Assembly: GCA_027487555.1 (NCBI GenBank)
Contig: JAIYDI010000033.1
Coordinates: forward strand, 62,001 to 126,000
Length of the DNA stretch: 64,000 nucleotides
Direction: 5' to 3'
Source: Hyphomicrobiales bacterium
GTDB taxonomy: Bacteria > Pseudomonadota > Alphaproteobacteria > Rhizobiales > Devosiaceae
Notes under the pieces: model-generated
The model's input: the letters and a program-made list of their open reading frames with translations, nothing else
The model's database searches: none
What the model was told of the DNA's origin: nothing
Shown here: positions 1 to 64,000 of the stretch, piece after piece
Layout: every line of letters begins with the position of its first letter
Numbering within the stretch: position 1 is the first letter of the stretch
Program-made: the position numbers and the translations under genes

Positions 1-1
1 C

Positions 2-694
2 CTCGATGTTACCACCATGCGGCGGCTCTTCGGCTGGAGCGAGTTCCTCGCCAGCTTCTTCGTCCTTGCGCTGGTGCAGGTATTCGCGCGCGACGGACTG
101 CTGCGGATCGGGCGCAACCCCTGGCTGCTTGTGGGTGTGAGTGCGCTGTGCCTCTCCAGCACCTTCTATGTCACCGGCGCGATCGTGCCGCTGCTGCCCA
201 CACTTGTCAGCCATAGCGGCTTCGCGAACTTCCCGCTCCTCCCATACCTGCCTTGGTTCTTTGTCGGCATCTGGTATGGGTCGCACAGGGTGCGGGCGTG
301 GCACTTCCTGCCCGCGCTCGCGGCCACGGGCTGGATCGCGTGGGGCCTGTACCAGACCGGCGCGCTGCCGCAGCGCTTTCCGCCCTCCATCGCCTATATC
401 CTCGGCCCGGCGGCGATCCTGCTCGCCTATCTCGCCCTCAGCCGATTCATCAGCGCGCGCATCCGCCTGCCCGATCTGCTGCTGACGCCCGGCCGGCATG
501 TGCTGGGCTTCCTCGTGCTCAGCAATCTGGGGTTTTTCGCCACGCGCTATTTCATCGGCAAGCCGGTGCGCAACACGCTTACCGACGTGCTGGTGACGCT
601 GGGTATCCTCGTCGTGCTGAGCCTCGGCTGGTCCGTGTGGGAGCGCCTCCGCGGCGCGCCGCTCAGCCGCGCCGCTTCGCGACCGGCCCGATAG
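2..694 (+). CDS. Integral membrane protein, C-terminal part (possible acyltransferase)
   Basis: The frame is open from the first bases of the window, so the true start is probably upstream; an internal ATG lies at 17. The visible ~230 residues hold about six hydrophobic segments, including a proline-containing LPWFFVGIWYG stretch, and end in a short basic tail. This layout resembles membrane acyltransferases (acyltransferase-3 or DUF1624-like), but their catalytic N-terminal residues would lie outside the window, so the family is a guess. The stop overlaps the end of the convergent LacI-type gene by about 30 bases. Confidence 0.5.
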   Translation, partial: LDVTTMRRLFGWSEFLASFFVLALVQVFARDGLLRIGRNPWLLVGVSALCLSSTFYVTGAIVPLLPTLVSHSGFANFPLLPYLPWFFVGIWYGSHRVRAWHFLPALAATGWIAWGLYQTGALPQRFPPSIAYILGPAAILLAYLALSRFISARIRLPDLLLTPGRHVLGFLVLSNLGFFATRYFIGKPVRNTLTDVLVTLGILVVLSLGWSVWERLRGAPLSRAASRPAR

Positions 695-1700
695 AGGCGC
701 GCTCGACCAGCGGGCATTCGATCTTTATCCGGCGCGGCGAAGGCGCGGGCAGATGCTCGTCGAGCAGCGTACCCACCGCCCAGCGCGCCATTTCCTCGTG
801 CGGCAACACCACGGTGGTCAGGGGCGGATCGAGGTTTCGGCTCGTGTCCTCGTCGTCGAAGCCCACCACCGACATGTCGTCGGGCACGCGCAGCCCGCGG
901 GCCCGCAAGGCATCATAGGCCGATACCGCCATGCGGTCGTTGAAGGCGAAGATCGCCGTTGGCGGGTTCGGCATGTCGATCAGGTTGAGCGTCAGTTCGC
1001 GGACGGTGGGAAGGGTCCAGCCGCGCATGATCAGGCTCTCGTCCACCGGCACGTCCCAGCTGGCGAGCGCCTGCCGATAGCCCCTCTCGCGGTCTTCCGC
1101 CGCATCGATCCAACCCTCCCCCGCCAGATGTGCGATCCGCCGATGCCCGGCCTTGAGCAGGGCTTCCGTGGCGGTATAGGCGCCGGTGACATCGGCGGGC
1201 ACGACGGAGGGATAGCGCCGGTCCCTGTCATAGCAGTTGACCATCACTGTGGGCACGTCGCGCAGCCGTTCGGGCGGCTCGGCAGGGCGGGTGATGAGGC
1301 TCGTATAGAGCACACCGATCACCTTGCTGCCCAGCAGCATGTCGAGCGCCAGCCCCTCGAGCTTGGGGTCGCCGCGCGTGGAAAAGGTCGCCACCACAAC
1401 GTCCTGCAGTGCCGCTTCCTCGCGCGCGCCCTCGATGAAGGCGGTGGCAAACGGCGTTGTGGTGATCTCGTCGATCAGGAGCCCGATGGCGCGCGTCTTG
1501 TTCTCGGGCACCCGGTGCTGCGGGCCCTTGCGATAGCCGAGCGCCTCGGCGGCGTCGAGCACGCGCGCGCGCGTGGTGTCGGACACGCGCGCATTGGCAA
1601 CACGGTTCAGCACCAGCGACACCGTCGCCTGCGACACGCCGGCCCGCTCGCCGATATCGATCATGGTCGGCCGTTTCGTCACGGCGCTATCCTTCTTCAC
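663..1700 (-). CDS. LacI-family transcriptional regulator
   Basis: A 345-residue protein with the LacI/GalR layout. The N-terminal helix-turn-helix and hinge helix cover about residues 11-60 (VSQATVSLVLNR, then ARVLDAAEALGYR). A periplasmic-binding-protein-like sensor domain follows, with the typical AIFAFNDRMA and VVGFDDED motifs. Length is normal for the family. It is divergent from the glycoside hydrolase at 1869, and the intergenic region carries two matching palindromes. I infer that it represses the hydrolase and perhaps itself, with a sugar or glycoside as inducer. The inducer cannot be read from sequence. Start chosen at the ATG that leaves a short basic leader before the HTH. Confidence 0.92.
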   Translation of the reverse strand: MKKDSAVTKRPTMIDIGERAGVSQATVSLVLNRVANARVSDTTRARVLDAAEALGYRKGPQHRVPENKTRAIGLLIDEITTTPFATAFIEGAREEAALQDVVVATFSTRGDPKLEGLALDMLLGSKVIGVLYTSLITRPAEPPERLRDVPTVMVNCYDRDRRYPSVVPADVTGAYTATEALLKAGHRRIAHLAGEGWIDAAEDRERGYRQALASWDVPVDESLIMRGWTLPTVRELTLNLIDMPNPPTAIFAFNDRMAVSAYDALRARGLRVPDDMSVVGFDDEDTSRNLDPPLTTVVLPHEEMARWAVGTLLDEHLPAPSPRRIKIECPLVERASIGPVAKRRG

Positions 1701-1745
1701 TGCTCCCGCTTTAGCAGGACGGGAAGCCGGTGTCGATGCAACTCC

Positions 1746-1760
1746 GCTAATATCATTAGC
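1746..1760. promoter_or_regulatory. Putative LacI-type operator O1
   Basis: GCTAATATCATTAGC: six-base arms GCTAAT/ATTAGC around a 3-base centre. It lies 46 bases upstream of the LacI-family start, where it could also mediate autoregulation. The same arms recur at 1835-1850. Confidence 0.7.
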
Positions 1761-1834
1761 AGCGCAGCAGCGTGCGATTTGAGAAGAAATCCCGCTTGCC
1801 CAGGCTGAGTGGAAGCGCTAGCCCTATGGGCAAT

Positions 1835-1850
1835 GCTAATAAATATTAGC
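1835..1850. promoter_or_regulatory. Putative LacI-type operator O2
   Basis: GCTAATAAATATTAGC: a perfect palindrome with seven-base arms and a 2-base centre, just before the ribosome binding site of the glycoside hydrolase. Its centre is about 90 bases from that of the operator at 1746-1760, which would suit looping by a LacI-type repressor (inference). Confidence 0.75.
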
Positions 1851-1868
1851 GCATGGGAGGAGAGTTCG

Positions 1869-4604
1869 ATGAGTGAGGCAGCCGCTTCCGGGGCCAACAC
1901 AGGCATGCGCCATGAAATGTCACTCGATGGCGTCTGGCGCTTTCAGCACGAGACCCAGAGCGGTTGGCGCGAGGCCAATGTGCCCAATCCGTGGCAGGCC
2001 GAGTTCGCCGATCTCCGCCACGCCACTGGCCGCGCCATCTATCAGCGGCAGCTCAGCATTCCAGCGGCCTTCAGCGGCCGCGAACTCGCGCTGCGGTTCG
2101 GCGCGGTGAACTACCTCGCCGAGGTGCGGCTCGATGGCCGCGTGCTCGGCCTGCACGAGGGCGGCTACCTGCCCTTCGAGATCATGCTGCCGGATGATGT
2201 CGCGTCTGAAGCGCTGCTCGAAGTGCGCGTCACGCTGCCCAATGGCGACAGCTCGGAATACCCGGAGACCCCGTTCGGCGAAGTGCCGCATGGCAAGCAG
2301 AGCTGGTACGGCCCGCTGGGCGGCATCTGGCAATCCGTCACGCTCGTCGCCCGCGACCGGCGCCACGTCGCCCATGTCGCGATCGACGCCGATATCGACG
2401 GCAGCGCGACATTCTCCTTCCGCCGCTCTGCCGCCGCCGCCGGCGCGACCATCCGCGCCACCATCGCCGGCATCAGTGAGGAAACCACGTCCGACGGGCT
2501 GACGCTGACCATCCCCGGCCCGCGCCTCTGGTCGCCCGAACACCCCGAACTCTACAGCGCGACCATCGAGCTCGTTGTGGGCGGCGTGGTTGTCGACAGT
2601 ACCGCGCACAGCTTCGGTTTCCGCCGCATCGAGACGCGCGACGGCAAGTTCTACCTCAATGGCGAGCCGCTTTATCTGCGCGGCGCGCTCGACCAGGATT
2701 ACTACCCCGAGGGCATCTGCACCCCGCCCTCGACCGCGTTCATCGAGGATCAGGCGCGCAAGGCCAAGCATCTCGGCCTCAACCTGCTGCGCTGCCACAT
2801 CAAGGTTGCCGATCCGCGCTACTACGAGGTGGCTGACCGCCTCGGGTTGCTGGTCTGGACCGAAATCCCCAATGTGCAGTATTTCAGCGCCGAGGCGGGC
2901 CGCCGCATGCGCGACACCATGGCGGGCATCGTCGCCCGCGACGGTAACCATCCCTCGATCATCTGCTGGACGCTGATCAACGAGGATTGGGGCACCCGCC
3001 TCATCGAGAATGCCGATCACCGGCAATGGCTCAAGGATACCTATGACTGGCTGAAGGCGCTCGATCCCGGCCGGCTGGTAGTCGACAATTCCGCCTGTAT
3101 CCCCAATTTCCATGTGAAGACCGATATCGACGACTACCACTATTACCGCTCGGTGCCGGAGCGCCGGACCGAATGGGAGCAATTGACCAAGGAGTTCGCG
3201 TCGCGCCCCGCCTGGAGCTGGACGCCGTTCGGCGATGGCGCGCAGCGTGGCGACGAACCACTGGTGGTGTCGGAGTTCGGCGTCTGGGGCCTGCCGCATC
3301 CGGATCAGGTCAAGACGCCGTCAGGTGAGGAGCCGTGGTGGGCCGAGACCGGCAGCAACTGGGGCGACGGCGCCGCCTATCCGCACGGCATCCGCAACCG
3401 CTTCGTCACCTATCACCTCGCCGATGTCTTCGGCTCCTTCGATGCCTTCATCGAGAAGGTGCAGTGGTACCAGTTCGCCAACCTGAAATATGAGATCGAG
3501 TCGATGCGCGCCCATGCGCCCATCCAGGGCTACGTCATCACCGAGATGACCGATGTGCACTGGGAGGCCAATGGCCTGCTCGACATCAACCGCAACCCGC
3601 GCGTGTTTCATGATCGGTTCTGTGAGATCAACACCGATATCGTCATCGTGCCACAGACAGCCAACCACGCGCTTTGGTCGGGCGAGTCGCTGCCACTCGG
3701 CCTCAAGGTCGCGACCGGCGGCCGCGCCATACCGGCGGGTGCCACTCTCACCTGGTCGGTCGACGGCAAGTCCGGCAGGATCGCGGTGCCAGCCGCCGCA
3801 GCGCTTTCCGTGGCGGATCTCGGCGTCACCGCCATCCAGCTTACCGGCCATGGCCATGTCGCCAGCATTGCGCTCCGGCTCGAGGCCGACGGGGTGGAGC
3901 TTGCCCGCAATCAGATCGAGATTTCGGTTTATGCGCCAAGAGCCACTCCCCTCGTCAAGATCGCGACAACCGACCCTTCCCTCGCCGCGTTCGCCAGCGG
4001 CCTCGGCTATACCGTCACCGACGCCAAGAGCGCCGATATCGTGCTCGCTCATGCACTTGGCCCCGATGATATCGAGGCCATGCGCCACGGGGCCCGCTAT
4101 GTCGTGCTCGCCGATGGCTCGGTCGCAACGCATCGCAACCTCCGCATCGATCCGCCCAACCCCGAACCGCCGACCATGCCGGCCAGCAAGGAGCGGGCGC
4201 GGCATCTGGGCAGCGAGTCGCAACTGCCCAATATCGGGCTGGTGCTGCGCGACGGCACGCTGTGGCGCGGCGACTGGATCGCGAATTTCTCCTGGATCCG
4301 GCGGTCCGGCGCCTTTGCCGCCCTGCCCGGCGGCCCGCTGCTCGATATCTCGTTCGACCGCGTGGTGCCGCATCATGTGCTCAGCGGCTTCCGCTCCTGG
4401 GAGTATGACGGGCTGGTCGATGGCGGAGTCGTTATCGGGTGGGTCAACAAACCTGCTGCTACTATCGCCGAGCGCCGTGTTGGCATGGGCGGGCTGGTGG
4501 TCACGACGTTCAGGCTCACCAACGATGCCCCGCTGGCAGATCCGGTGGCCACGACATTGTTCGACGGGCTGGTGGCCAAGGCTCGTGCACTTCGCATCGG
4601 ATGA
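1869..4604 (+). CDS. Glycoside hydrolase family 2 protein (beta-galactosidase/beta-glucuronidase type)
   Basis: A 911-residue enzyme with GH2 order: N-terminal jelly-roll sugar-binding domain (about 15-190), Ig-like domain (about 200-285), then the TIM barrel. The likely acid/base is Glu372 in LINEDWG and the likely nucleophile Glu469 in VVSEFGVWG. About 300 residues follow the barrel, longer than minimal GH2 enzymes, and probably form extra beta domains. No signal peptide is evident, so it should be cytoplasmic. The frame extends up to 1809, but the ATG at 1869 has a good GGGAGGAGAG ribosome binding site and lies just after the operator. With the LacI gene and the sugar importer downstream it forms a glycoside-use locus; the substrate is unknown. 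Confidence 0.88.
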   Translation: MSEAAASGANTGMRHEMSLDGVWRFQHETQSGWREANVPNPWQAEFADLRHATGRAIYQRQLSIPAAFSGRELALRFGAVNYLAEVRLDGRVLGLHEGGYLPFEIMLPDDVASEALLEVRVTLPNGDSSEYPETPFGEVPHGKQSWYGPLGGIWQSVTLVARDRRHVAHVAIDADIDGSATFSFRRSAAAAGATIRATIAGISEETTSDGLTLTIPGPRLWSPEHPELYSATIELVVGGVVVDSTAHSFGFRRIETRDGKFYLNGEPLYLRGALDQDYYPEGICTPPSTAFIEDQARKAKHLGLNLLRCHIKVADPRYYEVADRLGLLVWTEIPNVQYFSAEAGRRMRDTMAGIVARDGNHPSIICWTLINEDWGTRLIENADHRQWLKDTYDWLKALDPGRLVVDNSACIPNFHVKTDIDDYHYYRSVPERRTEWEQLTKEFASRPAWSWTPFGDGAQRGDEPLVVSEFGVWGLPHPDQVKTPSGEEPWWAETGSNWGDGAAYPHGIRNRFVTYHLADVFGSFDAFIEKVQWYQFANLKYEIESMRAHAPIQGYVITEMTDVHWEANGLLDINRNPRVFHDRFCEINTDIVIVPQTANHALWSGESLPLGLKVATGGRAIPAGATLTWSVDGKSGRIAVPAAAALSVADLGVTAIQLTGHGHVASIALRLEADGVELARNQIEISVYAPRATPLVKIATTDPSLAAFASGLGYTVTDAKSADIVLAHALGPDDIEAMRHGARYVVLADGSVATHRNLRIDPPNPEPPTMPASKERARHLGSESQLPNIGLVLRDGTLWRGDWIANFSWIRRSGAFAALPGGPLLDISFDRVVPHHVLSGFRSWEYDGLVDGGVVIGWVNKPAATIAERRVGMGGLVVTTFRLTNDAPLADPVATTLFDGLVAKARALRIG

Positions 4605-4660
4605 GTTCCGTATCGGATTTTTCGGTACACACTCACCCCAAGCGATGGAATTCTGATTGC

Positions 4661-4683
4661 ATTTCACGCTAGTGCGTTGAAAT
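4661..4683. promoter_or_regulatory. Inverted repeat ATTTCA...TGAAAT
   Basis: ATTTCA and TGAAAT flank an 11-base centre that itself contains CGC/GCG. There is no T-tract, so it looks more like a protein-binding site than a terminator. It lies about 36 bases upstream of the candidate -35 of the sugar-transport operon. Confidence 0.3.
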
Positions 4684-4718
4684 ATATCAGAAATGGTCCG
4701 AGGCGGTTCAAAACACGA

Positions 4719-4746
4719 TTGACAATACGCAACAGGTCAATACGAT
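4719..4746 (+). promoter_or_regulatory. Candidate sigma70-type promoter of sugar ABC operon
   Basis: TTGACA, 16-base spacer, TACGAT. This is the best -35/-10 pair in the 446-base gap 4605-5050, leaving a long leader of about 300 bases. No gene was found in that gap and no riboswitch was recognised. Confidence 0.4.
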
Positions 4747-5050
4747 GCCCCTCAGAACTGGGAAGCCGCACGGGCCCAACCCGGTCGAAGGGATGCAAGG
4801 GAGAGGATCGCCCGTAGCGCTGACGACGATGCGGCTTCATGGCTGCAATGTCACGAAAGACCCGGGAGCAACCCGGTCGCCGCGGCGCTGTCCGGTATCC
4901 GGCACCTTCTTCCAGACTCCGCCCGCCTTGTCGGGCCAAAAACCTGTTCCGTACGCCCGCAGACTGCTCACTGCGTAGGGCCACGGGACACCGGCGACGC
5001 ACTGCGCCGGACGATGCCACGCATTGAGCGCACCATTTGGGAGGATATGA

Positions 5051-6322
5051 ATGAAGAAGTTTCTGAAGATCGCAGCGCTGTCCACAGCCCTGCTGTCGCT
5101 TGCCGGCGTCGCGTCGGCAACCGAAACCGTCGTGTGGTGGGATTTCCTCGGCGGCGGCGACGGCGTCCGGATGAAGAAGCTCATCGAGGACTTCAACACC
5201 GCGAATGCCGGCAAGATTGAAATCCAGGGCACCACGCTCGACTGGGGCGTGCCGTTCTACACCAAGGTGCAGACCTCGGCCGCCGTTGGCGAGGGTCCGG
5301 ATATCATGACCTATCACGCCTCGCGCCTTCCGCTGGCCGTGAGCCAGGGCACATTGTCCGAGTTCACTGCCGAAGACTGGGCGGCGATGGGCCTTGGCCC
5401 GGACAGCTTCGCCAAGGAAACCTTCGATGCGGTCAATGTCGATGGCAAGCAGTATGCCGTGCCCTTCGATACGCACCCGATCGTTCTGTACTACAACAAG
5501 GACAAGCTGGCCGCTGCCGGACTGATCGGTGCCGATGGCCTGCCCACCGGCCTCGACGGCAAGGATAACTTCCAGGCCGCACTGCAGAAGCTGAAGGATG
5601 GCGGCAGCCAGTACGGCCTCGCCATGACCACCGCCGATGGTGGCTTCGCGTTCCGCACCATCTACTCCTATCTCTGCCAGCAGAATGGCGTGCTCGGCAC
5701 CGATGGCGCCTGGCTCGAGGGTGACAATCTCGGCAAGCTCGCCAATGCCGTTCAGGTCGTGGCCGACTGGGTGAAGGCCGGCGTGACGCCGGAATATACC
5801 GACTATCCGTCGGCCGTGGCGCTGTTCACCTCGGGTGAAGCTGCAACCATGATCAACGGCGTGTGGGAAGTTCCCACCATGGTCGACCTCGAAAAGCAGG
5901 GCAAGCTGTTCAACTGGGGCGCCATTGAACTGCCGGTGCTGTTCGACCGTCCGTGCACCTATGCGGACTCGCATGCCTTCGCGATCCCGAACAATGTCGG
6001 CAAGACCGTGACCCCGGAAAAGCACGCCGCCGTGCTCGCCGTGATCAAGTACATGGCTGACAATTCGCTGTTCTGGGCAACTGCCGGTCACGTTCCGGCC
6101 AACGCCGCAGTGCAGGCTTCGGCCGAGTACAAGGCGATGCAGCCGCAGGCGACCTATGCCAAGCTGACTGCCAACCAGGTCTTCGACCCGAAGTCCGTCA
6201 ATGCCGGCGTGGCCTCGCCGCTGTTCGACGCTGCCGGTAACGCCTTTACCGCTGCGATGAACAACGAAGTCGACGCCAAGACGGCCGTGGACGAGATGAA
6301 GGCCTCTCTCGACGCACTCTGA
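5051..6322 (+). CDS. Sugar ABC transporter substrate-binding protein
   Basis: A 423-residue family-1 extracellular solute-binding protein. It has an Sec signal peptide (MKKFLKIAAL..., cleavage after GVASA near residue 24) followed by ETVVWWDFLGG and the typical YYNKDKLAAAGL and EAATMINGVWEVP regions of MalE/UgpB-like proteins. It should work in the periplasm, delivering a mono- or oligosaccharide to the two permeases downstream. The start is preceded by GGGAGGAT. A strong hairpin after the stop probably lowers read-through to the permeases, the usual way binding protein is made in excess. The ligand may be the glycoside or product of the GH2 enzyme (inference from position). Confidence 0.9.
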   Translation: MKKFLKIAALSTALLSLAGVASATETVVWWDFLGGGDGVRMKKLIEDFNTANAGKIEIQGTTLDWGVPFYTKVQTSAAVGEGPDIMTYHASRLPLAVSQGTLSEFTAEDWAAMGLGPDSFAKETFDAVNVDGKQYAVPFDTHPIVLYYNKDKLAAAGLIGADGLPTGLDGKDNFQAALQKLKDGGSQYGLAMTTADGGFAFRTIYSYLCQQNGVLGTDGAWLEGDNLGKLANAVQVVADWVKAGVTPEYTDYPSAVALFTSGEAATMINGVWEVPTMVDLEKQGKLFNWGAIELPVLFDRPCTYADSHAFAIPNNVGKTVTPEKHAAVLAVIKYMADNSLFWATAGHVPANAAVQASAEYKAMQPQATYAKLTANQVFDPKSVNAGVASPLFDAAGNAFTAAMNNEVDAKTAVDEMKASLDAL

Positions 6323-6335
6323 TCTGACGATCCTG

Positions 6336-6369
6336 CCGGCCGGTTCACCCGAACCGGCCGGTTCTTTAT
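6336..6369 (+). terminator. Intra-operon hairpin/attenuator
   Basis: Eleven-base stem CCGGCCGGTTC/GAACCGGCCGG with an ACCC loop, followed by TTCTTTATT. It separates the binding-protein gene from the permeases and probably causes partial termination or 3' end stabilisation. Confidence 0.75.
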
Positions 6370-6390
6370 TCAGGACGCCGAGGACGACCC

Positions 6391-7272
6391 ATGACCAAGA
6401 ACCGCCGGGGCGAATACCTGGTGGCAGCCGTGCTGGTTGCCCCTTTCGTTCTCATCTTCGGGTGGATGTTCATCTACCCCACGCTGCAGATGGTGCAGCT
6501 GAGCTTCACCAAGTCCCCGCTTATCGGCGCCGGTACCTGGGTCGGCTTCGACAACTACGTCCGCATGTTTGGCGACAAGCTGTTCTGGACCGCTATCTGG
6601 AACACCTCCTATTTCGTGCTGCTCACCGTGGTTCCAGGCACTGCCGCCGCTCTCGCCATCGCGCTGATGGTCAGCCGGCTGGGCGGCTGGGTGCAGAGCT
6701 TCGTGCTCGCAGCATTCTTCCTGCCCTATATCCTGCCCGTTACCGTGGTCTACCTGATCTGGGACTGGATGCTGAACGTGCAGTTCGGTATCGCGCAGTT
6801 CCTGATCGAGCCCTTTGCCGGCAAGCGCGTCAATGTGTGGCGCTCGGCGCCCTGGTTCATGCCGATGGCGGCGCTGCTTACGATCTGGTGGACCAATGGC
6901 TTCTCGATCCTGCTGTTCCTTGCTGGCCTCAGGAACATTCCGCGCGAGCTCTACGAGGCCGCAGCCCTTGATGGCGGCACGCGCTGGCAGGTGTTCCGCT
7001 CGATCACGTGGCCGCTGATCTGGCCGGTCACCGTGCTTTGCCTCACCATTCAGCTCATCCTGCAGCTCAAGATCTTCGATCAGGTCTACCTGTTCGCACA
7101 GGGCGGCCGCACACAGAGCACCATGGTGCTGGTGCAACTCATCTATGAGCAGGCCTTCCAGAAGAACTCGAGCGGCTATGCCGCGACCGTTGCCGTGGCG
7201 CTTTTCGTCATCGTGGTGGCGTTCTCCGTGCTGCAGTTCCAGCTGCTGCGCAGCCGTGGGGGTAACAAATGA
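6391..7272 (+). CDS. Sugar ABC transporter permease (MalF/UgpA type)
   Basis: A 293-residue inner-membrane protein with six predicted transmembrane segments and the EAA loop ELYEAAALDGGTRWQVF before a proline-rich stretch. That loop contacts the ATPase. Length is typical for UgpA/LacF-like permeases. Its end overlaps the next gene by four bases (ATGA), indicating translational coupling. It pairs with the following permease to form the transport channel for the binding protein upstream. Confidence 0.9.
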   Translation: MTKNRRGEYLVAAVLVAPFVLIFGWMFIYPTLQMVQLSFTKSPLIGAGTWVGFDNYVRMFGDKLFWTAIWNTSYFVLLTVVPGTAAALAIALMVSRLGGWVQSFVLAAFFLPYILPVTVVYLIWDWMLNVQFGIAQFLIEPFAGKRVNVWRSAPWFMPMAALLTIWWTNGFSILLFLAGLRNIPRELYEAAALDGGTRWQVFRSITWPLIWPVTVLCLTIQLILQLKIFDQVYLFAQGGRTQSTMVLVQLIYEQAFQKNSSGYAATVAVALFVIVVAFSVLQFQLLRSRGGNK

Positions 7273-8144
7273 CCGACGTCCTCAACGCCACCCCAATCAG
7301 GGTAGTGGGCAGCAGGGCCCGCTTCGTCGACCCCGCCTACTGGATCCTCAATCTGCTGACCGCCATTTTCGCGGCCATCTGGTTCTTCCCGGTCTATTGG
7401 GCGCTCGCAACCAGCTTCAAGACAGACGACGAGGCCGTCAAGAAGGGCATAAACCTGCTGCCCGAAGGCCTCCATATCGATGGCTATGCTTTCGTGATCC
7501 AGAACTCGGACCTGCCGATCTGGTACGTGAACTCGATCATCACCTCGGTAGCGGTGACGGTGCTCACCGTCATCATGGCTGCCTGTGCCGGCTATGCCAT
7601 CTCGCAGTTGCGCTTCCCGGGCAGGAAGATACTCTGGTACCTGGTTCTGGCCAGCTTCATGGTGCCGGTCTCGGCGTTGATCGTGAACCACTTCATCATC
7701 ATCGCCGATGTGAAGCTGCTCAACACCTATGCCGGCATGGTGCTGCCGATGCTGATCAGCCCGGTGACGGTGATCATCTACAAGAATTTCTTCGACTCGA
7801 TGCCGCGGGAATATCGCGAAGCGGCACTTATCGACGGCGCGAACGAGTTCCAGCTGCTGTTCAGGATGTTCATTCCGATGAACTGGGGCATCACGACCGC
7901 GCTCGCCATCATCACCTTCATCGGCGCGTGGAACTCGTTCCTGTGGCCATTCCTCGTCGCACAGAACGAGAAGATGATGACCGTGACTGTCGGCATCACC
8001 GCTGTTCAGGATGCGTTTGGCGTCGCCTATGCCCGCACACTGTCGGGCGCGGTGCTCGCCAGCCTGCCCGTCGCCCTTGCCTACCTCATCTTCCAGAAGA
8101 AGGTGACGCAGGCCATCACGCTGTCAGCCGGCATCAAGGGCTGA
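7269..8144 (+). CDS. Sugar ABC transporter permease (MalG/UgpE type)
   Basis: A 291-residue inner-membrane protein with about six transmembrane segments and the EAA loop EYREAALIDGANEFQLL. It is the second half of the permease heterodimer and starts inside the stop of the first. No ATP-binding gene follows, so the importer must borrow a MalK/MsiK-type ATPase encoded elsewhere. This is common for family-1 sugar importers (established knowledge) but means the set here is incomplete. Confidence 0.9.
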   Translation: MTDVLNATPIRVVGSRARFVDPAYWILNLLTAIFAAIWFFPVYWALATSFKTDDEAVKKGINLLPEGLHIDGYAFVIQNSDLPIWYVNSIITSVAVTVLTVIMAACAGYAISQLRFPGRKILWYLVLASFMVPVSALIVNHFIIIADVKLLNTYAGMVLPMLISPVTVIIYKNFFDSMPREYREAALIDGANEFQLLFRMFIPMNWGITTALAIITFIGAWNSFLWPFLVAQNEKMMTVTVGITAVQDAFGVAYARTLSGAVLASLPVALAYLIFQKKVTQAITLSAGIKG

Positions 8145-8188
8145 TCTCCCGTGCGGCGCGGCCTCCCCTTTCCTCCCGGGAGGTCGCG

Positions 8189-8563
8189 CTGACCGGGACC
8201 CTCAAGGAAATCGTGTTCGATTGCCGCCACCCGGCGGTGCTGGCCCGCTTCTGGGCCAGCGTGCTTTCGGGATATGCATTGCGCGCGTATGACGATGCCG
8301 AGATCGCGCGGCTCGCAGGCTTGGGGCGCACCCCGGAGACCGATCCGGTAGTGATGGTCGATGGCCCTGGGCCCACATTGTGCTTCCACGAAATGGACCG
8401 CGGCCGCGTGCAGGGACGCATCCATCTCGATATCCGTGTCGCCGACATCGTTGCCGAAAGCGCACGGCTCGTGGCTGCCGGGGCCATCATGGTTCGAGAG
8501 GCCGGGGGATATATCGTGATGGCCGACCCGGAGGGCAATCACTTCTGCCTCGTCGCCCCGTAA
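8189..8563 (+). CDS. VOC-fold (glyoxalase-like) protein
   Basis: About 124 residues with the signature of the Glyoxalase_6-like VOC family: LKEIVFDCRHPAVLARFW at the start, HLDIRVAD in the middle and YIVMADPEGNHFCLV at the end. Function is unknown; such proteins often bind metals or small ligands. The start is unusual. The frame has no ATG/GTG/TTG between the upstream permease and a GTG at 8213. That GTG would cut off the first conserved strand, although AAGGA precedes it. A CTG at 8189 has a GGGAGG Shine-Dalgarno about 6 bases upstream and gives a full-length domain. I prefer CTG but cannot decide. Confidence 0.7.
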   Translation: MTGTLKEIVFDCRHPAVLARFWASVLSGYALRAYDDAEIARLAGLGRTPETDPVVMVDGPGPTLCFHEMDRGRVQGRIHLDIRVADIVAESARLVAAGAIMVREAGGYIVMADPEGNHFCLVAP

Positions 8564-8720
8564 CAGGGCTGCGCATTTGCGCATCACTGCCCAGATTTTC
8601 ATCGCACGGCTTGGAAAATCCGCAGGGGACTTGAGCGTCTGATTCCGCTTGGGCACTCAACCTTCTGATTTGATTGATGTCCCGGCTTTGGCACAGGGCT
8701 TGCAAATATGCATGCAGAGA

Positions 8721-8832
8721 ACAGGCGCTAGGGTTCCGGCATCGCCATGGTGGCATTGCGACTGGTCCGAGAGCGTCAGCCATGCGGGAGACATCCGTAT
8801 GGGACACGGCGGGACAAAAGCCCGGGAGACCT
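8721..8832 (+). ncRNA. Guanidine-I (ykkC) riboswitch aptamer
   Basis: Three blocks match the ykkC/guanidine-I consensus in order: GCGCTAGGGTTCCG (8726-8739), ACTGGTCCGAGAG (8761-8773) and ACACGGCGGGACAAAAGCCC followed by GGGAGA (8804-8829). It lies about 70 bases upstream of a urea/guanidine-type importer, UAAP1/2 and carboxylase genes, exactly the gene set this riboswitch class controls. Ligand: guanidinium (established for the class). Confidence 0.95.
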
Positions 8833-8842
8833 CGTAGGCCAA

Positions 8843-8897
8843 GGGATTGGCGGTGCGCAGGTGTCCGCCATTCCCCTCAATGATGACAGGGGATTGG
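8843..8897 (+). promoter_or_regulatory. Riboswitch expression platform with two exclusive hairpins
   Basis: The segment 8865-8877 (CCGCCATTCCCCT) can pair with 8843-8853 (GGGATTGGCGG, one mismatch) or with 8888-8897 (AGGGGATTGG, one mismatch). The second helix buries the Shine-Dalgarno AGGGGA of the gene starting at 8900; the first frees it. This suggests translational control. There is no U-tract, so transcription termination is less likely. Confidence 0.65.
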
Positions 8898-8899
8898 AC

Positions 8900-9967
8900 A
8901 TGACCTTCAGCAAATTCGTATCGGCGCTGGCCGTTTCGGCGCTTCTTGTGGGCAGCGCGGGCCACGCCCTCGCCGCGGAGAAGAAAGACTTCAAGGTGGC
9001 CTGGTCGATCTATGTCGGCTGGATGCCCTGGGGCTGGGCCTCGGACAATGGCATCGTGAAGAAATGGGCCGACAAATACGGCATCGCTATCGAGGTGACG
9101 CAGTTCAACGACTATGTGGAGTCGATGAACCAGTACACCGCCGGGGCCTATGACGCGGTGACCCTCACAAACATGGACGGCCTGTCGATCCCCGCCGCCG
9201 GCGGCGTCGACACCACCGCCGTCATCGTCGGCGATTTCTCGGCCGGCAATGACGCGGTGATCCTCAAGGACAAGACCAGCCTTGCCGACATCAAGGGCCA
9301 GAAGGTCAACCTCGTCGAGTATTCCGTGTCGGATTACCTGCTCTCCCGCGCGCTCGAAAGCGTGGGGCTGACTGAGCGTGACGTCTCGATCGTGAACACC
9401 TCCGACCCCGACATGGTCGGCGCCTTCCAGACTGCCGATGTGACGGCGATGGTGACCTGGAACCCGATGGTCTCCGAAATCGCCGCTCTGCCAAACGCCC
9501 ACAAGGTGTTCGACTCGGCGCAGATTCCCGGCGAGATCATCGACCTGATGGTCGCCAATACCGAGGTGCTGAAGGACAACCCGAGCTTCGGCAAGGCGCT
9601 GGTCGGCATCTGGTATGACACAATGGCCGTCATGACCTCCGATACCGCGGAAGGCGCTGCCGCCCGCGCCGCGATGGGCGCCGCCTCGGGCACCGACCAG
9701 GCCGGGTTCGAAAGCCAGCTCGCGGCAACCAAGCTGTTCCCCACCGCGGCCGAGGCCGTGGCCTTCACCACCTCGCCAGAGCTGAAGGGTACAATGGACA
9801 AGGTGCGGAACTTCCTCTTCGTCAAGGGCCTGCTTGGCTCCGGCGCGGCCTCGCCCGACTTCATCGGCATCGAGTTGCCCGACGGCTCGATCCTCGGCGA
9901 CAGCGCCAACGTCAAGCTGCGCTTTACGGCGGAGTACATGAAGGCCGCCGCCGACGGGGCACTCTGA
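8900..9967 (+). CDS. ABC transporter substrate-binding protein, putative guanidine (annotated urea) importer
   Basis: A 355-residue NMT1/THI5-like binding protein with signal peptide (1-25, ending GHALAA) and the start of the mature protein KVAWSIYVGWMPWGW. Proteins of this kind next to urea carboxylase genes are usually named urea ABC transporter binding protein. Under a guanidine riboswitch, with deiminase genes in the same operon, guanidine is the more likely ligand (inference). The frame is open back to 8747 inside the riboswitch; the ATG at 8900 is chosen for its AGGGGA site and signal peptide. A GC-rich hairpin follows the stop. Confidence 0.88.
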   Translation: MTFSKFVSALAVSALLVGSAGHALAAEKKDFKVAWSIYVGWMPWGWASDNGIVKKWADKYGIAIEVTQFNDYVESMNQYTAGAYDAVTLTNMDGLSIPAAGGVDTTAVIVGDFSAGNDAVILKDKTSLADIKGQKVNLVEYSVSDYLLSRALESVGLTERDVSIVNTSDPDMVGAFQTADVTAMVTWNPMVSEIAALPNAHKVFDSAQIPGEIIDLMVANTEVLKDNPSFGKALVGIWYDTMAVMTSDTAEGAAARAAMGAASGTDQAGFESQLAATKLFPTAAEAVAFTTSPELKGTMDKVRNFLFVKGLLGSGAASPDFIGIELPDGSILGDSANVKLRFTAEYMKAAADGAL

Positions 9968-9975
9968 GGCAACCC

Positions 9976-9998
9976 GGGCGCCCGTCCGGGCGCCCTCT
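9976..9998 (+). terminator. Hairpin after binding-protein gene (attenuator)
   Basis: GGGCGCCC-GTCC-GGGCGCCC followed by a weak CTCTCC tail, 20 bases before the permease ribosome binding site. It probably stabilises or attenuates the message rather than fully ending it. Confidence 0.5.
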
Positions 9999-10017
9999 CC
10001 GCCATCGGAGGCAGGCC

Positions 10018-10836
10018 ATGCGCTTCATCAATCTCAAGCCCAGCCGCACGACGCAGCTGATGCTGGCTGTCCTGCCCTTCGCCCTGCTCGTCATCGCCTA
10101 TGGCGTGGGCTCGGTGGTGCGGCTTGCCGAGAACCCGTCCGACAAGCTGCTCCCGGCGTTCGCGAGCCTTGTCGACGCCATCAACCGCATGGCCTTTACC
10201 GCTGATGTGCGCAGCGGCGAGTATCTGTTCTGGGCCGATACCCTCGCAAGCCTCGGCCGCCTTGGCATGGCGCTCGGCATCGCCACGGCCATCGCGCTGG
10301 TTTTCGGCATGCTGGTCGGCATGTTCCCCTATATCCGTGCGCTGCTCGCGCCGTTCCTTGCCGCCATCTCGATGGTGCCGCCTCTGGCGCTTTTGCCCAT
10401 CCTGTTCATCGCGCTCGGCCTTGGGGAAACCAGCAAGGTCACCCTCATCGTCATCGGCATCGCCCCGATCATGGTGCGCGATCTGGTGCTGCGCGTGCTC
10501 GACCTGCCGCGTGAACAGCTGATCAAGGCGCAGACACTCGGCGGTTCCTCCTGGCAGATCGGCATCCGGGTCGTGCTGCCACAGATCCTGCCGCGCCTCA
10601 TCGACGGGCTCAGGCTGCAGCTCGGCTCTGCCTGGCTGTTCCTCATCGCCGCCGAAGCGATCTCCGCCGACTCCGGGCTCGGCTACCGCATCTTCCTCGT
10701 CCGCCGCTATCTGTCGATGGACGTGATCTTCCCCTATGTGGCGTGGATCACGCTGCTTGCCGTCGTGGCGAACGTCGCTCTCGACCTGCTGCGCAGGCGG
10801 GTCTTTCCGTGGACCGAACTGGGCAAGGCGACATGA
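10018..10836 (+). CDS. ABC transporter permease (SsuC/TauC type), guanidine importer
   Basis: A 272-residue inner-membrane protein of the nitrate/sulfonate/taurine permease family. It has about six transmembrane helices and the cytoplasmic loop REQLIKAQTLGGSSWQIGI. The start has a GGAGG site. The end overlaps the ATPase gene by four bases. It forms the channel of the importer whose binding protein is encoded upstream. Confidence 0.9.
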   Translation: MRFINLKPSRTTQLMLAVLPFALLVIAYGVGSVVRLAENPSDKLLPAFASLVDAINRMAFTADVRSGEYLFWADTLASLGRLGMALGIATAIALVFGMLVGMFPYIRALLAPFLAAISMVPPLALLPILFIALGLGETSKVTLIVIGIAPIMVRDLVLRVLDLPREQLIKAQTLGGSSWQIGIRVVLPQILPRLIDGLRLQLGSAWLFLIAAEAISADSGLGYRIFLVRRYLSMDVIFPYVAWITLLAVVANVALDLLRRRVFPWTELGKAT

Positions 10837-11678
10837 TCCGCGTCGAGAATGTCTGGAAGGAATATGGCGAGCAGGTCGTGCTCGAGCGCATTTCGCTCGA
10901 TATCGCCGACCGCGCCTTCGTCGCCCTGGTCGGGCCATCGGGCTGCGGCAAGACGACGTTCCTGAAGCTCCTGCTCGGCGAGGAGCAGCCCAGCGAGGGC
11001 AGGATCACCCTCGATGGCCAGCCGCTGGCGCCCGAGCCGACGCCCGAGCGCGGCGTGGTGTTCCAGCGCTATTCGGTGTTCCCGCACCTCTCGGTACTCG
11101 ACAATGTGCTGATCGGCCGCGATTTTTCCGGCTCGCCCTTCCGTGGCCGGCTCGGCCGGGTCTCGCGTCGCGCCGCAGCCGATGAAGCCCGCGCGCTCAT
11201 CGCCGAAGTTGGGCTCTCGGGCAACGAGGACAAATATCCGGCGCAGTTGTCGGGCGGCATGCAGCAGCGGCTGGCGCTCGCGCAGGCGCTGATCATGCGG
11301 CCACGCGTCTTGCTGCTCGACGAGCCCTTCGGGGCGCTCGACCCCGGCATTCGCGCCGATATCCACGTCTTGATGAAGCGGCTCTGGAACGAGACCGATT
11401 TGACCGTGGTGATGGTGACGCACGATATGCGCGAGGCCTTCACGCTTGCGACCCGCGTCATCGCCTTCGAGCGGCCGCGCAATGCCCCGGCCGATCGGGT
11501 GCGCTATGGCGCGTCGCTCTCGAGCGATATCGCCGTGTGGCCGCCGCGCGTCGCGGGCCTGACCGACCCCGACAGCACGCCCTATACTTTCGCCAGCCCC
11601 GGCGGGGACGACCCCGCCCAAGCCACGGGCCCGCGCCGGGACGACCCGGCTCCCCCACTCGCAGGAGCCAAGCCGTGA
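10833..11678 (+). CDS. ABC transporter ATP-binding protein, guanidine importer
   Basis: A 281-residue ATPase. Walker A is GPSGCGKTT, the Q-loop is VVFQRYSVFPHLS, the signature LSGGMQQRLALAQAL and Walker B VLLLDEPFG. The family is SsuB/TauB/NrtD. The ~60-residue C-terminal tail is rich in Pro, Asp and Gly and has no recognisable domain. The ATG at 10833 overlaps the permease stop, so the longer frame from 10743 is rejected. The stop overlaps the GTG start of the next gene. Confidence 0.93.
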   Translation: MIRVENVWKEYGEQVVLERISLDIADRAFVALVGPSGCGKTTFLKLLLGEEQPSEGRITLDGQPLAPEPTPERGVVFQRYSVFPHLSVLDNVLIGRDFSGSPFRGRLGRVSRRAAADEARALIAEVGLSGNEDKYPAQLSGGMQQRLALAQALIMRPRVLLLDEPFGALDPGIRADIHVLMKRLWNETDLTVVMVTHDMREAFTLATRVIAFERPRNAPADRVRYGASLSSDIAVWPPRVAGLTDPDSTPYTFASPGGDDPAQATGPRRDDPAPPLAGAKP

Positions 11679-12487
11679 GCCGCACACCAGAGCAGATCGC
11701 CGCCGATCGCGCGCGTTACGAGGAACATCAGCGGAAGGGGCTGCAATCTGCCCCTCGCGCCCTGCCCCCGCCGAGCGCCCTGCCAGCGCCACCCATCGCC
11801 GACCCGCTGCATGTCGAGGTCATTCCCGGCGGCTGGTACTGGTGGGTCCGGCTTCAGAAGGGCGAGATGCTGCGCATCCAGCAGTCGCATGGGCCGGCCA
11901 CGGTCGCGCTCGTCGCGTGGAGCGCCGCCGATCCGAGCGAACGTCTCAACCTGCCCGATACGGTGAAGGTGCAGTGGAACACGCTGATCCAGAAGGGCCG
12001 CGTGCTCTTCTCCGACATGGGCCGCGTGCTGCTCTCGGTCACCGAGGATTCGACCGGCGGCGCGCATGACGTGCTGATGGGTGGCTCTACCGCCCTCTCG
12101 AACGCCGCGCGCTACACTGGCACCACCCGCAATACCCGCGACAATCTCGTGCTCCTGGCCGGCAAGCTCGGGCTCACCCGCCGCGATATTCCCTTGGCAT
12201 TGAGCCTCTTCGCGCCGGTGCGCGTCGGCGACGATGAAACGCTCGGCTGGCAGCCCGCGCTGCTCGATCCGGCCTCCGGACATTTCGTCGAGCTCCGCGC
12301 CGAGATGGACCTGCTCGTCGGGCTTTCCAACTGCCCGCATCCGCTCGATCCGAACCCGGATTATGCGTCCGCCCCGGTCACCATCACGCGTGTCGCAGCG
12401 AAGCCCGTGCCGCCCGACGATCCGTGCCGCACTGCCAGTGCCGAAGCCATTCGTGGCTTCGAAAACAACGCCCTCGCGGAGGCCTGA
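11675..12487 (+). CDS. UAAP1: carboxyguanidine deiminase-type subunit (DUF1989 family)
   Basis: A 270-residue protein of the urea amidolyase-associated/urea carboxylase-associated family. It has a DUF1989-like core (GGWYWWVRLQKGEMLRI to LSNCPHPLDPNPDY), including one cysteine in the conserved SNCPHP motif. Work on homologous pairs showed that together they deiminate carboxyguanidine to allophanate and ammonia; older urea annotations are misleading. The start is the GTG at 11675, which overlaps the ATPase stop and follows CAGGAG; the upstream frame encodes a non-homologous Pro/Arg-rich stretch. The next gene begins one base after its stop. Confidence 0.88.
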   Translation: MSRTPEQIAADRARYEEHQRKGLQSAPRALPPPSALPAPPIADPLHVEVIPGGWYWWVRLQKGEMLRIQQSHGPATVALVAWSAADPSERLNLPDTVKVQWNTLIQKGRVLFSDMGRVLLSVTEDSTGGAHDVLMGGSTALSNAARYTGTTRNTRDNLVLLAGKLGLTRRDIPLALSLFAPVRVGDDETLGWQPALLDPASGHFVELRAEMDLLVGLSNCPHPLDPNPDYASAPVTITRVAAKPVPPDDPCRTASAEAIRGFENNALAEA

Positions 12488-12488
12488 G

Positions 12489-13112
12489 ATGCGCACCCTA
12501 GAGAACGCCATCCAGAACCATCTGATCCCCGCCGAAGCGCCCTGGTCGGGCCTCGTGAAAACGGGCCAGGTCATCCGCATCATCGACAGCGAGGGCCAGC
12601 AGGCCGTCGACACGCTGTTCTACCGCGCTGACAATTACGCCGAGCGCTATTCGGCGCAGGATACGCTGCGCGTGCAGGGCTCGGCCTATGTCGGAGTGGG
12701 CACGAAAATCGTCTCCAACGAAGGCAATGTCATGCTGACGGTTACGGCCGACAGCTGCGGCCGCCACGACACCATGGCCGGCGCCTGCTCGTGCGAGAGC
12801 AACATTGTCCGCTTCGGCCACGAGACGCGGTACCTGCACGCCTGCCGCGACAATTTCCTGCTCGAAGTGTCGCGCTACGGCATGGGCAAGCGCGATATCG
12901 TGCCCAATATCAACTTCTTCATGAACGTGCCGATCGCCCCTTCGGGCGTCATGACCATCGTCGATGGCCTCTCGCGCCCCGGCGACCATGTCGAGCTCGT
13001 CGCCGAAATGGACGTGCTCTGCGTCATTTCCAACTGCCCGCAGGTCAACAACCCCTGCAACGGCTTCAACCCGACGCCCATCCAAGTACTGGTCTGGGAG
13101 GGGGAGGAATGA
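12489..13112 (+). CDS. UAAP2: carboxyguanidine deiminase-type subunit (DUF1989 family)
   Basis: A 207-residue DUF1989 protein, partner and paralogue of the one encoded upstream. Cysteines are in DSCGRHDTM, ACSCESN and SNCPQVNNPCNGFNPTPI, as expected for the metal- and substrate-binding part of the pair. Predicted role: conversion of carboxyguanidine, made by the biotin carboxylase encoded downstream, to allophanate. The start at 12489 is one base after the UAAP1 stop, implying coupled translation. The longer frame from 12234 lies inside UAAP1 and is rejected. Confidence 0.9.
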   Translation: MRTLENAIQNHLIPAEAPWSGLVKTGQVIRIIDSEGQQAVDTLFYRADNYAERYSAQDTLRVQGSAYVGVGTKIVSNEGNVMLTVTADSCGRHDTMAGACSCESNIVRFGHETRYLHACRDNFLLEVSRYGMGKRDIVPNINFFMNVPIAPSGVMTIVDGLSRPGDHVELVAEMDVLCVISNCPQVNNPCNGFNPTPIQVLVWEGEE

Positions 13113-13148
13113 GTCTGTCGCACAGGCCCACCACCACCTCGATGTCAT

Positions 13149-13236
13149 GCCGGCGAAGGCCGGCACCCATCCTCGAAAGCCTCCACCATCACGGCACGCG
13201 GTCATATCCCAGGTTGGGCCCCGGCCTGCGCCGGGG
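13149..13236. repeat. Palindromic intergenic repeat (family A)
   Basis: Two GC palindromes, GCCGGCGAAGGCCGGC (13149-13164) and CCCCGGCCTGCGCCGGGG (13219-13236), in the 163-base gap before the carboxylase gene. The same unit, inverted, occurs at 38992-39090, and a degenerate half at 50268-50300. It interrupts an otherwise tightly packed operon. Confidence 0.65.
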
Positions 13237-13275
13237 TGACTCCGTGCATGTGCCGAACATCGCTGGAGCCCGCTG

Positions 13276-16200
13276 ATGTTCACCAAAGTCGTGATTGCCA
13301 ACCGCGGCGAGATCGCGGTGCGCATCATTCGCACGCTCCGAAAACTCGGCATCGCATCCGTCGCGGTCTATTCCGATGCCGATCGCTTCACCCGCGCCGT
13401 GGCGCTGGCCGATGAAGCGGTGCGGCTCGGGCCGGCGCCTGCCACCGAGAGCTACCTCGATATCGACGCCGTGATAGCCGCCTGCAAGGCAACCGGCGCA
13501 GAGGCGGTGCATCCCGGTTACGGGTTCCTGTCGGAAAACACCCGTTTCGCCCGCCGCCTCGCCGAGGAAGGCATCGCGTTCATCGGGCCAACGCCCGAAA
13601 ACATCGAAGCCTTCGGGCTCAAGCACACCGCCCGCGAGATCGCGCAGGCGGCGGGCGTACCGCTGCTGCCTGGCACCGGCCTCCTCGCCACGCTCGAGGA
13701 CGCGCTCGCTGCCGCCGAAACCGTCACCTATCCGGTGATGCTGAAATCCACCGCGGGCGGTGGCGGCATAGGCATGTCGCTCTGCGCTGATGCGGCGGCG
13801 CTCAAAGCCGCGTTCGAAAGCGTGCAGCGCACGGCGAAATCCAGCTTCGGCGATGCGCGTGTCTATCTCGAACGCTTCGTCTCCGACGCGCGGCATGTCG
13901 AAGTGCAGATTTTCGGCGACGGCAAGGGCCGCGTCGTGGCGCTCGGCGAGCGTGACTGTTCGCTGCAACGCCGCAACCAGAAGGTGGTCGAGGAGACCCC
14001 CGCGCCCGGCCTCTCCGCCGCGGTGCGCGCCCGCCTGCACGATGCCGCCGTGCGGCTCGGGCAAGCCGTCGGCTACCGCTCGGCAGGTACGGTCGAGTTC
14101 ATCTATGATCCGGTGCGCGAGGAATTCTACTTCCTAGAGGTCAATACCCGCCTGCAAGTCGAGCATCCGGTGACGGAAGAAGTGCTCGGTATCGACCTTG
14201 TCGAGTGGATGATCCGCAATGCGGCGGGCGAGGACGTGATCCCCGCGACCCTGCCCCAGCCGAAGGGCGCGGCCATCGAGGTGCGGCTCTATGCCGAAAT
14301 CCCGCATGCGAGTTTCCAGCCGAGCGCCGGGCTGTTGACCGAGGTCCGCTTCGGCCCCGCCCGCATCGACGGCTGGATCGAGACCGGCACCGAGGTCACC
14401 TCGTACTACGATCCGATGCTGGCGAAGATCATCGTCCATGCCGCGGATCGCCCGGCCGCCATCGCGAAGCTGCGCGCAGCGCTCGCGGAAACCTCGATCT
14501 CCGGCATCGAGACCAATCTCGACTACCTCCGCGCCATCGCCGCCTCCGAGCTGCTGGCCTCGGGCCAGGTGGCCACCACCGCGCTCAGGACCTTCCCCTT
14601 CACGCCCGATGTCATCGAGGTGCTGGTCCCCGGCGCGCAATCGAGCGTGCAGGAACTGCCGGGCCGCCTCGGGCTCTGGCATGTCGGCGTGCCGCCTTCG
14701 GGCCCGATGGACGAAAAGCACTTCCGCCGCGCCAACCGGCTCGTCGGCAATTCCGATACCACCACCGCGCTCGAACTCACCGTCAACGGCCCGACGCTGC
14801 GCTTCCATCAGGCGGCGACCGTGGCGCTTGCCGGCGCGACCATGCCGATGCGTCTCGACGGTGTGGCCGTGCCGCATGATGCGGCCGTCAGCATATCGGC
14901 GGGCCAGTTGCTTGCCATTGGCGCTGTCGAAGGGCCCGGCCAGCGGTCCTACCTTGCCATTGAGGGTGGCATCGCCGCGCCCATGGTGATGGGCTCGCGC
15001 GCCACCTTCGCGCTCGGGCAGTTCGGCGGCCACGCCACCGGCACGCTCCGCACCGGCGATGTGCTGCACATGGCCCGCGCCCCGCAATCTGCGGAGCCGG
15101 TTTCGGCCCCTGAGCCCCTTACCCGCGAGTGGCAGATCGGCGTGGTCTATGGCCCGCATGGCGCGCCGGATTTCTTTCTCGACGACGATATCGAGACGCT
15201 CTTCTCAACGGCCTACGAGGTGCATTTCAACTCGGCGCGCACCGGCGTCCGGCTCATGGGTCCGGCCCCGAAATGGGCGCGGCGCGACGGTGGCGAGGCG
15301 GGGCTGCATCCCTCGAACCTCCACGACAATGCCTATGCCATCGGCGCCATCGATTTCACCGGCGACATGCCGATCATTTTGGGCCCTGATGGTCCGAGCC
15401 TTGGCGGCTTCGTCTGCCCGGCGGTGATCGCGCGCGACGAGTTGTGGAAAATGGGGCAGCTAAAGCCCGGCGACAGCGTGCGCTTCGTGCCCATTGCCCG
15501 GCCCGGGGATGCCTTGGCCGGCCCCGCCGTACACCGCTTCAGGGAGGCGCAATCGGCGATCGTCGGCCGGCGCGACGATGGGCCGGTACCGGTGGTCTAT
15601 CGCCGGCAGGGCGACGACAATCTGCTCGTCGAATATGGCGACATGCGCCTCGATATCGCGCTGCGCCTCAGGGTGCAGAAGCTGATGGAGGCCCTGCGCG
15701 CCGAGGCGCCTGACCTCGCCATCGATCTCACCCCCGGCATCCGCTCGCTCCAGATCCACTACGATGGCACCTCGCTCGGCCGCGGCCGCCTGCTCGGGCT
15801 GCTTGGTGAGATCGAGCAATCGCTGCCGCCCGCCGAAGCCATGTCCGTGCCGAGCCGCATCGTGCATCTGCCGTTGTCGTGGGATGACCCCGAGGCGCAG
15901 CTCGCCATGCGGAAATATCAGGAGCTGGTGCGCCCCAACGCGCCCTGGTGCCCGGACAATATCGATTTCATCCGCCGCATCAACGGCTTGCCCTCCCGCG
16001 AGGCCGTGCAGCAGACCATTTTCGATGCGTCCTATCTGGTGCTGGGTTTGGGCGATGTTTATCTCGGCGCGCCGGTCGCCACCCCCACCGATCCGCGCCA
16101 CCGGCTCGTCACCACCAAGTACAACCCAGCCCGCACCTGGACCCCTGAAAACGCCGTCGGCATCGGCGGGGCCTATATGTGCATCTACGGCATGGAAGGT

Positions 16201-16806
16201 CCGGGCGGCTACCAGCTGTTCGGCCGGACGATTCAAGTCTGGAACACCTGGCGGCAGACACCAGTCTTCGGGCCCGGCAAGCCCTGGCTGCTCGATTTCT
16301 TCGATCAGGTGCGGTTCTTCCCCGTCTCGCATGACGAGTTGATGGATGCCCGCGCCGCCTTCCCGCATGGCGCCTATCCGATCCGCATCGAGGAGACGCA
16401 GTTCCGCTATGCCGATTATGCCGCCGAGCTCGCGCGCAATTCGGGCGCCATCTCGGCCTTCAAGGCGGGCCAGCAATCGGCCTTCGAGGCCGAGCGCCAG
16501 CGCTGGAAGGACGAGGGGCTCGACAGCTTCACCGTCGACGATCGTGCCATCGCCATCTCCGACGACGCGGTGCCTCCGGGCCATTCGGGCATCGAAAGCG
16601 CTGTGCCGGGCAATATCTGGAAGATCCTCGTTGCCGAGGGCGACAGCGTCGCTGCCGGCCAGCCCGTCGCCATCATCGAGTCCATGAAAATGGAAATTAC
16701 CCTCGCCGCGCGGGAAGCCGGCACCATCCGGCAATTGCGCGCCGGTCCCGGCCGAAACATCAAGGCTGGCGACATCATCATGATCATGGAGAACCAACAA
16801 CAATGA
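13276..16806 (+). CDS. Biotin-dependent urea/guanidine carboxylase
   Basis: A 1176-residue multidomain enzyme, normal for bacterial urea carboxylases. The biotin carboxylase part (N-terminal, ATP-grasp and C-terminal subdomains) covers about 1-450. Then come the two carboxyltransferase parts related to KipA/allophanate hydrolase subunit 2 (about 455-770) and subunit 1/KipI (about 790-1060). The biotinyl domain has the ESMKME motif with biotin-accepting Lys1138. It carboxylates urea-like nitrogen compounds with ATP and bicarbonate. The guanidine riboswitch and UAAP1/2 genes argue that guanidine is the natural substrate, giving carboxyguanidine (inference supported by work on homologues). Its stop overlaps the next start (ATGA). 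Confidence 0.93.
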   Translation: MFTKVVIANRGEIAVRIIRTLRKLGIASVAVYSDADRFTRAVALADEAVRLGPAPATESYLDIDAVIAACKATGAEAVHPGYGFLSENTRFARRLAEEGIAFIGPTPENIEAFGLKHTAREIAQAAGVPLLPGTGLLATLEDALAAAETVTYPVMLKSTAGGGGIGMSLCADAAALKAAFESVQRTAKSSFGDARVYLERFVSDARHVEVQIFGDGKGRVVALGERDCSLQRRNQKVVEETPAPGLSAAVRARLHDAAVRLGQAVGYRSAGTVEFIYDPVREEFYFLEVNTRLQVEHPVTEEVLGIDLVEWMIRNAAGEDVIPATLPQPKGAAIEVRLYAEIPHASFQPSAGLLTEVRFGPARIDGWIETGTEVTSYYDPMLAKIIVHAADRPAAIAKLRAALAETSISGIETNLDYLRAIAASELLASGQVATTALRTFPFTPDVIEVLVPGAQSSVQELPGRLGLWHVGVPPSGPMDEKHFRRANRLVGNSDTTTALELTVNGPTLRFHQAATVALAGATMPMRLDGVAVPHDAAVSISAGQLLAIGAVEGPGQRSYLAIEGGIAAPMVMGSRATFALGQFGGHATGTLRTGDVLHMARAPQSAEPVSAPEPLTREWQIGVVYGPHGAPDFFLDDDIETLFSTAYEVHFNSARTGVRLMGPAPKWARRDGGEAGLHPSNLHDNAYAIGAIDFTGDMPIILGPDGPSLGGFVCPAVIARDELWKMGQLKPGDSVRFVPIARPGDALAGPAVHRFREAQSAIVGRRDDGPVPVVYRRQGDDNLLVEYGDMRLDIALRLRVQKLMEALRAEAPDLAIDLTPGIRSLQIHYDGTSLGRGRLLGLLGEIEQSLPPAEAMSVPSRIVHLPLSWDDPEAQLAMRKYQELVRPNAPWCPDNIDFIRRINGLPSREAVQQTIFDASYLVLGLGDVYLGAPVATPTDPRHRLVTTKYNPARTWTPENAVGIGGAYMCIYGMEGPGGYQLFGRTIQVWNTWRQTPVFGPGKPWLLDFFDQVRFFPVSHDELMDARAAFPHGAYPIRIEETQFRYADYAAELARNSGAISAFKAGQQSAFEAERQRWKDEGLDSFTVDDRAIAISDDAVPPGHSGIESAVPGNIWKILVAEGDSVAAGQPVAIIESMKMEITLAAREAGTIRQLRAGPGRNIKAGDIIMIMENQQQ

Positions 16807-17219
16807 CCACCGCACAAAGCGAGACCATGATCCCGATCGTCGTCGTCGGGGCCCACCTCACCGGGCTGCCGCTCAATCACGAATTGTCGGGCAACGGCGG
16901 GCAGATGCTGAAAGCCGCGCGCACCGCGGCCGATTACCGGCTCTTCGCACTCGCCAATACCGTGCCGCCCAAGCCCGGCATGGTGCGCGAGCCGGGCTTT
17001 GCCGGGCCAGGGCTCGAAGTCGAGGTCTGGGCGCTGCCTGCCGATGCCTTCGGGCGCTTCGTGGCGAAAATCCCGGCGCCGCTCGGCATCGGCAAGGTCA
17101 CGCTCGAGGATGGCACAAGCCATTCGGGCTTCCTCTGCGAGGCCCATGCGGTGGACTCATCCACGGAAATCACCAGCTTCGGCGGCTGGCGCGCTTACCT
17201 GAAGTCGCTGCAGGGGTAG
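16803..17219 (+). CDS. Free-standing allophanate hydrolase C-terminal domain
   Basis: A 138-residue protein that resembles only the C-terminal domain of allophanate hydrolase (AtzF/DUR1), which has a gamma-glutamylcyclotransferase-like fold. Visible motifs are VVGAHLTGLPLNHEL, YRLFALANTVPPKPGM and FVAKIPAPLGIGKVTLEDG. In the full enzyme this domain decarboxylates the N-carboxycarbamate made by the amidase half. Here the amidase half (about 450 residues) is absent. The gene starts inside the carboxylase stop, so there is no room for it upstream, and nothing amidase-like follows. Either an amidase encoded elsewhere completes the pathway or the domain acts alone. Confidence 0.85.
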   Translation: MTTAQSETMIPIVVVGAHLTGLPLNHELSGNGGQMLKAARTAADYRLFALANTVPPKPGMVREPGFAGPGLEVEVWALPADAFGRFVAKIPAPLGIGKVTLEDGTSHSGFLCEAHAVDSSTEITSFGGWRAYLKSLQG

Positions 17220-17426
17220 TTCGGCGTCGGTGTCGCAGGCCTGAGTTCGCCGCACCCAGAGCCTGTCGAAGGACTTCGAGCCGGCCCGGAGGGCAAAGTC
17301 ATGCCAGTGGCATGACTTTGGGAAAGAAGGCCAACGGGCTGTGCCCGAATGGCTGGCGCTGCGTACACACTGTCCTCGTGGTTCGACAAGCTCACCATGA
17401 GGACGGTCACGTCACCGCGAACCCGC
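17220..17426. repeat. Intergenic repeat (family B)
   Basis: No gene seen. It contains CCTCGTGGTTCGACAAGCTC at 17374-17393, the start of a 29-base unit that runs to 17402 and recurs inverted at 41224-41252. A related CCTGTCGAAGGACTTCGAG segment lies near 17262. It separates the guanidine operon from a convergent gene. Confidence 0.55.
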
Positions 17427-18185
17427 TCATGCCGCGAGGGAGGCGCCCGGCAGCCTTACCTCAGCCAGCCCTTCAAAGCGCGGCTTGGCAAAGAAATAGC
17501 CCTGCATCAGGTTCACCCCGAGCGCACGCAGAACCTGGTACTCGCCTTCTGTCTCAATGCCCTCGCAAACCGGGGTCACACCCAGTTCGCGCAGCATGTT
17601 GAGGATATTGGCGACGATGATCCGTGCCTCGGGGCGGCTGTCGATATTGCGGATGAGCTCCATGTCGAGCTTCACGATGTCGGGGGTGAACATGCTCAGG
17701 AGCCCGAGCCCCGACCAGCCCGCGCCGAAATCGTCGATGGCCGTACGAAAGCCCATGGCCTTGTAGGCGGTGAGGATGTTGAGCACGTGCTGGACGTCGA
17801 GCTTTTCGGCCTCGGTGAACTCGAAGATGATGGCGCCGAGTGGAAAGCCGCGCCGCATCGCGGCGCCCAATGTCGCGCGGATGCAGGCGCGGGGCTCGTA
17901 GACGGCGTTGGGCAGGAAGTTGATCGAGAGTGCAGCGCCCTTGTCGGCGATACCGAGGTCGGCAGCCATGTCGATGGCCTTCACCCGGCAGGCCTGATCG
18001 AAGGCATAGCGCGAGCTCTCCGATACCGCGGCTAGAATGGTGCCAGCGCCCTCGCCTGCCGCGCCGCGCACCAACGCCTCGTGCGCGAAGACCTTGCCGA
18101 TCGTCACATCGACAATGGGCTGGAAGGCCATGGAGATCGCGAGCGGAAAGCCCTCGCCGTCGGCACATCCCTTGCAGTTCATCAA
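17427..18185 (-). CDS. EAL-domain cyclic-di-GMP phosphodiesterase
   Basis: A 252-residue protein that is almost entirely an EAL domain. The catalytic motifs are all present: EALVRG (Glu36), INFLP Asn, FEFTE Glu, DDFGAG, VKLD Lys, CEGIE Glu and MQGYFFAKP. It should therefore hydrolyse c-di-GMP. There is no sensor, GGDEF or membrane segment; a CKGC pair near the N-terminus (Cys4, Cys7) is the only extra feature and could bind metal or respond to redox state (speculative). Neighbours give no clear functional link. Start ATG at 18185; an adjacent in-frame ATG at 18182 is equally possible. Confidence 0.92.
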   Translation of the reverse strand: MMNCKGCADGEGFPLAISMAFQPIVDVTIGKVFAHEALVRGAAGEGAGTILAAVSESSRYAFDQACRVKAIDMAADLGIADKGAALSINFLPNAVYEPRACIRATLGAAMRRGFPLGAIIFEFTEAEKLDVQHVLNILTAYKAMGFRTAIDDFGAGWSGLGLLSMFTPDIVKLDMELIRNIDSRPEARIIVANILNMLRELGVTPVCEGIETEGEYQVLRALGVNLMQGYFFAKPRFEGLAEVRLPGASLAA

Positions 18186-18289
18186 GCACGCCTTTGCCCA
18201 AACGGGCCCTGTTGGTCTGTAGTATCGTCACCAAGCTACCGGGCGGCCATGAATAATCCCTTGCGCAGGGCGAGCGGATTACCTTTCCA

Positions 18290-18324
18290 GAAAAAGCAAC
18301 GCGCCGGACCCGAGGGTCCGGCGC
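18290..18324 (-). terminator. Rho-independent terminator of peptide-binding protein gene
   Basis: Ten- to eleven-base stem GCGCCGGACCC/GGGTCCGGCGC (18301-18324). On the minus strand it is followed by TTGCTTTTTC. It ends the gene that stops at 18349. Confidence 0.85.
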
Positions 18325-18348
18325 GCGCAATACTTCAACCGGTGAGGC

Positions 18349-19938
18349 TTACTTCGTGGTCAGGTTGTAGTACGTCACGTCCGAGGACGAGCCCTGCACG
18401 AAACCCGCGACATTGGCACGGTCGGCACGCTGCGAGGTCGACTGGAACATGATGATGTACGGGCCCTGGTCGAGCACGGCCTTCTGCAGCTCGATATAGG
18501 CCGCCTTGCGCTTTTCCTCGTCACGTTCCTTGGCGGCATCGGCGGTGGCCTTCACCAGCGCCTCGTCCTGCCAGGTATTGCGCCATGCCAGCGGCTTGCC
18601 GCCGGTCGCTGCATCGGTGTTGTCGATGTTCGTCACGAAACCATCGGCATTGGTGTGTGGGTCCATGTAGTCGGGACCCCAATAGACCATCAGCGCCTGG
18701 TGTTCGCGGGCACGGTACTTGGTCAGCATCGGCGCCATTTCGGACGACACGATGTTCACCTTGATGCCGGCCTGGGCGAAGGTCGACTGCACGGACTGGG
18801 CGAGGTTGGTGAAGGGCGCGAAGTTCGGTGCGTCGAGGTCGAGCGAGAAGCCGTCCGGATAGCCGGCTTCGGCAAGCAGTGCCTTGGCCTTGGCCACGTC
18901 GAAGGTGTAGGGGTTCTCGTCATAGGCGGCCCAGAAGCCCGAAGCCCAGAACGACTGGTGTACCTGGGCTGCGCCCTTGAAGAACGAGCCGGCAATGCCG
19001 TCATAGTCGACGAGATGGCGCAGCGCCTGCCGGACCTTGGGGTCCTGCAGTTCCTTCACCTTCTGGTTGAGGCCGACATAGTAGAGCAGTGCCTCGGGGA
19101 TCGCCGTGACCTTGACATCGGCATTGCCCGAGAGGGCATCGATCTGGTCGGGAGTCAGGTTGCGGGCGATATCGATATCGCCTTTTTCGAGCAGCAGGCG
19201 CTGCGCCGACGCTTCCGGCACGTGGCGGATGATGACGCGCTTCAGGTTGGCTTCACCACCGCGGTAATTCGGGTTGGCCTCGAGCACGACGGCTTCGTTG
19301 GGCGTCCACGACTTGATGACATAGGCGCCCGAGCCTGCCGAGTTGGTCTTCAGCCAGCCATAGCCGAAATCGCCATCGACGGCGTGCTCCATCGCCACCT
19401 TGGAATCGACCACCGAGCCCACCACGGAGGAGAGCAGCGCATAGACGAGCGAGGGGGCGAAATCGACGCCGATGGTGACCGTCAGGGTCGAGTCATCGGT
19501 GGCGACGACCATGGTGTCGATATTGTCCTTGGTCCAGCCCAGCTGCGAGAGCAGGAAGACCGGGGTCTTTTCGAGCTTGATCACGCGCTGCAGCGAGAAA
19601 GCTGCGTCGGCGGCAGTGAGTGGATTGCCCGAAGCGAACTTCTGGCCCGGACGGATCTTGAAGGTAAAGGTGCGGCCGTCTTCGGAGACAGTCACGCTTT
19701 CAGCCACGCCACCGACAAGCTTGGTCACGTCGGTCGGCTCGAACCGCATGATGCGGTCATAGGTGTTGGCGAGTACTTCGATACCCGACAGTTCGTATGC
19801 TTCCGCCGGATCGAGCGAGATCAGGTCGTCGATCTGCTTGGCGATCACCAGTGTGTCTGCGGGCGTCGCGGCCTGCGCCGAGGGCGCCATCGCGACGAGC
19901 GCGAGCGCCACGAGTGCGGATTTCATTGCTTTCAGCAT
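18349..19938 (-). CDS. ABC transporter substrate-binding protein, family 5 (peptide/nickel type)
   Basis: A 529-residue periplasmic binding protein with a signal peptide ending PSAQAA (about residue 24). It then has ISLDPAEAYELSG, FKIRPGQKFASGNPLTAADAAFSLQR and other landmarks of the DppA/OppA family. It would deliver a di- or oligopeptide or similar ligand to the permease/ATPase set encoded just upstream on the same strand. A 247-base gap separates it from the second ATPase gene. The gene order, binding protein last, is less usual; it may have its own promoter there, but none was clear. Confidence 0.9.
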   Translation of the reverse strand: MLKAMKSALVALALVAMAPSAQAATPADTLVIAKQIDDLISLDPAEAYELSGIEVLANTYDRIMRFEPTDVTKLVGGVAESVTVSEDGRTFTFKIRPGQKFASGNPLTAADAAFSLQRVIKLEKTPVFLLSQLGWTKDNIDTMVVATDDSTLTVTIGVDFAPSLVYALLSSVVGSVVDSKVAMEHAVDGDFGYGWLKTNSAGSGAYVIKSWTPNEAVVLEANPNYRGGEANLKRVIIRHVPEASAQRLLLEKGDIDIARNLTPDQIDALSGNADVKVTAIPEALLYYVGLNQKVKELQDPKVRQALRHLVDYDGIAGSFFKGAAQVHQSFWASGFWAAYDENPYTFDVAKAKALLAEAGYPDGFSLDLDAPNFAPFTNLAQSVQSTFAQAGIKVNIVSSEMAPMLTKYRAREHQALMVYWGPDYMDPHTNADGFVTNIDNTDAATGGKPLAWRNTWQDEALVKATADAAKERDEEKRKAAYIELQKAVLDQGPYIIMFQSTSQRADRANVAGFVQGSSSDVTYYNLTTK

Positions 19939-20185
19939 GCAGTTCTCCTTCGAACAACAGCGTGTCGCGCCCCCAAGCCGGAGTCACGGCAGCTAAACTG
20001 GGACACAAGCGGATTTGTCAGACAATTGCAACATGCAGCTTGACGACTGAGATAAGTTTGGGGGGTGACGGGCGTATTCTTGCCAATGTGCGGCGTATTG
20101 CGAGGCAGGACTTGCCTCCTTCACCGGCCCACCCCGATCTGCGTCGGGCTGAAACCGAGGGACTGGCAAAGCACGGCGCGCGCGA

Positions 20186-20938
20186 TCACGCCACGCGGGT
20201 GAACCCGCGGCTCGCGGCAAGGAGCTTCCGCGTATAGTCCGCGCCCACGTCGCCGTCGCGCAGCTGCTCCGCCGTCACGATCTCGATCAGCTTGCCGAAC
20301 TGCATAATGGCGATGCGGTCACACAGATGCGCCACCACCGCAAGATCATGGCTCACAAGAATGCTGGTGAGGCTGTAGCTGGCGCGCAGCCGCTTCAGGA
20401 GGTTGAGGATTTCCGCCTGCACCGATACGTCGAGCGCCGAGGTCGGCTCGTCGAGCAACAGGATCGGCGGCGCCAAGATCAGCGCCCGCGCGATCGCCAC
20501 CCGCTGCCGCTGCCCGCCCGAGAGCTGGTGCGGAAAGCGATAGCGGTGGATGGGCAAGAGACCGACATCGGACAGGGCCCTGCCCACCCGCGCGTCGATA
20601 TCGCTCTCGCGGTGGATTTCGAGCGGCTCACGCAGGATATCGTCGACGGTCTTGCGTGGATGCAGCGAGGCATAGGGGTCCTGAAAGACGAATTGCAGCT
20701 TCCGCCGATCGGCCCGGCTGCGCCGCGCCGCCGCCTCTTGTCCATCGACCTCGAGCCTGCGGCTGATCGATGGCACCAGCCCGGCAATTGCCTTGAGCAC
20801 GGTGGATTTTCCCGAGCCCGATTCCCCAACGATGCCGAAGCTTTCGCCCGCAGCCACCTCGAAGGAGACGCCCTGCACCGCCCGGATCTCGCGGTTCTTC
20901 ACATGGAAAGTGACATCGAGCCCGTCGATCGCGATCAT
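20186..20938 (-). CDS. Peptide-type ABC transporter ATP-binding protein (DppF/OppF type)
   Basis: A 250-residue ATPase with Walker A GESGSGKST, Q-loop FVFQDPYASLHPR, signature LSGGQRQRVAIARAL and Walker B ILLLDEPTSALD. The ATG at 20938 overlaps the stop of the first ATPase gene by four bases (ATGA); the open frame to 21064 has no family similarity and is rejected. Acts with the neighbouring ATPase and permeases as one import complex. Confidence 0.92.
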   Translation of the reverse strand: MIAIDGLDVTFHVKNREIRAVQGVSFEVAAGESFGIVGESGSGKSTVLKAIAGLVPSISRRLEVDGQEAAARRSRADRRKLQFVFQDPYASLHPRKTVDDILREPLEIHRESDIDARVGRALSDVGLLPIHRYRFPHQLSGGQRQRVAIARALILAPPILLLDEPTSALDVSVQAEILNLLKRLRASYSLTSILVSHDLAVVAHLCDRIAIMQFGKLIEIVTAEQLRDGDVGADYTRKLLAASRGFTRVA

Positions 20939-21771
20939 TTCAGCCACTCCGGGTCGCGCACCACTGTCGCCAGTTCCTCGCGCCGCGCATCGAGCGACGG
21001 CGTCGCGGCCACCAGCGCGCGGGTATAGGGGTGCCTGGCATTGTGCAGGTCGGCGGCACGGCATTCCTCGACGATCCGGCCGGCATACATGATCAGCACG
21101 CGGTCGCAGAAGCTCGAGACCATCGTCAGGTTGTGGCTGATCATGATCAGACCCATGCCGCGCTCGCGCACCAGGTCGTCGAGAATGCGCAGCACCTCGT
21201 TCTGCACCGTCACGTCGAGCGCCGATGTCGGCTCGTCGGCAATCAAGAGGTCCGGCTCGGCCACCAGCATCATGGCGATCATGACACGCTGGCCCATGCC
21301 GCCCGAGAGCTGGTGCGGGTAGAAGCCATAGACCAGGTCCGGGTCGCGGATCTGTACCGCCTCCAGCATGGCGAGCGCCCGGCGCTTTGCATCCTTGCCG
21401 TCCGACTTCAGCTGCAGCCGGCAGGTCTCCGATACCTGCTGGCCGACGGTCTTCACGGGGTTCAGCGAGTATTTCGGATCCTGCATCACCATCGACATGC
21501 GCCGGCCGCGCATATGCTGCCAGTCGCGCTCGCCGAGGTTCAGAAGGTCCGTGCCCTCATAGGCGAGCGTCTTCGCCGTAACGCGCGCCGAGCGCGGCAG
21601 AAGCCCGAGCAGCGCCCGGCCCATGGTGCTCTTGCCCGAGCCACTCTCGCCCACCACACCCAGCCGCTCGCGACCCAGCGTGAAGCTGGCGTTCCTCACC
21701 GCATGGGTGAAGCCCGTGCGCGTCGGATAGGTGACGTTCAGGTCGTCGACCTTCAGCAAAGTGTCGCTCAT
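20935..21771 (-). CDS. Peptide-type ABC transporter ATP-binding protein (DppD/OppD type)
   Basis: A 278-residue ATPase with Walker A GESGSGKST, signature LSGGMGQRVMIAMML and Walker B LLIADEPTSALD. A C-terminal HPYTRALVAATPS motif is typical of the oligopeptide-ATPase extension. It overlaps the upstream permease gene by four bases. Together with the second ATPase it energises the importer. Confidence 0.93.
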   Translation of the reverse strand: MSDTLLKVDDLNVTYPTRTGFTHAVRNASFTLGRERLGVVGESGSGKSTMGRALLGLLPRSARVTAKTLAYEGTDLLNLGERDWQHMRGRRMSMVMQDPKYSLNPVKTVGQQVSETCRLQLKSDGKDAKRRALAMLEAVQIRDPDLVYGFYPHQLSGGMGQRVMIAMMLVAEPDLLIADEPTSALDVTVQNEVLRILDDLVRERGMGLIMISHNLTMVSSFCDRVLIMYAGRIVEECRAADLHNARHPYTRALVAATPSLDARREELATVVRDPEWLK

Positions 21772-22676
21772 GACGAGGCCTTCGGGTCGAACACGTCGCG
21801 CAAGCCATCACCCAGAAGGTTGAAACCCAGCGAGACGATGAAGATCGCGACACCCGGAATTGTCGCGACCCACCACTGGTCGAGGATGACGTCGCGCCCG
21901 GAGGACACCATCGCGCCCCATTCGGCGGTCGGCGGCTGCGCGCCGAGGCCCAGGAACCCGAGGCCGGCCGCTGTCAGGATGATGCCGGCCATGTCGAGCG
22001 TCAGCCGCACGATCACCGAAGAGAGGCAGAGCGGCACGACATGGCGGAACAGGATGCGCCAGGTGGATGCCCCCTGCAGCACCACCGACTGGATGAAATC
22101 CGACTGCGCGATGGCCATGGTTTCCGAGCGCGCGATGCGGGCATAGGCCGGCCACGCGGTGAGCGAAATGGCGATCACGGCGTTCTCGATGCCCGGCCCC
22201 AGCGCCGCCGCAAAGGCGAGCGCCAGCACCAGCCGCGGGAAGGCGAGGAAGATATCGGTGATGCGCATCAAAACCGCATCGACCCAGCCGCCGAAATATC
22301 CGGCGACCGTGCCAACGGCGAGCCCGATCGGCACCACCACCACCGACACCAGCGCCACGATGGTCAGCGTCACCTGCGCGCCATAGAGCGTGCGGGCGAA
22401 GATATCGCGGCCCAGTTCATCCGTGCCGAACCAGTGCTCGGCCGATGGCGCAGCGAGGCGGACGGCGAGGTCCTGCGCGATCGGGTCCTTTCCCATCGCA
22501 AACAGCGGGGCGAAGATCGCCATGAGCACGAGGATGGTGACGATCACCAGCCCGGCCATCGCCGTTGGATTGCGCAGGATGGAGGTCAGCCCGCGATAGG
22601 TGCCGCCGAGCACCGCCTGCCGCCGCGAGGCCGGCGCGTCGGTGAGCAGCCATTGCCTGAGGGATTGGCTTGCCAT
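21768..22676 (-). CDS. Peptide-type ABC transporter permease (DppC type)
   Basis: A 302-residue inner-membrane permease. It has an N-terminal segment typical of DppC (GLVIVTILVLMAIFAPLF), the HWFGTDELGRDIFARTLYGA motif, five to six transmembrane helices and the EAA-like loop SDFIQSVVLQGASTWRILF. The open frame extends to 23114, but the ATG at 22676, two bases after the first permease stop, fits the family length. Confidence 0.92.
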   Translation of the reverse strand: MASQSLRQWLLTDAPASRRQAVLGGTYRGLTSILRNPTAMAGLVIVTILVLMAIFAPLFAMGKDPIAQDLAVRLAAPSAEHWFGTDELGRDIFARTLYGAQVTLTIVALVSVVVVPIGLAVGTVAGYFGGWVDAVLMRITDIFLAFPRLVLALAFAAALGPGIENAVIAISLTAWPAYARIARSETMAIAQSDFIQSVVLQGASTWRILFRHVVPLCLSSVIVRLTLDMAGIILTAAGLGFLGLGAQPPTAEWGAMVSSGRDVILDQWWVATIPGVAIFIVSLGFNLLGDGLRDVFDPKASS

Positions 22677-22678
22677 CG

Positions 22679-23743
22679 TCACGAGGTCCTGAGGCGCGGG
22701 TCGAACAGCCTGTAGAGCAGGTCCGACACGAGATTGATGGTGATGAACACGGCGCCCACGAGGATTGTGCCACCGAGCACGGCGTTCATGTCCGAGTTGA
22801 ACAGCGCGCGGGTGATGTAGAGCCCGAGGCCCGGCCAGGCGAACACCGTCTCGGTCAGCACGGCGCCCTCGAGCAGGGTCGCGTAGCTCAGCCCGATCAC
22901 GGTGACCAGCGGCACCATGATGTTGGGGAAGGCATGAAACCACACCGTGCGCCAGTAGGAGTTGCCCTTGATGCGCGCCGCGGTGATGTATTCCTGGCTC
23001 AACTGGTCGATCATGAAGCTGCGCGTCATGCGCGCGATATAGGCGAGCGAGAAATAGCCCAGGATCGACGCCGGCAGGATCAGATGGCTGAAGGCATTGG
23101 CGAAGATCTCCCAATTGCCCTCGATGGCCGAGTCGGTCAGGATCACGCCGGTCCGCCGCGTCACGATATCCTGGTAGAAAATGTCGAGCCGCCCCGGCCC
23201 CGAGACCCAGCCGAGCTTGCCGTAGAAGACGAACAAGCCCACGAGGCCGAGCCAGAACACCGGCACCGAATAGCCGAACAGCCCGATGACGCGGATCACG
23301 TGATCGGCGAGCCGGCCCTTCCGCGCCGCTGCAAGCACGCCCGCCGGTACGCCGATGGCCACACCGAGGAGGGTGGCGATAGTGGCAAGCTCGAAGGTCG
23401 CCGGGAATACCCGCAGCAGGTCGGTCAGCACCGGCCGCGCCGTCAGCACCGAAACGCCGAAGTCCCCGCTCAGGAGGCGCCTGAGATAGATCAGGTATTG
23501 CATGGGCAGCGGCTGGTCGAGCCCGAGCGCCAGATAGGCCGCGTCATAGGCGGCCTGGGTTGCCTTGTCGCCCACCACGGCCAGCACAGGATCGATCTTG
23601 GTGAGGCGCGAGATGAAGAAGGTCACCGCCGTCAGCCCGACAAAGGTGATGGCGAGCGTCAGAAGGAACGACACGACGCGCCCGGCGAACCGCAGCAGCG
23701 GGGAACCCGATCGGGTGGAATTCGGCATCGCGGCGACGCTCAC
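22679..23743 (-). CDS. Peptide-type ABC transporter permease (DppB type)
   Basis: A 354-residue inner-membrane permease with six transmembrane helices and the loop QEYITAARIKGNSYWRTVW. It is slightly longer than DppB (about 340) because of a loop after the third helix (FYQDIVTRRTGVILTDS) that also occurs in related permeases. It starts four bases inside the stop of the GAF-protein gene, so the two are probably co-translated. Confidence 0.92.
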   Translation of the reverse strand: MSVAAMPNSTRSGSPLLRFAGRVVSFLLTLAITFVGLTAVTFFISRLTKIDPVLAVVGDKATQAAYDAAYLALGLDQPLPMQYLIYLRRLLSGDFGVSVLTARPVLTDLLRVFPATFELATIATLLGVAIGVPAGVLAAARKGRLADHVIRVIGLFGYSVPVFWLGLVGLFVFYGKLGWVSGPGRLDIFYQDIVTRRTGVILTDSAIEGNWEIFANAFSHLILPASILGYFSLAYIARMTRSFMIDQLSQEYITAARIKGNSYWRTVWFHAFPNIMVPLVTVIGLSYATLLEGAVLTETVFAWPGLGLYITRALFNSDMNAVLGGTILVGAVFITINLVSDLLYRLFDPRLRTS

Positions 23744-24294
23744 GCCGCCGTCTCCGCCTTGCCGTCAAGGATCATGGCAACCGCCGTCGCAAGCCGCGCC
23801 GGCAGCGCCAGCCGCTCCTCGGCCGCCGCCACGCGCTCCTTGGTATAGTGCCCTTCGGCGTGCAGCATGTTGATCGTCGCCACCAGTTCGCCCCTCAGGA
23901 ACACCGGCAGGTTCCACACCGAGCCGCAGCCCAGCGAGGCGATCAACTCGTAGTCAGGGAAGATCTGGGCGATGTCGGCGATGGTGTTGGCGATGAAGCT
24001 CTTGCGTTGCACGTGCACCACCTCGAACCACGCGTCGTGGTGGATGGGCTTGGTCCCCGACACGGGATATTCCGCCGGATGGCTGGTGTAGGCGCGGCGC
24101 GCCAGGCCCTCCACCATGTCCACTGTCATCACGGTGAAAAGCTTGTGGCCAACAACCGCGCCGGTCAGATCCTCGAGGGCAGCCCAGGCGGCGGCGGGGA
24201 AATCGGCCTCGGACACCGCGTCCAGATATGTCGCATCAACCAGATTCATGCCCGTGCCGCCCGACCCTGTAAAATCAGGCCGACGTTTACTCAT
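23740..24294 (-). CDS. GAF-domain protein heading the peptide ABC operon
   Basis: A 184-residue cytoplasmic protein consisting of one GAF domain (about 25-170; VVGHKLFTVMTVD, GSVWNLPVFLRGELVATINMLH). There is no output domain. The ATG at 24249 (MNLVDATY) is an alternative start nearer the domain edge. It overlaps the permease gene by four bases. GAF domains bind small ligands; co-translation suggests a role tied to the transported compound, perhaps sensing or modifying it. No catalytic residues are recognised. Confidence 0.8.
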   Translation of the reverse strand: MSKRRPDFTGSGGTGMNLVDATYLDAVSEADFPAAAWAALEDLTGAVVGHKLFTVMTVDMVEGLARRAYTSHPAEYPVSGTKPIHHDAWFEVVHVQRKSFIANTIADIAQIFPDYELIASLGCGSVWNLPVFLRGELVATINMLHAEGHYTKERVAAAEERLALPARLATAVAMILDGKAETAA

Positions 24295-24354
24295 TTACAC
24301 GGCGATGCCAAGCCTGCCGAACAGACGGGCAGGTTTTCGCTGTGGTGAAGGAAT

Positions 24355-24375
24355 GGGCGGAGGCTTCCTCCGCCC
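24355..24375 (-). terminator. Terminator of Glyoxalase_8-type gene
   Basis: Nine-base stem GGGCGGAGG/CCTCCGCCC with a CTT loop, directly after the stop codon on the minus strand, followed by ATTCCTTC. A second potential hairpin (CCTGCC...GGCAGG then TTTT) lies at about 24313-24335 in the plus direction. Confidence 0.6.
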
Positions 24376-24378
24376 CCC

Positions 24379-24822
24379 TCACCTCACGCCCCGCACCCGC
24401 ATATGTGGTTCGCCGTCCGATGTCTTGGCCGGTGAAATCCCGCGCTTGTCCACTGTCGCCGTCACCCGTTGACGGAAGGCCGAGAACAGCTCGCTCGTCA
24501 CCACATCCACCGGCGTGTCGAACTGCACCGTCACCTTGATGTGCTGCATGTCGGGCATGAGCGCGAGGGCCAGCACCGTGCCGGTGAAGGGCTGCTTCAG
24601 ATAGCTGCCCGCCACGCGCTGGCCGATCGCAAAGCCCTGCTGCGCGCCCGTCGGCAAGGCCGCCACGGCGGTGTTCCAGTCGCGATAGCCGTGTTGGCGC
24701 GCCACCTGTTCGAGCGCCGCGCCATGGGTGATCGGCGCACCGTTCCGGGCGGCCGCATCGCGCAGCACCTTCGCTTCCGCCTTGAGCGTCACCGCGCTCG
24801 GAATATCGAGAGAGAAAACCAT
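24379..24822 (-). CDS. Glyoxalase_8-type small protein
   Basis: A 147-residue protein. Its N-terminal third (LKAEAKVLRDAAARNGAPITHGAALEQVARQHGYRDWN) matches the helical domain known as the glyoxalase-related/Glyoxalase_8 family, often found on antitoxin-like or uncharacterised proteins. The rest is beta-rich and ends in DGEPHMRVRGVR. Function unknown. It is divergent from the ATP-grasp gene across a 294-base gap in which I saw no further gene. Confidence 0.65.
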   Translation of the reverse strand: MVFSLDIPSAVTLKAEAKVLRDAAARNGAPITHGAALEQVARQHGYRDWNTAVAALPTGAQQGFAIGQRVAGSYLKQPFTGTVLALALMPDMQHIKVTVQFDTPVDVVTSELFSAFRQRVTATVDKRGISPAKTSDGEPHMRVRGVR

Positions 24823-25116
24823 GTTGTCCTCGTTCCATCACACGAGACGGGATTGCCATGGGGTCCGCATTGCCATGTTCCGCCTCGCGACAAGGGAGCG
24901 AAAACGAACAGCGTCAGGGCTGGGCTTCACCAACGGAATTATCCGGCGGACGGCGGGTGCCAGCAACCACCGGGCTTTTCCTCCCTTTTGCGCGGTTTGG
25001 CAAGCGCAGGACGCAATTCGGTGCCAGCTCACCGCCGAGCGAAAGGTCAGGAATTTTGACCATTCGATCCAAAATCCGCTTGCGCTTCGCCAATTTGGCT
25101 TTAGCGCTATTGGGTC

Positions 25117-27528
25117 ATGAGCAAGCGAATCCAGCGTCAGGCGCCCCTTCGGAAGGAGGCTCCTGGAATCGCGTCGGGCTACCAGCTGGTTCCCGGCGTT
25201 CCGGACGAGATGATGGAACCGGGCGGCACCCTCCGCACCGGCTGGGCACCGCTGATTGCCGCGCTCGATGCCCTGGGGCCGACCGCCGTCGCCGAACGCT
25301 TCGAGCGTGCCGATCAGTATCTGCGTGATGCCGGGGTATTCTATCGCAAATATGACGGCGCCGAGGGGAAGGAACGGCCCTGGCCGCTCGCCCATCTGCC
25401 GCTGATCGTCGAGGATCGCGAGTGGCAGGGCCTGTCGCGCGCCCTGGTGCAGCGCGCCGAACTGCTCGAAAAAATCGTCGCCGACATCTACGGCCAGAAC
25501 CAGCTTGTGGAGCGCGGCCTGCTGCCGCCCGAGCTCGTGGCCCGCAGCCCGGAATTCCTCAGGCCCGTAGTCGGAATCGAACCGGCGAGCGGGCATTTCC
25601 TGCACTTTATTGCCTTTGAACTCGGCCGTGGGCCGGATGGCGGCTGGTGGGTGCTGGGCGACCGCACCCAAGCCCCTTCGGGTGCCGGTTTCGCGCTCGA
25701 GAACCGCGTCGCCACCACGCGCGCGCTGGCCGATATCTATGGCAAGATGCATGTGCACCGGCTCGCCGGCTTCTTCCGTGATTTCCGCGATGCCTTGAAC
25801 GGCGTCGCCCGCGCGCATGATGGCCGGGTCGGTATCCTGACGCCGGGCATCCACAACGACACCTATTTCGAGCACGCCTATATCGCGCGCTATCTCGGCT
25901 TCATGCTGCTCGAGGGCGAGGATCTCGTCGTCGATCGTGGGCTGGTCATGGTGCGTACCGTTGCCGGCCTCAAACCGATCAGCGTGCTCTGGCGCCGCAT
26001 GGATGCGAGTTTCGCTGATCCGCTCGAATTGCGCTATGACAGCCATATCGGCACGCCCGGCCTCACCGAGGCCATCCGGCAGGGCTCGATCTCGATGATC
26101 AATGCGCTGGGCTCGGGCATTCTCGAAACCCGCGCCCTCGCCGCCTTCATGCCCAGCCTCTGCCGCGCGCTGCTCGGCACGGAGCTCGAACTGCCCACCA
26201 TCGCCACGTGGTGGTGCGGCCAGCCGCGCGAGCGGCAGCATGTGGTCGAGCAGTTCGACCAGATGATGGTCGGACCGGCCCTCGCCACCGGCCTCGCCAT
26301 GGATGATCCCAAGGCAGCCGTACTCGGCAGCCAGCTGTCCGCCAAGGAACGGGCGAGCCTGCTTGAGCGCGTCAAGGCCGATGGCGTCAATTTCGTCGGG
26401 CAGGAGCGCGTGCAGCTTGCGACCGCGCCCGTCTATATCGATGGCAAGCTCGAGCCGCGACCCTATACGATGCGCGTCTTCGCGGCCCGCACCGACAAGG
26501 GCTGGACCATCCTGCCGGGCGGTTTCGCGCGGATCGGCTCGTCGCCCGATGCCTCGGCCATCGCGATGCAGCGCGGTGGCCAGGCGGCCGATGTCTGGGT
26601 GGTCAGTGACAAGCCGGTCGAGCGTGTGACGCTCCTGCCGCAGGCCGGCGAGCGGCTGGTCCGCGTCTCTGCCGGGAGTCTCCCGAGCCGCGCCGCCGAC
26701 AACCTCATCTGGCTGGGCCGCTATGCCGAGCGCTGCGAGGCGACCGTCCGCATCCTGCGCGCCTATAACGCCCGTCTCGCCGAGGTGCCCAACCCCGACC
26801 AGCCGCTGCTGAAGGATACCCGCGCCTATCTCGAACGCATCGGGGTCGATGCGACCAAGGCGCTGCCCGAGGGGCTGCTCGCCGCCATCGACAGTGCGGT
26901 GAACAGCGCCGGGCAGATTCGCGACCGTTTCTCGCCCGATGGCTGGCTGGCGCTCACCGATTTGCGCAAGACGGCACGCAATTTCGCCGCGCGCGTCCAG
27001 ATGGGCGATGACGCGACCCGCGCCATGACGGTGCTGTTGCGCAAGCTGGCGGGCTTTTCCGGCCTCGTGCACGAAAACATGTATCGGTTTGCCGGCTGGC
27101 GCTTCCTCGAGATCGGCCGCCGTCTCGAGCGCGGCATCCAGATCGCCGGCATCGTCGCCTGGCTCACCCGCAAGGATGCGCCCGAGGGCTCGCTCGACAT
27201 GCTGCTCGAAGTGGCCGACAGCGTCATGACGCATCGCCGCCGCTATGCGGTGAGCGCTGGGGTCAATTCCTATATCGACCTGCTTGTGCTCGATCCGCTC
27301 AACCCGCGCTCGGTGCAGTTCCAGATCAAGGAACTGCGCGAGCAGATCGAGCGGCTGCCGGGCGGCGTCGAGGACGGGCACCTCTCCACCGTGGCCAAGG
27401 CGGCGCTGCAGATCCATACCGAGCTGCGCGTCACCGAGCCCGAGGACATGGCAACCAAAAAGCTCAATCGGCTGGGGGTGGAGATCGGCAATCTCGCCAA
27501 CCTCATCGCCGACGCGTACTTCGTATGA
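25117..27528 (+). CDS. Circularly permuted ATP-grasp / alpha-E (DUF403) fusion protein
   Basis: An 803-residue fusion. The first ~480 residues are the circularly permuted ATP-grasp type 2 domain (VVGIEPASGHFLHFIAFELGRG..., GILTPGIHNDTYFEHAYIARYLG). The last ~310 are an alpha-E helical domain (NLIWLGRYAERCEATVRILRAYN). These are usually two adjacent genes and are predicted to ligate amino acids or peptides. The transglutaminase-like gene that normally accompanies them follows after 13 bases. The product and substrate are not known experimentally as far as I can tell. Confidence 0.9.
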   Translation: MSKRIQRQAPLRKEAPGIASGYQLVPGVPDEMMEPGGTLRTGWAPLIAALDALGPTAVAERFERADQYLRDAGVFYRKYDGAEGKERPWPLAHLPLIVEDREWQGLSRALVQRAELLEKIVADIYGQNQLVERGLLPPELVARSPEFLRPVVGIEPASGHFLHFIAFELGRGPDGGWWVLGDRTQAPSGAGFALENRVATTRALADIYGKMHVHRLAGFFRDFRDALNGVARAHDGRVGILTPGIHNDTYFEHAYIARYLGFMLLEGEDLVVDRGLVMVRTVAGLKPISVLWRRMDASFADPLELRYDSHIGTPGLTEAIRQGSISMINALGSGILETRALAAFMPSLCRALLGTELELPTIATWWCGQPRERQHVVEQFDQMMVGPALATGLAMDDPKAAVLGSQLSAKERASLLERVKADGVNFVGQERVQLATAPVYIDGKLEPRPYTMRVFAARTDKGWTILPGGFARIGSSPDASAIAMQRGGQAADVWVVSDKPVERVTLLPQAGERLVRVSAGSLPSRAADNLIWLGRYAERCEATVRILRAYNARLAEVPNPDQPLLKDTRAYLERIGVDATKALPEGLLAAIDSAVNSAGQIRDRFSPDGWLALTDLRKTARNFAARVQMGDDATRAMTVLLRKLAGFSGLVHENMYRFAGWRFLEIGRRLERGIQIAGIVAWLTRKDAPEGSLDMLLEVADSVMTHRRRYAVSAGVNSYIDLLVLDPLNPRSVQFQIKELREQIERLPGGVEDGHLSTVAKAALQIHTELRVTEPEDMATKKLNRLGVEIGNLANLIADAYFV

Positions 27529-27541
27529 GGGGATGCGGCCA

Positions 27542-28420
27542 ATGCTCTACGACGTGAAGCTGGGCCTCCACTACGATTACGAAGCAAGCGTGCATGGCGA
27601 CCGACACCTCGTACGCGTCATGCCGGTCAGCATTCCCAATGCGCAGCGGGTCATCGTCTCGTCGCTCAGCTTCGACCCCAAGCCCGAGCAGGAGACCACC
27701 TATACCGATTTCTTCGGTAACCAGGTCACCACGATCGCCTATACGGGCCATCACTCGCATCTCGACGTGACGCTGTCGGCGCGCATCCACGTCGAGGATC
27801 AGCCGCATGCCGCCGATCTCTCCCCCAGCGTCGAAAAGCTGGGCGACGAAGTCAGCCAGATCTGGTCGGTGAAGCCGGATTCACCGCACCATTTCCTCGC
27901 GCCCTCCCCGCGCATTCCGCTCGACAATGCCATCACCGCCTATGCCAAGGCCAGCGTCGAGCGCACGCTTTCGGTGCGGGCGGCAGCGATGGACCTCTGC
28001 CTCGCCATCCATCGCGATTTCAAATACGACAAGGACGCGACCAAGGTGGATACCGGCCCGGTCGAGGCCTTTCAGCTGAAGCGCGGCGTCTGTCAGGATT
28101 TCGCCCATGTGATGATCGCGGGCCTGCGTGGCGTCGGCATCCCCGCCGCCTATGTGTCGGGGTTCCTCCGCACCATTCCGCCCAAGGGCAAGCCGCGGCT
28201 CGAAGGCGCGGATGCCATGCATGCCTGGGTGCGGGTGTGGTGCGGCAAGCTCACCGGCTGGGTGGAGTTCGACCCCACCAACGCCATGCTCGCGGGGCCC
28301 GATCACATCGTCATCGGCCATGGCCGCGACTATGCCGATATCTCCCCCATTGTCGGGGTGCTGCGCACCTCGGGCTCGCACCATACCAAGCAGTCGGTCG
28401 ACGTGGTGCGGGTGGAGTAA
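27542..28420 (+). CDS. Transglutaminase-like cysteine protease family protein
   Basis: A 292-residue protein. It has an N-terminal beta domain and a transglutaminase-like core with catalytic Cys in KRGVCQDFAH, His in DAMHAWVRVW and Asp in WVEFDPTN. No signal peptide. Such proteins consistently follow ATP-grasp/alpha-E genes and are thought to cleave or transfer peptides made by them. The start at 27542 is chosen because GAGGGG lies 9 bases upstream; an ATG at 27533 has no spacing. The two genes form an operon. Confidence 0.9.
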   Translation: MLYDVKLGLHYDYEASVHGDRHLVRVMPVSIPNAQRVIVSSLSFDPKPEQETTYTDFFGNQVTTIAYTGHHSHLDVTLSARIHVEDQPHAADLSPSVEKLGDEVSQIWSVKPDSPHHFLAPSPRIPLDNAITAYAKASVERTLSVRAAAMDLCLAIHRDFKYDKDATKVDTGPVEAFQLKRGVCQDFAHVMIAGLRGVGIPAAYVSGFLRTIPPKGKPRLEGADAMHAWVRVWCGKLTGWVEFDPTNAMLAGPDHIVIGHGRDYADISPIVGVLRTSGSHHTKQSVDVVRVE

Positions 28421-28608
28421 GGCGGCAGCGCACCGAAGCTCGCAGTCGAGCCCTCCTCCGCAAGCGGTGGAGGCGAGCCGCAGGCACCGCGCAGAATTTC
28501 CCTCCCTGCCCCCGCAACCAATCCGGCGGCCTCCCGTTGTTGCGCCATACACCGCCCAGGACGGCGGCTGCAGGCGGGACCCGAAGCCGCCGTTGAAGCG
28601 AGGGACAC

Positions 28609-28779
28609 ATGACACACGCAGAATTGGCGCATGTCGAGGAAGCAAGCCGTACTGCCACGGCTTGGCTGCCCGATTATCCCGAACACCGGGCGCGGTTGGT
28701 GCCACGCGCGCTGCGCGCCGTCCTGATGGGTGTCGGCCTCGCCGCTACGGCCACTCTGCTCCTCCTGACGGCGATTTGA
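28609..28779 (+). CDS. Small single-span membrane protein (56 aa)
   Basis: ATG at 28609 after AGCGAGGG; 56 codons to TGA. It has an acidic/polar N-terminal half and one C-terminal hydrophobic segment (VLMGVGLAATATLLLLTAI). No family recognised. It is followed after 10 bases by the DUF3309 gene and probably shares its transcript. Evidence is a clean start with ribosome binding site, hydrophobic profile and spacing. Confidence 0.55.
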   Translation: MTHAELAHVEEASRTATAWLPDYPEHRARLVPRALRAVLMGVGLAATATLLLLTAI

Positions 28780-28789
28780 GGAGCATCCC

Positions 28790-28948
28790 ATGTCGCTCAG
28801 TACCATTCTCATCATTCTGCTCTTGTTGCTTCTCATCGGCGCCGTGCCGGCCTGGCCATACTCCCGTTCCTGGGGAGCTTACCCCTCGGGCCTGCTCGGC
28901 GTCGTGCTCGTGATCGTCATCGTCCTTGTGGTGATGAGGGTCTTTTAG
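28790..28948 (+). CDS. DUF3309 family small membrane protein (52 aa)
   Basis: A 52-residue hydrophobic protein: MSLSTILIILLLLLLIGAVP, then a WPYSRSWGAYPSG loop and a second membrane segment. This is the DUF3309 pattern seen in many Proteobacteria. GAGGAG precedes the start by about 6 bases. Function unknown; relatives often lie near stress or envelope genes, as here. A terminator follows. Confidence 0.85.
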   Translation: MSLSTILIILLLLLLIGAVPAWPYSRSWGAYPSGLLGVVLVIVIVLVVMRVF

Positions 28949-28993
28949 CGGGCGAAGGCGAGCCAAGGTCGCCCCGCTTTGCGCTCGCATGCT

Positions 28994-29032
28994 GCACCCC
29001 GGTTCGCGCCCGAACCGGGGTGCACTCTTTTG
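28994..29032 (+). terminator. Rho-independent terminator after DUF3309 gene
   Basis: Thirteen-base stem GCACCCCGGTTCG/CGAACCGGGGTGC with a CGCC loop, followed by ACTCTTTT. Confidence 0.85.
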
Positions 29033-29061
29033 CGCGTCTGGTGTGGCACACCGCTGAATAC

Positions 29062-29075
29062 TTGATCGGGATCAA
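29062..29075. promoter_or_regulatory. FNR/FixK-type box
   Basis: TTGATCGGGATCAA: a perfect TTGAT-N4-ATCAA palindrome. It lies 31 bases upstream of the EcfG-type -35 of the YqjD-like gene. Such sites bind FNR/FnrN/FixK regulators in alphaproteobacteria and suggest oxygen-linked control. Confidence 0.6.
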
Positions 29076-29105
29076 GGCGCGAGCGCCGAATACGGCCAAG
29101 ATCAG

Positions 29106-29131
29106 GGAACCCGCTATGCACCTTGCGCGTT
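29106..29131 (+). promoter_or_regulatory. EcfG-type general stress promoter
   Basis: GGAAC, 17-base spacer, CGTT: an exact match to the alphaproteobacterial EcfG consensus. The start codon of the YqjD-like gene is 27 bases downstream. Confidence 0.8.
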
Positions 29132-29157
29132 TTCACGAGCATCAACAGGAGGCATGA

Positions 29158-29505
29158 ATGGCCATTTCCCGCTCGATTTCCGAAGTCGCAGTCAATGATC
29201 GGCGCGCCGAAGAGCAGCGCCACGAGGATGACCTCAAGGCGCAGATCGCGCAGTTGCAGGCCGATCTGAAGGGCATTGCCACGTCACTTGCCGCGCTCGC
29301 CGAAGACAAGGTCGCCGGGGCCAGGCACGAGGTGAAGCAGGATGTCGCCGAGATCGCCAAGGCCGGACAGAAGAAGATCGACGAAGTGCAGGATGAGTTC
29401 AGCGATCTCGAAAAGCAGCTGAAGGACACGATCCGCGAAAAGCCGCTCACCGCCGTTGCGGGCGCCATCGCACTTGGCTTCATCCTTGCGGTTGTGTCGC
29501 GCTGA
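29158..29505 (+). CDS. YqjD/ElaB-like DUF883 family protein
   Basis: A 115-residue protein: a long charged helix with coiled-coil character (EDDLKAQIAQLQADLKGIA... to KKIDEVQDEFSDLEKQLKDTIREKP), then a C-terminal membrane anchor (AVAGAIALGFILAVVSR). Homologues such as E. coli YqjD and ElaB sit in the inner membrane and bind ribosomes in stationary phase. Two upstream ATGs exist; 29158 has AGGAGG at ideal distance. The perfect EcfG promoter makes it a stress-regulon member. It is co-transcribed with the next gene. Confidence 0.88.
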   Translation: MAISRSISEVAVNDRRAEEQRHEDDLKAQIAQLQADLKGIATSLAALAEDKVAGARHEVKQDVAEIAKAGQKKIDEVQDEFSDLEKQLKDTIREKPLTAVAGAIALGFILAVVSR

Positions 29506-29506
29506 T

Positions 29507-29962
29507 ATGCTCGCGCTCCTCGCTCCCCTCGCGTCCTTGCTCGGCCTCGAGGTCGAGGAACTGGTCGCGCGCGCCCGGCGTGACGCCGCCATTGCCAGCG
29601 CGATCGCCATCTGCCTCGTCGTGGCGCTCGTGTTCCTCCTCGCCGCCGCCAATGCCGGGCTCGCGCTTGTGGTGGGTCCTGTGTATGCGCCACTGTGCAT
29701 CGGGGGCGGCTTCCTGCTGATTGCCGGAGTCGCCGCCCTCGTGATGAAGCTCAGGCACGATGCCGAGGCGCGGCGTCGCGCCGAACGCCAGCGCGAGCAG
29801 GATCGGACGGCGCTCGTCACAACGGCGCTCCTCACCTCCGTGCCGATGCTGCTCAAATCGGGGCTGATGAAAAAGCTCGGGCTGCCGGTCGGAGGTGCGC
29901 TGGCCGCGGCCTATCTCCTCACCCGGCCCGGCCACGGCGATGACGACGCCCGAGCGGAATAA
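29507..29962 (+). CDS. Membrane protein partner of YqjD-like protein (YqjE-like)
   Basis: A 151-residue protein with two membrane segments (AICLVVALVFLLAAANAGLAL; APLCIGGGFLLIAGVAALVM), a charged arginine/glutamate-rich stretch and a third weak hydrophobic region near the end. It starts one base after the YqjD-like stop, so the two are translationally coupled, as yqjD-yqjE are in other bacteria. Function unknown. Sequence similarity to YqjE is not obvious by eye; the name rests on context. Confidence 0.7.
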   Translation: MLALLAPLASLLGLEVEELVARARRDAAIASAIAICLVVALVFLLAAANAGLALVVGPVYAPLCIGGGFLLIAGVAALVMKLRHDAEARRRAERQREQDRTALVTTALLTSVPMLLKSGLMKKLGLPVGGALAAAYLLTRPGHGDDDARAE

Positions 29963-29968
29963 ACCCGC

Positions 29969-30889
29969 TCACGCGGTGACGGGCGCCGCGGCCTTGGGTA
30001 CCACCACAAGCAGCGCGCCTGGGTGGATTTCGAGATCGACCTCCCCCGGCAGCGGCACAAGTTCGCCATCGATCACAGCAAAGTCCTTCGCCTTCCGTCG
30101 CCGGAAGCGCAGCGTCACATGCGCCACCTCGGTTGCGGAAAACAGCGGATGCGGCTGCCACTGGCGAAAGAACAGCGCCTGCAGTCCGAAGCGCAGTGCC
30201 TCCGTCATCGGCATGGGCGAGGCAACCAGCACGCCCAGCACACCGCGATCCGTCGTGGCGGCATGCAGCACCGGCCCGGGCACCAGCGGGTTGTTCGACA
30301 CCGATATCGCCATTGCGGGCCGGTGCTCTTCCCGTCCGCCGACGAGGATCTCCGCATCGAAGACCAGCGGCCGGGAAAACGCGTCGAGCATGGCGCGGCC
30401 GCTTGCGGCGATCTTGCCCAGCCGCGAGCGGTAGCTCATCCCGTCGCGCAGCCGCACGAGGCGCGAATGCATGCCCACCGAATACTGGTAGACGAAGGGC
30501 CGGCCGTTCGCCGTTGCGATATCGGCGGGCACGATTTCGCCCTCGGCGATTGCAATCAGCGCCGGCTCGAGCTCGAGCGGCAGGCGCAGGGCACGGGCGA
30601 ACATGTTCATTGTGCCGGCGGGCAGTATGGCGAGCGGTTTGTGCGTACGGAAGCAGACCGCCGCCGCTGCCGAGATCGTGCCGTCGCCCCCGCCCGCCAG
30701 CAAGATGTCGGTGGTCGGCTCGGACGCCGCGGCTTCAAGCGCCGCCACCAGCTCGCTTCCCGCCACGACATGGCAGGTGAGGCTATGCCCCCGCGCCGCG
30801 AAGATCGCCTCCGCCCTGGCGCAGAAGGCCGCCAGATCGATGGTGCGAAAGGTACCGCCATCGCGGTTGAACACGCCAACGAAGTTCAT
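29969..30889 (-). CDS. Diacylglycerol kinase-like lipid kinase
   Basis: A 306-residue protein of the DAGK/LCB5 catalytic family. The ATP/lipid-binding motif is DILLAGGGDGTISAAA, then AILPAGTMNMFARALRLP. A C-terminal beta domain has RRRKAKDFAVIDGELVPLPG. It phosphorylates a diacylglycerol- or sphingoid-type lipid at the inner membrane (family knowledge). It converges on the YqjD pair, leaving only 6 bases between stops. Confidence 0.88.
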   Translation of the reverse strand: MNFVGVFNRDGGTFRTIDLAAFCARAEAIFAARGHSLTCHVVAGSELVAALEAAASEPTTDILLAGGGDGTISAAAAVCFRTHKPLAILPAGTMNMFARALRLPLELEPALIAIAEGEIVPADIATANGRPFVYQYSVGMHSRLVRLRDGMSYRSRLGKIAASGRAMLDAFSRPLVFDAEILVGGREEHRPAMAISVSNNPLVPGPVLHAATTDRGVLGVLVASPMPMTEALRFGLQALFFRQWQPHPLFSATEVAHVTLRFRRRKAKDFAVIDGELVPLPGEVDLEIHPGALLVVVPKAAAPVTA

Positions 30890-31168
30890 GTCTCAAGCTC
30901 CGTTCCGCAGCCGATTTCAACGCAGGCATCGGCGCGCGCGCTGCCCCCGCCATGGAATATGGGAACTCGCGCCGCCTGGGCGCAATTGCCTCGGGCGCGG
31001 CCAGCAAAGGTAGCAATGGTTTTCCGGTTCGAAAGCGCAACACGCCAAACAGCTGGAGCCTTCCGGCGATCTGGCTGAAACACGAAAACGTCTAGCGCCT
31101 TGGGACAGTCCCGTCGAGCCGGCATCCCGTGCCGGGACGATTTGCTCATTGCGGGGCGATCTCGTCCA
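30890..31168. other. Intergenic region without recognised gene
   Basis: 279 bases between the lipid kinase start and the sigma-factor stop. CCGGCA/TGCCGG (31119-31135) could form a small hairpin, but without a T-tract. No convincing ORF, promoter or RNA was seen. Confidence 0.4.
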
Positions 31169-31723
31169 TCAGGTGGAATGCGTTGAAGCGGTGACCTGCG
31201 CCGAAACCGCATCGGGCCCATAGTCGGATTCGCCCGTTACCTGCAGCACCTGCTGCAGGCGTGTCCTGGCGCGGCTCACCCGGCTCTTCATGGTGCCTAC
31301 GGCGCAGTGGCAGATCTCGGCCGCTTCCTCGTAGGAAAAGCCCGACGCGCCAATCAGGATAATCGCTTCGCGCTGGTCCGACGGCAGGCCATCGAGCGCT
31401 TTCTTGAAATCGCCAAGGTCCATCATGCCATATTGCGCCGGGTGCACCGAAAGCCGCTCGGTGAAAACGCCGTCGGTATCCTGCACCTCGCGGCCGCGCT
31501 TGCGCATCTGGCTGTAGAATTCATTGCGCAGGATGGTGAACAGCCAGGCCTTGATGTTGGTGCCCATCTGGAAGCTGTCCTGCTTCGCCCACGCCTTCAT
31601 CATCGTATCCTGTACCAGGTCGTCGGCCTTGTCATGACGCCCCGACAACGACACCGCGAAGGCCCTGAGGCTGGGGAGCGTCTTGAGCAGTTCGCGCTTG
31701 AAACTGGGCGGTTCAGCGGTCAT
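31169..31723 (-). CDS. ecfG: ECF sigma factor EcfG (general stress response)
   Basis: A 184-residue sigma factor. Region 2 spans about residues 10-75 (LRAFAVSLSGRHDKADDLVQDTMMKAW, FTILRNEFYSQMRKRGREV) and region 4 about 115-170 (LPSDQREAIILIGASGFSYEEAAEICHCAVGTMKSRVSRARTRL). It directs RNA polymerase to GGAAC/CGTT promoters. The ATG at 31723 lies within the end of the nepR-like gene (11-base overlap), and the phyR gene is divergent. This is the canonical alphaproteobacterial arrangement. A longer frame exists but lacks homology. Confidence 0.93.
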   Translation of the reverse strand: MTAEPPSFKRELLKTLPSLRAFAVSLSGRHDKADDLVQDTMMKAWAKQDSFQMGTNIKAWLFTILRNEFYSQMRKRGREVQDTDGVFTERLSVHPAQYGMMDLGDFKKALDGLPSDQREAIILIGASGFSYEEAAEICHCAVGTMKSRVSRARTRLQQVLQVTGESDYGPDAVSAQVTASTHST

Positions 31724-31976
31724 CGGCTTGCCGATCCCCGGCGCCGTCCGGCGCCACGACGCCCACGCCACTGGCGGTGTCGATGGCATCGCGCTGCGCC
31801 TGCTCGGCGGCATCGAGCCGGTCGAGAAGGTCGAGCAGCGGCGGCGGAATTCCTTCATCCTGCACGGCGCCATAGAGCGCGCGCAGTTTGTTGCCGATTT
31901 CCGAGTTCGGTCCGAGACCATCGTCCCGCCGCCGACGAATGCCGGTCATGTCGTTCATTGCCTTGGTATCTTGCAT
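31713..31976 (-). CDS. nepR: Anti-sigma factor NepR
   Basis: About 87 residues. The core GPNSEIGNKLRALYGAVQ-DEGIPPPLLDLLDRLDAAE matches the two NepR helices that sequester EcfG and are captured by phosphorylated PhyR. The N-terminal (MQDTKAMNDMTGIRRRR) and C-terminal tails are disordered-looking, as usual. Start at 31976 is the first ATG before the conserved core with plausible spacing to GGGGC; upstream in-frame codons to 32072 look non-coding. Confidence 0.9.
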   Translation of the reverse strand: MQDTKAMNDMTGIRRRRDDGLGPNSEIGNKLRALYGAVQDEGIPPPLLDLLDRLDAAEQAQRDAIDTASGVGVVAPDGAGDRQADDR

Positions 31977-32023
31977 GAAGTCGCCCCACGAGAGGTTCGT
32001 CGCCTCTCCAGTCTGTGCCGAAG

Positions 32024-32048
32024 AATGCTTGGCGGGAAAAATAGTTCC
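32024..32048 (-). promoter_or_regulatory. Candidate EcfG-type promoter of nepR-ecfG
   Basis: On the minus strand: GGAAC, 16-base spacer, CATT. The -10 has one mismatch to CGTT. It lies about 48 bases before the nepR start and would give the usual autoregulation. Confidence 0.45.
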
Positions 32049-32124
32049 GACGAGTTGCAACCTTAACTGCAAACCGTCGTTTCCTGATCGGTAAGCTCTA
32101 CAGCGTCACGGGAGTAGCATATCG

Positions 32125-32931
32125 ATGTCCTTGTCCACGCGGATCGCGCCGCACCTGCCTTATCTGCGGCGATTTTCGCGGGCCGTCACCGGATCGCAGA
32201 CTTCCGGCGATGCCTATGTCGCCGCGGCGCTCGAAGCGCTGATCGCCGACCTGTCCATCTTCCCGGACGCCAGCAATGACCGCATTGCCCTCTACAAGCT
32301 GTTTTCGGCGCTGTTTTCGACTTCGACGGTCCGGGTGCCCCAGCCCGCCTCGGCGTTTTCATCCAGCTTCCCGTGGGAATCTCGGGCGGCGGCCAATCTC
32401 GCCAATCTCTCCCCGCGCCCGCGGCAAGCCTTCCTCCTTGTCGCCGTCGAGGGCTTCAGCCATGGCGAAACGGCGGAAATCCTCGGTGTGAATCCCAGCG
32501 AGTTCACGCTCCTGCTCGACGAGGCCAGCAAGCAGATTTCGCGTCAGGTAGCGACCGATATCCTCATCATCGAGGATGAGCCGCTGATCGCCATGGATAT
32601 CGAGCACATGGTCGAGGACCTCGGACATCGTGTCGTCGGCATTGCCCGCACCCACAAGGAAGCGGTGGCGCTTTTCAGCGAGAAAAAGCCACGCATGATC
32701 CTGGCCGATATCCAGCTGGCCGATGGCTCCTCGGGTATCGATGCGGTCAACGACATCCTGCATTCGCATCAGATCCCGGTGATCTTCATTACCGCTTTCC
32801 CGGAGCGCCTGCTCACCGGGGAGCGTCCGGAACCGACCTTCCTCGTCACCAAGCCATTCAACCCCGAAATGGTGAAGGCGCTGATCAGCCAGGCGCTCTT
32901 TTTCGACGAGGGTTCCCGCGCGGCAGCGTAG
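32125..32931 (+). CDS. phyR: PhyR response regulator (anti-anti-sigma)
   Basis: A 268-residue protein. It has an N-terminal EcfG-like sigma domain (about 1-130; LSPRPRQAFLLVAVEGFSHGETAEILGV) and a C-terminal receiver (about 138-255; LIIEDEPLIAMDIEHMVEDLG, phosphoacceptor Asp195 in ILADIQL, TKPFNPE). When phosphorylated it binds NepR and frees EcfG. It is divergent from nepR-ecfG. No HWE/HisKA2 sensor kinase gene is present in the window, so the kinase must lie elsewhere. Confidence 0.95.
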   Translation: MSLSTRIAPHLPYLRRFSRAVTGSQTSGDAYVAAALEALIADLSIFPDASNDRIALYKLFSALFSTSTVRVPQPASAFSSSFPWESRAAANLANLSPRPRQAFLLVAVEGFSHGETAEILGVNPSEFTLLLDEASKQISRQVATDILIIEDEPLIAMDIEHMVEDLGHRVVGIARTHKEAVALFSEKKPRMILADIQLADGSSGIDAVNDILHSHQIPVIFITAFPERLLTGERPEPTFLVTKPFNPEMVKALISQALFFDEGSRAAA

Positions 32932-32993
32932 AACCCGCGAACCCCGGGCAGGCATCGCCCCCCGCCTCCTGCCCCATTGCACCGACCTCCAAC

Positions 32994-33018
32994 GGGCCGC
33001 CTTCGGGTGGCCCATTTC
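32994..33018 (+). terminator. Hairpin after phyR
   Basis: GGGCCGCC-TTCG-GGTGGCCC followed by ATTTCTG. Moderate T-tract. It separates phyR from the convergent mazF-like gene. Confidence 0.55.
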
Positions 33019-33024
33019 TGTGGT

Positions 33025-33414
33025 TTACGTGGCTGTGGGGGGATCGTCCTCGAATAACCCGAGCCCGAAGATCGCGCCGAATCGTTCGAGCACGTCCGAG
33101 AACAGCGCTTCAGGCAGAACGTCGCCGGAATTCTCGCCGTTGCGGGTGCGCCAATCCATGGATTTCACTTGGTCGAGCTGAATCACGCCCGTCACGCCAG
33201 TGCCCGCGCCCGTTAGGCTCACGGCGAGACCGTTGCTGCGCGAAGCATTGCCGACCGTGGTGATCGGGGCAAAACAGGCAAAACCCCTCGCCCTGTGGAA
33301 GCGAAAATCCGAGAGAACAAGGCCCGGGTGCCTGCCGCGCTGCTCCCTGCCGGCCGCTGGCACCAGTTCCAGCCACCAGATTTCGCCAGCCGCCGGGATG
33401 TTCGGCCTTACCAA
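33025..33414 (-). CDS. MazF/PemK-family toxin
   Basis: A 129-residue protein with PemK/MazF landmarks: GEIWWLELVPAAGREQRGRHPGLVLSD, CFAPITT and GVIQLDQVKSMDWRTRN. Members are ribosome-independent, sequence-specific RNases. It overlaps the antitoxin gene by seven bases and lies downstream of it, the standard order. Length is typical. Confidence 0.88.
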   Translation of the reverse strand: MVRPNIPAAGEIWWLELVPAAGREQRGRHPGLVLSDFRFHRARGFACFAPITTVGNASRSNGLAVSLTGAGTGVTGVIQLDQVKSMDWRTRNGENSGDVLPEALFSDVLERFGAIFGLGLFEDDPPTAT

Positions 33415-33758
33415 AGCTCGCGTGCTGCTGGCTCGGCATCGCTCCAGGCACTTTCGTCATCGGTTCTTGGGGTCGGGGATTGGACGCCTTCCAGCAAGTC
33501 TTCGAGCGTGTAGCGCGGTCGCCGAACCCGCGAGGCTTTTGCAGCCGCTGGCTGCGGAATAAGCTCCATCACCACCCTGTTGCCTTCGACCGAAACCGCG
33601 AGGCTCTGCCCCTCGGTGAGGCCAAGGAGATTGCGCGCCGCGGCCGGCACCGTCGCAATCAGCGAACCACCGGCGCGCTTCAGCGTCGTCTTGCCCAGCA
33701 TGCGGGGCTTCGCCTCTGCCGCAGGCAATTTGCCTGAAACGGTCTCGTTGGTTGCCAT
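33408..33758 (-). CDS. MazE/AbrB-family antitoxin
   Basis: A 116-residue protein. It has an AbrB/SpoVT-like DNA-binding domain ([43 protein letters not shown]) and a C-terminal acidic tail (YTLEDLLEG...[10 protein letters not shown]) of the kind that wraps the toxin. The start at 33758 is preferred over an in-frame ATG at 33794, because the latter lies inside a palindrome that looks like the pair's operator. Confidence 0.85.
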
Positions 33759-33772
33759 CGCGCGCCGTCCGA

Positions 33773-33794
33773 ATGTTTGACATATATTCAACAT
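33773..33794. promoter_or_regulatory. Putative operator of mazEF-like pair
   Basis: ATGTT...AACAT outer arms with an A/T-rich centre (TTGACATATATTCAA); 8 of 11 positions are symmetric. It is just upstream of the antitoxin start and is AT-rich in GC-rich surroundings, as expected for autoregulation by the AbrB-like domain. Confidence 0.5.
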
Positions 33795-33868
33795 CCGTCG
33801 GTGCCGTCGACAAGGCTGCGGCGCGTCTGGTTCCCGCTCGCCACGAAACGTTCGCCAAGTCTTCGACC

Positions 33869-33894
33869 GGAACCGACTGCCTTGCCGCGACGTT
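33869..33894 (+). promoter_or_regulatory. EcfG-type general stress promoter
   Basis: GGAAC, 17-base spacer, CGTT: an exact consensus match, 35 bases upstream of the DUF1328 start. It is the second perfect site within 5 kb of ecfG. Confidence 0.8.
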
Positions 33895-33928
33895 TCCTGC
33901 GCACTCTGTGCCATGGGAGGCAACCACA

Positions 33929-34096
33929 ATGCTGCAATACGCCCTTCTCTTCCTCATCATCGCCATCGTCGCCGGCATCCTCGGCTTTGGCGGAATTGCC
34001 GGTGCCGCGTCCGGCATCGCGCAGGTGCTGTTCTTCATCGTCCTCGCGTTTCTGATCATCTCGGTGGTCATCGGCCTGTTCCGCCGCGCGTCCTGA
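33929..34096 (+). CDS. DUF1328 family small membrane protein
   Basis: A 55-residue protein with two hydrophobic segments ([39 protein letters not shown]) and a basic RRAS end. This is the pattern of YtjA/DUF1328 proteins. GGGAGG lies about 9 bases before the ATG. It is monocistronic and preceded by a perfect EcfG promoter, so stress induction is likely. Molecular role unknown. Confidence 0.9.
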
Positions 34097-34221
34097 CAGC
34101 TGTGCCGACACAGACGCCACGAGGGCCCGGCGCAAGCGGGGCCCTTCGTGTTTGCGGGGCAAGGCTGGCATTTGGCCCGGCTTTGTCCTAGAGGGCTGGG
34201 ACACTGCGCTGGGATGCCCCG

Positions 34222-35142
34222 ATGAGCCTTGCCGAATTCGCCGACGAACTCTTCACCGTGCGCGATCTCCTGCGCTTCGGCGTTTCGCGCTTCACCGAAG
34301 TGGGGCTCACCTATGGCCACGGCACCACCGGCCCGCTCGACGAGGCGGCGTTCCTGATCCTCGAGGGGCTGGCCCTGCCCATCGATGACATCAACCCCTG
34401 GCTTGATGCGCGCCTCACCCGCGTCGAGCGCGAGGATCTGCTCGAGCTGTTCTCCGACCGCATCGAAAGCCGGAAGCCCGCGCCCTATCTCGTCGGCAAG
34501 GCCTATATCCAGGGCATCCCCTTCATCATCGACGAGCGGGTGATCGTGCCGCGTTCCTTCATCGGCGAGTTGATCGTCAAGGGCGCACTGGGGCCGGAAG
34601 GTCTGAGCCTGATCGCGGACGCCGGTGCCGTCGAGCGCGCGCTCGACCTCTGCACCGGGTCAGGCTGCCTCGGCATCCTCGCCGCCATGGCCTTTCCGAA
34701 CGCGACGGTCGATGCCGTCGACCTGTCCGCTGATGCGCTCGAAGTGGCGAAAATGAATGTTGCCGCCCATGAGATGGGCGACCGCGTGACCCTGCATCAA
34801 GGCGACCTCTTCGGCCCGCTCGGGGCGGCGAAATACGATCTCATCATCACCAACCCACCCTATGTGGCGGCAGCAGAGGTCGACGCTTTCGCGCCCGAAT
34901 ATGCCGCCGAGCCGCAGATGGCGCATTTGGGCGGGGCCGACGGGCTCGATCTCGTGCGCCGCATCCTGCGCGGGGCCGGGCAGCACCTTTCGAAGCATGG
35001 CGGCATCATCTGCGAGATCGGCACCGGGCGCGAAATCCTCGAAGCCGAGTTCGACACCCTGCCCTTCACCTGGCTCGATACCGAAGACAGCGAAGGCGAG
35101 GTATTCTGGCTCTCTGCACGCGATTTGAAGCATGTCGGCTGA
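34222..35142 (+). CDS. prmB: Ribosomal protein L3 glutamine N5-methyltransferase PrmB
   Basis: A 306-residue SAM-dependent methyltransferase of the HemK/PrmB type. It has an N-terminal helical domain, the SAM-binding motif ALDLCTGSGCLGILAA and the catalytic NPPY at residues 211-214. The N-terminal region (FGVSRFTEVGLTYGHGTTGPLDEAAFLIL) is specific to PrmB rather than PrmC. It methylates a glutamine of ribosomal protein L3 in the cytoplasm. Confidence 0.93.
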   Translation: MSLAEFADELFTVRDLLRFGVSRFTEVGLTYGHGTTGPLDEAAFLILEGLALPIDDINPWLDARLTRVEREDLLELFSDRIESRKPAPYLVGKAYIQGIPFIIDERVIVPRSFIGELIVKGALGPEGLSLIADAGAVERALDLCTGSGCLGILAAMAFPNATVDAVDLSADALEVAKMNVAAHEMGDRVTLHQGDLFGPLGAAKYDLIITNPPYVAAAEVDAFAPEYAAEPQMAHLGGADGLDLVRRILRGAGQHLSKHGGIICEIGTGREILEAEFDTLPFTWLDTEDSEGEVFWLSARDLKHVG

Positions 35143-35235
35143 GGCCGCTCCGGCCCCTAATGCCTACGCAGAGGTCCTCATGCCGAGCCTGCCGAAGCAC
35201 GGGGACCGCGTGCCCTCTCCATTCCTGAGCCCCGC

Positions 35236-36714
35236 ATGGTGAGTTCGTCGAACCACCCGCCCCCGGAGGGCGCCACGCATCGCGGCCTCTGGCTCGTCGC
35301 GGGCCTGCTGCTGGTGCTCAAGCTCATCTATGCCCTTGTCGTGCCCCCAAACAGTGACGAGGCCTATTATTTCGTCTGGGGGCTCGTGCCGCAGGCATCC
35401 TATCTCGATCACGCCCCGATGGTGGGCTGGACCAGCGGACTGAGCCGCCTGCTCACCGGGTTCTCGCCTCTTTCGGTCCACCTTCCGGCACTGGTCAGCT
35501 TTTCCGTCATTGTCGTGGTGCTGCATCGGCTGCGGCCGTCAGCGGGCATTCACGACTTCGTCGCGCTGGGTGCGGTGTTTCTTGCCTCGCCGCTCCTCAA
35601 CATCCTGACGACGCTCAACTATCCGGATCATCTGCTGATCGTGTTCGGGCTACTTGCCACGCTGCGCTTCGTCCGCCTCCTCGAAGCGGTCGCCTCCGAC
35701 CTCGCACCGCCCTGGGGCAATCTCTATGCCGGCGCCTTCTGGCTGGGCCTTGCGGGTCTCAGCAAGTACAGCGCCGTAGCCCTGGCCCTCGGCCTTGTGC
35801 TCACCTTGCTGGTCGTGCCGAAGCTGCGGGTGCTGTTCTTTCGCGTCCAGCTCTACATCGCCGGCGCGCTGACGCTGGTTCTCGTATCGCCGGTCCTGCT
35901 CTGGAACATCGAGCATCACTTCGCATCGGTCGCTCTGCATGGCGGGGCCCGCTACAAGGCCAGCGGCGGCTTCGATGGTGCAGATAGCCTGCGCTTTGTC
36001 CTGCAATGCGTGGTGTTCCTGTCGCCCGCCTTTGTCGTCGCGATGGTGCGCTTTCTGCGCGGACCGAAACAGGCGCCACCGAGCATGCTGGTGGAGCTCG
36101 GGCGCTGGACGCTCTTTCCCATCGGGCTGTTCATGCTCGCCCTGTCCAGCTGGGCGGGTGCGCGCGGCCAGGTCGCGCCGCATTGGCTCACGATCGGCTT
36201 CGTGCCGTTTCTGCCGGCCATGGTCGACCTCATCGGCCGCGGCTGGCTCCGCCGCCTGCATCTGGGCTACGGGCTCGTATTGATGACGGCGTTGACGCTC
36301 TACTACGTGCTCGCGCCATTTTCCTATACCTGGGCGGTGAAATCCGACGGCGAGGCGGCGGTCACGTTCGGGCATGCGCAGGTCGTTGCGGCGGCAGAGG
36401 CCCGCGCCGTCGAAACCGGTGCCACGGCCTATGTGTTCAAATCCTACTGGAGTGCGGCGAAATTCTCGGCCGCCCGCGGCAGCATAGCGGACACCGTGAC
36501 GATCTCGCCGATCCCCGACCAGTTCCGGTTCTGGACATCGCCCACCTTGCTCCTGGGGCGCGATGCCATCCTCGTGCTCGCGCCAGGCGACAGGCCCGAT
36601 GCCTTCGCGCCACATTTCTGGGCGCTCACCGAACTCGAGCCCATTACCACCACGCGGTTCGGTCAGCCGCTCGCGACCTGGCGGCTGTTTCTGGGCAAGG
36701 GGTGGAAGGGCTAG
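35236..36714 (+). CDS. GT39-like membrane glycosyltransferase (ArnT/PMT family)
   Basis: A 492-residue polytopic inner-membrane protein with about ten hydrophobic segments. It has the family's acidic motif PPNSDEAYYFVWG after the first helix and a C-terminal soluble part of about 130 residues. Related enzymes move sugars from polyprenyl-phosphate donors to lipid A, proteins or glycans. The acceptor cannot be inferred from neighbours. A leader ATG with modest spacing at 35236 is taken as start. Confidence 0.75.
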   Translation: MVSSSNHPPPEGATHRGLWLVAGLLLVLKLIYALVVPPNSDEAYYFVWGLVPQASYLDHAPMVGWTSGLSRLLTGFSPLSVHLPALVSFSVIVVVLHRLRPSAGIHDFVALGAVFLASPLLNILTTLNYPDHLLIVFGLLATLRFVRLLEAVASDLAPPWGNLYAGAFWLGLAGLSKYSAVALALGLVLTLLVVPKLRVLFFRVQLYIAGALTLVLVSPVLLWNIEHHFASVALHGGARYKASGGFDGADSLRFVLQCVVFLSPAFVVAMVRFLRGPKQAPPSMLVELGRWTLFPIGLFMLALSSWAGARGQVAPHWLTIGFVPFLPAMVDLIGRGWLRRLHLGYGLVLMTALTLYYVLAPFSYTWAVKSDGEAAVTFGHAQVVAAAEARAVETGATAYVFKSYWSAAKFSAARGSIADTVTISPIPDQFRFWTSPTLLLGRDAILVLAPGDRPDAFAPHFWALTELEPITTTRFGQPLATWRLFLGKGWKG

Positions 36715-36777
36715 CGGCCAGCAGGGAAGCCGCGGTCGGCGCCCCTCTCCCGCCTGCGGGGTCTGAGTCGGACCCGC
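36715..36777. repeat. Short intergenic repeat remnant (family C)
   Basis: Contains a GCGGTCGGCGCCCCTCTC stretch similar to AGTCGGCGCCCCTCCC near 48227 and, in part, to the repeats around 41.8-42.1 kb. No gene. Confidence 0.4.
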
Positions 36778-38871
36778 TCAGCTCGCCGTCACCCACACGG
36801 CGGCGTCGTGGAAACCCACGCCGCCGAATGGTCGCACCGGGTCCGAGCCGATCAGCGTGTTGATGCCCTTGCCGCCTGAATGCGCGGCATTGGGGTGGAT
36901 ACCCTCGGCGATGACCACGCCACGATGCATGCCATCGAACACCTGCGCCTTGAGCCGCACCTCGCCGCGATGGTTGCCGACCGTCACCTCGGCGCCCTCT
37001 ACCACACCCAGCGCTGCGGCATCATCGGGATGGATCAGCAGGTTCGGCGCCGGATGCCGCTTCCGGCTCCCCGCCGTCTCCGCAAAGCTCGAATTCAGGA
37101 AGGCCCGCGCCGGGCTCGTGGCCAGCCGGAAAGGCGTCGTCGCGTCCACCCGCTCCGTCACGTCCCAATGGTCGGCGAAGCGCGGCATCTCCGCCGGATC
37201 GCATACCCAGTTATAGCCCTTCTTCCTCGCCACGCCGTCCCAGTCGGGCGCAAAGCGGAACTTGCCATCCGGCCAGGCGAAGCCCTTGCGGAAATGCGCG
37301 TCGTCCTCGGCCGGTCCGCGCGTCACGAAGCCCTTGGCCTCGATCGCGTCGAGTTCGCCGAGCCCCGAGCGCCGCCAGGTTTCTTCCACCATCTCGCGGT
37401 CGGTCAATCCAAGCGCCGGATCGTCCACCGTGCCCAGCCGCTGCAGCAGCTCGTTCACCACCGCGAAATTCGAGCGCGCCTCGCCCGGCGCCTCGACGAT
37501 CTTCGGCCCGAACAGGATGCGGTTGTGGCCGCCGCGCGTGTAATAATCATTGTGCTCGAGGAACATCGTCGCGGGCAGCACGATGTCGGCATAGCGCGCC
37601 GTATCGGTCAGGAACTGCTCGTGCACCACGCAGAACAGGTCCTCGCGGGCGAAGCCCGCACGGGTCAGCTCCTGGTCGGGTGCGACATTGACCGGGTTGG
37701 TGTTCTGGATGAACAGCGCCTTCACCGGCCCGCCGCCGCGCAGCGCCGCCACATCGCCGGTCAGCACCTTGCCGATCTCGCTCATGTCGAGTTCGCGCGC
37801 ATTGCCCTGCTTCAACTGCGGCCCGGTGATCAGGCTCTTGTCGAGCTTCCATGCGCCGGAATTGGAGTGGAAGGCGCCGCCGCCCTTGTGCTGCCAGGCG
37901 CCGATCAGTGTCGGCACCGACAGCGCCGCATGCATCGCCGTCGCGCCGTTCCGCTGCCTTGTGAAGCCATAGCCGAGCCGGAAGAAGCTCTTCGGGTTGC
38001 GCCCCACCAGATGCGCGAACGCCTCGATTTCCGCGACCGTGAGCCCGGTGGTTTCTGCCGCCCATTCCGGCGTCCGGCCCATCACATGCGCTTCGAAGGC
38101 GGGCGAAAAATCCGTCTGTTTTGCGAGATAGGCCCGGTCCGCCAGCCCATCACGCAGCAGCACATGCATCACGGCAAGCGCCAGCGCGCCATCGGTGCCT
38201 GGCCGCACCAGCAGCGCCATGTCGGCCTGCTCCATGGTCGATGTCCGATAGATATCGATGGCGACGATCTTCGCGCCCCGCTCCTTCCGCGCCCGGATCG
38301 CGTGCGTCATAACGTTGACCTGCGTGACAACGGCATTGGTGCCCCAAATCACCACGACGTCGGCGTCCGCGATTTCCTCGGGGTTCGGCCCGGTCAGCAA
38401 GCCCGTACCGGCGATGTAGCCGGGCCAGGCCGTTCCGGTGCAGATCGTGTCATATTGCAGCGCATAGCCGCGCGCATTCCGCAACCGCTCGATGCCGTCG
38501 CGCTGCACATGCCCCATCGTCCCGGCGTAGAAATACGGCCAGATCGCCTCGGGCCCATCCGTCGCCTCGATTTCGAGAAACCGCCGCGCGATCTCGTCGA
38601 GCGCCGCGTCCCAGCTGATCGGCTCGAACCTTCCCTCGCCCTTTTTCCCAATGCAGCGCAGCGGTTGCGTCAACCGGTGGGGGTGATGAATCCGCTCGGC
38701 ATAGCGCGCCACCTTCTCGCAGATCACGCCCGCCGTATACGGGTCGTCCTTCGCGCCGCGCACCCGGCCGATGGTGCGCGCATCGAGCACATCGACATCG
38801 AGCGCGCAGGCCGAGGGGCAATCATGCGGGCAGACGGAGCGGGCGACACGCTGGGGCGCTAGGGCATTCAT
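36778..38871 (-). CDS. Molybdopterin oxidoreductase (DMSO reductase superfamily)
   Basis: A 697-residue single-subunit enzyme. The N-terminal 4Fe-4S site has Cys14, Cys18 and Cys22 in VCPHDCPSACALD plus a later Cys in GVICEKV. The molybdopterin domain follows, with CTGTAWPGYIAGTG and AIDIYRTSTMEQADMALLVRPGTD. The C-terminal dinucleotide-binding domain has LLIHPDDAAALGVVEGAEV. No Tat signal is evident, so it is probably cytoplasmic. There are no electron-transfer partners or chaperone genes nearby. It resembles assimilatory-type, formate dehydrogenase-like proteins of unknown substrate. Confidence 0.85.
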   Translation of the reverse strand: MNALAPQRVARSVCPHDCPSACALDVDVLDARTIGRVRGAKDDPYTAGVICEKVARYAERIHHPHRLTQPLRCIGKKGEGRFEPISWDAALDEIARRFLEIEATDGPEAIWPYFYAGTMGHVQRDGIERLRNARGYALQYDTICTGTAWPGYIAGTGLLTGPNPEEIADADVVVIWGTNAVVTQVNVMTHAIRARKERGAKIVAIDIYRTSTMEQADMALLVRPGTDGALALAVMHVLLRDGLADRAYLAKQTDFSPAFEAHVMGRTPEWAAETTGLTVAEIEAFAHLVGRNPKSFFRLGYGFTRQRNGATAMHAALSVPTLIGAWQHKGGGAFHSNSGAWKLDKSLITGPQLKQGNARELDMSEIGKVLTGDVAALRGGGPVKALFIQNTNPVNVAPDQELTRAGFAREDLFCVVHEQFLTDTARYADIVLPATMFLEHNDYYTRGGHNRILFGPKIVEAPGEARSNFAVVNELLQRLGTVDDPALGLTDREMVEETWRRSGLGELDAIEAKGFVTRGPAEDDAHFRKGFAWPDGKFRFAPDWDGVARKKGYNWVCDPAEMPRFADHWDVTERVDATTPFRLATSPARAFLNSSFAETAGSRKRHPAPNLLIHPDDAAALGVVEGAEVTVGNHRGEVRLKAQVFDGMHRGVVIAEGIHPNAAHSGGKGINTLIGSDPVRPFGGVGFHDAAVWVTAS

Positions 38872-38991
38872 CGGGCGTTTCCTTCAAACTCCCCCGTTTC
38901 TAGGCCGTGTCGCGGGCTTTGTCAGGGCTTCCCGCAATGAAAGCTCGTAATGGGATGGGATCAGCTTTGCTCGGCCCAGCCTTACCCACCG

Positions 38992-39090
38992 GGTCACCCC
39001 GGCGAAGGCCGGGGCCCATCCCGTGATGCTGCCACCGCCGCAAGGCGTCCCATGTCAGGCTGGACGCCGGCCTCCGCCGGCACGGCATCG
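38992..39090. repeat. Palindromic intergenic repeat (family A)
   Basis: CACCCCGGCGAAGGCCGGGG at the left and GACGCCGGCCTCCGCCGGCA at the right: the element seen at 13149-13236 in inverted order. No gene in the 237-base gap. Confidence 0.65.
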
Positions 39091-39108
39091 AGGCGATCGG
39101 TCCATCTA

Positions 39109-40464
39109 TCACGGCCCTGCCCGATTCAGCGTCACGGTGAATATGGCGCCTCCGCCCTTCCTGTCCTCCACCCGCACGCTGCCATGGTGCCGGGCGACGA
39201 TCTGCTGCACGATGGCGAGCCCGAGGCCGGTGCCGCCGCTTTGCCGGTTGCGCGAGGTTTCAAGCCGATAGAAGGGCTCGAAAATGTTCTGCCGCTCCGC
39301 CTCGGGGATGCCCGGCCCGCGGTCGGCGACCGATATCTCGACACGCTCTGCCCCGACCGCGAGCGCGATATCCGCCACCCCGCCATACGCGAGCGCATTG
39401 CCGACGAGGTTGTCGAGCACGCGCCTGAGCGGCGTCGCGCCGATCGCCACCGCCACACTGCCTCCCGGCGAAGCGAACCGGACGAGGCCCGGATGCGATT
39501 CGGCCTCCACCGCCGCCAACTGCTCGAGCACCGCCACCGCATCCGCACTGCCACCATCCGCCGCCGAACTCGCCGCGGCGAATTCAAGCGTCTCCTCGAT
39601 CAGCGCCTGCATGGCTTCGATGTCGGCGATCGCCTTGTTGCGCGCCGGACCTTCCTCCAGGAGCTCGAGCCGCAACCGGAGCCGTGTCACCTGCGTGCGC
39701 AAGTCATGCGACAGGCCGGCGAGGATCAACGCGCGGTTGCGGATCAGCGCTGCGATCTGGTGCTGCATGGCGTTCGTCGCCTCGATCAGCCGCATCAGCT
39801 CGGGCGCGCCTTCGGGCTTCAGATCCTTCGGCACCGCGGAGCGCGCGAAGGCCTCGACATTGGCGGCCAGCGCCCCCAGCGGCCGCGTCTCGCGCCAGGC
39901 GAGCAGCACGGCAATCCCCACAACCACCAACCCCAGCAAGCCCGCGAGAATGCCGAGCAGATTGGCGTAAATCCCTGTATCGACGTCGTTATTTGGGTCG
40001 ATCACCAGATAGCCGCCGCGGCTCAGCGCCACCGTCACCTCAAGATGCCGGCCGATGAAGCGCACAAGTTGCGCCCGCCCTTCGCCTTTCCGCACCGCGT
40101 TGGGCACGAAGCTCACGGTCAGACGATCCGCCGCGATTCCTTCGCTGGCGAGCCGTGTCTTTACGGCACCCGCCACCGCCGAGAGCAGCGGGCCGCCCGT
40201 ATCGGCCGGTGGCGCCACATCCGTCAGTTCGAGGTTGAAGCGCCCCTCGTTCAGGAGTTCCAGCGCGGCGGCACGGCGCAGCGGCGGCAGCCGCTCGAAC
40301 AGCCTGACCAGCCCGGCCACCTCGCGGGCAAAGGCCGGCCGAATGCCGGAAAAGTTGAACCCGTCGTCACGGCCAAGTTGCACGCCCACCGCCAGCGCCT
40401 GCAGCACCAGGATTGTGCCCGCAAGGATCAGCACCAGCCGAAGCGGCAAGGACATCCGACGCAT
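39109..40464 (-). CDS. Sensor histidine kinase (EnvZ type)
   Basis: A 451-residue inner-membrane kinase. It has a first membrane helix (about 7-30), a periplasmic domain of about 130 residues, a second helix (about 166-190) and a HAMP segment. The dimerisation domain has phospho-acceptor His253 in GLSHDLRTQVTRL. The ATPase domain has LVGNALAYG, DRGPGIP and GGTGLGLAIVQQI. Its ATG shares one base with the regulator stop, so the pair is co-translated. Signal unknown. Confidence 0.92.
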   Translation of the reverse strand: MRRMSLPLRLVLILAGTILVLQALAVGVQLGRDDGFNFSGIRPAFAREVAGLVRLFERLPPLRRAAALELLNEGRFNLELTDVAPPADTGGPLLSAVAGAVKTRLASEGIAADRLTVSFVPNAVRKGEGRAQLVRFIGRHLEVTVALSRGGYLVIDPNNDVDTGIYANLLGILAGLLGLVVVGIAVLLAWRETRPLGALAANVEAFARSAVPKDLKPEGAPELMRLIEATNAMQHQIAALIRNRALILAGLSHDLRTQVTRLRLRLELLEEGPARNKAIADIEAMQALIEETLEFAAASSAADGGSADAVAVLEQLAAVEAESHPGLVRFASPGGSVAVAIGATPLRRVLDNLVGNALAYGGVADIALAVGAERVEISVADRGPGIPEAERQNIFEPFYRLETSRNRQSGGTGLGLAIVQQIVARHHGSVRVEDRKGGGAIFTVTLNRAGP

Positions 40465-41183
40465 CAGGCGGGCTCCACCTTGAGCCCAAAGAGGTAGCCG
40501 CCATTCCGCACCGTGGTGATCGCCGCCACCAGGTCCGGCGCGTGGCGCGCAAGGCTCCTGCGCAGGCGCGATACGGTCACATCGATGGTGCGGTCGAGCG
40601 GTCCCGCTTCGCGCCCGCGCGTCCAATCGAGCAATTGGTCGCGGCTCAATACCCGGCGGGGATGGGTGATGAACGCGGCCAGCAGGTCAAACTCGGCGCT
40701 GGTCAGTGCCACCGCGATTCCGGATGCTGTCGTCACCTGCCTTGCATCGAGGTCGACAAGCAGTTCGCCAGCCCTGAGGCGCTGGCGAGACGCCTCCGAC
40801 GGTACCACCGCGCTGATGGCGCTCCTCCTGAGCAGGGCCCGCACCCGCGCCAGCAATTCGCGCGGGTTGAACGGCTTGCCGAGATAGTCGTCAGCGCCCA
40901 GCTCCAGCCCGACGATCTTGTCGATATCGCTCGACTTCGCCGTCAGCATGATGATCGGAACCTGGCTCGTGGCACGGATACGGCGGCAGATCGAAAATCC
41001 ATCCTCGCCGGGCAGCATGATGTCGAGCACTATGGCCGACGGGTTGAAACGCGCCGCCACGGACAGCGCGTCACGGCCGGTATCGAGCACCTCCACCGCA
41101 TAGCCCTCTCGGCCGAAGAACTCGGCCAGCAGCGCGCGGATATCCGCGTCGTCCTCGATGATCAGCAGGCGTGGTGCATCCAT
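40464..41183 (-). CDS. OmpR-family response regulator
   Basis: A 239-residue regulator. The receiver domain (1-120) has the acidic pair IIEDDAD, phosphoacceptor Asp54 in IVLDIMLP and conserved Lys in LGKPFNP. The C-terminal winged helix (about 140-235) has LTSAEFDLLAAFITHPRRVLSRDQLLDW and TIDVTVSRLRRSL. It is divergent from a small exported protein gene, and repeated CGTTACA boxes lie between them. Confidence 0.94.
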   Translation of the reverse strand: MDAPRLLIIEDDADIRALLAEFFGREGYAVEVLDTGRDALSVAARFNPSAIVLDIMLPGEDGFSICRRIRATSQVPIIMLTAKSSDIDKIVGLELGADDYLGKPFNPRELLARVRALLRRSAISAVVPSEASRQRLRAGELLVDLDARQVTTASGIAVALTSAEFDLLAAFITHPRRVLSRDQLLDWTRGREAGPLDRTIDVTVSRLRRSLARHAPDLVAAITTVRNGGYLFGLKVEPA

Positions 41184-41223
41184 GCGCTTGTTGTCCCTGC
41201 TCCGCCGCCGGGCGCCCAGATGG

Positions 41224-41252
41224 CCTCATGGTGAGCCTGTCGAACCACGAGG
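41224..41252. repeat. Intergenic repeat (family B)
   Basis: CCTCATGGTGAGCCTGTCGA, continuing to ACGAGG, near-identical in inverted orientation to 17374-17402. A further TTCGACACGCTCAGGGTGAG follows at about 41270. Confidence 0.65.
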
Positions 41253-41360
41253 CCACGCACGCCTCGCCCTTCGACACGCTCAGGGTGAGGCGACCGAGGC
41301 ATCGCTTCTGGAGGCAACCTAAGGGACACAACCGCCGCCGTCACGCTGGCATCCGGGTGC

Positions 41361-41409
41361 CGTTACAAATCGTTACACAAGGGCCGCCTCCTGCAAAACC
41401 GGCGTTACA
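41361..41409. promoter_or_regulatory. CGTTACA direct repeats, putative response-regulator box
   Basis: CGTTACA at 41361 and 41371 (10-base period, one helical turn) and again at 41403. Tandem 10-base-spaced repeats are the typical binding pattern of OmpR-family dimers. The site lies between the divergent regulator and the exported protein gene, ending 44 bases before the latter's start. Confidence 0.6.
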
Positions 41410-41453
41410 GGCGGGGCGGAGTCTCTGGTCATTCGCAAACACCGGAGGTTCCG

Positions 41454-41777
41454 ATGCGACTGATCCACTCTATTGGCCTTGCCCTCACCCTCGCCGCCCC
41501 ACTTGCCCTTGCGGGCGCCGGCGCGGCCAATGCCTGGGACAAGACCGTTACCGTGCACACGAAGAACGGCGACGTCACGAAGCAGGTCGACCGCTACTGC
41601 TTCGAGGGGGCCTGCTATCGCGAAAGCCAGATCACCCTGCCCAATGGCAAGGTCTTCAACCGGCAGAGCATGTGCGTGAAGGCGGCGCCGCATGAGTGGA
41701 CCTGCAAGATCACCACCACCGGCCCCGAGGGCAAGCACCGCACAAAGATCCGAACCGGCAGTGTCAGCGCGAACTGA
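41454..41777 (+). CDS. Small exported protein of unknown function
   Basis: A 107-residue protein with a clear signal peptide (about 1-27, ending AANAWD). The ~80-residue mature part has three cysteines (RYCFEGACYRE; VKAAPHEWTCKI) and many basic residues. GGAGG lies about 8 bases before the ATG. No family recognised. Its position behind the CGTTACA boxes and divergent from the two-component operon suggests that it is a main target of that regulator. Confidence 0.75.
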   Translation: MRLIHSIGLALTLAAPLALAGAGAANAWDKTVTVHTKNGDVTKQVDRYCFEGACYRESQITLPNGKVFNRQSMCVKAAPHEWTCKITTTGPEGKHRTKIRTGSVSAN

Positions 41778-41799
41778 GGGGCCTTGCATTAGCCACCGC

Positions 41800-42060
41800 T
41801 TCCCTCTCCCGTTTACGGGACTTCGAGCCGGTCGCGCAGCGGTCGGGCGCTCCGGTGGAGCGACCGAAGGCGATGAAGGTGGCGCGAAGCGTCGGGTGAG
41901 GGGGGGCCGCTTGCGCTAAACCTCTGAAATAGCGAAACGTTAGGCGACAAGTGACGCAGGGTCTGCTCGAACGTCACCAACGCAGTGCAAGCGGCTCCGC
42001 CCACCTCCGCCTGACGGCGGCTTCCTCCCCCGTAAACGGTGGAGGATCCCGACTGAGAGC
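41800..42060. repeat. Intergenic repeats (family C)
   Basis: Two related segments with CTCTCCCGTTTACGGGA near 41810 and CCTCCCCCGTAAACGGTGGA near 42025 facing each other, with GTGGAGCGACCGAAGGCGAT and GGTGAGGGGGG motifs between. Similar pieces occur at 48090-48400. No gene seen. Confidence 0.55.
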
Positions 42061-42069
42061 CGTGCTCCC

Positions 42070-42366
42070 CTATTCCGCGCGAATGCGGGCGCGTTCGGCG
42101 GCGTAGATCCTGAGGCTGAGATAGATCGCAAAGGCGAAGCAGACGATTCCGGCCAGTTCGCCAAGCGGCAGGCCGTTCGCGACAGGCAGCTGCTTTGCTC
42201 CGATCAGGGCCGCCACGAGCACCAGCACGACGAGCACTTCGCGGGAACGAAACAGCCTGGTTTCCACGTGCAAATCCTTATGTGTCGCGCAGGCACTGCG
42301 CCGCAAAACGCCTGCCAGATCAATCGGCGGAGCCAAGCTACGCCAAACTGCGTCCGGTTCCATCAC
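42070..42366 (-). CDS. Small membrane protein of unknown function
   Basis: Up to 98 residues with two hydrophobic segments (EVLVVLVLVAALIGAKQLP; ELAGIVCFAFAIYLSLRIY) and a charged end. The start is uncertain. ATG at 42366 has AAAGGG 9 bases upstream. A GTG at 42267, with AAGGA 7 bases upstream, would give a 66-residue protein holding both membrane segments. No family recognised. Confidence 0.45.
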   Translation of the reverse strand: MMEPDAVWRSLAPPIDLAGVLRRSACATHKDLHVETRLFRSREVLVVLVLVAALIGAKQLPVANGLPLGELAGIVCFAFAIYLSLRIYAAERARIRAE

Positions 42367-42414
42367 TGTTTCGCCCTTTAGGGAATTGCCTCACACGACA
42401 AATCGACCGCATGG

Positions 42415-44250
42415 TTAGCGCGACAACGCGCGGATCTCCGCATTGGCGCGCCGCAGCCGCTCGGCGAGGCTGGCGCCCACCGCCAGCACCAGCGCGGCCT
42501 TGACGTCGGGAGCATGGCGGTCGAGGTCGTCGAGCGCATCCCGGTCGAGCACCATCACGGTGCCATCGCTCGCCCCGAGGACATCGGCAGTGCGGGGGCC
42601 GGCGCCGAATATCGCCAGTTCCCCGAAGATCGTGCCGGGCTCGACCGTGCTGACGCGATGGCTCGGCCCGTTGCCGGTGCGAACTGCGACATCCACCCTG
42701 CCCTCGGTCAGGAAGAACAATTCGTCCGCCCTGGAATTCTGGACGATCAGCGTCTCGCCAGGGGAAAAACGTCGCGGCTTCATTCGACGCGACAATTCCA
42801 GCAGCAAGCGGCTTTCGAGTCCCTGGAAGATGTCGAATTCCTCGAGCGGCACCTTCTGGACGGCGAGCTCGGCGCCCGCCTGTTCCAGGAGCCGCTCCTC
42901 GTAGAACTCCAGCGCGCGGTCGATGGACGGAAAGTGCAGGTCCTGCCCGAAGGTCTCCGGCAGGGTCGCGGAGTGGCTGACGATGGCGAAGCTCTTGCCG
43001 GCTTTCTGCAGTGTCTGCCGCGCGGTATTCAGCAGGTCGGTCGCCACCGCGTCCATGCGCAGCACCCGCGTGAGGTCGACGATGAAGGAGTACGCCGTCG
43101 CCTTGTCGTCGATCAGCCGCCGCGTCACACGCTCGGCCTCGACAAAGCCGAACTCCCCCTGCAGCTCGTAGATCGAGATCAGGTGGCCATAGCGGTCGAG
43201 CTTCTTCACCTGGTCCTGCCGGCGCACGCGTTTCGAGCGCACCTCGTCGCCGCGGTACATGCGGCGGAACGGCACGAGCCCGCTGCCGCGATCCTCGAAC
43301 AGGTGCAGGTTGAAGCGCCGCGAGATATCCTCGCACACCGCGACGCCACGGGCCGAATTGCCGACAGCGTCGAGCCTGGGTGAAAACGTGCCGATGCCGA
43401 GCTGACCCGGCAGAACGGCGGTGATCCCGCCCCCTACCCCACTCTTCGCGGGCAGGCCGATATTGAACTGCCAGCCGCCCGCATAGTCATACATGCCGCA
43501 GGTATTCATCACGCTCAGTACCGCACGGACATTGGCGGCCGACATGGCGCGCTTGCGTGTCACAGGATTGACACCACCATTGGCCAGAGTTGCTCCAATC
43601 AGCGCCAGATCGCGCGCTGTGACCAGCAGCGAGCATTGCCGGAAATAGAGGTCGAGATGCTCTTCGACATTGCCGCCGATCATCCCCGAGTTGAGCTCGA
43701 GGTAGGCGATGGCGCGGTTGCGGTTGCCGGTCAGGCTCTCGGACCGGTAGACGCCGTCGTCGAGCGCAAGCTTGCGGCCGGTGAAGCGCTGGAAGAACTC
43801 GATGATCCGTTCGAAGCGCTCCTCGTGCGAGGTCCCGCGGATCAGCGCACTGGCCGCGATCGCGCCGGCATTGACCATCGGGTTGAACGGGCGGTTGTTC
43901 TTGTCGTCGAAGGTGATCGAGTTGAACGCATCCCCCGAGGGCTCGACGCCGATCTTGCGCAGCACCTCCTCCGGGCCGTGGTCCTCCAGAGCCAAAGCGT
44001 AGATCACCGCCTTGGACACCGACTGGATGGTAAATTCTGCGTCTACATCACCAACGGCGTAGACAAAGCCATCAGTTGTGGCAAAGGCTATGGCGAAACG
44101 GTCAGGATCGACTGCCGCAAGTTCCGGGATGTAGCTGGCCAGCTGCCCGCTGTAATTGGTACTGTGGCGTTCGAAGAGGTGCTCCAGGTACTGCCGCACC
44201 GGCAGATCCTGTACGTTGTCGGGCGTGCCTGACGGCGGGGCAAGTTGCAT
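42415..44250 (-). CDS. glsA: Glutaminase A with C-terminal STAS and cyclic-nucleotide-binding domains
   Basis: A 611-residue fusion. Residues about 20-320 are a beta-lactamase-like glutaminase with catalytic SVSK (Ser77, Lys80) and motifs FNPMVNAGAI, NTCGMYDYAG and LPAKSGVGGGI; it hydrolyses glutamine to glutamate and ammonia. A STAS domain follows (about 355-460). Then comes a cNMP-binding fold (about 480-600; FSPGETLIVQNSRADELFFL, GTIFGELAIFGAGPRTADV), which suggests allosteric control by a cyclic nucleotide. Normal bacterial glutaminases stop at about 310 residues. Divergent from the FecR-domain gene. Confidence 0.93.
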   Translation of the reverse strand: MQLAPPSGTPDNVQDLPVRQYLEHLFERHSTNYSGQLASYIPELAAVDPDRFAIAFATTDGFVYAVGDVDAEFTIQSVSKAVIYALALEDHGPEEVLRKIGVEPSGDAFNSITFDDKNNRPFNPMVNAGAIAASALIRGTSHEERFERIIEFFQRFTGRKLALDDGVYRSESLTGNRNRAIAYLELNSGMIGGNVEEHLDLYFRQCSLLVTARDLALIGATLANGGVNPVTRKRAMSAANVRAVLSVMNTCGMYDYAGGWQFNIGLPAKSGVGGGITAVLPGQLGIGTFSPRLDAVGNSARGVAVCEDISRRFNLHLFEDRGSGLVPFRRMYRGDEVRSKRVRRQDQVKKLDRYGHLISIYELQGEFGFVEAERVTRRLIDDKATAYSFIVDLTRVLRMDAVATDLLNTARQTLQKAGKSFAIVSHSATLPETFGQDLHFPSIDRALEFYEERLLEQAGAELAVQKVPLEEFDIFQGLESRLLLELSRRMKPRRFSPGETLIVQNSRADELFFLTEGRVDVAVRTGNGPSHRVSTVEPGTIFGELAIFGAGPRTADVLGASDGTVMVLDRDALDDLDRHAPDVKAALVLAVGASLAERLRRANAEIRALSR

Positions 44251-44253
44251 ACA

Positions 44254-44282
44254 TTGACTCTATATAGCCTAGTCTCTATGCA
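44254..44282 (+). promoter_or_regulatory. Candidate sigma70-type promoter of FecR-domain gene
   Basis: TTGACT, 17-base spacer, TATGCA, in a short AT-rich stretch (contains CTATATAG) between divergent genes, 75 bases before the start at 44358. Confidence 0.45.
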
Positions 44283-44357
44283 ATCTACGCATCAGGCTAA
44301 AACTTGGGCAATAGGAATTCCGTTCGCGTGCAGCGGATGATCCGGAGGGAAGTGAAA

Positions 44358-45176
44358 ATGCGGTTTTCTCGATCTCGGCTCCTGGCGAGTCTGCTGGCCA
44401 GCACCATGATGGTGTGCCAGCCGGTTCTGGCAGCGGGCGGTACGGCGCTCGGCGTCAAGCCACAGGCCGACCTGCTGTCGGCCGGGCAGACGGTCGTGCT
44501 GGTTGTCGGCAAGGATATCCAGATCGGCGACGAAGTCTCGACCGGCGAATATGGGCAGGTGCAGATCAAGTTCGACGATGCGACCGAGCTGGTCGTCGGG
44601 CCCAATTCCAAGCTGCTGATCGAGGATTATCTTCTTCGCGCCGATAGTTCGGCCGGCAAGTTCGCCATCAATGCGCTGGCGGGGACCTTCCGCTTCGCTA
44701 CCGGCACCGCCGCGAAGGATCGCTACCAGATCACCACGCCCACCGGCACCATCGGCGTGCGCGGCACTGAATTCGACTTCGTCGTCGACGAGGACGGCAC
44801 CAGGGTGCTGCTGTTCGATGGCGCGGTGAAGATCTGCAGCGCCTCGGGGCAGTGCACTGAAATCTCCGATCCGTGCAGCCTGGGCGTCTATGACGAAGAT
44901 GAGTCGAGTGATACGGGCGCCACGACGTCGATGACGCGCAAGCAGCGCGATGCGCTGCGAACTGCGTTCAAATACGCGCAGGACCAGTCGCCGCTGATGC
45001 AGGAATTCTGGTTCGTAAATGCGCGCCAGTGCCTCAACCCGCCGCCGGATCTAACGGGCATCCCGCGTTCTATCCTGCCGCCTGGCGAGACCCCGGTCGT
45101 CGATCGTCCGCCGCCGCCGCCGCCGGAGTGCGATGACTATTACTGCGAGTGCGAAGGCTATCGTTGCCCCGGCTGA
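44358..45176 (+). CDS. FecR-domain secreted protein with proline/cysteine tail
   Basis: A 272-residue protein with signal peptide (about 1-27, ending PVLAAGG). A FecR-type beta domain follows (about 45-175; VGKDIQIGDEVSTGEYGQVQIKFDDATELVVGPNSKLLIED, TGTIGVRGTEFDFVVDEDG). The C-terminal region ends in a polyproline run and four closely spaced cysteines (PPPPPPECDDYYCECEGYRCPG). Exported FecR proteins of this type are common in alphaproteobacteria but their role is unclear. The ATG at 44358 has GGAGGGA 7 bases upstream; earlier in-frame ATGs at 44304 and 44337 are less likely. Confidence 0.82.
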   Translation: MRFSRSRLLASLLASTMMVCQPVLAAGGTALGVKPQADLLSAGQTVVLVVGKDIQIGDEVSTGEYGQVQIKFDDATELVVGPNSKLLIEDYLLRADSSAGKFAINALAGTFRFATGTAAKDRYQITTPTGTIGVRGTEFDFVVDEDGTRVLLFDGAVKICSASGQCTEISDPCSLGVYDEDESSDTGATTSMTRKQRDALRTAFKYAQDQSPLMQEFWFVNARQCLNPPPDLTGIPRSILPPGETPVVDRPPPPPPECDDYYCECEGYRCPG

Positions 45177-45268
45177 GACACCGCCGCGGCCGCTAGGCTG
45201 TGCGAGAGCGCTTTCAGGGAGAGTTGCAGGACTTTCCCGCCTCTAAAGCGCGACAAAACAACCGGTTA

Positions 45269-45305
45269 GATCATTTCGGCGTTTCAGCCAAAACGTGAAA
45301 TGATC
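45269..45305. repeat. Long hairpin repeat GATCATTTC...GAAATGATC
   Basis: Nine-base outer arms plus inner CGTTT/AAACG. It lies between convergent genes, so it may serve as a bidirectional terminator. A related, partial copy (CACCGTTTCAACAGAAACG then CGAAATGGTCC) is at about 47450-47479. Confidence 0.55.
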
Positions 45306-45325
45306 CAGTTCCGCCCCGCCGCCGG

Positions 45326-47356
45326 TCAGTCCGGCCGGCGGGGTTTGCTTTTGTAGGTCTTCTTGGCCGGCTTCGTGTCGGCGGGGGCGCCGGCCCCAGC
45401 ATCAGTGCGTGGCTTGAACGGCTTGCCAAAGGGCTTGCCGCCGTCCTTGCCCGCGCCGCCCTTGTCATAGGCCCGCTTCTCATGAGCCGGCCGCTCTTGG
45501 GCCGGCCTCTCTTGGGCCGGCTTTTCGAAGCCCGGCTTGCCGAATGGCTTCTTGGCGTAGGGCTTACCTTCATAGGGTTTGCCTTCATAAGGCTTGCCCT
45601 CGAAGGGCTTGCCCTCGGCCTTCTTCTTCCATGGTTTGCCGGCATCGGCCGCCGGGGCCCCGCCCTCGGGGCGCGGAGCGCGATCGGTCCATTCGCGCTT
45701 TGGCGGCTTGCCGGGCATTTCGGTGGCGATGATGCCGTTTTCGATCTCGCCGCGCTTCGATTTCAGCGCCTGGTTGAACTGCACCGCCGCCTCGGTCGAT
45801 AGCTCGAAGCGCGTCTCATGCGTCATGATCTTGATCGAGCCGACATCCTTGCGGTTGATGTCGCCGGCCTTGCAGATGAGTGGCAGCAGCCATTTGGGGT
45901 CGGCGCGCTTGGTGCGGCCGATCGACAACGTGAACCACACGCTGTTTTCGAGCTGCACGCGTTCCGGCCGCTCGCCGCGCTCGGCAAAGTCGGGCCGGTC
46001 GAAACTGCCCTTCCGCGCCGGCCGTTCGCCGAGCGGCGGAATATGCTCTTCCGATACTTCCTCGGGCGCCGGGCGGTCGGCGAGCTCGCGCTTCACCCAC
46101 AGCGCCGCGAGCTGCGCGGCCGTCACCTTTTCGAGCACGCGGGCGACGAGTTCCGCCTCGTTGCCCTCGGCGGGGGCCGGCAGTTCGGCGAGCTGCTCCA
46201 GCATGCGCGTCGCCGCATGCCGGTCGAGTTCCGCCATTGTCGGGGCCTGGCGCGAAGTGAAGCTCAAATTCGCGAGCTTCAGCACGCGCTGCGCCGCGGC
46301 GCGCCGATGCGTCGGCACGATCAGCGCGCAGACGCCCTTGCGGCCGGCACGACCCGTACGTCCCGAGCGATGCAGCAGCGTCTCGGGGTTCGAGGGCACA
46401 TCGGCATGGATGACGAGATCGAGGCTCGGCAGGTCGATACCGCGCGCCGCGACGTCGGTCGCAACGCAAATCCGCGCCCGGCCGTCGCGCATCGCCTGCA
46501 ACGCGCTCGAGCGCTCCGCCTGGCTCAACTCGCCCGAAATCACCACGGCGGGGAAGCCGCGGTTCAAGAGCCGCGCCGCGAGGTGCTTCACCGCCTCGCG
46601 CGTGTGGCAGAACACCATGGCGTTGGCGTTGTCATGCAGCAGCAGCATGTTGATGATGGCGTGCTCGCGCTCGTGGTTGGGCACCAGCACCACCTGGTAG
46701 TCGATATCGGCGTGCTGGCCCTCGGCGCTCTTGACCGATACGCGCAGGGCATCGCGCTGGTAGGTGGCGGCGAGTTCGGCGATCGAGTTGGGCACGGTGG
46801 CCGAAAACATCAGCGTCCGGCGCTCGCGCGGGGCAAGGCCCAGCAGGAACTCAAGGTCCTCGCTGAACCCCAGGTCCAGCATCTCGTCGGCTTCGTCGAG
46901 CACCGCCACCTTGATGGCGGAAAGGTCCAGCGCGGCCTTGCGCACATGGTCGCAAAGGCGGCCGGGCGTGCCGACGAGAATGTGGCAGCCGCGTTCGAGC
47001 GCGCGCCGTTCGGTGCGGATATCCATGCCGCCCACCGCCGTGGCGATTACAGCGCCCGCGCCGGCGAAGAGCCAGCTCAATTCGCGCGCCACTTGCATGG
47101 CCAGTTCGCGGGTGGGGGCAATCACCAGTGCCAGCGGCGCGCCCGGCTGCGGCAGGTTGCCGCCCGCGCCCAGCAGGTCATGCGCCATGGCGAGGCCGAA
47201 GGCGACAGTCTTGCCCGAGCCGGTCTGCGCCGAAACCAGCAGGTCGCGGTTGGGGGATGCCGCCACCATCTGCTCCTGCACCGGCGTCAACTCGGCGTAG
47301 CCCTTCTTGTCCAGCGCGGCGGCAATGCGGGTGTCGATTTCGGCAGGCAGGGTCAC
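45326..47356 (-). CDS. DEAD-box RNA helicase with DbpA-type RNA-binding domain and repetitive basic tail
   Basis: About 676 residues. The helicase core has GYAELTPVQEQM (Q motif), AQTGSGKT, PTRELA, VLDEADEMLDLGF, SAT and HRSGRTGRAGR. A DbpA-like RNA-binding domain follows (about 470-560; VWFTLSIGRTKRADPKWLLPLICKAGDI). A ~110-residue Lys/Pro/Gly-rich tail has tandem GKPFEGKPYEGKPYEGKPY and PAQERPAQERPAHEK units. It probably remodels rRNA or mRNA. The GTG at 47356 begins the conserved part; the frame stays open to an ATG at 47515 without homology. Confidence 0.88.
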   Translation of the reverse strand: MTLPAEIDTRIAAALDKKGYAELTPVQEQMVAASPNRDLLVSAQTGSGKTVAFGLAMAHDLLGAGGNLPQPGAPLALVIAPTRELAMQVARELSWLFAGAGAVIATAVGGMDIRTERRALERGCHILVGTPGRLCDHVRKAALDLSAIKVAVLDEADEMLDLGFSEDLEFLLGLAPRERRTLMFSATVPNSIAELAATYQRDALRVSVKSAEGQHADIDYQVVLVPNHEREHAIINMLLLHDNANAMVFCHTREAVKHLAARLLNRGFPAVVISGELSQAERSSALQAMRDGRARICVATDVAARGIDLPSLDLVIHADVPSNPETLLHRSGRTGRAGRKGVCALIVPTHRRAAAQRVLKLANLSFTSRQAPTMAELDRHAATRMLEQLAELPAPAEGNEAELVARVLEKVTAAQLAALWVKRELADRPAPEEVSEEHIPPLGERPARKGSFDRPDFAERGERPERVQLENSVWFTLSIGRTKRADPKWLLPLICKAGDINRKDVGSIKIMTHETRFELSTEAAVQFNQALKSKRGEIENGIIATEMPGKPPKREWTDRAPRPEGGAPAADAGKPWKKKAEGKPFEGKPYEGKPYEGKPYAKKPFGKPGFEKPAQERPAQERPAHEKRAYDKGGAGKDGGKPFGKPFKPRTDAGAGAPADTKPAKKTYKSKPRRPD

Positions 47357-47516
47357 GGGCGTTCTTTCAGCGGACGGGTAGCGCTTCGGGGAAAATCGGG
47401 ATCGGTCTTCCGGTTCGCAAAGCGCGACAGACAGGGACTTGGACGCTTTCACCGTTTCAACAGAAACGCGAAATGGTCCGGATGCGGGCAGGCGGTCTTG
47501 CGGGTGTCGGGTCAAT

Positions 47517-47560
47517 CAAAAAAGCAAGGAGGGGCCGCCCCGAAGGCAGCCCCTCCCCTA
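47517..47560 (-). terminator. Rho-independent terminator of ndk
   Basis: GC-rich stem around a TTCG loop (AGGGGCTGCC/GGCGGCCCCT read on the minus strand) followed by TTGCTTTTTTG. Confidence 0.85.
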
Positions 47561-47577
47561 ACAGTCGAATGCGGCGC

Positions 47578-48000
47578 TTAGCCGACGATTTCGGTGTCGG
47601 CGAAGAAGTATTTGATCTCCTGCGCGGCGGTCTCGGGCGCATCCGAACCGTGCACCGAGTTCTCGCCGATCGACAGGGCGAAATCCTTGCGGATAGTGCC
47701 CTCGGCGGCATTGGCCGGGTTGGTCGCGCCCATGATCTCGCGGTACTTGGTGATGGCGTTCTCGCCCTCGAGAACCTGCACCACAACCGGACCTGCGCTC
47801 ATCTGCTCGGTCAGCTCGCCGTAGAACGGGCGGGCGGCGTGCACGGCGTAGAAGCCCTGCGCGACCTTGAGCGACATGTGTATGCGCTTCGACGCCACGA
47901 CGCGGAGGCCAGCCTCCTCGATCTTGGCGATGATCTTGCCGGTGATGTTGCGGCGGGTCGCATCGGGCTTGATGATGGAGAAGGTGCGCTCGATCGCCAT
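47578..48000 (-). CDS. ndk: Nucleoside diphosphate kinase
   Basis: A 140-residue enzyme of normal length. It starts with [15 protein letters not shown] and has active-site His117 in [11 protein letters not shown]. It transfers the gamma-phosphate between nucleoside triphosphates and diphosphates in the cytoplasm. Monocistronic, with its own strong terminator. Confidence 0.97.
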
Positions 48001-48089
48001 TTGGGCATCCTGAACTTGAGGGAAAAAGGTTGCGCCTTGTATCCAAGCCCCGTGACGGACGCAAGACGGCGGTGCGATGCGGGCTCAGA

Positions 48090-48400
48090 ATGGTGAACTT
48101 CGCATCCGGTCGCCGCAGGCGATGAACGTCTCCGGTGGAGACGTTCAAGGCGCGAAGGCCATGAGGGCTATGCCCGAATGGCGGGAAATAGGTAGCGAGC
48201 CAGCAGTCGGGATTCCTCAAAGCCGCAGTCGGCGCCCCTCCCCTGCTTGCGGGGGAGGGTGCCCGAAGGGCGGGTGGGGGGAGCACCTTGCGCTGAATTC
48301 CTCACCAGTTCAACGAGTTAGCGCGAGCGGCCCCCTCACCCGGCGCTCCGCGCCACCCTCTCCCGTAAACGGTAGAGGGTCGCCGACTGAGAGGCCACTT
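48090..48400. repeat. Intergenic repeat cluster (family C)
   Basis: About 420 bases without a gene (48001-48410). Motifs: GTCTCCGGTGGAGAC near 48128, CCCCTGCTTGCGGGGGAGG near 48240, ACCCTCTCCCGTAAACGGTA near 48353 and GGTCGCCGACTGAGAGGCC. Several match 41800-42060. Confidence 0.55.
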
Positions 48401-48410
48401 CCCATCCCCC

Positions 48411-48895
48411 CTACTCCGCCGCTGCCGCCGCCACCCGCACAATCCCCCGCTTCTCTCCCACCCAGATCGCGATCAAAGCTGCCCCGGCGCCGCACCACGC
48501 CAGGAACAGCGTGGCACCTTGAAACCTCGGTGAGATTTCGAAGACCAACCCGAACGGCGCGGAAGACGCGGCCCCAATCAACACCGCCTCAATCGTCCGC
48601 ACGGGCCGCCATTCGGCGAGTATCCTGATCAGGAAGCAGGCGATGAAACCGGGAATGAACCCGGCAACCACCGCGAGGGAACAGCAAGCGGCAGGAAAAT
48701 GAGCGCTCCTGCTCCGGTTTCCAGCAGCCGCCCTGCCCACTCAACGGCTGGCGGCGCGGCCTCAGGCCATTTTGACCAATTGAGCGCCGCCGCAGCGGCC
48801 GAGTAGATCAGCGCCGGTATCGCCGTCAGTGCCGGAGCGGTCGCCATGCAGAGCGTCACGAAGCGGACCGGATCGGCAATCACCCAGCGATTCAT
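48411..48895 (-). pseudogene. Frameshifted small membrane protein
   Basis: Two overlapping minus-strand frames complement each other. The first (start 48895) gives MNRWVIADPVRFVTLCMA... up to GALIFLPLA. The second (ending 48411) resumes at about LAVVAGFIPGFIACFLI and runs to the C-terminus. Together they make one protein of about 160 residues with four membrane segments. Its layout matches that of the next upstream gene, especially RTIEAVLIGAASSAPFGLVFE against NPAVGLLIGALTSTVWGLVLV. The shift falls near 48665-48690. It may be a real pseudogene or a sequencing error. Confidence 0.6.
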
Positions 48896-48940
48896 GTGCC
48901 CACCTCGCCCCCACTCGAAGTCATGCGGTCAATGACCCTG

Positions 48941-49519
48941 TCACAATCCGCCATGACGGCGTTCCTCGTCATGCCCCCCCGGCGCGGCCTCGATATGCGA
49001 GAGCGGGCGCTTGCCAGTTGTCGCCGCATGGTGCTGAACTTGGTTTTCCCCCATCGGCGGGGCGGCTATGTGAGGCCCGACCCTGACGAAGGCCTCGGCC
49101 GCATAGGCGAAACCCATGGCAACCAGCGCGCTTAGCGCGCCTGTCCCGGCGAAAAACGCAAGCATTATGACAACGTAATCCTGCCGTCCCTGCGTCAGGC
49201 TCGGGCCAGCCCATACCACAAGGACGAGCCCCCAAACGGTCGATGTCAGCGCGCCGATCAGCAGGCCGACAGCCGGGTTCAGCCGGCCTCTGTCACTCAG
49301 TTCATAAGTCAGTATCAAGGACGCGAAGGCCGCAGGGAAACCGAACACGGGTGCACCCAAGGGACCGGCGACTATCCACTGGCCGCCCATGCTGTTCGGC
49401 ATCACGGCGGCCGCCACAATGGCCGCCACAATGAAGGTTAAGAACGCACCGATCATAGGCGCGAGCACAAGCACGATGCCCGCGAAGAAACACGAGCGCT
49501 CTACTACCCAGACTTTCAT
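48941..49519 (-). CDS. Four-helix membrane protein of unknown function
   Basis: A 192-residue protein with four hydrophobic segments in the first 140 residues and a soluble, His-rich tail (IAAPPMGENQVQHHAATTGKRPLSH...). No family recognised. It appears to be a tandem paralogue of the frameshifted gene 45 bases downstream. GAGCGGGGCATG precedes no strong Shine-Dalgarno, so the start is moderately certain. Confidence 0.65.
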   Translation of the reverse strand: MKVWVVERSCFFAGIVLVLAPMIGAFLTFIVAAIVAAAVMPNSMGGQWIVAGPLGAPVFGFPAAFASLILTYELSDRGRLNPAVGLLIGALTSTVWGLVLVVWAGPSLTQGRQDYVVIMLAFFAGTGALSALVAMGFAYAAEAFVRVGPHIAAPPMGENQVQHHAATTGKRPLSHIEAAPGGHDEERRHGGL

Positions 49520-49641
49520 GCCCCGCTTCGATCCCTGATCTCGGTCGCCATCGCTTTCACGAACACGACACTATCACCCACTATTGATCAAAAGCTGCGG
49601 CATATTTACTTGCGCGCGACATCTTGAGGTCGAGCGACGTC

Positions 49642-50139
49642 TCACCTCGCCGGGCGCAGCATGCGCATCAGCGTGCCATCCTTGCGCACGAACTGGTTGA
49701 ACAGTGCGCCACCGGCATGCACGAGGATCAGCACGATGAAGGCAGGCTTGCCGAGTTCGTGGATTTCGCCCATCGGGTCGCCGAAATAATACGCCATGAG
49801 CCCGCTGATCGGCACGGCGAAAAGAAGCACGTAGAACGCCCAATGCACGATGGAGGCAATCATATCGAGCGCCGGGTTCGCCGTGCCAGCATGGGCCGGT
49901 ACACCAGTAGTGAACCGCACGGCAATGCGCGCCACGGCCAGCACCAGCACGGCAATGCCCGCCCAGTAATGCAGCGTGCCCTGGAACAACACGCGCGCCG
50001 CGGCGACCTTGCCGTCTTCGCCGGCCTCGATCATCTCGGTCATGCCGTCGCCGGAGATCAACTGGACAACGATCAGCACGAAAATCGCCCAGTGCAGTCC
50101 AATCTGCAGGGTGCTGTAGCCATTGCGGGTGCTCGCCAT
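49642..50139 (-). CDS. Cytochrome b561 family protein
   Basis: A 165-residue inner-membrane protein with four helices and the four expected haem-ligand histidines: GLHWAIF, TLHYWAG, SIVHWAFY and LVHAGGALF. It is the CybB type, which transfers electrons from quinol, for example to superoxide or a soluble acceptor. The ATG at 50139 has AGGAGAG upstream; the longer frame is rejected. Confidence 0.9.
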   Translation of the reverse strand: MASTRNGYSTLQIGLHWAIFVLIVVQLISGDGMTEMIEAGEDGKVAAARVLFQGTLHYWAGIAVLVLAVARIAVRFTTGVPAHAGTANPALDMIASIVHWAFYVLLFAVPISGLMAYYFGDPMGEIHELGKPAFIVLILVHAGGALFNQFVRKDGTLMRMLRPAR

Positions 50140-50700
50140 GCGACTCTCCTCAACCGATGGCGACGATGGTGGCACGCCCAGCCTTACGCCAGCCTGACAG
50201 CCGGACACCGCGCGCAACGCATTGCAGGTCGCAGGGCACGCTGGTCCGCAAAGCCCCCGACCCTCGCTCGGTGTCACCCCGGCGAATGGCGGGGACCATC
50301 CTGAGGTACCACCCTACCGACCTGGCGGCTGCCATGTTCTGCGCCCGGCGGCCCCGTTCAGATTGCGTTCATCAATATGGAGTGGAGCCATTTCCGGCCT
50401 GTTCCGGGCCCGAGTTTCGTTCGGAAAACCCGCCTCCGCTGCGCGCAAATCCTCGCCGAGGCGGCCTGCAGCGCGGTGTCGGGGCATAGCCAGCTCCACC
50501 TGCCCCGGGCCAAATCCCCTTGGCGCCAAAGGATTTTCCTCAATCCCCGCGCCCTCAAGCCGTGCGATAATGGCTGTGTGGAAAGTGGTTCGGGCAATTG
50601 TGGCAGCAGCAAAAGCAAAAACCGGCGTTCATCTTGAGATTCGGGCCATGCGTCGGGGGCGCTTGGCGCGCCGCTCCGGCTCGCGTATGGCAGGGCCATC
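50140..50700. other. Intergenic region with degenerate repeat
   Basis: 561 bases between divergent genes. A half-copy of the family A repeat (CACCCCGGCGAATGGCGGGG) lies at 50276-50295. No ORF with a plausible start and codon use, and no RNA gene, was recognised. Confidence 0.45.
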
Positions 50701-52584
50701 ATGTTGACCATCACCGATCTCTATTATCGCATCGAAGGCCGCCCGCTGTTCGAGGCCGCGTCCCTTGTGCTGCCCCCCGGCGCCAAGACCGGCTTTGTCG
50801 GCAAGAACGGCACCGGCAAGTCGACGCTGTTCCAGATCATCCTCGGGCAGCTCGCGGCCGAGAGCGGCACCATCGAGCTCGTCAAGAAAGCGCGGATTGG
50901 CGCCGTGGCGCAGGAAGCGCCGGCCAGCGAGATGACCGTGCTCGACATGGTGCTGATGGCCGACAAAGAGCGCACGTCGCTCCTCGCCGAGGCGGAGACG
51001 GCCACCGATCCGCACCGGATCGGCGATATCCACACGCGGCTGGCCGAAATCGACGCGCATACCGCCGAGGCTCGCGCCTCGACCATTCTCAAGGGCCTGG
51101 GGTTCGAGAACGACCGGCAGGCGGCGCCCACCTCCGAGCTTTCGGGCGGGTGGCGCATGCGCGTCGCGCTCGCCGCCGTGCTGTTCAGCCAGCCCGACCT
51201 GCTGCTGCTCGACGAGCCCACCAACTATCTCGATCTCGAAGGCACGCTCTGGCTCGAGCGCTATCTGCAGAATTATCCCTATACCGTGTTCATGATCAGC
51301 CACGATCGCGACCTGCTCAACAAGGCGGTCACCTCCATCGTGCATTTGGAGCACAAGAAGCTCACCTTCTATCGCGGCAATTACGACATTTTCGAAGAGA
51401 CCCGCCGCCTGCAGATGGAGCTCAACAACAAGAGCCGCGAGAAGACGCTCGACCAGATCGCGCATCTGCAGAAATTCGTCGATCGGTTCAAGGCCAAGGC
51501 CACCAAGGCCAAGCAGGCGCAGGCCCGCGTCAAGATGATCGCGAAGCTGAAGCCGCCGGCGGCGATGGTCGACGAGAGCTCATCGCCGTTCAGCTTCCCC
51601 GATCCCAAGAAGATCCCGGCGGCGCCGATGCTGAGCTTCGACCGGGTGTCGGTGGGCTATGGCGACAAGGTCATCCTCAAGAACATCTCCAACCGCATCG
51701 ATCCGGAAGATCGCATCGCGCTGATCGGCGTCAACGGCAACGGCAAGTCGACCTTTGCCAAGCTGCTGGCAGGCGAGCTGAAGCCGATGGCGGGCGAGAT
51801 GCTGAAGGGCAAGGGGCTGGAGATCGCCTATTTCGCCCAGCACCAGCTGGACAAGCTCAAGCCCGAGCAGACGCCGTTCGAGCATGTTATCGAGCTCATG
51901 CCCTATGACAGCGAGGCAAAGCGCCGCTCGCGCGTGGCCCAGATGGGGCTTACCACCTCGCGCATGGATACCAAGGTCAAGCACCTGTCGGGTGGCGAGC
52001 GGGCGCGGCTGCTGCTCGGCCTCGTCACCTTTTCGGGGCCCAGCATGCTGATCCTCGACGAGCCCACCAACCATCTCGATATCGACAGCCGCGACGCGCT
52101 CGTCGCCGCGCTCAACCAGTATTCCGGCGCGGTGCTGATCATCAGCCACGACCGCCATCTGATCGACGCCACCGTCGACAAGCTCTGGATCGCGCAGAAC
52201 GGCACCATCGAGGAATTCTCAGAGGATCTCGATTTCTACCAGAAACAGCTGACGCAAGGCGGCAATACGCCGAAGTCCGGCGGCAAGGCCCCTGCCCCCG
52301 TGGTCGACGACCGCAAGACGGCCCGGCAGGATGCGGCGGCGAAGCGGCTCGAAGTCGCCCCCTTGCGCAAATCCATCAAGGAGATCGAGCAGAAGATCGC
52401 CCGGCTCCGCACCGAACTCGCGCGAGTCGAGGGCTTCCTCGCCGATCCCAAGACCTATGACGGCGCACCGGAGCGCATCATCGTGCTCAACAAGGACAAG
52501 GCGCGGTTCGTCGCGCAGATCGAAACCCTCGAGGAAGAGTGGCTCGAAAAGAGCGGCGAACTCGAAATGGCGGAGAAGGCCTGA
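50701..52584 (+). CDS. ABC-F family ATPase (Uup/YheS type)
   Basis: A 627-residue soluble protein with two ATPase domains. Walker A motifs are GKNGTGKST and GVNGNGKST, signatures LSGGWRMRVALA and LSGGERARLLLG, and Walker B LLLLDEPTNYLD and LILDEPTNHLD. Between them is the charged ABC-F linker (LNNKSREKTLDQIAHLQKFVDRFKAKATKAKQAQ). The C-terminus is a coiled coil (KSIKEIEQKIARLRTELARV). ABC-F proteins act on ribosomes. The stop overlaps the next start by one base. Confidence 0.93.
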   Translation: MLTITDLYYRIEGRPLFEAASLVLPPGAKTGFVGKNGTGKSTLFQIILGQLAAESGTIELVKKARIGAVAQEAPASEMTVLDMVLMADKERTSLLAEAETATDPHRIGDIHTRLAEIDAHTAEARASTILKGLGFENDRQAAPTSELSGGWRMRVALAAVLFSQPDLLLLDEPTNYLDLEGTLWLERYLQNYPYTVFMISHDRDLLNKAVTSIVHLEHKKLTFYRGNYDIFEETRRLQMELNNKSREKTLDQIAHLQKFVDRFKAKATKAKQAQARVKMIAKLKPPAAMVDESSSPFSFPDPKKIPAAPMLSFDRVSVGYGDKVILKNISNRIDPEDRIALIGVNGNGKSTFAKLLAGELKPMAGEMLKGKGLEIAYFAQHQLDKLKPEQTPFEHVIELMPYDSEAKRRSRVAQMGLTTSRMDTKVKHLSGGERARLLLGLVTFSGPSMLILDEPTNHLDIDSRDALVAALNQYSGAVLIISHDRHLIDATVDKLWIAQNGTIEEFSEDLDFYQKQLTQGGNTPKSGGKAPAPVVDDRKTARQDAAAKRLEVAPLRKSIKEIEQKIARLRTELARVEGFLADPKTYDGAPERIIVLNKDKARFVAQIETLEEEWLEKSGELEMAEKA

Positions 52585-53009
52585 TGGCAGCAACAGCAGA
52601 CGAAATCATCGCAACGCTCAACCTCGCGCCGCATGTCGAAGGCGGCTATTTCAGCCAGACCTTCGCCGATGTGCCGGGTCCGGACGGACGCCCGTTTTCC
52701 ACCCTCATCTACTATCTGCTCACCGACAACCAGGCCGGCACCTGGCACAAGGTCGATGCGGCCGAAGTCTGGCACCATTATTCCGGCGCGCCGATGCGGC
52801 TCCGCATCAGCCTCGATGGGCAGACCGTCACCGAGCTTATCCTCGGGCCCGACCTCGCCGCCGGGCAGCGCCCGCATGCCGTGGTGCCGCGCGGCGCCTG
52901 GCAGGAGGCTAAGGTCGAGGGCGACTGGGGACTTGTCGGGTGCACTGTCGCCCCGGGCTTCGATTTCGCGCATTTCGAGCAGAAGCCGCGCGGCTGGCAG
53001 CCGGGCTGA
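52584..53009 (+). CDS. Cupin protein of DUF985 family
   Basis: A 141-residue RmlC-like cupin. Motifs: LNLAPHVEGGYFSQTF, STLIYYLLTDNQAGTWHKVDAAEVWHHYSG and HAVVPRGAWQEAKV...LVGCTVAPGFDFAHFE, all characteristic of DUF985. Its biochemical function is unknown; some relatives bind sugars or act as epimerase-like enzymes. Its ATG shares one base with the ABC-F stop, so it is co-translated with it. Confidence 0.9.
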   Translation: MAATADEIIATLNLAPHVEGGYFSQTFADVPGPDGRPFSTLIYYLLTDNQAGTWHKVDAAEVWHHYSGAPMRLRISLDGQTVTELILGPDLAAGQRPHAVVPRGAWQEAKVEGDWGLVGCTVAPGFDFAHFEQKPRGWQPG

Positions 53010-53023
53010 TTTTGCGCTTCTCT

Positions 53024-53848
53024 ATGTCGGTATCGCTGGGGGGACATCACTTGCGACAGGTCATCGCCGCGTTTTTCGCGCTCGGGCTTTTAGGCGGCGC
53101 CATTGCTCAGGATGAAACCGTGACGCCCGAAGGCTTCGCGGTCAGCAATGCATATGGTGCGCTCTACCACGAGTTCGGCCACCTGTTTGTCGACCAGTTT
53201 CAGCTGCCGCTGCTGGGCAATGAGGAATATGCCGCCGACGCGATCGCAACGCTGCTGATCGTCAGGTTCGGCGGCGACGCGGCCTACGATATCTCCTTCG
53301 ACACGGTCGACGGTTACCTGCGGTCCGCCGATATCTATGGGGCTGAAAAGCTCGACGAAGTGGATTTCAACTCCGAGCACGGCATGGACCAACAGCGGGC
53401 AGCGCAGATGACCTGCCTGCTCGTTGGCGCCAATCCGGCCGACTTCACCGATCTGGCGAACCAGATGGGCATGGAGGCCGAACGACAGGAGGCCTGCGCC
53501 GGGGAGTTCGACCAGGCGAGGAGCGGCTGGGAGCGGCTGGTGGCCGACCATGTTCGCGGGACCGGGCCCGAAGGGGCGCCGCTGACCATTACCTACGAGG
53601 ACGCGGGCAGCTACGAGCCGATGGCCAGGCTGCTACGCGACAACAATGTGCTGGAGACCGTCGCGTCGGTGATCACCACCGAGTTCCGACTTGTGGCGCC
53701 CGCAACTATGCGCGCCGCCCTGTGTGGGGAGGAGAATGCCTTCTATGACCCCGCCGACCGATCGGTGACCCTCTGCTACGAGTATGTGCAGCTCTACTTC
53801 GACATGGTCGCCGACCCTGCAAATGCGGGGCTGGACACGTCCGGCTAA
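53024..53848 (+). CDS. DUF4344-type putative metallopeptidase, exported
   Basis: A 274-residue protein with a signal peptide (about 1-29, ending GGAIAQD) and a zinc-metallopeptidase motif HEFGH (His49, Glu50, His53). Further conserved parts include EEYAADAIATLL, HGMDQQRAAQMTCLLVG and two Cys in LCGEENAFYDPADRSVTLCYEY. This is the DUF4344 pattern. Probably periplasmic; its substrate is unknown. The frame is open upstream, but 53024 starts the signal peptide. Confidence 0.8.
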   Translation: MSVSLGGHHLRQVIAAFFALGLLGGAIAQDETVTPEGFAVSNAYGALYHEFGHLFVDQFQLPLLGNEEYAADAIATLLIVRFGGDAAYDISFDTVDGYLRSADIYGAEKLDEVDFNSEHGMDQQRAAQMTCLLVGANPADFTDLANQMGMEAERQEACAGEFDQARSGWERLVADHVRGTGPEGAPLTITYEDAGSYEPMARLLRDNNVLETVASVITTEFRLVAPATMRAALCGEENAFYDPADRSVTLCYEYVQLYFDMVADPANAGLDTSG

Positions 53849-53857
53849 GACTGCCGC

Positions 53858-54307
53858 TCAGGCCTTCTTCACCCAGCGTCCGCCTGAGTCCTGTTGCCAA
53901 TAGGTCAATTGATGACTCGCCGCCTTCAGCGTCTTCCATGCGGTACGGGCCTCCGTCACCGCATCGGGGTCGTGGCCCGAGAACATGTAGACCACCCGCT
54001 CATAGCCCTCGACGATGTCGGGTATGGCGCGGTCGACATAAAAGCGGACCTCGGCATCATTGGGGTTGTGCGGACGGGTAGTGATGAGAACAGGCTGCAG
54101 GTGGTCGGCATCGCCGCCCGCCAGAGCGTGCGGCAAGAAGCTCTCGTCCGAATAGGTCCAGAGCTTGCTGTCGAGATCGGCGGCGCGCTCCTCTGACCCG
54201 GCCTCGACGATAGCCGACCAGCCGCGTTCGAGGCTCTTCTCCAGAAGCACGGGCAGGACCTTCTCGAGCGGCTGCGCTTCGAGGTGGTAGAACAGGATCT
54301 CGGTCAT
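53858..54307 (-). CDS. holC: DNA polymerase III chi subunit
   Basis: A 149-residue protein matching Hol[52 protein letters not shown] and [11 protein letters not shown]. It links the clamp loader to single-strand-binding protein. The ATG overlaps the pepA stop by four bases, the usual pepA-holC arrangement. It converges on the DUF4344 gene. Confidence 0.94.
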
Positions 54308-55791
54308 TTGCCCTCGTGGCTCGCTCGTACAAAGGCATCCAACACCGCGACACCGAAGCCCGAACTCCAGGCAGCGTTGGTCTCGGTGTGCGGCGAGCCG
54401 AGCGCCACGCCTGCGATATCGAGATGCGCCCAAGGGGTATCGCCGACGAAATGGGCGAGAAATTGCGCCGCGGTGATCGAGCCACCTGGACGCCCACCAG
54501 AGTTCTTGATGTCGGCAAATCGGCTTTCGATATGCTTCTCATATGCCGGCCCCATAGGCAGGCGCCAGAGCTTTTCGCCCGAGGCGAGTCCGGCAGCCAA
54601 CAACTGGCTGGCCAACGGCTCCGAGTTGGAGAAGAGTCCCGCATGGTCGTGCCCCAGCGCCACGATGATTGCACCGGTCAGCGTGGCAAGGTTGATCATC
54701 AGCTTGGGCTGGAAGCGTTGGCGGGTGTACCAGAGCGCATCGGCGAGGACGAGGCGCCCCTCCGCATCAGTATTTACCACCTCGATGGTGGTTCCATTCA
54801 TGGCGGTGAGGATATCGCCGGGCCGCATCGCTGTGCCCGATGGCATGTTCTCCACGAGCCCGATGACGCCGATGACGTTCACAGCCGCCTTGCGGGTAGC
54901 GAGTGCGTGCATAAGGCCCGTGACGGCAGCTGCACCACCCATGTCTCCCTTCATGTCCTCCATGTTGCCGGCTGGCTTGATCGAAATGCCGCCCGAATCG
55001 AAGACCACGCCTTTGCCAACAAAGGCGAGCGGCGCGTCTTCTGGCCTGCCGCCCTGCCATTGCATGATCACGAGGCGCGGCGGGCGGGCCGAGCCCTGCG
55101 CCACGCCGAGCAACGCGTTCATGCCGAGGGCACGCATCTGCGGCTCGTCCAGTTCCTCTACCACCACACCCAGCTTCGCAAAGTCCTTAGCTATAGCCGC
55201 GAACTCCAGCGTCCCAAGCACATTGGCCGGTTCGTTGACCAGATCGCGCGCCAAGAGGGTGCCTTCGACAGTGCTCATACGGTCGACCAACGCTACCTCG
55301 GCTGCAGCGACGTCGGCGACATACAATTGCAAGGTGGGCGTAGCTGCGGCGTCATCCGGCTTCTTCGCCTTGTAGCGATCGAACCTATAGGCCCTCAGCA
55401 GCAGGCCAGCGGCGACATCCGATACCCGCGCCGGAGTAGCTCCGGGCTCATCGAGCAACACGGCAGCATCCTTTACCTTGAGCGCCGCCAGCTTGGCCGC
55501 GAGCGAGCCACCTCGGTCGGTCCATGCGGGCGCTGTGTCCTGCGGCTTCCCCGACCCGAGAATCAACAAGCGCCTACTCGGAAGCCCGGCGGGAATGAGA
55601 TAGTCGATCGCCTGTCCCGCCTTGCCCTCGAAGCCGGTGGCGTCGACCAGGGCGGCCCAATCCGCGCCGGTTGCAGAGAAAAGCGTCGCTCCTGCGCCCG
55701 CGGGCTGTTGCCCCTCGCCTATGTAGATCACGATCGTGTCGGCGGAGTGCGGCTGCCCGGACCGCATAGAAATGGCAAGGCGCTTAGACAT
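54304..55791 (-). CDS. pepA: Leucyl aminopeptidase PepA
   Basis: A 495-residue M17 metallo-aminopeptidase. The C-terminal catalytic domain has [32 protein letters not shown], the signature [14 protein letters not shown] and [20 protein letters not shown]; the N-terminal third is the macro-like regulatory domain. It removes N-terminal residues from peptides in the cytoplasm. The ATG at 55791 has GGAG upstream; 55839 is less likely. It is divergent from lptF across 174 bases, which should hold both promoters. Confidence 0.95.
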
Positions 55792-55965
55792 ATGGAACTC
55801 CGGCGGCGCATGGTTAGGCGCCATTGCCTGAGTGATCACACAGCGGGATTTCGCGTCAATCCCGCAACAGGTTGCTCCTACTCACCCTGTAGTGGGTTGC
55901 GCAACCTCGCGGCTGTCGGCAAGAGTCAATCCGTCGCCGAAGCGCACCGAGGCTCCGCCTGCCTT

Positions 55966-57051
55966 ATGTCGAGACTGAGACTCTACCTGCTGCGGCTCTT
56001 TGTGCGCAACGCGCTGATCCTCGTCGGTCTCGCGGCAGCGGTTGTGCTCATGGTGCAGTGCCTGAGGGTCATGGAGCCGTCGTCGCTGCGTGGCAGCAAC
56101 CTCGGGCAGCTAGCTTTGCAGGCCGCCCTTGGCATCCCTGGCCTCGTTCTGGTCTTCCTGTTCCTATGCATCGCTATTGCCCTCGCGACTGCCTTGCGGC
56201 AGTTGGCAGCAAGCCGGGAATTGCATGTCATCCATGCGGGGCGGCGGGTGAGTGCCCTTTGGGGCGCGATCCTCACATATGCGCTCGGGGGCGCCGCTCT
56301 AGCGCTGGTCCTGGCACATTTGGTTGTGCCAGCAACTATTCACCAGGCCAGCCAGATCCGCGCTCAGCTAGCGGCTGAACTCCTCGGCCGGGCGCTTGTC
56401 CCGAATCGCTTTGCAACTGTCGCCAAGGACGTCACAATCACAGTCGGCGGACGAGGCGCAAATGGACAACTTCGCGCGTTCTTCGCCGACGACGCTCGCA
56501 GTGCGTCGGTACGGCGGACATATGTCGCGGATACCGCGGTCCTTACCGCGGATGACCGGGGCTATGTCCTGCAGCTCTACAAGGGCGCCATGCAGTACCG
56601 CACCGACAAGCTGCAGTTCTCCGAGATCTCATTCGACCGCTACGACATGGTTCTCGACAACCTGATCAATACCCGTTCGTCCGCTGAGCGCGTGGAGGAA
56701 GTCACAAGCCTTGAAATTTTCACCCGGGCGTTGGCTGGTGTTGGCCCGGACCGACGAGACTTGCAAGCCTTGGTCGAGCGTACGGTCGAAGCCCTTCGGG
56801 TCATTGCGCTATGTCTTTTTGTGGCGTCACTTGCCTCACTGCCATCCAGTCAGCGGCGCAGGTACAACCCGCCGCTTGAGTTGATCACGTTGATGGTTGC
56901 GTTCGTCGAACGGGGCATCTCAACATACACGAGCGCTGGTGAGATGGCGCCCGCAACAGGTGTGATGCTACTCATTGGCGTAAGCACCGTTGTCATCGTG
57001 GTGCGCACCGGCATCCTTGTCGCAGTACCAGGACGGCTGGCGCGGCGATGA
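55966..57051 (+). CDS. lptF: LPS export permease LptF
   Basis: A 361-residue YjgP/YjgQ-family protein: three N-terminal and three C-terminal membrane helices around a periplasmic beta-jellyroll (about 130-240). Motifs typical of LptF include ASRELHVIHAGRRVSALWGAIL and YMQYRTDKLQFSEISFDRYD-like text. With LptG it extracts LPS from the inner membrane. It overlaps lptG by four bases. Start chosen at the ATG that begins the first helix region; the frame is open far upstream through antisense pepA. Confidence 0.93.
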   Translation: MSRLRLYLLRLFVRNALILVGLAAAVVLMVQCLRVMEPSSLRGSNLGQLALQAALGIPGLVLVFLFLCIAIALATALRQLAASRELHVIHAGRRVSALWGAILTYALGGAALALVLAHLVVPATIHQASQIRAQLAAELLGRALVPNRFATVAKDVTITVGGRGANGQLRAFFADDARSASVRRTYVADTAVLTADDRGYVLQLYKGAMQYRTDKLQFSEISFDRYDMVLDNLINTRSSAERVEEVTSLEIFTRALAGVGPDRRDLQALVERTVEALRVIALCLFVASLASLPSSQRRRYNPPLELITLMVAFVERGISTYTSAGEMAPATGVMLLIGVSTVVIVVRTGILVAVPGRLARR

Positions 57052-58109
57052 AGAAAATTGACCTCGTCATTCTTTCCCGTGTCCTAGGAAACATCGGTGG
57101 CGTCCTGGCCTTCGCGTACGCCATCTCCTGCATGGTGGAAGGCTTGAATGGCGACCGATTCGCTGCGCTGAGCGCAGTGGGCGGCCCTCCTCTGGCCATA
57201 GTTGGCGCCGCTGCCGCAGCAGCCCGTGGCGTGCTCGATCTCTTGCCCCTGCTGGTCCTCATTGGCACGATACTTGGGTTGCTCGCGCTGCAAAACTCGC
57301 GTGAGATGACCATTGTCAAGGCGAGCGGCTCGTCGATTTGGCGAGCGATGTCGGCGCCTCTTGTCGCGATGCTGGTGCTTGGCTTGGCTGTCGGGCTTGG
57401 TGTTGATGGCGGTGTCACCTTGCTCACTCGTTCCCTCGCCCCTTCGGCGCTACAAGGCAACTCGGGTGAGTCCAGGCCCATCTGGCTCGAGGAGCGTGGG
57501 ACCGGGCCAAACTATCGTATGGTTGCCAACTTCGTTGACCCCAGTGGGGCGCAACTTCGGGACGTGACGATCTTTATGCTGGATCCGCCACGACTCAGGA
57601 TCGAGGCACCGGTTGTACAATTGGCAGACAGGCACTGGGTCGCACCTACGGCGCAGATTTTGCGCTCGAACCAAAGCCCGCAACTCGTCACAGACTACCC
57701 TCTACAGAGCAGTTCGACCCTTTCCGACCTTCGTGCCAAATTGACGGCACCGAATGACCAAACTGCTTTCGAACTCGGAAATGTGCTCAGCGGCCGTCTG
57801 ACGGACCCCACCGAACGCCCACAGGCGCTGACGCGTTTTCTGAAGCTGGTGTTCCTGCCGGTGACGCTTGCGGGCGCAATGGTCCTCGCATTTGCGTTCA
57901 CCGCGAGCTATCAAAGGACCAGCAGGTATGGCAGGGCAGTGCTTTCTGGCATCATGCTCGGCTTTGTGTTTTATGTTGTGGCGGAAATGGCGAGCAGGGC
58001 CGCATATGTCGGAGTTCTGCCGCCGCCAATTGCGGCTCTGGGGCCGAGCCTTCTGGTGCTTGTCGTCGGAGCGACAGTGCTGTTGTACAGGGAAGACGGT
58101 CGAGCGTGA
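57048..58109 (+). CDS. lptG: LPS export permease LptG
   Basis: A 353-residue YjgP/YjgQ-family partner of LptF with the same 3+3 helix layout and coupling motif NSREMTIVKASGSSIWRAMSAPL. It overlaps lptF and lptD by four bases each (ATGA), so the three are translationally coupled. Codon third positions are visibly less GC-rich than in genes before 55 kb. Confidence 0.94.
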   Translation: MKKIDLVILSRVLGNIGGVLAFAYAISCMVEGLNGDRFAALSAVGGPPLAIVGAAAAAARGVLDLLPLLVLIGTILGLLALQNSREMTIVKASGSSIWRAMSAPLVAMLVLGLAVGLGVDGGVTLLTRSLAPSALQGNSGESRPIWLEERGTGPNYRMVANFVDPSGAQLRDVTIFMLDPPRLRIEAPVVQLADRHWVAPTAQILRSNQSPQLVTDYPLQSSSTLSDLRAKLTAPNDQTAFELGNVLSGRLTDPTERPQALTRFLKLVFLPVTLAGAMVLAFAFTASYQRTSRYGRAVLSGIMLGFVFYVVAEMASRAAYVGVLPPPIAALGPSLLVLVVGATVLLYREDGRA

Positions 58110-60364
58110 TGGGACGGGTGCATAGCAAGACAATGGGCAAACTACGCTTGGCTATGCTGGTCGGGTCCTTGTTGGCCCTGTTTGCAGCCACACCTGCTTG
58201 GGCAGAACTTATTCCGCGCAGCTTCTTTGATAATGTGCCGACACCTGGCGGCCCGGCGCGAGTGGAGGCCAACACGCTGGCATATGACGCGAAATCCGAT
58301 GTCATTACCGCCAGCGGTAATGTCGTCATGCTCTATGGCGGCTATGTCCTCGAGTGTGACCGGCTTCGCTACGAGCAGGGCTCAGGTGCACTCGTGTGTA
58401 TTGGTTCCGCAAAGATGACCAGCCCCGAAGGTAATGTGGCTCAGGCTGATACGCTCAACGTGACCGGAGGAATGAAGGAAGCCTTCCTAGAATCCCTCAC
58501 CGTAACCACCCCAAGTGGTGCAATGATCACGGCGAGCGAAGCCAACTACTCCAGCGAACTGCAGAACATCCTGCACGATGCCTCATACTCCCCGTGCGGC
58601 GAATGTATTGACGCAAACGGGCGACTGATCGGCTGGCGCGTGCGGGCCGACAAGCTAACTCAGAATGCAACAACTGGCGCGGTAGAGATCCAGAACGGCC
58701 GGCTTGATATTGTCGGTGTCCCGATTGCGTGGCTTCCGTGGCTTTCGATCCCGGACCCCACGAAACCATCTACAGGCTTTCGTCTCCCTACAGTCGACTA
58801 CGATGCTTCCCGTGGGCTCCGTGCAGGGCTACCGTATTTCGTCAGCTTGGATCAGGAGAACAGTCTACTCTTGACCCCTCAACTTATGACCCGGCAGGGT
58901 TTTCTGTTTGCAGCCGAATGGGAGCACAAGTTCGCCTACGGTGCCGTTTCTGTCTATGGCTCGGGCATCTACCAACTCGACCCGGGCGCCTATGCGGGAT
59001 CGGTTGGAGATCGTCACTGGCGGGGCTCTGTGGGCACCGAGGGAGACTTTGAGCTTCCCGAAGGTTGGACTGCCGGCTGGTCGTACACGGCCTTCAGCGA
59101 CGCTGCTTACCTTCCGGATTACAGCTTTGAGTTCAACGGGGCCGACGACGTACTGATCAACGAGGCGTACGTTGGGTTCCTAGATGACGACACCTACGCT
59201 GATGTTAGGGTGCAGCATTATCAGGTTCTCGGCAACTACACCGACGCCGATGAGGCTAAGCAGGCGACTACGATGCCAAACGCACGTGCCGACCAGTATT
59301 TCAATTCCGAAACTGGCGACCAGATTCATATATCCGCACGCGTGCTGTCAGTACATCGCGGAGACGACGCGCTCGACATCCTTAATACCGTTCCTTATGT
59401 ATTCGGCTATTCTGGTGACAAGACACATTTGGCGCTTGAGGGGACCTGGCAGAAGCAACTCCTTACCTCATCTGGCCTAGTGGCAACGCCACTGATGGGG
59501 TTGCGTGCAGATGCGGCATCCTATTCTGGCGATGCGCCGGTCGAAGAGAGCAGTTTTTCCGTTACCCCGCTGGCTGCAATCGATCTCCGCTACCCCCTCA
59601 TCTCAAGTGAAGGAGACCTGACACAGGTGGTGGAACCAATTGCCCAAATCGTCTACAGGGGCAGTGACGAAACATCGCCTGGCATAACAAACGATGACTC
59701 CCACAGCTTTCTACTCGATGAGAACAACCTTTTTGCTTTAAACAAGTTTGCCGGCGGCGATCGTCAAGATACAGGGCTTCGGGCAAATATTGGCGCTCGG
59801 TATCTCGCCACGCTGTCAAATGGCAGTTGGTTGGAGTTGACAGCAGGGCAGAGTTTTCTGCTCGCCGGACAAAACGGACTGCTCACCGATGATGAAATGC
59901 ATTCTGGCCTGAATAGTGCGTCTTACATAGTACTTGGTGCGCAAGGCAATATTGCAGACGCCCTGAAGCTCGGCGCCAAATTACTTGTTGATCCTACCGA
60001 AGGCCAACTGGAACGGGCCGGTCTGGGCGGTGACATAGCAGTTGCAAAGGGGGTAACCTTTGGCGGAGACTACATCTTCCTTCCGGCCGATGCAGACCAC
60101 GGAATTGTCGAGGACCTTGAGGAAGTTACTCTACGCGCCAAGGCACCTCTTTCGATAGACTATTGGTCGGCGATCGGCAGCCTCTCCTGGGACCTATCGC
60201 GAGGGGAATGGCTCGAAGTACGGGGCGAGCTGGTTTACGACGACGGCTTTGTGGAGGCCGGAGCGTTCGCGAAGGCTACCGGAGATACCCATGACAACGC
60301 CAATGACCTTACGGTGGGGTTGAGTATGAAGCTCAAAGGACCGGATGGACTGCCTGCTTTCTAG
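58106..60364 (+). CDS. lptD: LPS assembly outer-membrane protein LptD
   Basis: A 752-residue protein. It has a signal peptide (ending TPAWA, about residue 33), an OstA/LptA-like N-terminal domain (ARVEANTLAYDAKSDVITASGNVVMLYGG) and a CxxC motif in ASYSPCGECIDANGRLIGWRV. A long beta-barrel region follows, including IAWLPWLSIPDPTKPSTGFRLPTVDYDASRGLRAGLPYF. It inserts LPS into the outer leaflet. It is downstream of and coupled to lptFG. An adjacent ATG at 58109 is an alternative start. Confidence 0.95.
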   Translation: MMGRVHSKTMGKLRLAMLVGSLLALFAATPAWAELIPRSFFDNVPTPGGPARVEANTLAYDAKSDVITASGNVVMLYGGYVLECDRLRYEQGSGALVCIGSAKMTSPEGNVAQADTLNVTGGMKEAFLESLTVTTPSGAMITASEANYSSELQNILHDASYSPCGECIDANGRLIGWRVRADKLTQNATTGAVEIQNGRLDIVGVPIAWLPWLSIPDPTKPSTGFRLPTVDYDASRGLRAGLPYFVSLDQENSLLLTPQLMTRQGFLFAAEWEHKFAYGAVSVYGSGIYQLDPGAYAGSVGDRHWRGSVGTEGDFELPEGWTAGWSYTAFSDAAYLPDYSFEFNGADDVLINEAYVGFLDDDTYADVRVQHYQVLGNYTDADEAKQATTMPNARADQYFNSETGDQIHISARVLSVHRGDDALDILNTVPYVFGYSGDKTHLALEGTWQKQLLTSSGLVATPLMGLRADAASYSGDAPVEESSFSVTPLAAIDLRYPLISSEGDLTQVVEPIAQIVYRGSDETSPGITNDDSHSFLLDENNLFALNKFAGGDRQDTGLRANIGARYLATLSNGSWLELTAGQSFLLAGQNGLLTDDEMHSGLNSASYIVLGAQGNIADALKLGAKLLVDPTEGQLERAGLGGDIAVAKGVTFGGDYIFLPADADHGIVEDLEEVTLRAKAPLSIDYWSAIGSLSWDLSRGEWLEVRGELVYDDGFVEAGAFAKATGDTHDNANDLTVGLSMKLKGPDGLPAF

Positions 60365-60457
60365 CCAAACGACAGCGGTTCAGATTTTAGCCTCATTCCT
60401 CAGTGAATAGTGCATTGTGCTCATGTGTTGGGCACCCTGCAAATAGAAGGTGCCTGC

Positions 60458-61333
60458 ATGCTACGCCTGATTGCCATCAGCCTGGTGACCATGACCTTGT
60501 TTGTCGCGCCGGTACTGGCGGCGACCAAAGTGACAGTGAATGGCGTACCGATCAGCGATGTTCAGATCTCTCAGCGGGTAAAACTGATGGCGCTCGAAGG
60601 CGGTGGTGACCTGAAGAAGGCACAGCAGCAGTTGATAGATGATCAGTTGAAAATCCAAGAAGGAAAGCGCATCGGTGTCGATATAACGGAACGACAAATC
60701 GACGGTGCGTTCAACAATGTTGCCCGCAATGTAAAGTTGTCCACGGACAAGCTGAGGCAAATCCTTAGCGCGCGCGGTGTGAATGTTGACACGATGCGTC
60801 TACGTCTAAAGGCGGCTTTAGCTTGGCAAGCGGTACAGGAAAATATCGTCAAGGCCCGCGTGGACCTGTCCGAAGCGGAACTCGACAAAGAAGCCTCTGC
60901 GGCTCTGAAACAGGACCAGAGCTTTGACTACATTGTCACAGAAGTGCTTTTCATCAGTGCTGGTAAGAGCGGCGCTGGGCGTTCCGGGGACGCGAACAGA
61001 TTCCGTTCGCAGTTCAAGGGTTGTGAAAGCGCAGTGGACTTGTCTCTGAAGTTCACCGACGTGGCGGTCCGGTCCATCGGCCGCCGTCACGCGACTCAAT
61101 TGCCGGATGCGCTGGCCGCTGAACTCGCCAAGCTTCCAGTCGGCGGCATCAGCAAGCCGCGGGCAGTGGACGGTGGCCTCTCCATGCTGGCGATTTGCGA
61201 GAAAGAATCGGCCCGCGATCTAACCTTTATCAAGAACAAGCTTCGCAACGAGCAGGGGAACGAGGCGATGAAGGGTGAGGCCGACAAGTATCTCGAGGAA
61301 CTGCGCAAGAAGGCGACGATCGTCTACGGCTGA
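60458..61333 (+). CDS. SurA-like periplasmic chaperone/peptidyl-prolyl isomerase
   Basis: A 291-residue protein with signal peptide (about 1-22, ending PVLAA). The SurA N-terminal domain (TKVTVNGVPISDVQISQRVKLMALEG, QQQLIDDQLKIQEGKRIGVDI) is followed by a region where parvulin sequence is weak. It is therefore more a chaperone than a clear isomerase. Position between lptD and pdxA is the conserved surA slot. AGAAGG lies 8 bases before the ATG. Confidence 0.85.
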   Translation: MLRLIAISLVTMTLFVAPVLAATKVTVNGVPISDVQISQRVKLMALEGGGDLKKAQQQLIDDQLKIQEGKRIGVDITERQIDGAFNNVARNVKLSTDKLRQILSARGVNVDTMRLRLKAALAWQAVQENIVKARVDLSEAELDKEASAALKQDQSFDYIVTEVLFISAGKSGAGRSGDANRFRSQFKGCESAVDLSLKFTDVAVRSIGRRHATQLPDALAAELAKLPVGGISKPRAVDGGLSMLAICEKESARDLTFIKNKLRNEQGNEAMKGEADKYLEELRKKATIVYG

Positions 61334-61405
61334 TATTCGTTTACGCTTTGTACAGGACGCTGACTGTAGGCGGGGATAGTGCGCGCCTCTGAATTATAGA
61401 TTTCG

Positions 61406-61432
61406 AATGCCGCGCCTTGGCGCGGCATTTGT
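61406..61432 (+). terminator. Terminator-like hairpin after surA
   Basis: Eleven-base stem AATGCCGCGCC/GGCGCGGCATT with a two-base loop, followed by TGTGTCT. It may reduce but not abolish read-through to pdxA. Confidence 0.6.
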
Positions 61433-61483
61433 GTCTCCGGACCCTGCCAACACAAGTGCGACAAGGTAGTTTGAGGAGTGTAG

Positions 61484-62494
61484 ATGAGCCAATCTGCGCA
61501 ACTGCCGATCGCGATCACCATGGGCGAGCCCGCCGGCATCGGTCCCGACCTGTTGCTCAGGCTGTACGCGACGCGAGAGGAGCACCGCCTTCCCCCCTTC
61601 ATCGTTTACGGCAATGGCGATTTCCTGGCGGCGCGAGCCGAGCGACTTGGTTTGCGTTTCGACCTCGGCGAGGTTGCTCCGTCGGAAGCAGCCGAAATGT
61701 TCGCCAATCGACTCCCCATTCGTCATGTCGAAGGGCTGGTGCCGGACAAGCCAGGGGACCCAAGCCCTCTATCGGGCAAAGTCGTCATCGAGGCAATAGC
61801 CGCCGCAACGCATGACACGCTGACGGGTTTGTGCCGCGGCATCGTCACCGCGCCGATACACAAGGCGGTGCTCTATACCGCCGGCTTCAAGTTTCCCGGC
61901 CATACGGAGTATCTGGCTGCACTGTGCGCCACTGGCGGGCAGACACCCCTGCCCGTGATGATGCTGGCGCACCAAGACTTGAGGGTTGTGCCAGCGACAA
62001 TTCATGTTCCCATCGCCGATGTGCCAGGTCTGATTACCTTCGACCTCTTGACCCGGACCGGCCGAATTGTGGCCCGTGACCTCAAGTCGCGCCACGGCCT
62101 GCCGGCGCCGCGCATCGCATTTGCCGGTCTCAACCCGCATGCGGGAGAAGGTGGCGCAATCGGAACCGAGGAGCTCGGTGTCATTGCGCCCGCAATTCGG
62201 CAACTGGTCTCAGAGGGAATGGACGTTGTCGGCCCAATCCCTGCCGACACTCTTTTCCATGTGCCCCATTGGCGCACCTATGACGCCGTGATTGCCATGT
62301 ACCACGATCAGGGGCTGATACCGATCAAGACAGTTGCCTTTGACGAGGCAGTGAACGTGACCCTTGGGCTCCCGATCGTTCGCACGTCACCGGACCATGG
62401 CACCGCTTTCGATATTGCGGGCACGGGCTATGGATCAGACCGCAGTTTCCTCGCGGCGATACGACTCGCGGACAAGCTCACCCGTGGTATCTAG
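61484..62494 (+). CDS. pdxA: 4-hydroxythreonine-4-phosphate dehydrogenase
   Basis: A 336-residue NAD-dependent enzyme of vitamin B6 synthesis. Landmarks: ITMGEPAGIGPDLLL, KAVLYTAGFKFPGHTEYLA (metal His), ARIAFAGLNPHAGEGG-like text, and YDAVIAMYHDQGLIPIKTVAFDEAVNVTLGLPIVRTSPDHGTAFDIAG with further metal-binding histidines. GAGGAG lies near the start. In relatives rsmA follows directly; here a gene on the other strand intervenes. Confidence 0.96.
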   Translation: MSQSAQLPIAITMGEPAGIGPDLLLRLYATREEHRLPPFIVYGNGDFLAARAERLGLRFDLGEVAPSEAAEMFANRLPIRHVEGLVPDKPGDPSPLSGKVVIEAIAAATHDTLTGLCRGIVTAPIHKAVLYTAGFKFPGHTEYLAALCATGGQTPLPVMMLAHQDLRVVPATIHVPIADVPGLITFDLLTRTGRIVARDLKSRHGLPAPRIAFAGLNPHAGEGGAIGTEELGVIAPAIRQLVSEGMDVVGPIPADTLFHVPHWRTYDAVIAMYHDQGLIPIKTVAFDEAVNVTLGLPIVRTSPDHGTAFDIAGTGYGSDRSFLAAIRLADKLTRGI

Positions 62495-62498
62495 TCCA

Positions 62499-62927
62499 TT
62501 ACATCTGGGTGTCTAGCCAAGCCAGCATCTCGGATATTTCCTTTTCCTGGGCCGCAATGATCGACTCCGCCAGGCTTCGGGCAAACGGGGCATCGCCCTT
62601 GTCCAGCTCGGCTTTTGCCATGGCGATGGCACCCCGGTGATGTGGGATCATGGCACAGACAAAGGCGACATCAGGATCACTTGCACCAGCACCAGCCATC
62701 ATCTCGGCATTCATGTGGTCCATCCCAGCCATCAATTCCGGGTGGCGCTCAGGCGCGGACACCTGCCCGCCCATCTCCATCGAGCCAGACACTGCCTGGC
62801 TATTGGCTCCGTTTGCGAGGCAAATGTGCGGAAGGTCAATTGCCGGTGCCATGTGGGCGGAATGGTTCTGAGCCCATGTGGGCGCAGAGGCAAGTACCAA
62901 AGCGGCAGATAGCAAGAATGTGCGCAT
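62499..62927 (-). CDS. DUF305 (CopM-like) exported metal-binding protein
   Basis: A 142-residue protein with signal peptide (about 1-19, ending TWAQN). It is rich in His and Met (HSAHMAP, MAGMDHMNAEMM) and has the DUF305 motif CAMIPHHRGAIAMAKAELDKG. Relatives bind copper in the periplasm. It is wedged, in reverse orientation, between pdxA (4-base gap, convergent) and rsmA, which are normally adjacent. Probably an inserted gene. Confidence 0.88.
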   Translation of the reverse strand: MRTFLLSAALVLASAPTWAQNHSAHMAPAIDLPHICLANGANSQAVSGSMEMGGQVSAPERHPELMAGMDHMNAEMMAGAGASDPDVAFVCAMIPHHRGAIAMAKAELDKGDAPFARSLAESIIAAQEKEISEMLAWLDTQM

Positions 62928-63042
62928 GACGAACTCCTAAGTCGGTGCGCCCTACCGGCGCAGAGACGCATTGCTGCACCTTCCTACAATGACAAGGTCA
63001 AGACGGCTTTGCCAAAAGTCGCCAATCGGATAAGTCGGACGG

Positions 63043-63873
63043 ATGCAGATCGACAATCTCCCCCCATTGCGTGACGTCATTGCGCGTCACGGCCTAAGCG
63101 CCAGACGCGAACTGGGCCAGAACTTCCTTCTCGACCTTAACCTCACGTCGCGCATTGCCCGGGTAAGCGGGCCGCTTGAAGGGATTACTGTCATTGAAGT
63201 CGGGCCGGGCCCTGGCGGGCTCACCCGCGCCCTGTTGGCAGCTGGTGCTGAACGGGTGATCGCCATCGAGCGTGACCCGCGCGCCCTGCCGGCTTTGGCA
63301 GAAATCGCGGCCGCCTATCCCGGTCGTCTCGAGGTTATCGAGGGCGATGCGCTAGAGGTGGACTTCCATCTCCTGGGCAATGGCAAGCGGCGCATCATTG
63401 CCAACCTGCCGTACAACATCGGCACGGAATTGCTGACGCGCTGGCTGAGCCTGGAACCTTGGCCGCCTTTCTTTGAAAGCCTTGCACTGATGTTCCAGCG
63501 GGAGGTAGCGGAGCGCATTGTTGCCGCTCCGGGCAGCGACGCATATGGCAGGCTCGGCGTTCTCTGTGGCTGGCGAACCGATGCCCGCATTGCATTCAAC
63601 GTCGACAGAAATGCGTTCACTCCGCCACCAAAGGTTACATCCAGCGTGGTCCATCTTGTGCCGCGATCAACCGACCCGACGATCCCCTCCAAATCTCTTG
63701 AGCAGGTCACCCGCGCGGCCTTCGGTCAGCGGCGCAAGATGGTTCGGCAAAGTCTAAAGAGTTTGGGGCGCCCCGTGGATGAACTGCTTGAGGCGGCAGG
63801 CCTAAGGGGAGACGAGAGGGCTGAAACCCTTGCGATTGACGCATTTCTCAAACTGGCGAGGGCAATCTCCTGA
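63043..63873 (+). CDS. rsmA: 16S rRNA dimethyladenosine transferase
   Basis: A 276-residue KsgA/RsmA methyltransferase. The SAM-binding motif is [20 protein letters not shown] and the catalytic NLPYNIG follows; [16 protein letters not shown] is in the C-terminal domain. It dimethylates two adjacent adenines near the 3' end of 16S rRNA. Its stop overlaps the next start by one base. Confidence 0.97.
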
Positions 63874-64000
63874 TGGAGGGTGTGCTCGCGCTGTTTGCCA
63901 GCTTGCTGGCTTTTGTGGTGCCACTTGCGCTGATGCTGTTCCTGCAGCGTTGGCGTACTTTTCTCGTCGCGGTCGCCGCGAGCGTTGCGGTCTTTATGGC
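63873..64000 (+). CDS. Membrane protein, N-terminal fragment at window edge
   Basis: ATG shares one base with the rsmA stop (TGATG). The 42 visible residues are nearly all hydrophobic ([20 protein letters not shown]...), forming two likely membrane helices. The frame runs off the window. Identity unknown. Confidence 0.6.
   Translation, partial: MEGVLALFASLLAFVVPLALMLFLQRWRTFLVAVAASVAVFM

Follow-up and report, generated by a model that had tools for sequence, protein, structure and literature searches.

The guanidine carboxylase operon in the window (the 64,000-nucleotide stretch of DNA analysed here) ends in the C-terminal domain of allophanate hydrolase (AH) and lacks the amidase half, and the one AtzF amidase found in the same genome is a stand-alone gene on another contig, C19. 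Judging from synteny and alignment, each of the two loci has lost a different half of the enzyme, the operon the amidase and C19 the C domain, and a two-step enzyme seems to have been split across two sites in the genome. We consider it probable that a fused AH in the operon was reduced to its C domain (AH_C), that the C19 amidase cleaves allophanate and that AH_C finishes the reaction in trans as a separate polypeptide. The AH_C-only guanidine operon is a new variant of the known guanidine pathway, and no description of it was found in the literature searched, which included few subscription papers and neither of the two founding guanidine carboxylase papers (Schneider 2020, Sinn 2021).

The gene content of the operon agrees with the guanidine pathway in which the sequence-only reading had placed the orphan domain (Table 1). 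The guanidine-I aptamer is the sole match to this riboswitch class in the whole genome. UAAP1 and UAAP2 both match PF09347, the family in which, according to the available part of PMC11410670, both carboxyguanidine deiminase subunits are defined. With both subunit models over their cut-offs (Table 1), the operon contains the deiminase pair of a guanidine carboxylase operon. The carboxylase carries both signature residues. Its first Asp aligns to Asn1330 of the K. lactis urea amidolyase and the second to position 1584, the two positions at which guanidine carboxylase requires Asp (PMC11410670, within the same available text). A complete AH was absent from the operon in a profile search of the window ORFs, which found AH_C only. 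We likewise rejected an amidase close to the operon on its contig, C47, where the matches are to AH_C alone. The sub-threshold guanidine-II-like element overlaps the ATPase gene at its end, before UAAP1; guanidine-II matches above the gathering threshold lie directly before UAAP1 in 6/7 related operons searched. In the accessible portions of PMC12508155 and PMC12186494, the operons of Vreelandella boliviensis and Raoultella terrigena share the riboswitch, ABC transporter, deiminase pair, carboxylase and an AH-derived gene with the window operon. However, these operons contain a whole AH where the window operon contains the C domain only, and the amidase of the window genome is at another locus, where no guanidine riboswitch was detected.

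Table 1. Features of the guanidine operon (window coordinates) and AH-related genes on contig C19
Feature	Position	Strand	Evidence or remark
Guanidine-I riboswitch aptamer	8717..8830	+	RF00442, 78.6 bits (gathering 63)
ABC transporter substrate-binding protein	8900..9967	+	TIGR03427, 534 bits (cut-off 333.9)
ABC transporter permease	10018..10836	+	PF00528
ABC transporter ATPase	10833..11678	+	PF00005
Guanidine-II (mini-ykkC) riboswitch-like element, sub-threshold	11600..11649	+	RF01068, 30.7 bits (gathering 32)
UAAP1, carboxyguanidine deiminase subunit (start codon inferred)	11675..12487	+	TIGR03425, 256 bits (cut-off 206)
UAAP2, carboxyguanidine deiminase subunit	12489..13112	+	TIGR03424, 330 bits (cut-off 285)
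Guanidine carboxylase	13276..16806	+	TIGR02712, 1793.6 bits; signature Asp codons 15352, 16054
Stand-alone AH C-terminal domain, AH_C	16803..17219	+	PF21986, 163.2 bits
Lone AtzF amidase, 430 aa	L009:321-1613 (contig C19)		TIGR02713
Second lone AH_C	C19:30707-31153 = L010:14707-15153		About 29 kb from the C19 amidase

The last frame of the operon is a real ORF with a product of 138 aa. As had been read from the letters, it starts inside the carboxylase stop, with the ATG (16803-16805) overlapping the TGA (16804-16806) as ATGA. The AH_C profile PF21986 matches it over positions 2-123 of 123 (E 3.1e-48, cut-off 27). The full-length model TIGR02713 matches it at positions 433-562 of 563 only, with 187.2 bits against a cut-off of 511.05. 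Because this match is confined to positions 433-562, the ORF encodes the second AH domain alone, not amidase and C domain in one polypeptide, and the proposed orphan AH C-terminal domain of about 138 residues at the end of the operon is upheld. Among positions at least 95% conserved in the aligned fused enzymes, A120S is its sole deviation. The predicted structure (AlphaFold2, pLDDT 85) belongs to the AH C-domain fold, with 4iss, the K. lactis AH C domain (E 5.7e-14, TM 0.86), and 5c5z, c4763 (TM 0.81), as its closest folds. We rejected membership in another gamma-glutamylcyclotransferase (GGCT)-like family, a possibility that the sequence-only reading had raised against itself, as Pfam matches AH_C alone and GGCT folds are distant (E about 3e-3).

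Thus the window AH_C has C-domain sequence, predicted fold and conserved residues in common with AtzF and AH (PDB 4gyr, 4iss), but its polypeptide is without an amidase domain. Stand-alone AH_C proteins as such are already known. The E. coli AH_C-like protein c4763 (5c5z), a 137-residue chain, has the same stand-alone AH_C fold and shows 35% identity in the fold alignment. A study of the K. lactis AH reportedly found that its C domain decarboxylates N-carboxycarbamate, and by analogy AH_C would act as a decarboxylase in the window operon. The N and C domains of allophanate hydrolase catalyse sequential reactions, according to the available text of a structural paper (PMC5770610).

The split first noted in the window recurs in related operons. 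The named operons surveyed were those of the best 80 of at least 581 carboxylase matches, with Devosia sp. LC5 among the nearest, so the proportions hold for close carboxylases only. The tree contained 85 rows, comprising 79 named operons and L011, L190, L191, L206, L208 and L214. One operon with a fused AH, L108, fell out by the score threshold, while duplicates (L194, L196 and L198), loci with short flanks (L113 and L114) and genomes already included (L115 to L119) were excluded. Across these 85 operons of close carboxylases, a fused AH was found in 60, AH_C only in six, an adjacent amidase and AH_C pair in one (Agrobacterium bohemicum) and neither half in 18; none was amidase-only. Four of the 18 are uninformative, as three (L047, L102 and L206) lie at a contig edge and one (L054) is rearranged with its AH upstream. 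The six AH_C-only operons, which include other genera, are those of the window genome, G003, G011, Xanthobacter tagetidis, Azorhizobium doebereinerae and G378. A guanidine-I riboswitch precedes all five besides that of the window, and the AH_C start overlaps the carboxylase stop or lies within a few bases of it in five of the six. Except for A120S (window) and G32D (G378), the conserved residues are intact in all of them.

Amidase and AH_C are encoded as adjacent separate genes in ten genomes of the survey (genus g34 and others), which form one group at 100/94. The halves of AH can therefore evidently be encoded apart. As in the window genome, amidase and AH_C of these pairs are on separate polypeptides, but the two genes adjoin each other instead of lying on different contigs.

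The AH_C-only state requires four changes on the carboxylase tree, at least three of which are forced by well supported branches. A single origin of the AH_C-only operons was rejected (p-AU 8e-5, in a quickly built tree that has one long branch, L214). In the AH_C tree, which has 130 columns only and many unresolved forks, a 99/92 branch groups the six AH_C-only domains with 59 of 61 C domains of fused guanidine-operon AHs, and most C domains of other loci fall apart from this side. The large group excludes two guanidine-operon AHs (L088 and L091) and takes in L054, L218 and L010, the last being the second lone AH_C of the window genome. Considering that the AH_C-only domains fall on the guanidine-operon side of this branch, they are best read as the remainder of the operon's own hydrolase. 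The lone AH_C is as constrained as the carboxylase in one pair of relatives, G003 and G011, both with AH_C-only operons (dN/dS 0.080 and 0.081). Comparisons of the window genes with Devosiaceae rows gave 0.22 to 0.40 for AH_C and 0.16 to 0.21 for the carboxylase; these include fused relatives and are rough, as they mostly involve distant sequences with high dS.

The claim that the amidase half is missing thus stands for the operon, but it does not extend to the genome. Profile searches of the assembly (4.53 Mb in 52 contigs, 94% complete) identified one lone AtzF amidase, on C19, and no full-length (fused) AH. The C19 protein matches TIGR02713 over model positions 2-422 with 561 bits (558 as protein), above the family cut-off, which was passed in 1 of 14 control genomes. 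It retains the VKDNID, GGSSSGSA and GTDTAGSG motifs, and so both the Lys and the Ser motifs; we take these three to hold the catalytic Ser-Ser-Lys triad. The sequence-only reading had considered that a full-length AtzF elsewhere under the same riboswitch class would make the operon copy redundant. No such gene was found, and a genome-wide search detected no second guanidine-I riboswitch. No guanidine riboswitch was found in L009 or L010 either, the contig beginning only 320 bases upstream of the amidase.

Sequence and gene order indicate that the C19 gene descends from a full-length AH. Its sequence shares about 71% identity with the amidase part of the full-length AHs in the same-genus genomes G011, G003 and G008. 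Regulator, AtzH-like, isochorismatase-family and transporter genes match between the C19 locus and those of G011 and G008, and the AtzE-family neighbour is matched in G008 only (G011 was also compared, and the G003 contig is too short). The alignment to the full-length AHs runs up to the start of the linker that joins their C domain, and the search revealed no AH_C past the amidase stop codon. With this synteny, identity and end at the linker, the C domain has therefore been lost at C19. Of the six AH_C-only genomes, the window genome is the only one whose second AH is amidase-only, the other five having a full-length one; amidase-only AtzF genes above the cut-off were also found in four further searched genomes (G067, G068, G467 and G485). 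The window genome thus illustrates how a two-domain enzyme can lose one domain at one locus and the other domain at a second locus. The reciprocal loss at C19, the second lone AH_C and the recurrence of the split operon in other genera go beyond the sequence-only reading.

An amidase of this kind also has an experimental counterpart. Like the C19 gene, the truncated AtzF known as AtzF467 is an amidase without the C domain, although AtzF467 is a laboratory construct and the C19 amidase a natural loss (PMC3944691, in its available part). In the same partial text, AtzF467 has biuret activity equal to that of the whole enzyme, though it is dimeric. As the amidase by itself shows activity in vitro, the contribution of the AH C domain is not obvious. 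Operons with the C domain only, together with a genome that has the halves at separate loci, make the role of this domain directly testable.

We next asked how amidase loss from the operon relates to the presence of an amidase elsewhere. All 14 searched genomes with an amidase-less operon had one, compared to 11 of 48 with a fused gene (Fisher p 1.5e-7). This test covered 62 rows, of which 14 had lost the amidase (six AH_C-only and eight with neither half) and 48 were fused; it left out 12 of the 60 fused rows, six rows with neither half (L078 and five others) and the adjacent split L092. One fused row, L208, comes from a genome that is only 60% complete. When three doubtful fused rows were counted as having a second amidase (14/48), p was 1.4e-6. 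Of seven phylogenetically independent pairs, 4.9 agreed on average and none disagreed (median sign-test p 0.06), while the AH_C-only operons alone provided three independent pairs and no power. Two alternatives had been proposed at the outset, a separate amidase working in trans with the stand-alone second domain, or removal of allophanate by other means. The lone AtzF amidase and its association with amidase loss support the first of these better, and we infer the trans action itself.

In this scheme, the carboxylase would convert guanidine to carboxyguanidine, which UAAP1/UAAP2 would convert to allophanate. The C19 AtzF amidase would then act in trans to yield N-carboxycarbamate, from which the operon AH_C would release carbamate and CO2. 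The C19 amidase would in this way serve the guanidine pathway, and the two proteins may act in sequence or in complex. The main difficulty for this scheme lies in the relatives, as a full-length AH is encoded elsewhere in G003, G011, X. tagetidis and A. doebereinerae (G061 and G062), and G378. Retention of AH_C in these five is therefore not explained by completing an amidase alone, and this leaves room for an amidase-independent role of AH_C.

Such a role could be a separate function in the guanidine pathway, in which AH_C, for example, decarboxylates allophanate to urea for urease, or stabilises or organises the carboxylase or the deiminase. Besides the retention of AH_C next to a full-length AH elsewhere in the five relatives, this would account for at least three operon lineages having kept AH_C and lost the amidase with no amidase-only operon among those of the 85 close carboxylases, and for a selection on the lone AH_C that equals that on the carboxylase in the one pair. 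Outside guanidine operons, moreover, there are also lone AH_C frames that have no AtzF amidase next to them. Urease was found in 8/8 genomes searched, so allophanate could also go via urea, and the window genome has two urease alpha subunit genes (G000:C4:520725-522419, 977 bits, and C4:287043-288734, 724 bits). Yet if urease were enough, loss of the operon amidase would not be expected to coincide with a further AtzF amidase in the genome, which all 14 genomes have. To our knowledge, no AH_C protein acts on allophanate. In a study of 27 Devosia strains, every genome is reported to have urease (PMC6981132), and its presence therefore says little. On balance, we regard a separate job of AH_C as unlikely. 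We also consider it unlikely that the C domain, rather than the amidase, is the part of AH that the guanidine pathway needs, acting alone, for instance on allophanate that feeds urease or by organising the enzymes. It would then have survived the loss of the amidase on at least three occasions, before the window genome reached the reciprocal loss that divides the two-step enzyme between two loci.

Alternatively, AH_C may be a relic, the amidase having been deleted as redundant beside a second AH and the remaining C domain being decaying or neutral. Amidase loss does go with a second AH, neither half is left in 18 of the 85 operons (three of them at contig ends and one with its AH moved upstream), and the higher dN/dS range of the window AH_C than of the carboxylase would allow some relaxation. 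Against this, dN/dS is low between G003 and G011, the conserved residues persist in the six AH_C-only operons apart from the two substitutions named above, and in five of the six the start codon still overlaps the carboxylase stop or lies only a few bases from it, which makes a relic improbable. That an assembly or sequencing artefact deleted the amidase is hardly credible even for a 52-contig assembly at 94% completeness, as AH_C directly follows the carboxylase in the separate assemblies G003 and G011 and also in X. tagetidis, A. doebereinerae and G378, and as the C19 amidase ends with a stop codon and a convergent regulator, away from the contig end.

The preferred reading, a divided AH with its amidase acting in trans, also has a consequence for annotation, because the full-length AtzF model misses the last pathway step in AH_C-only operons. 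In X. tagetidis and A. doebereinerae, the C domain of the second AH is divergent, on a shared branch of 1.55 and with V15F, F83V, F86L, W129F and P55 missing. This divergence would fit complementation, but both domains have normal Pfam scores (154 and 142 bits), and it is a weak lead.

Several further loci showed unusual AH arrangements or neighbourhoods. Beside the lone amidase, L009:1758-7791 encodes a GntR/FCD regulator, an AtzH-like (HpxZ) protein, an AtzE-family amidase and two isochorismatase-family proteins, one of which is BiuH (biuret hydrolase)-like but below the cut-off; this cluster is perhaps devoted to oxalurate- or biuret-type nitrogen catabolism. The second lone AH_C adjoins Rieske-type oxygenase and glutathione S-transferase-like genes but no AtzF amidase. 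In Devosia sp. Root685 (L054:2140-12537), the gene order is UAAP1, UAAP2, fused AH, transporter genes and a carboxylase without AH behind it, and a further lone AH_C lies about 35 kb past the carboxylase on the same contig (G064:C5:142970). At L218:7251-9030 (G411), the AH appears to be broken over several frames and has a very divergent C domain, and it is probably a decaying gene.
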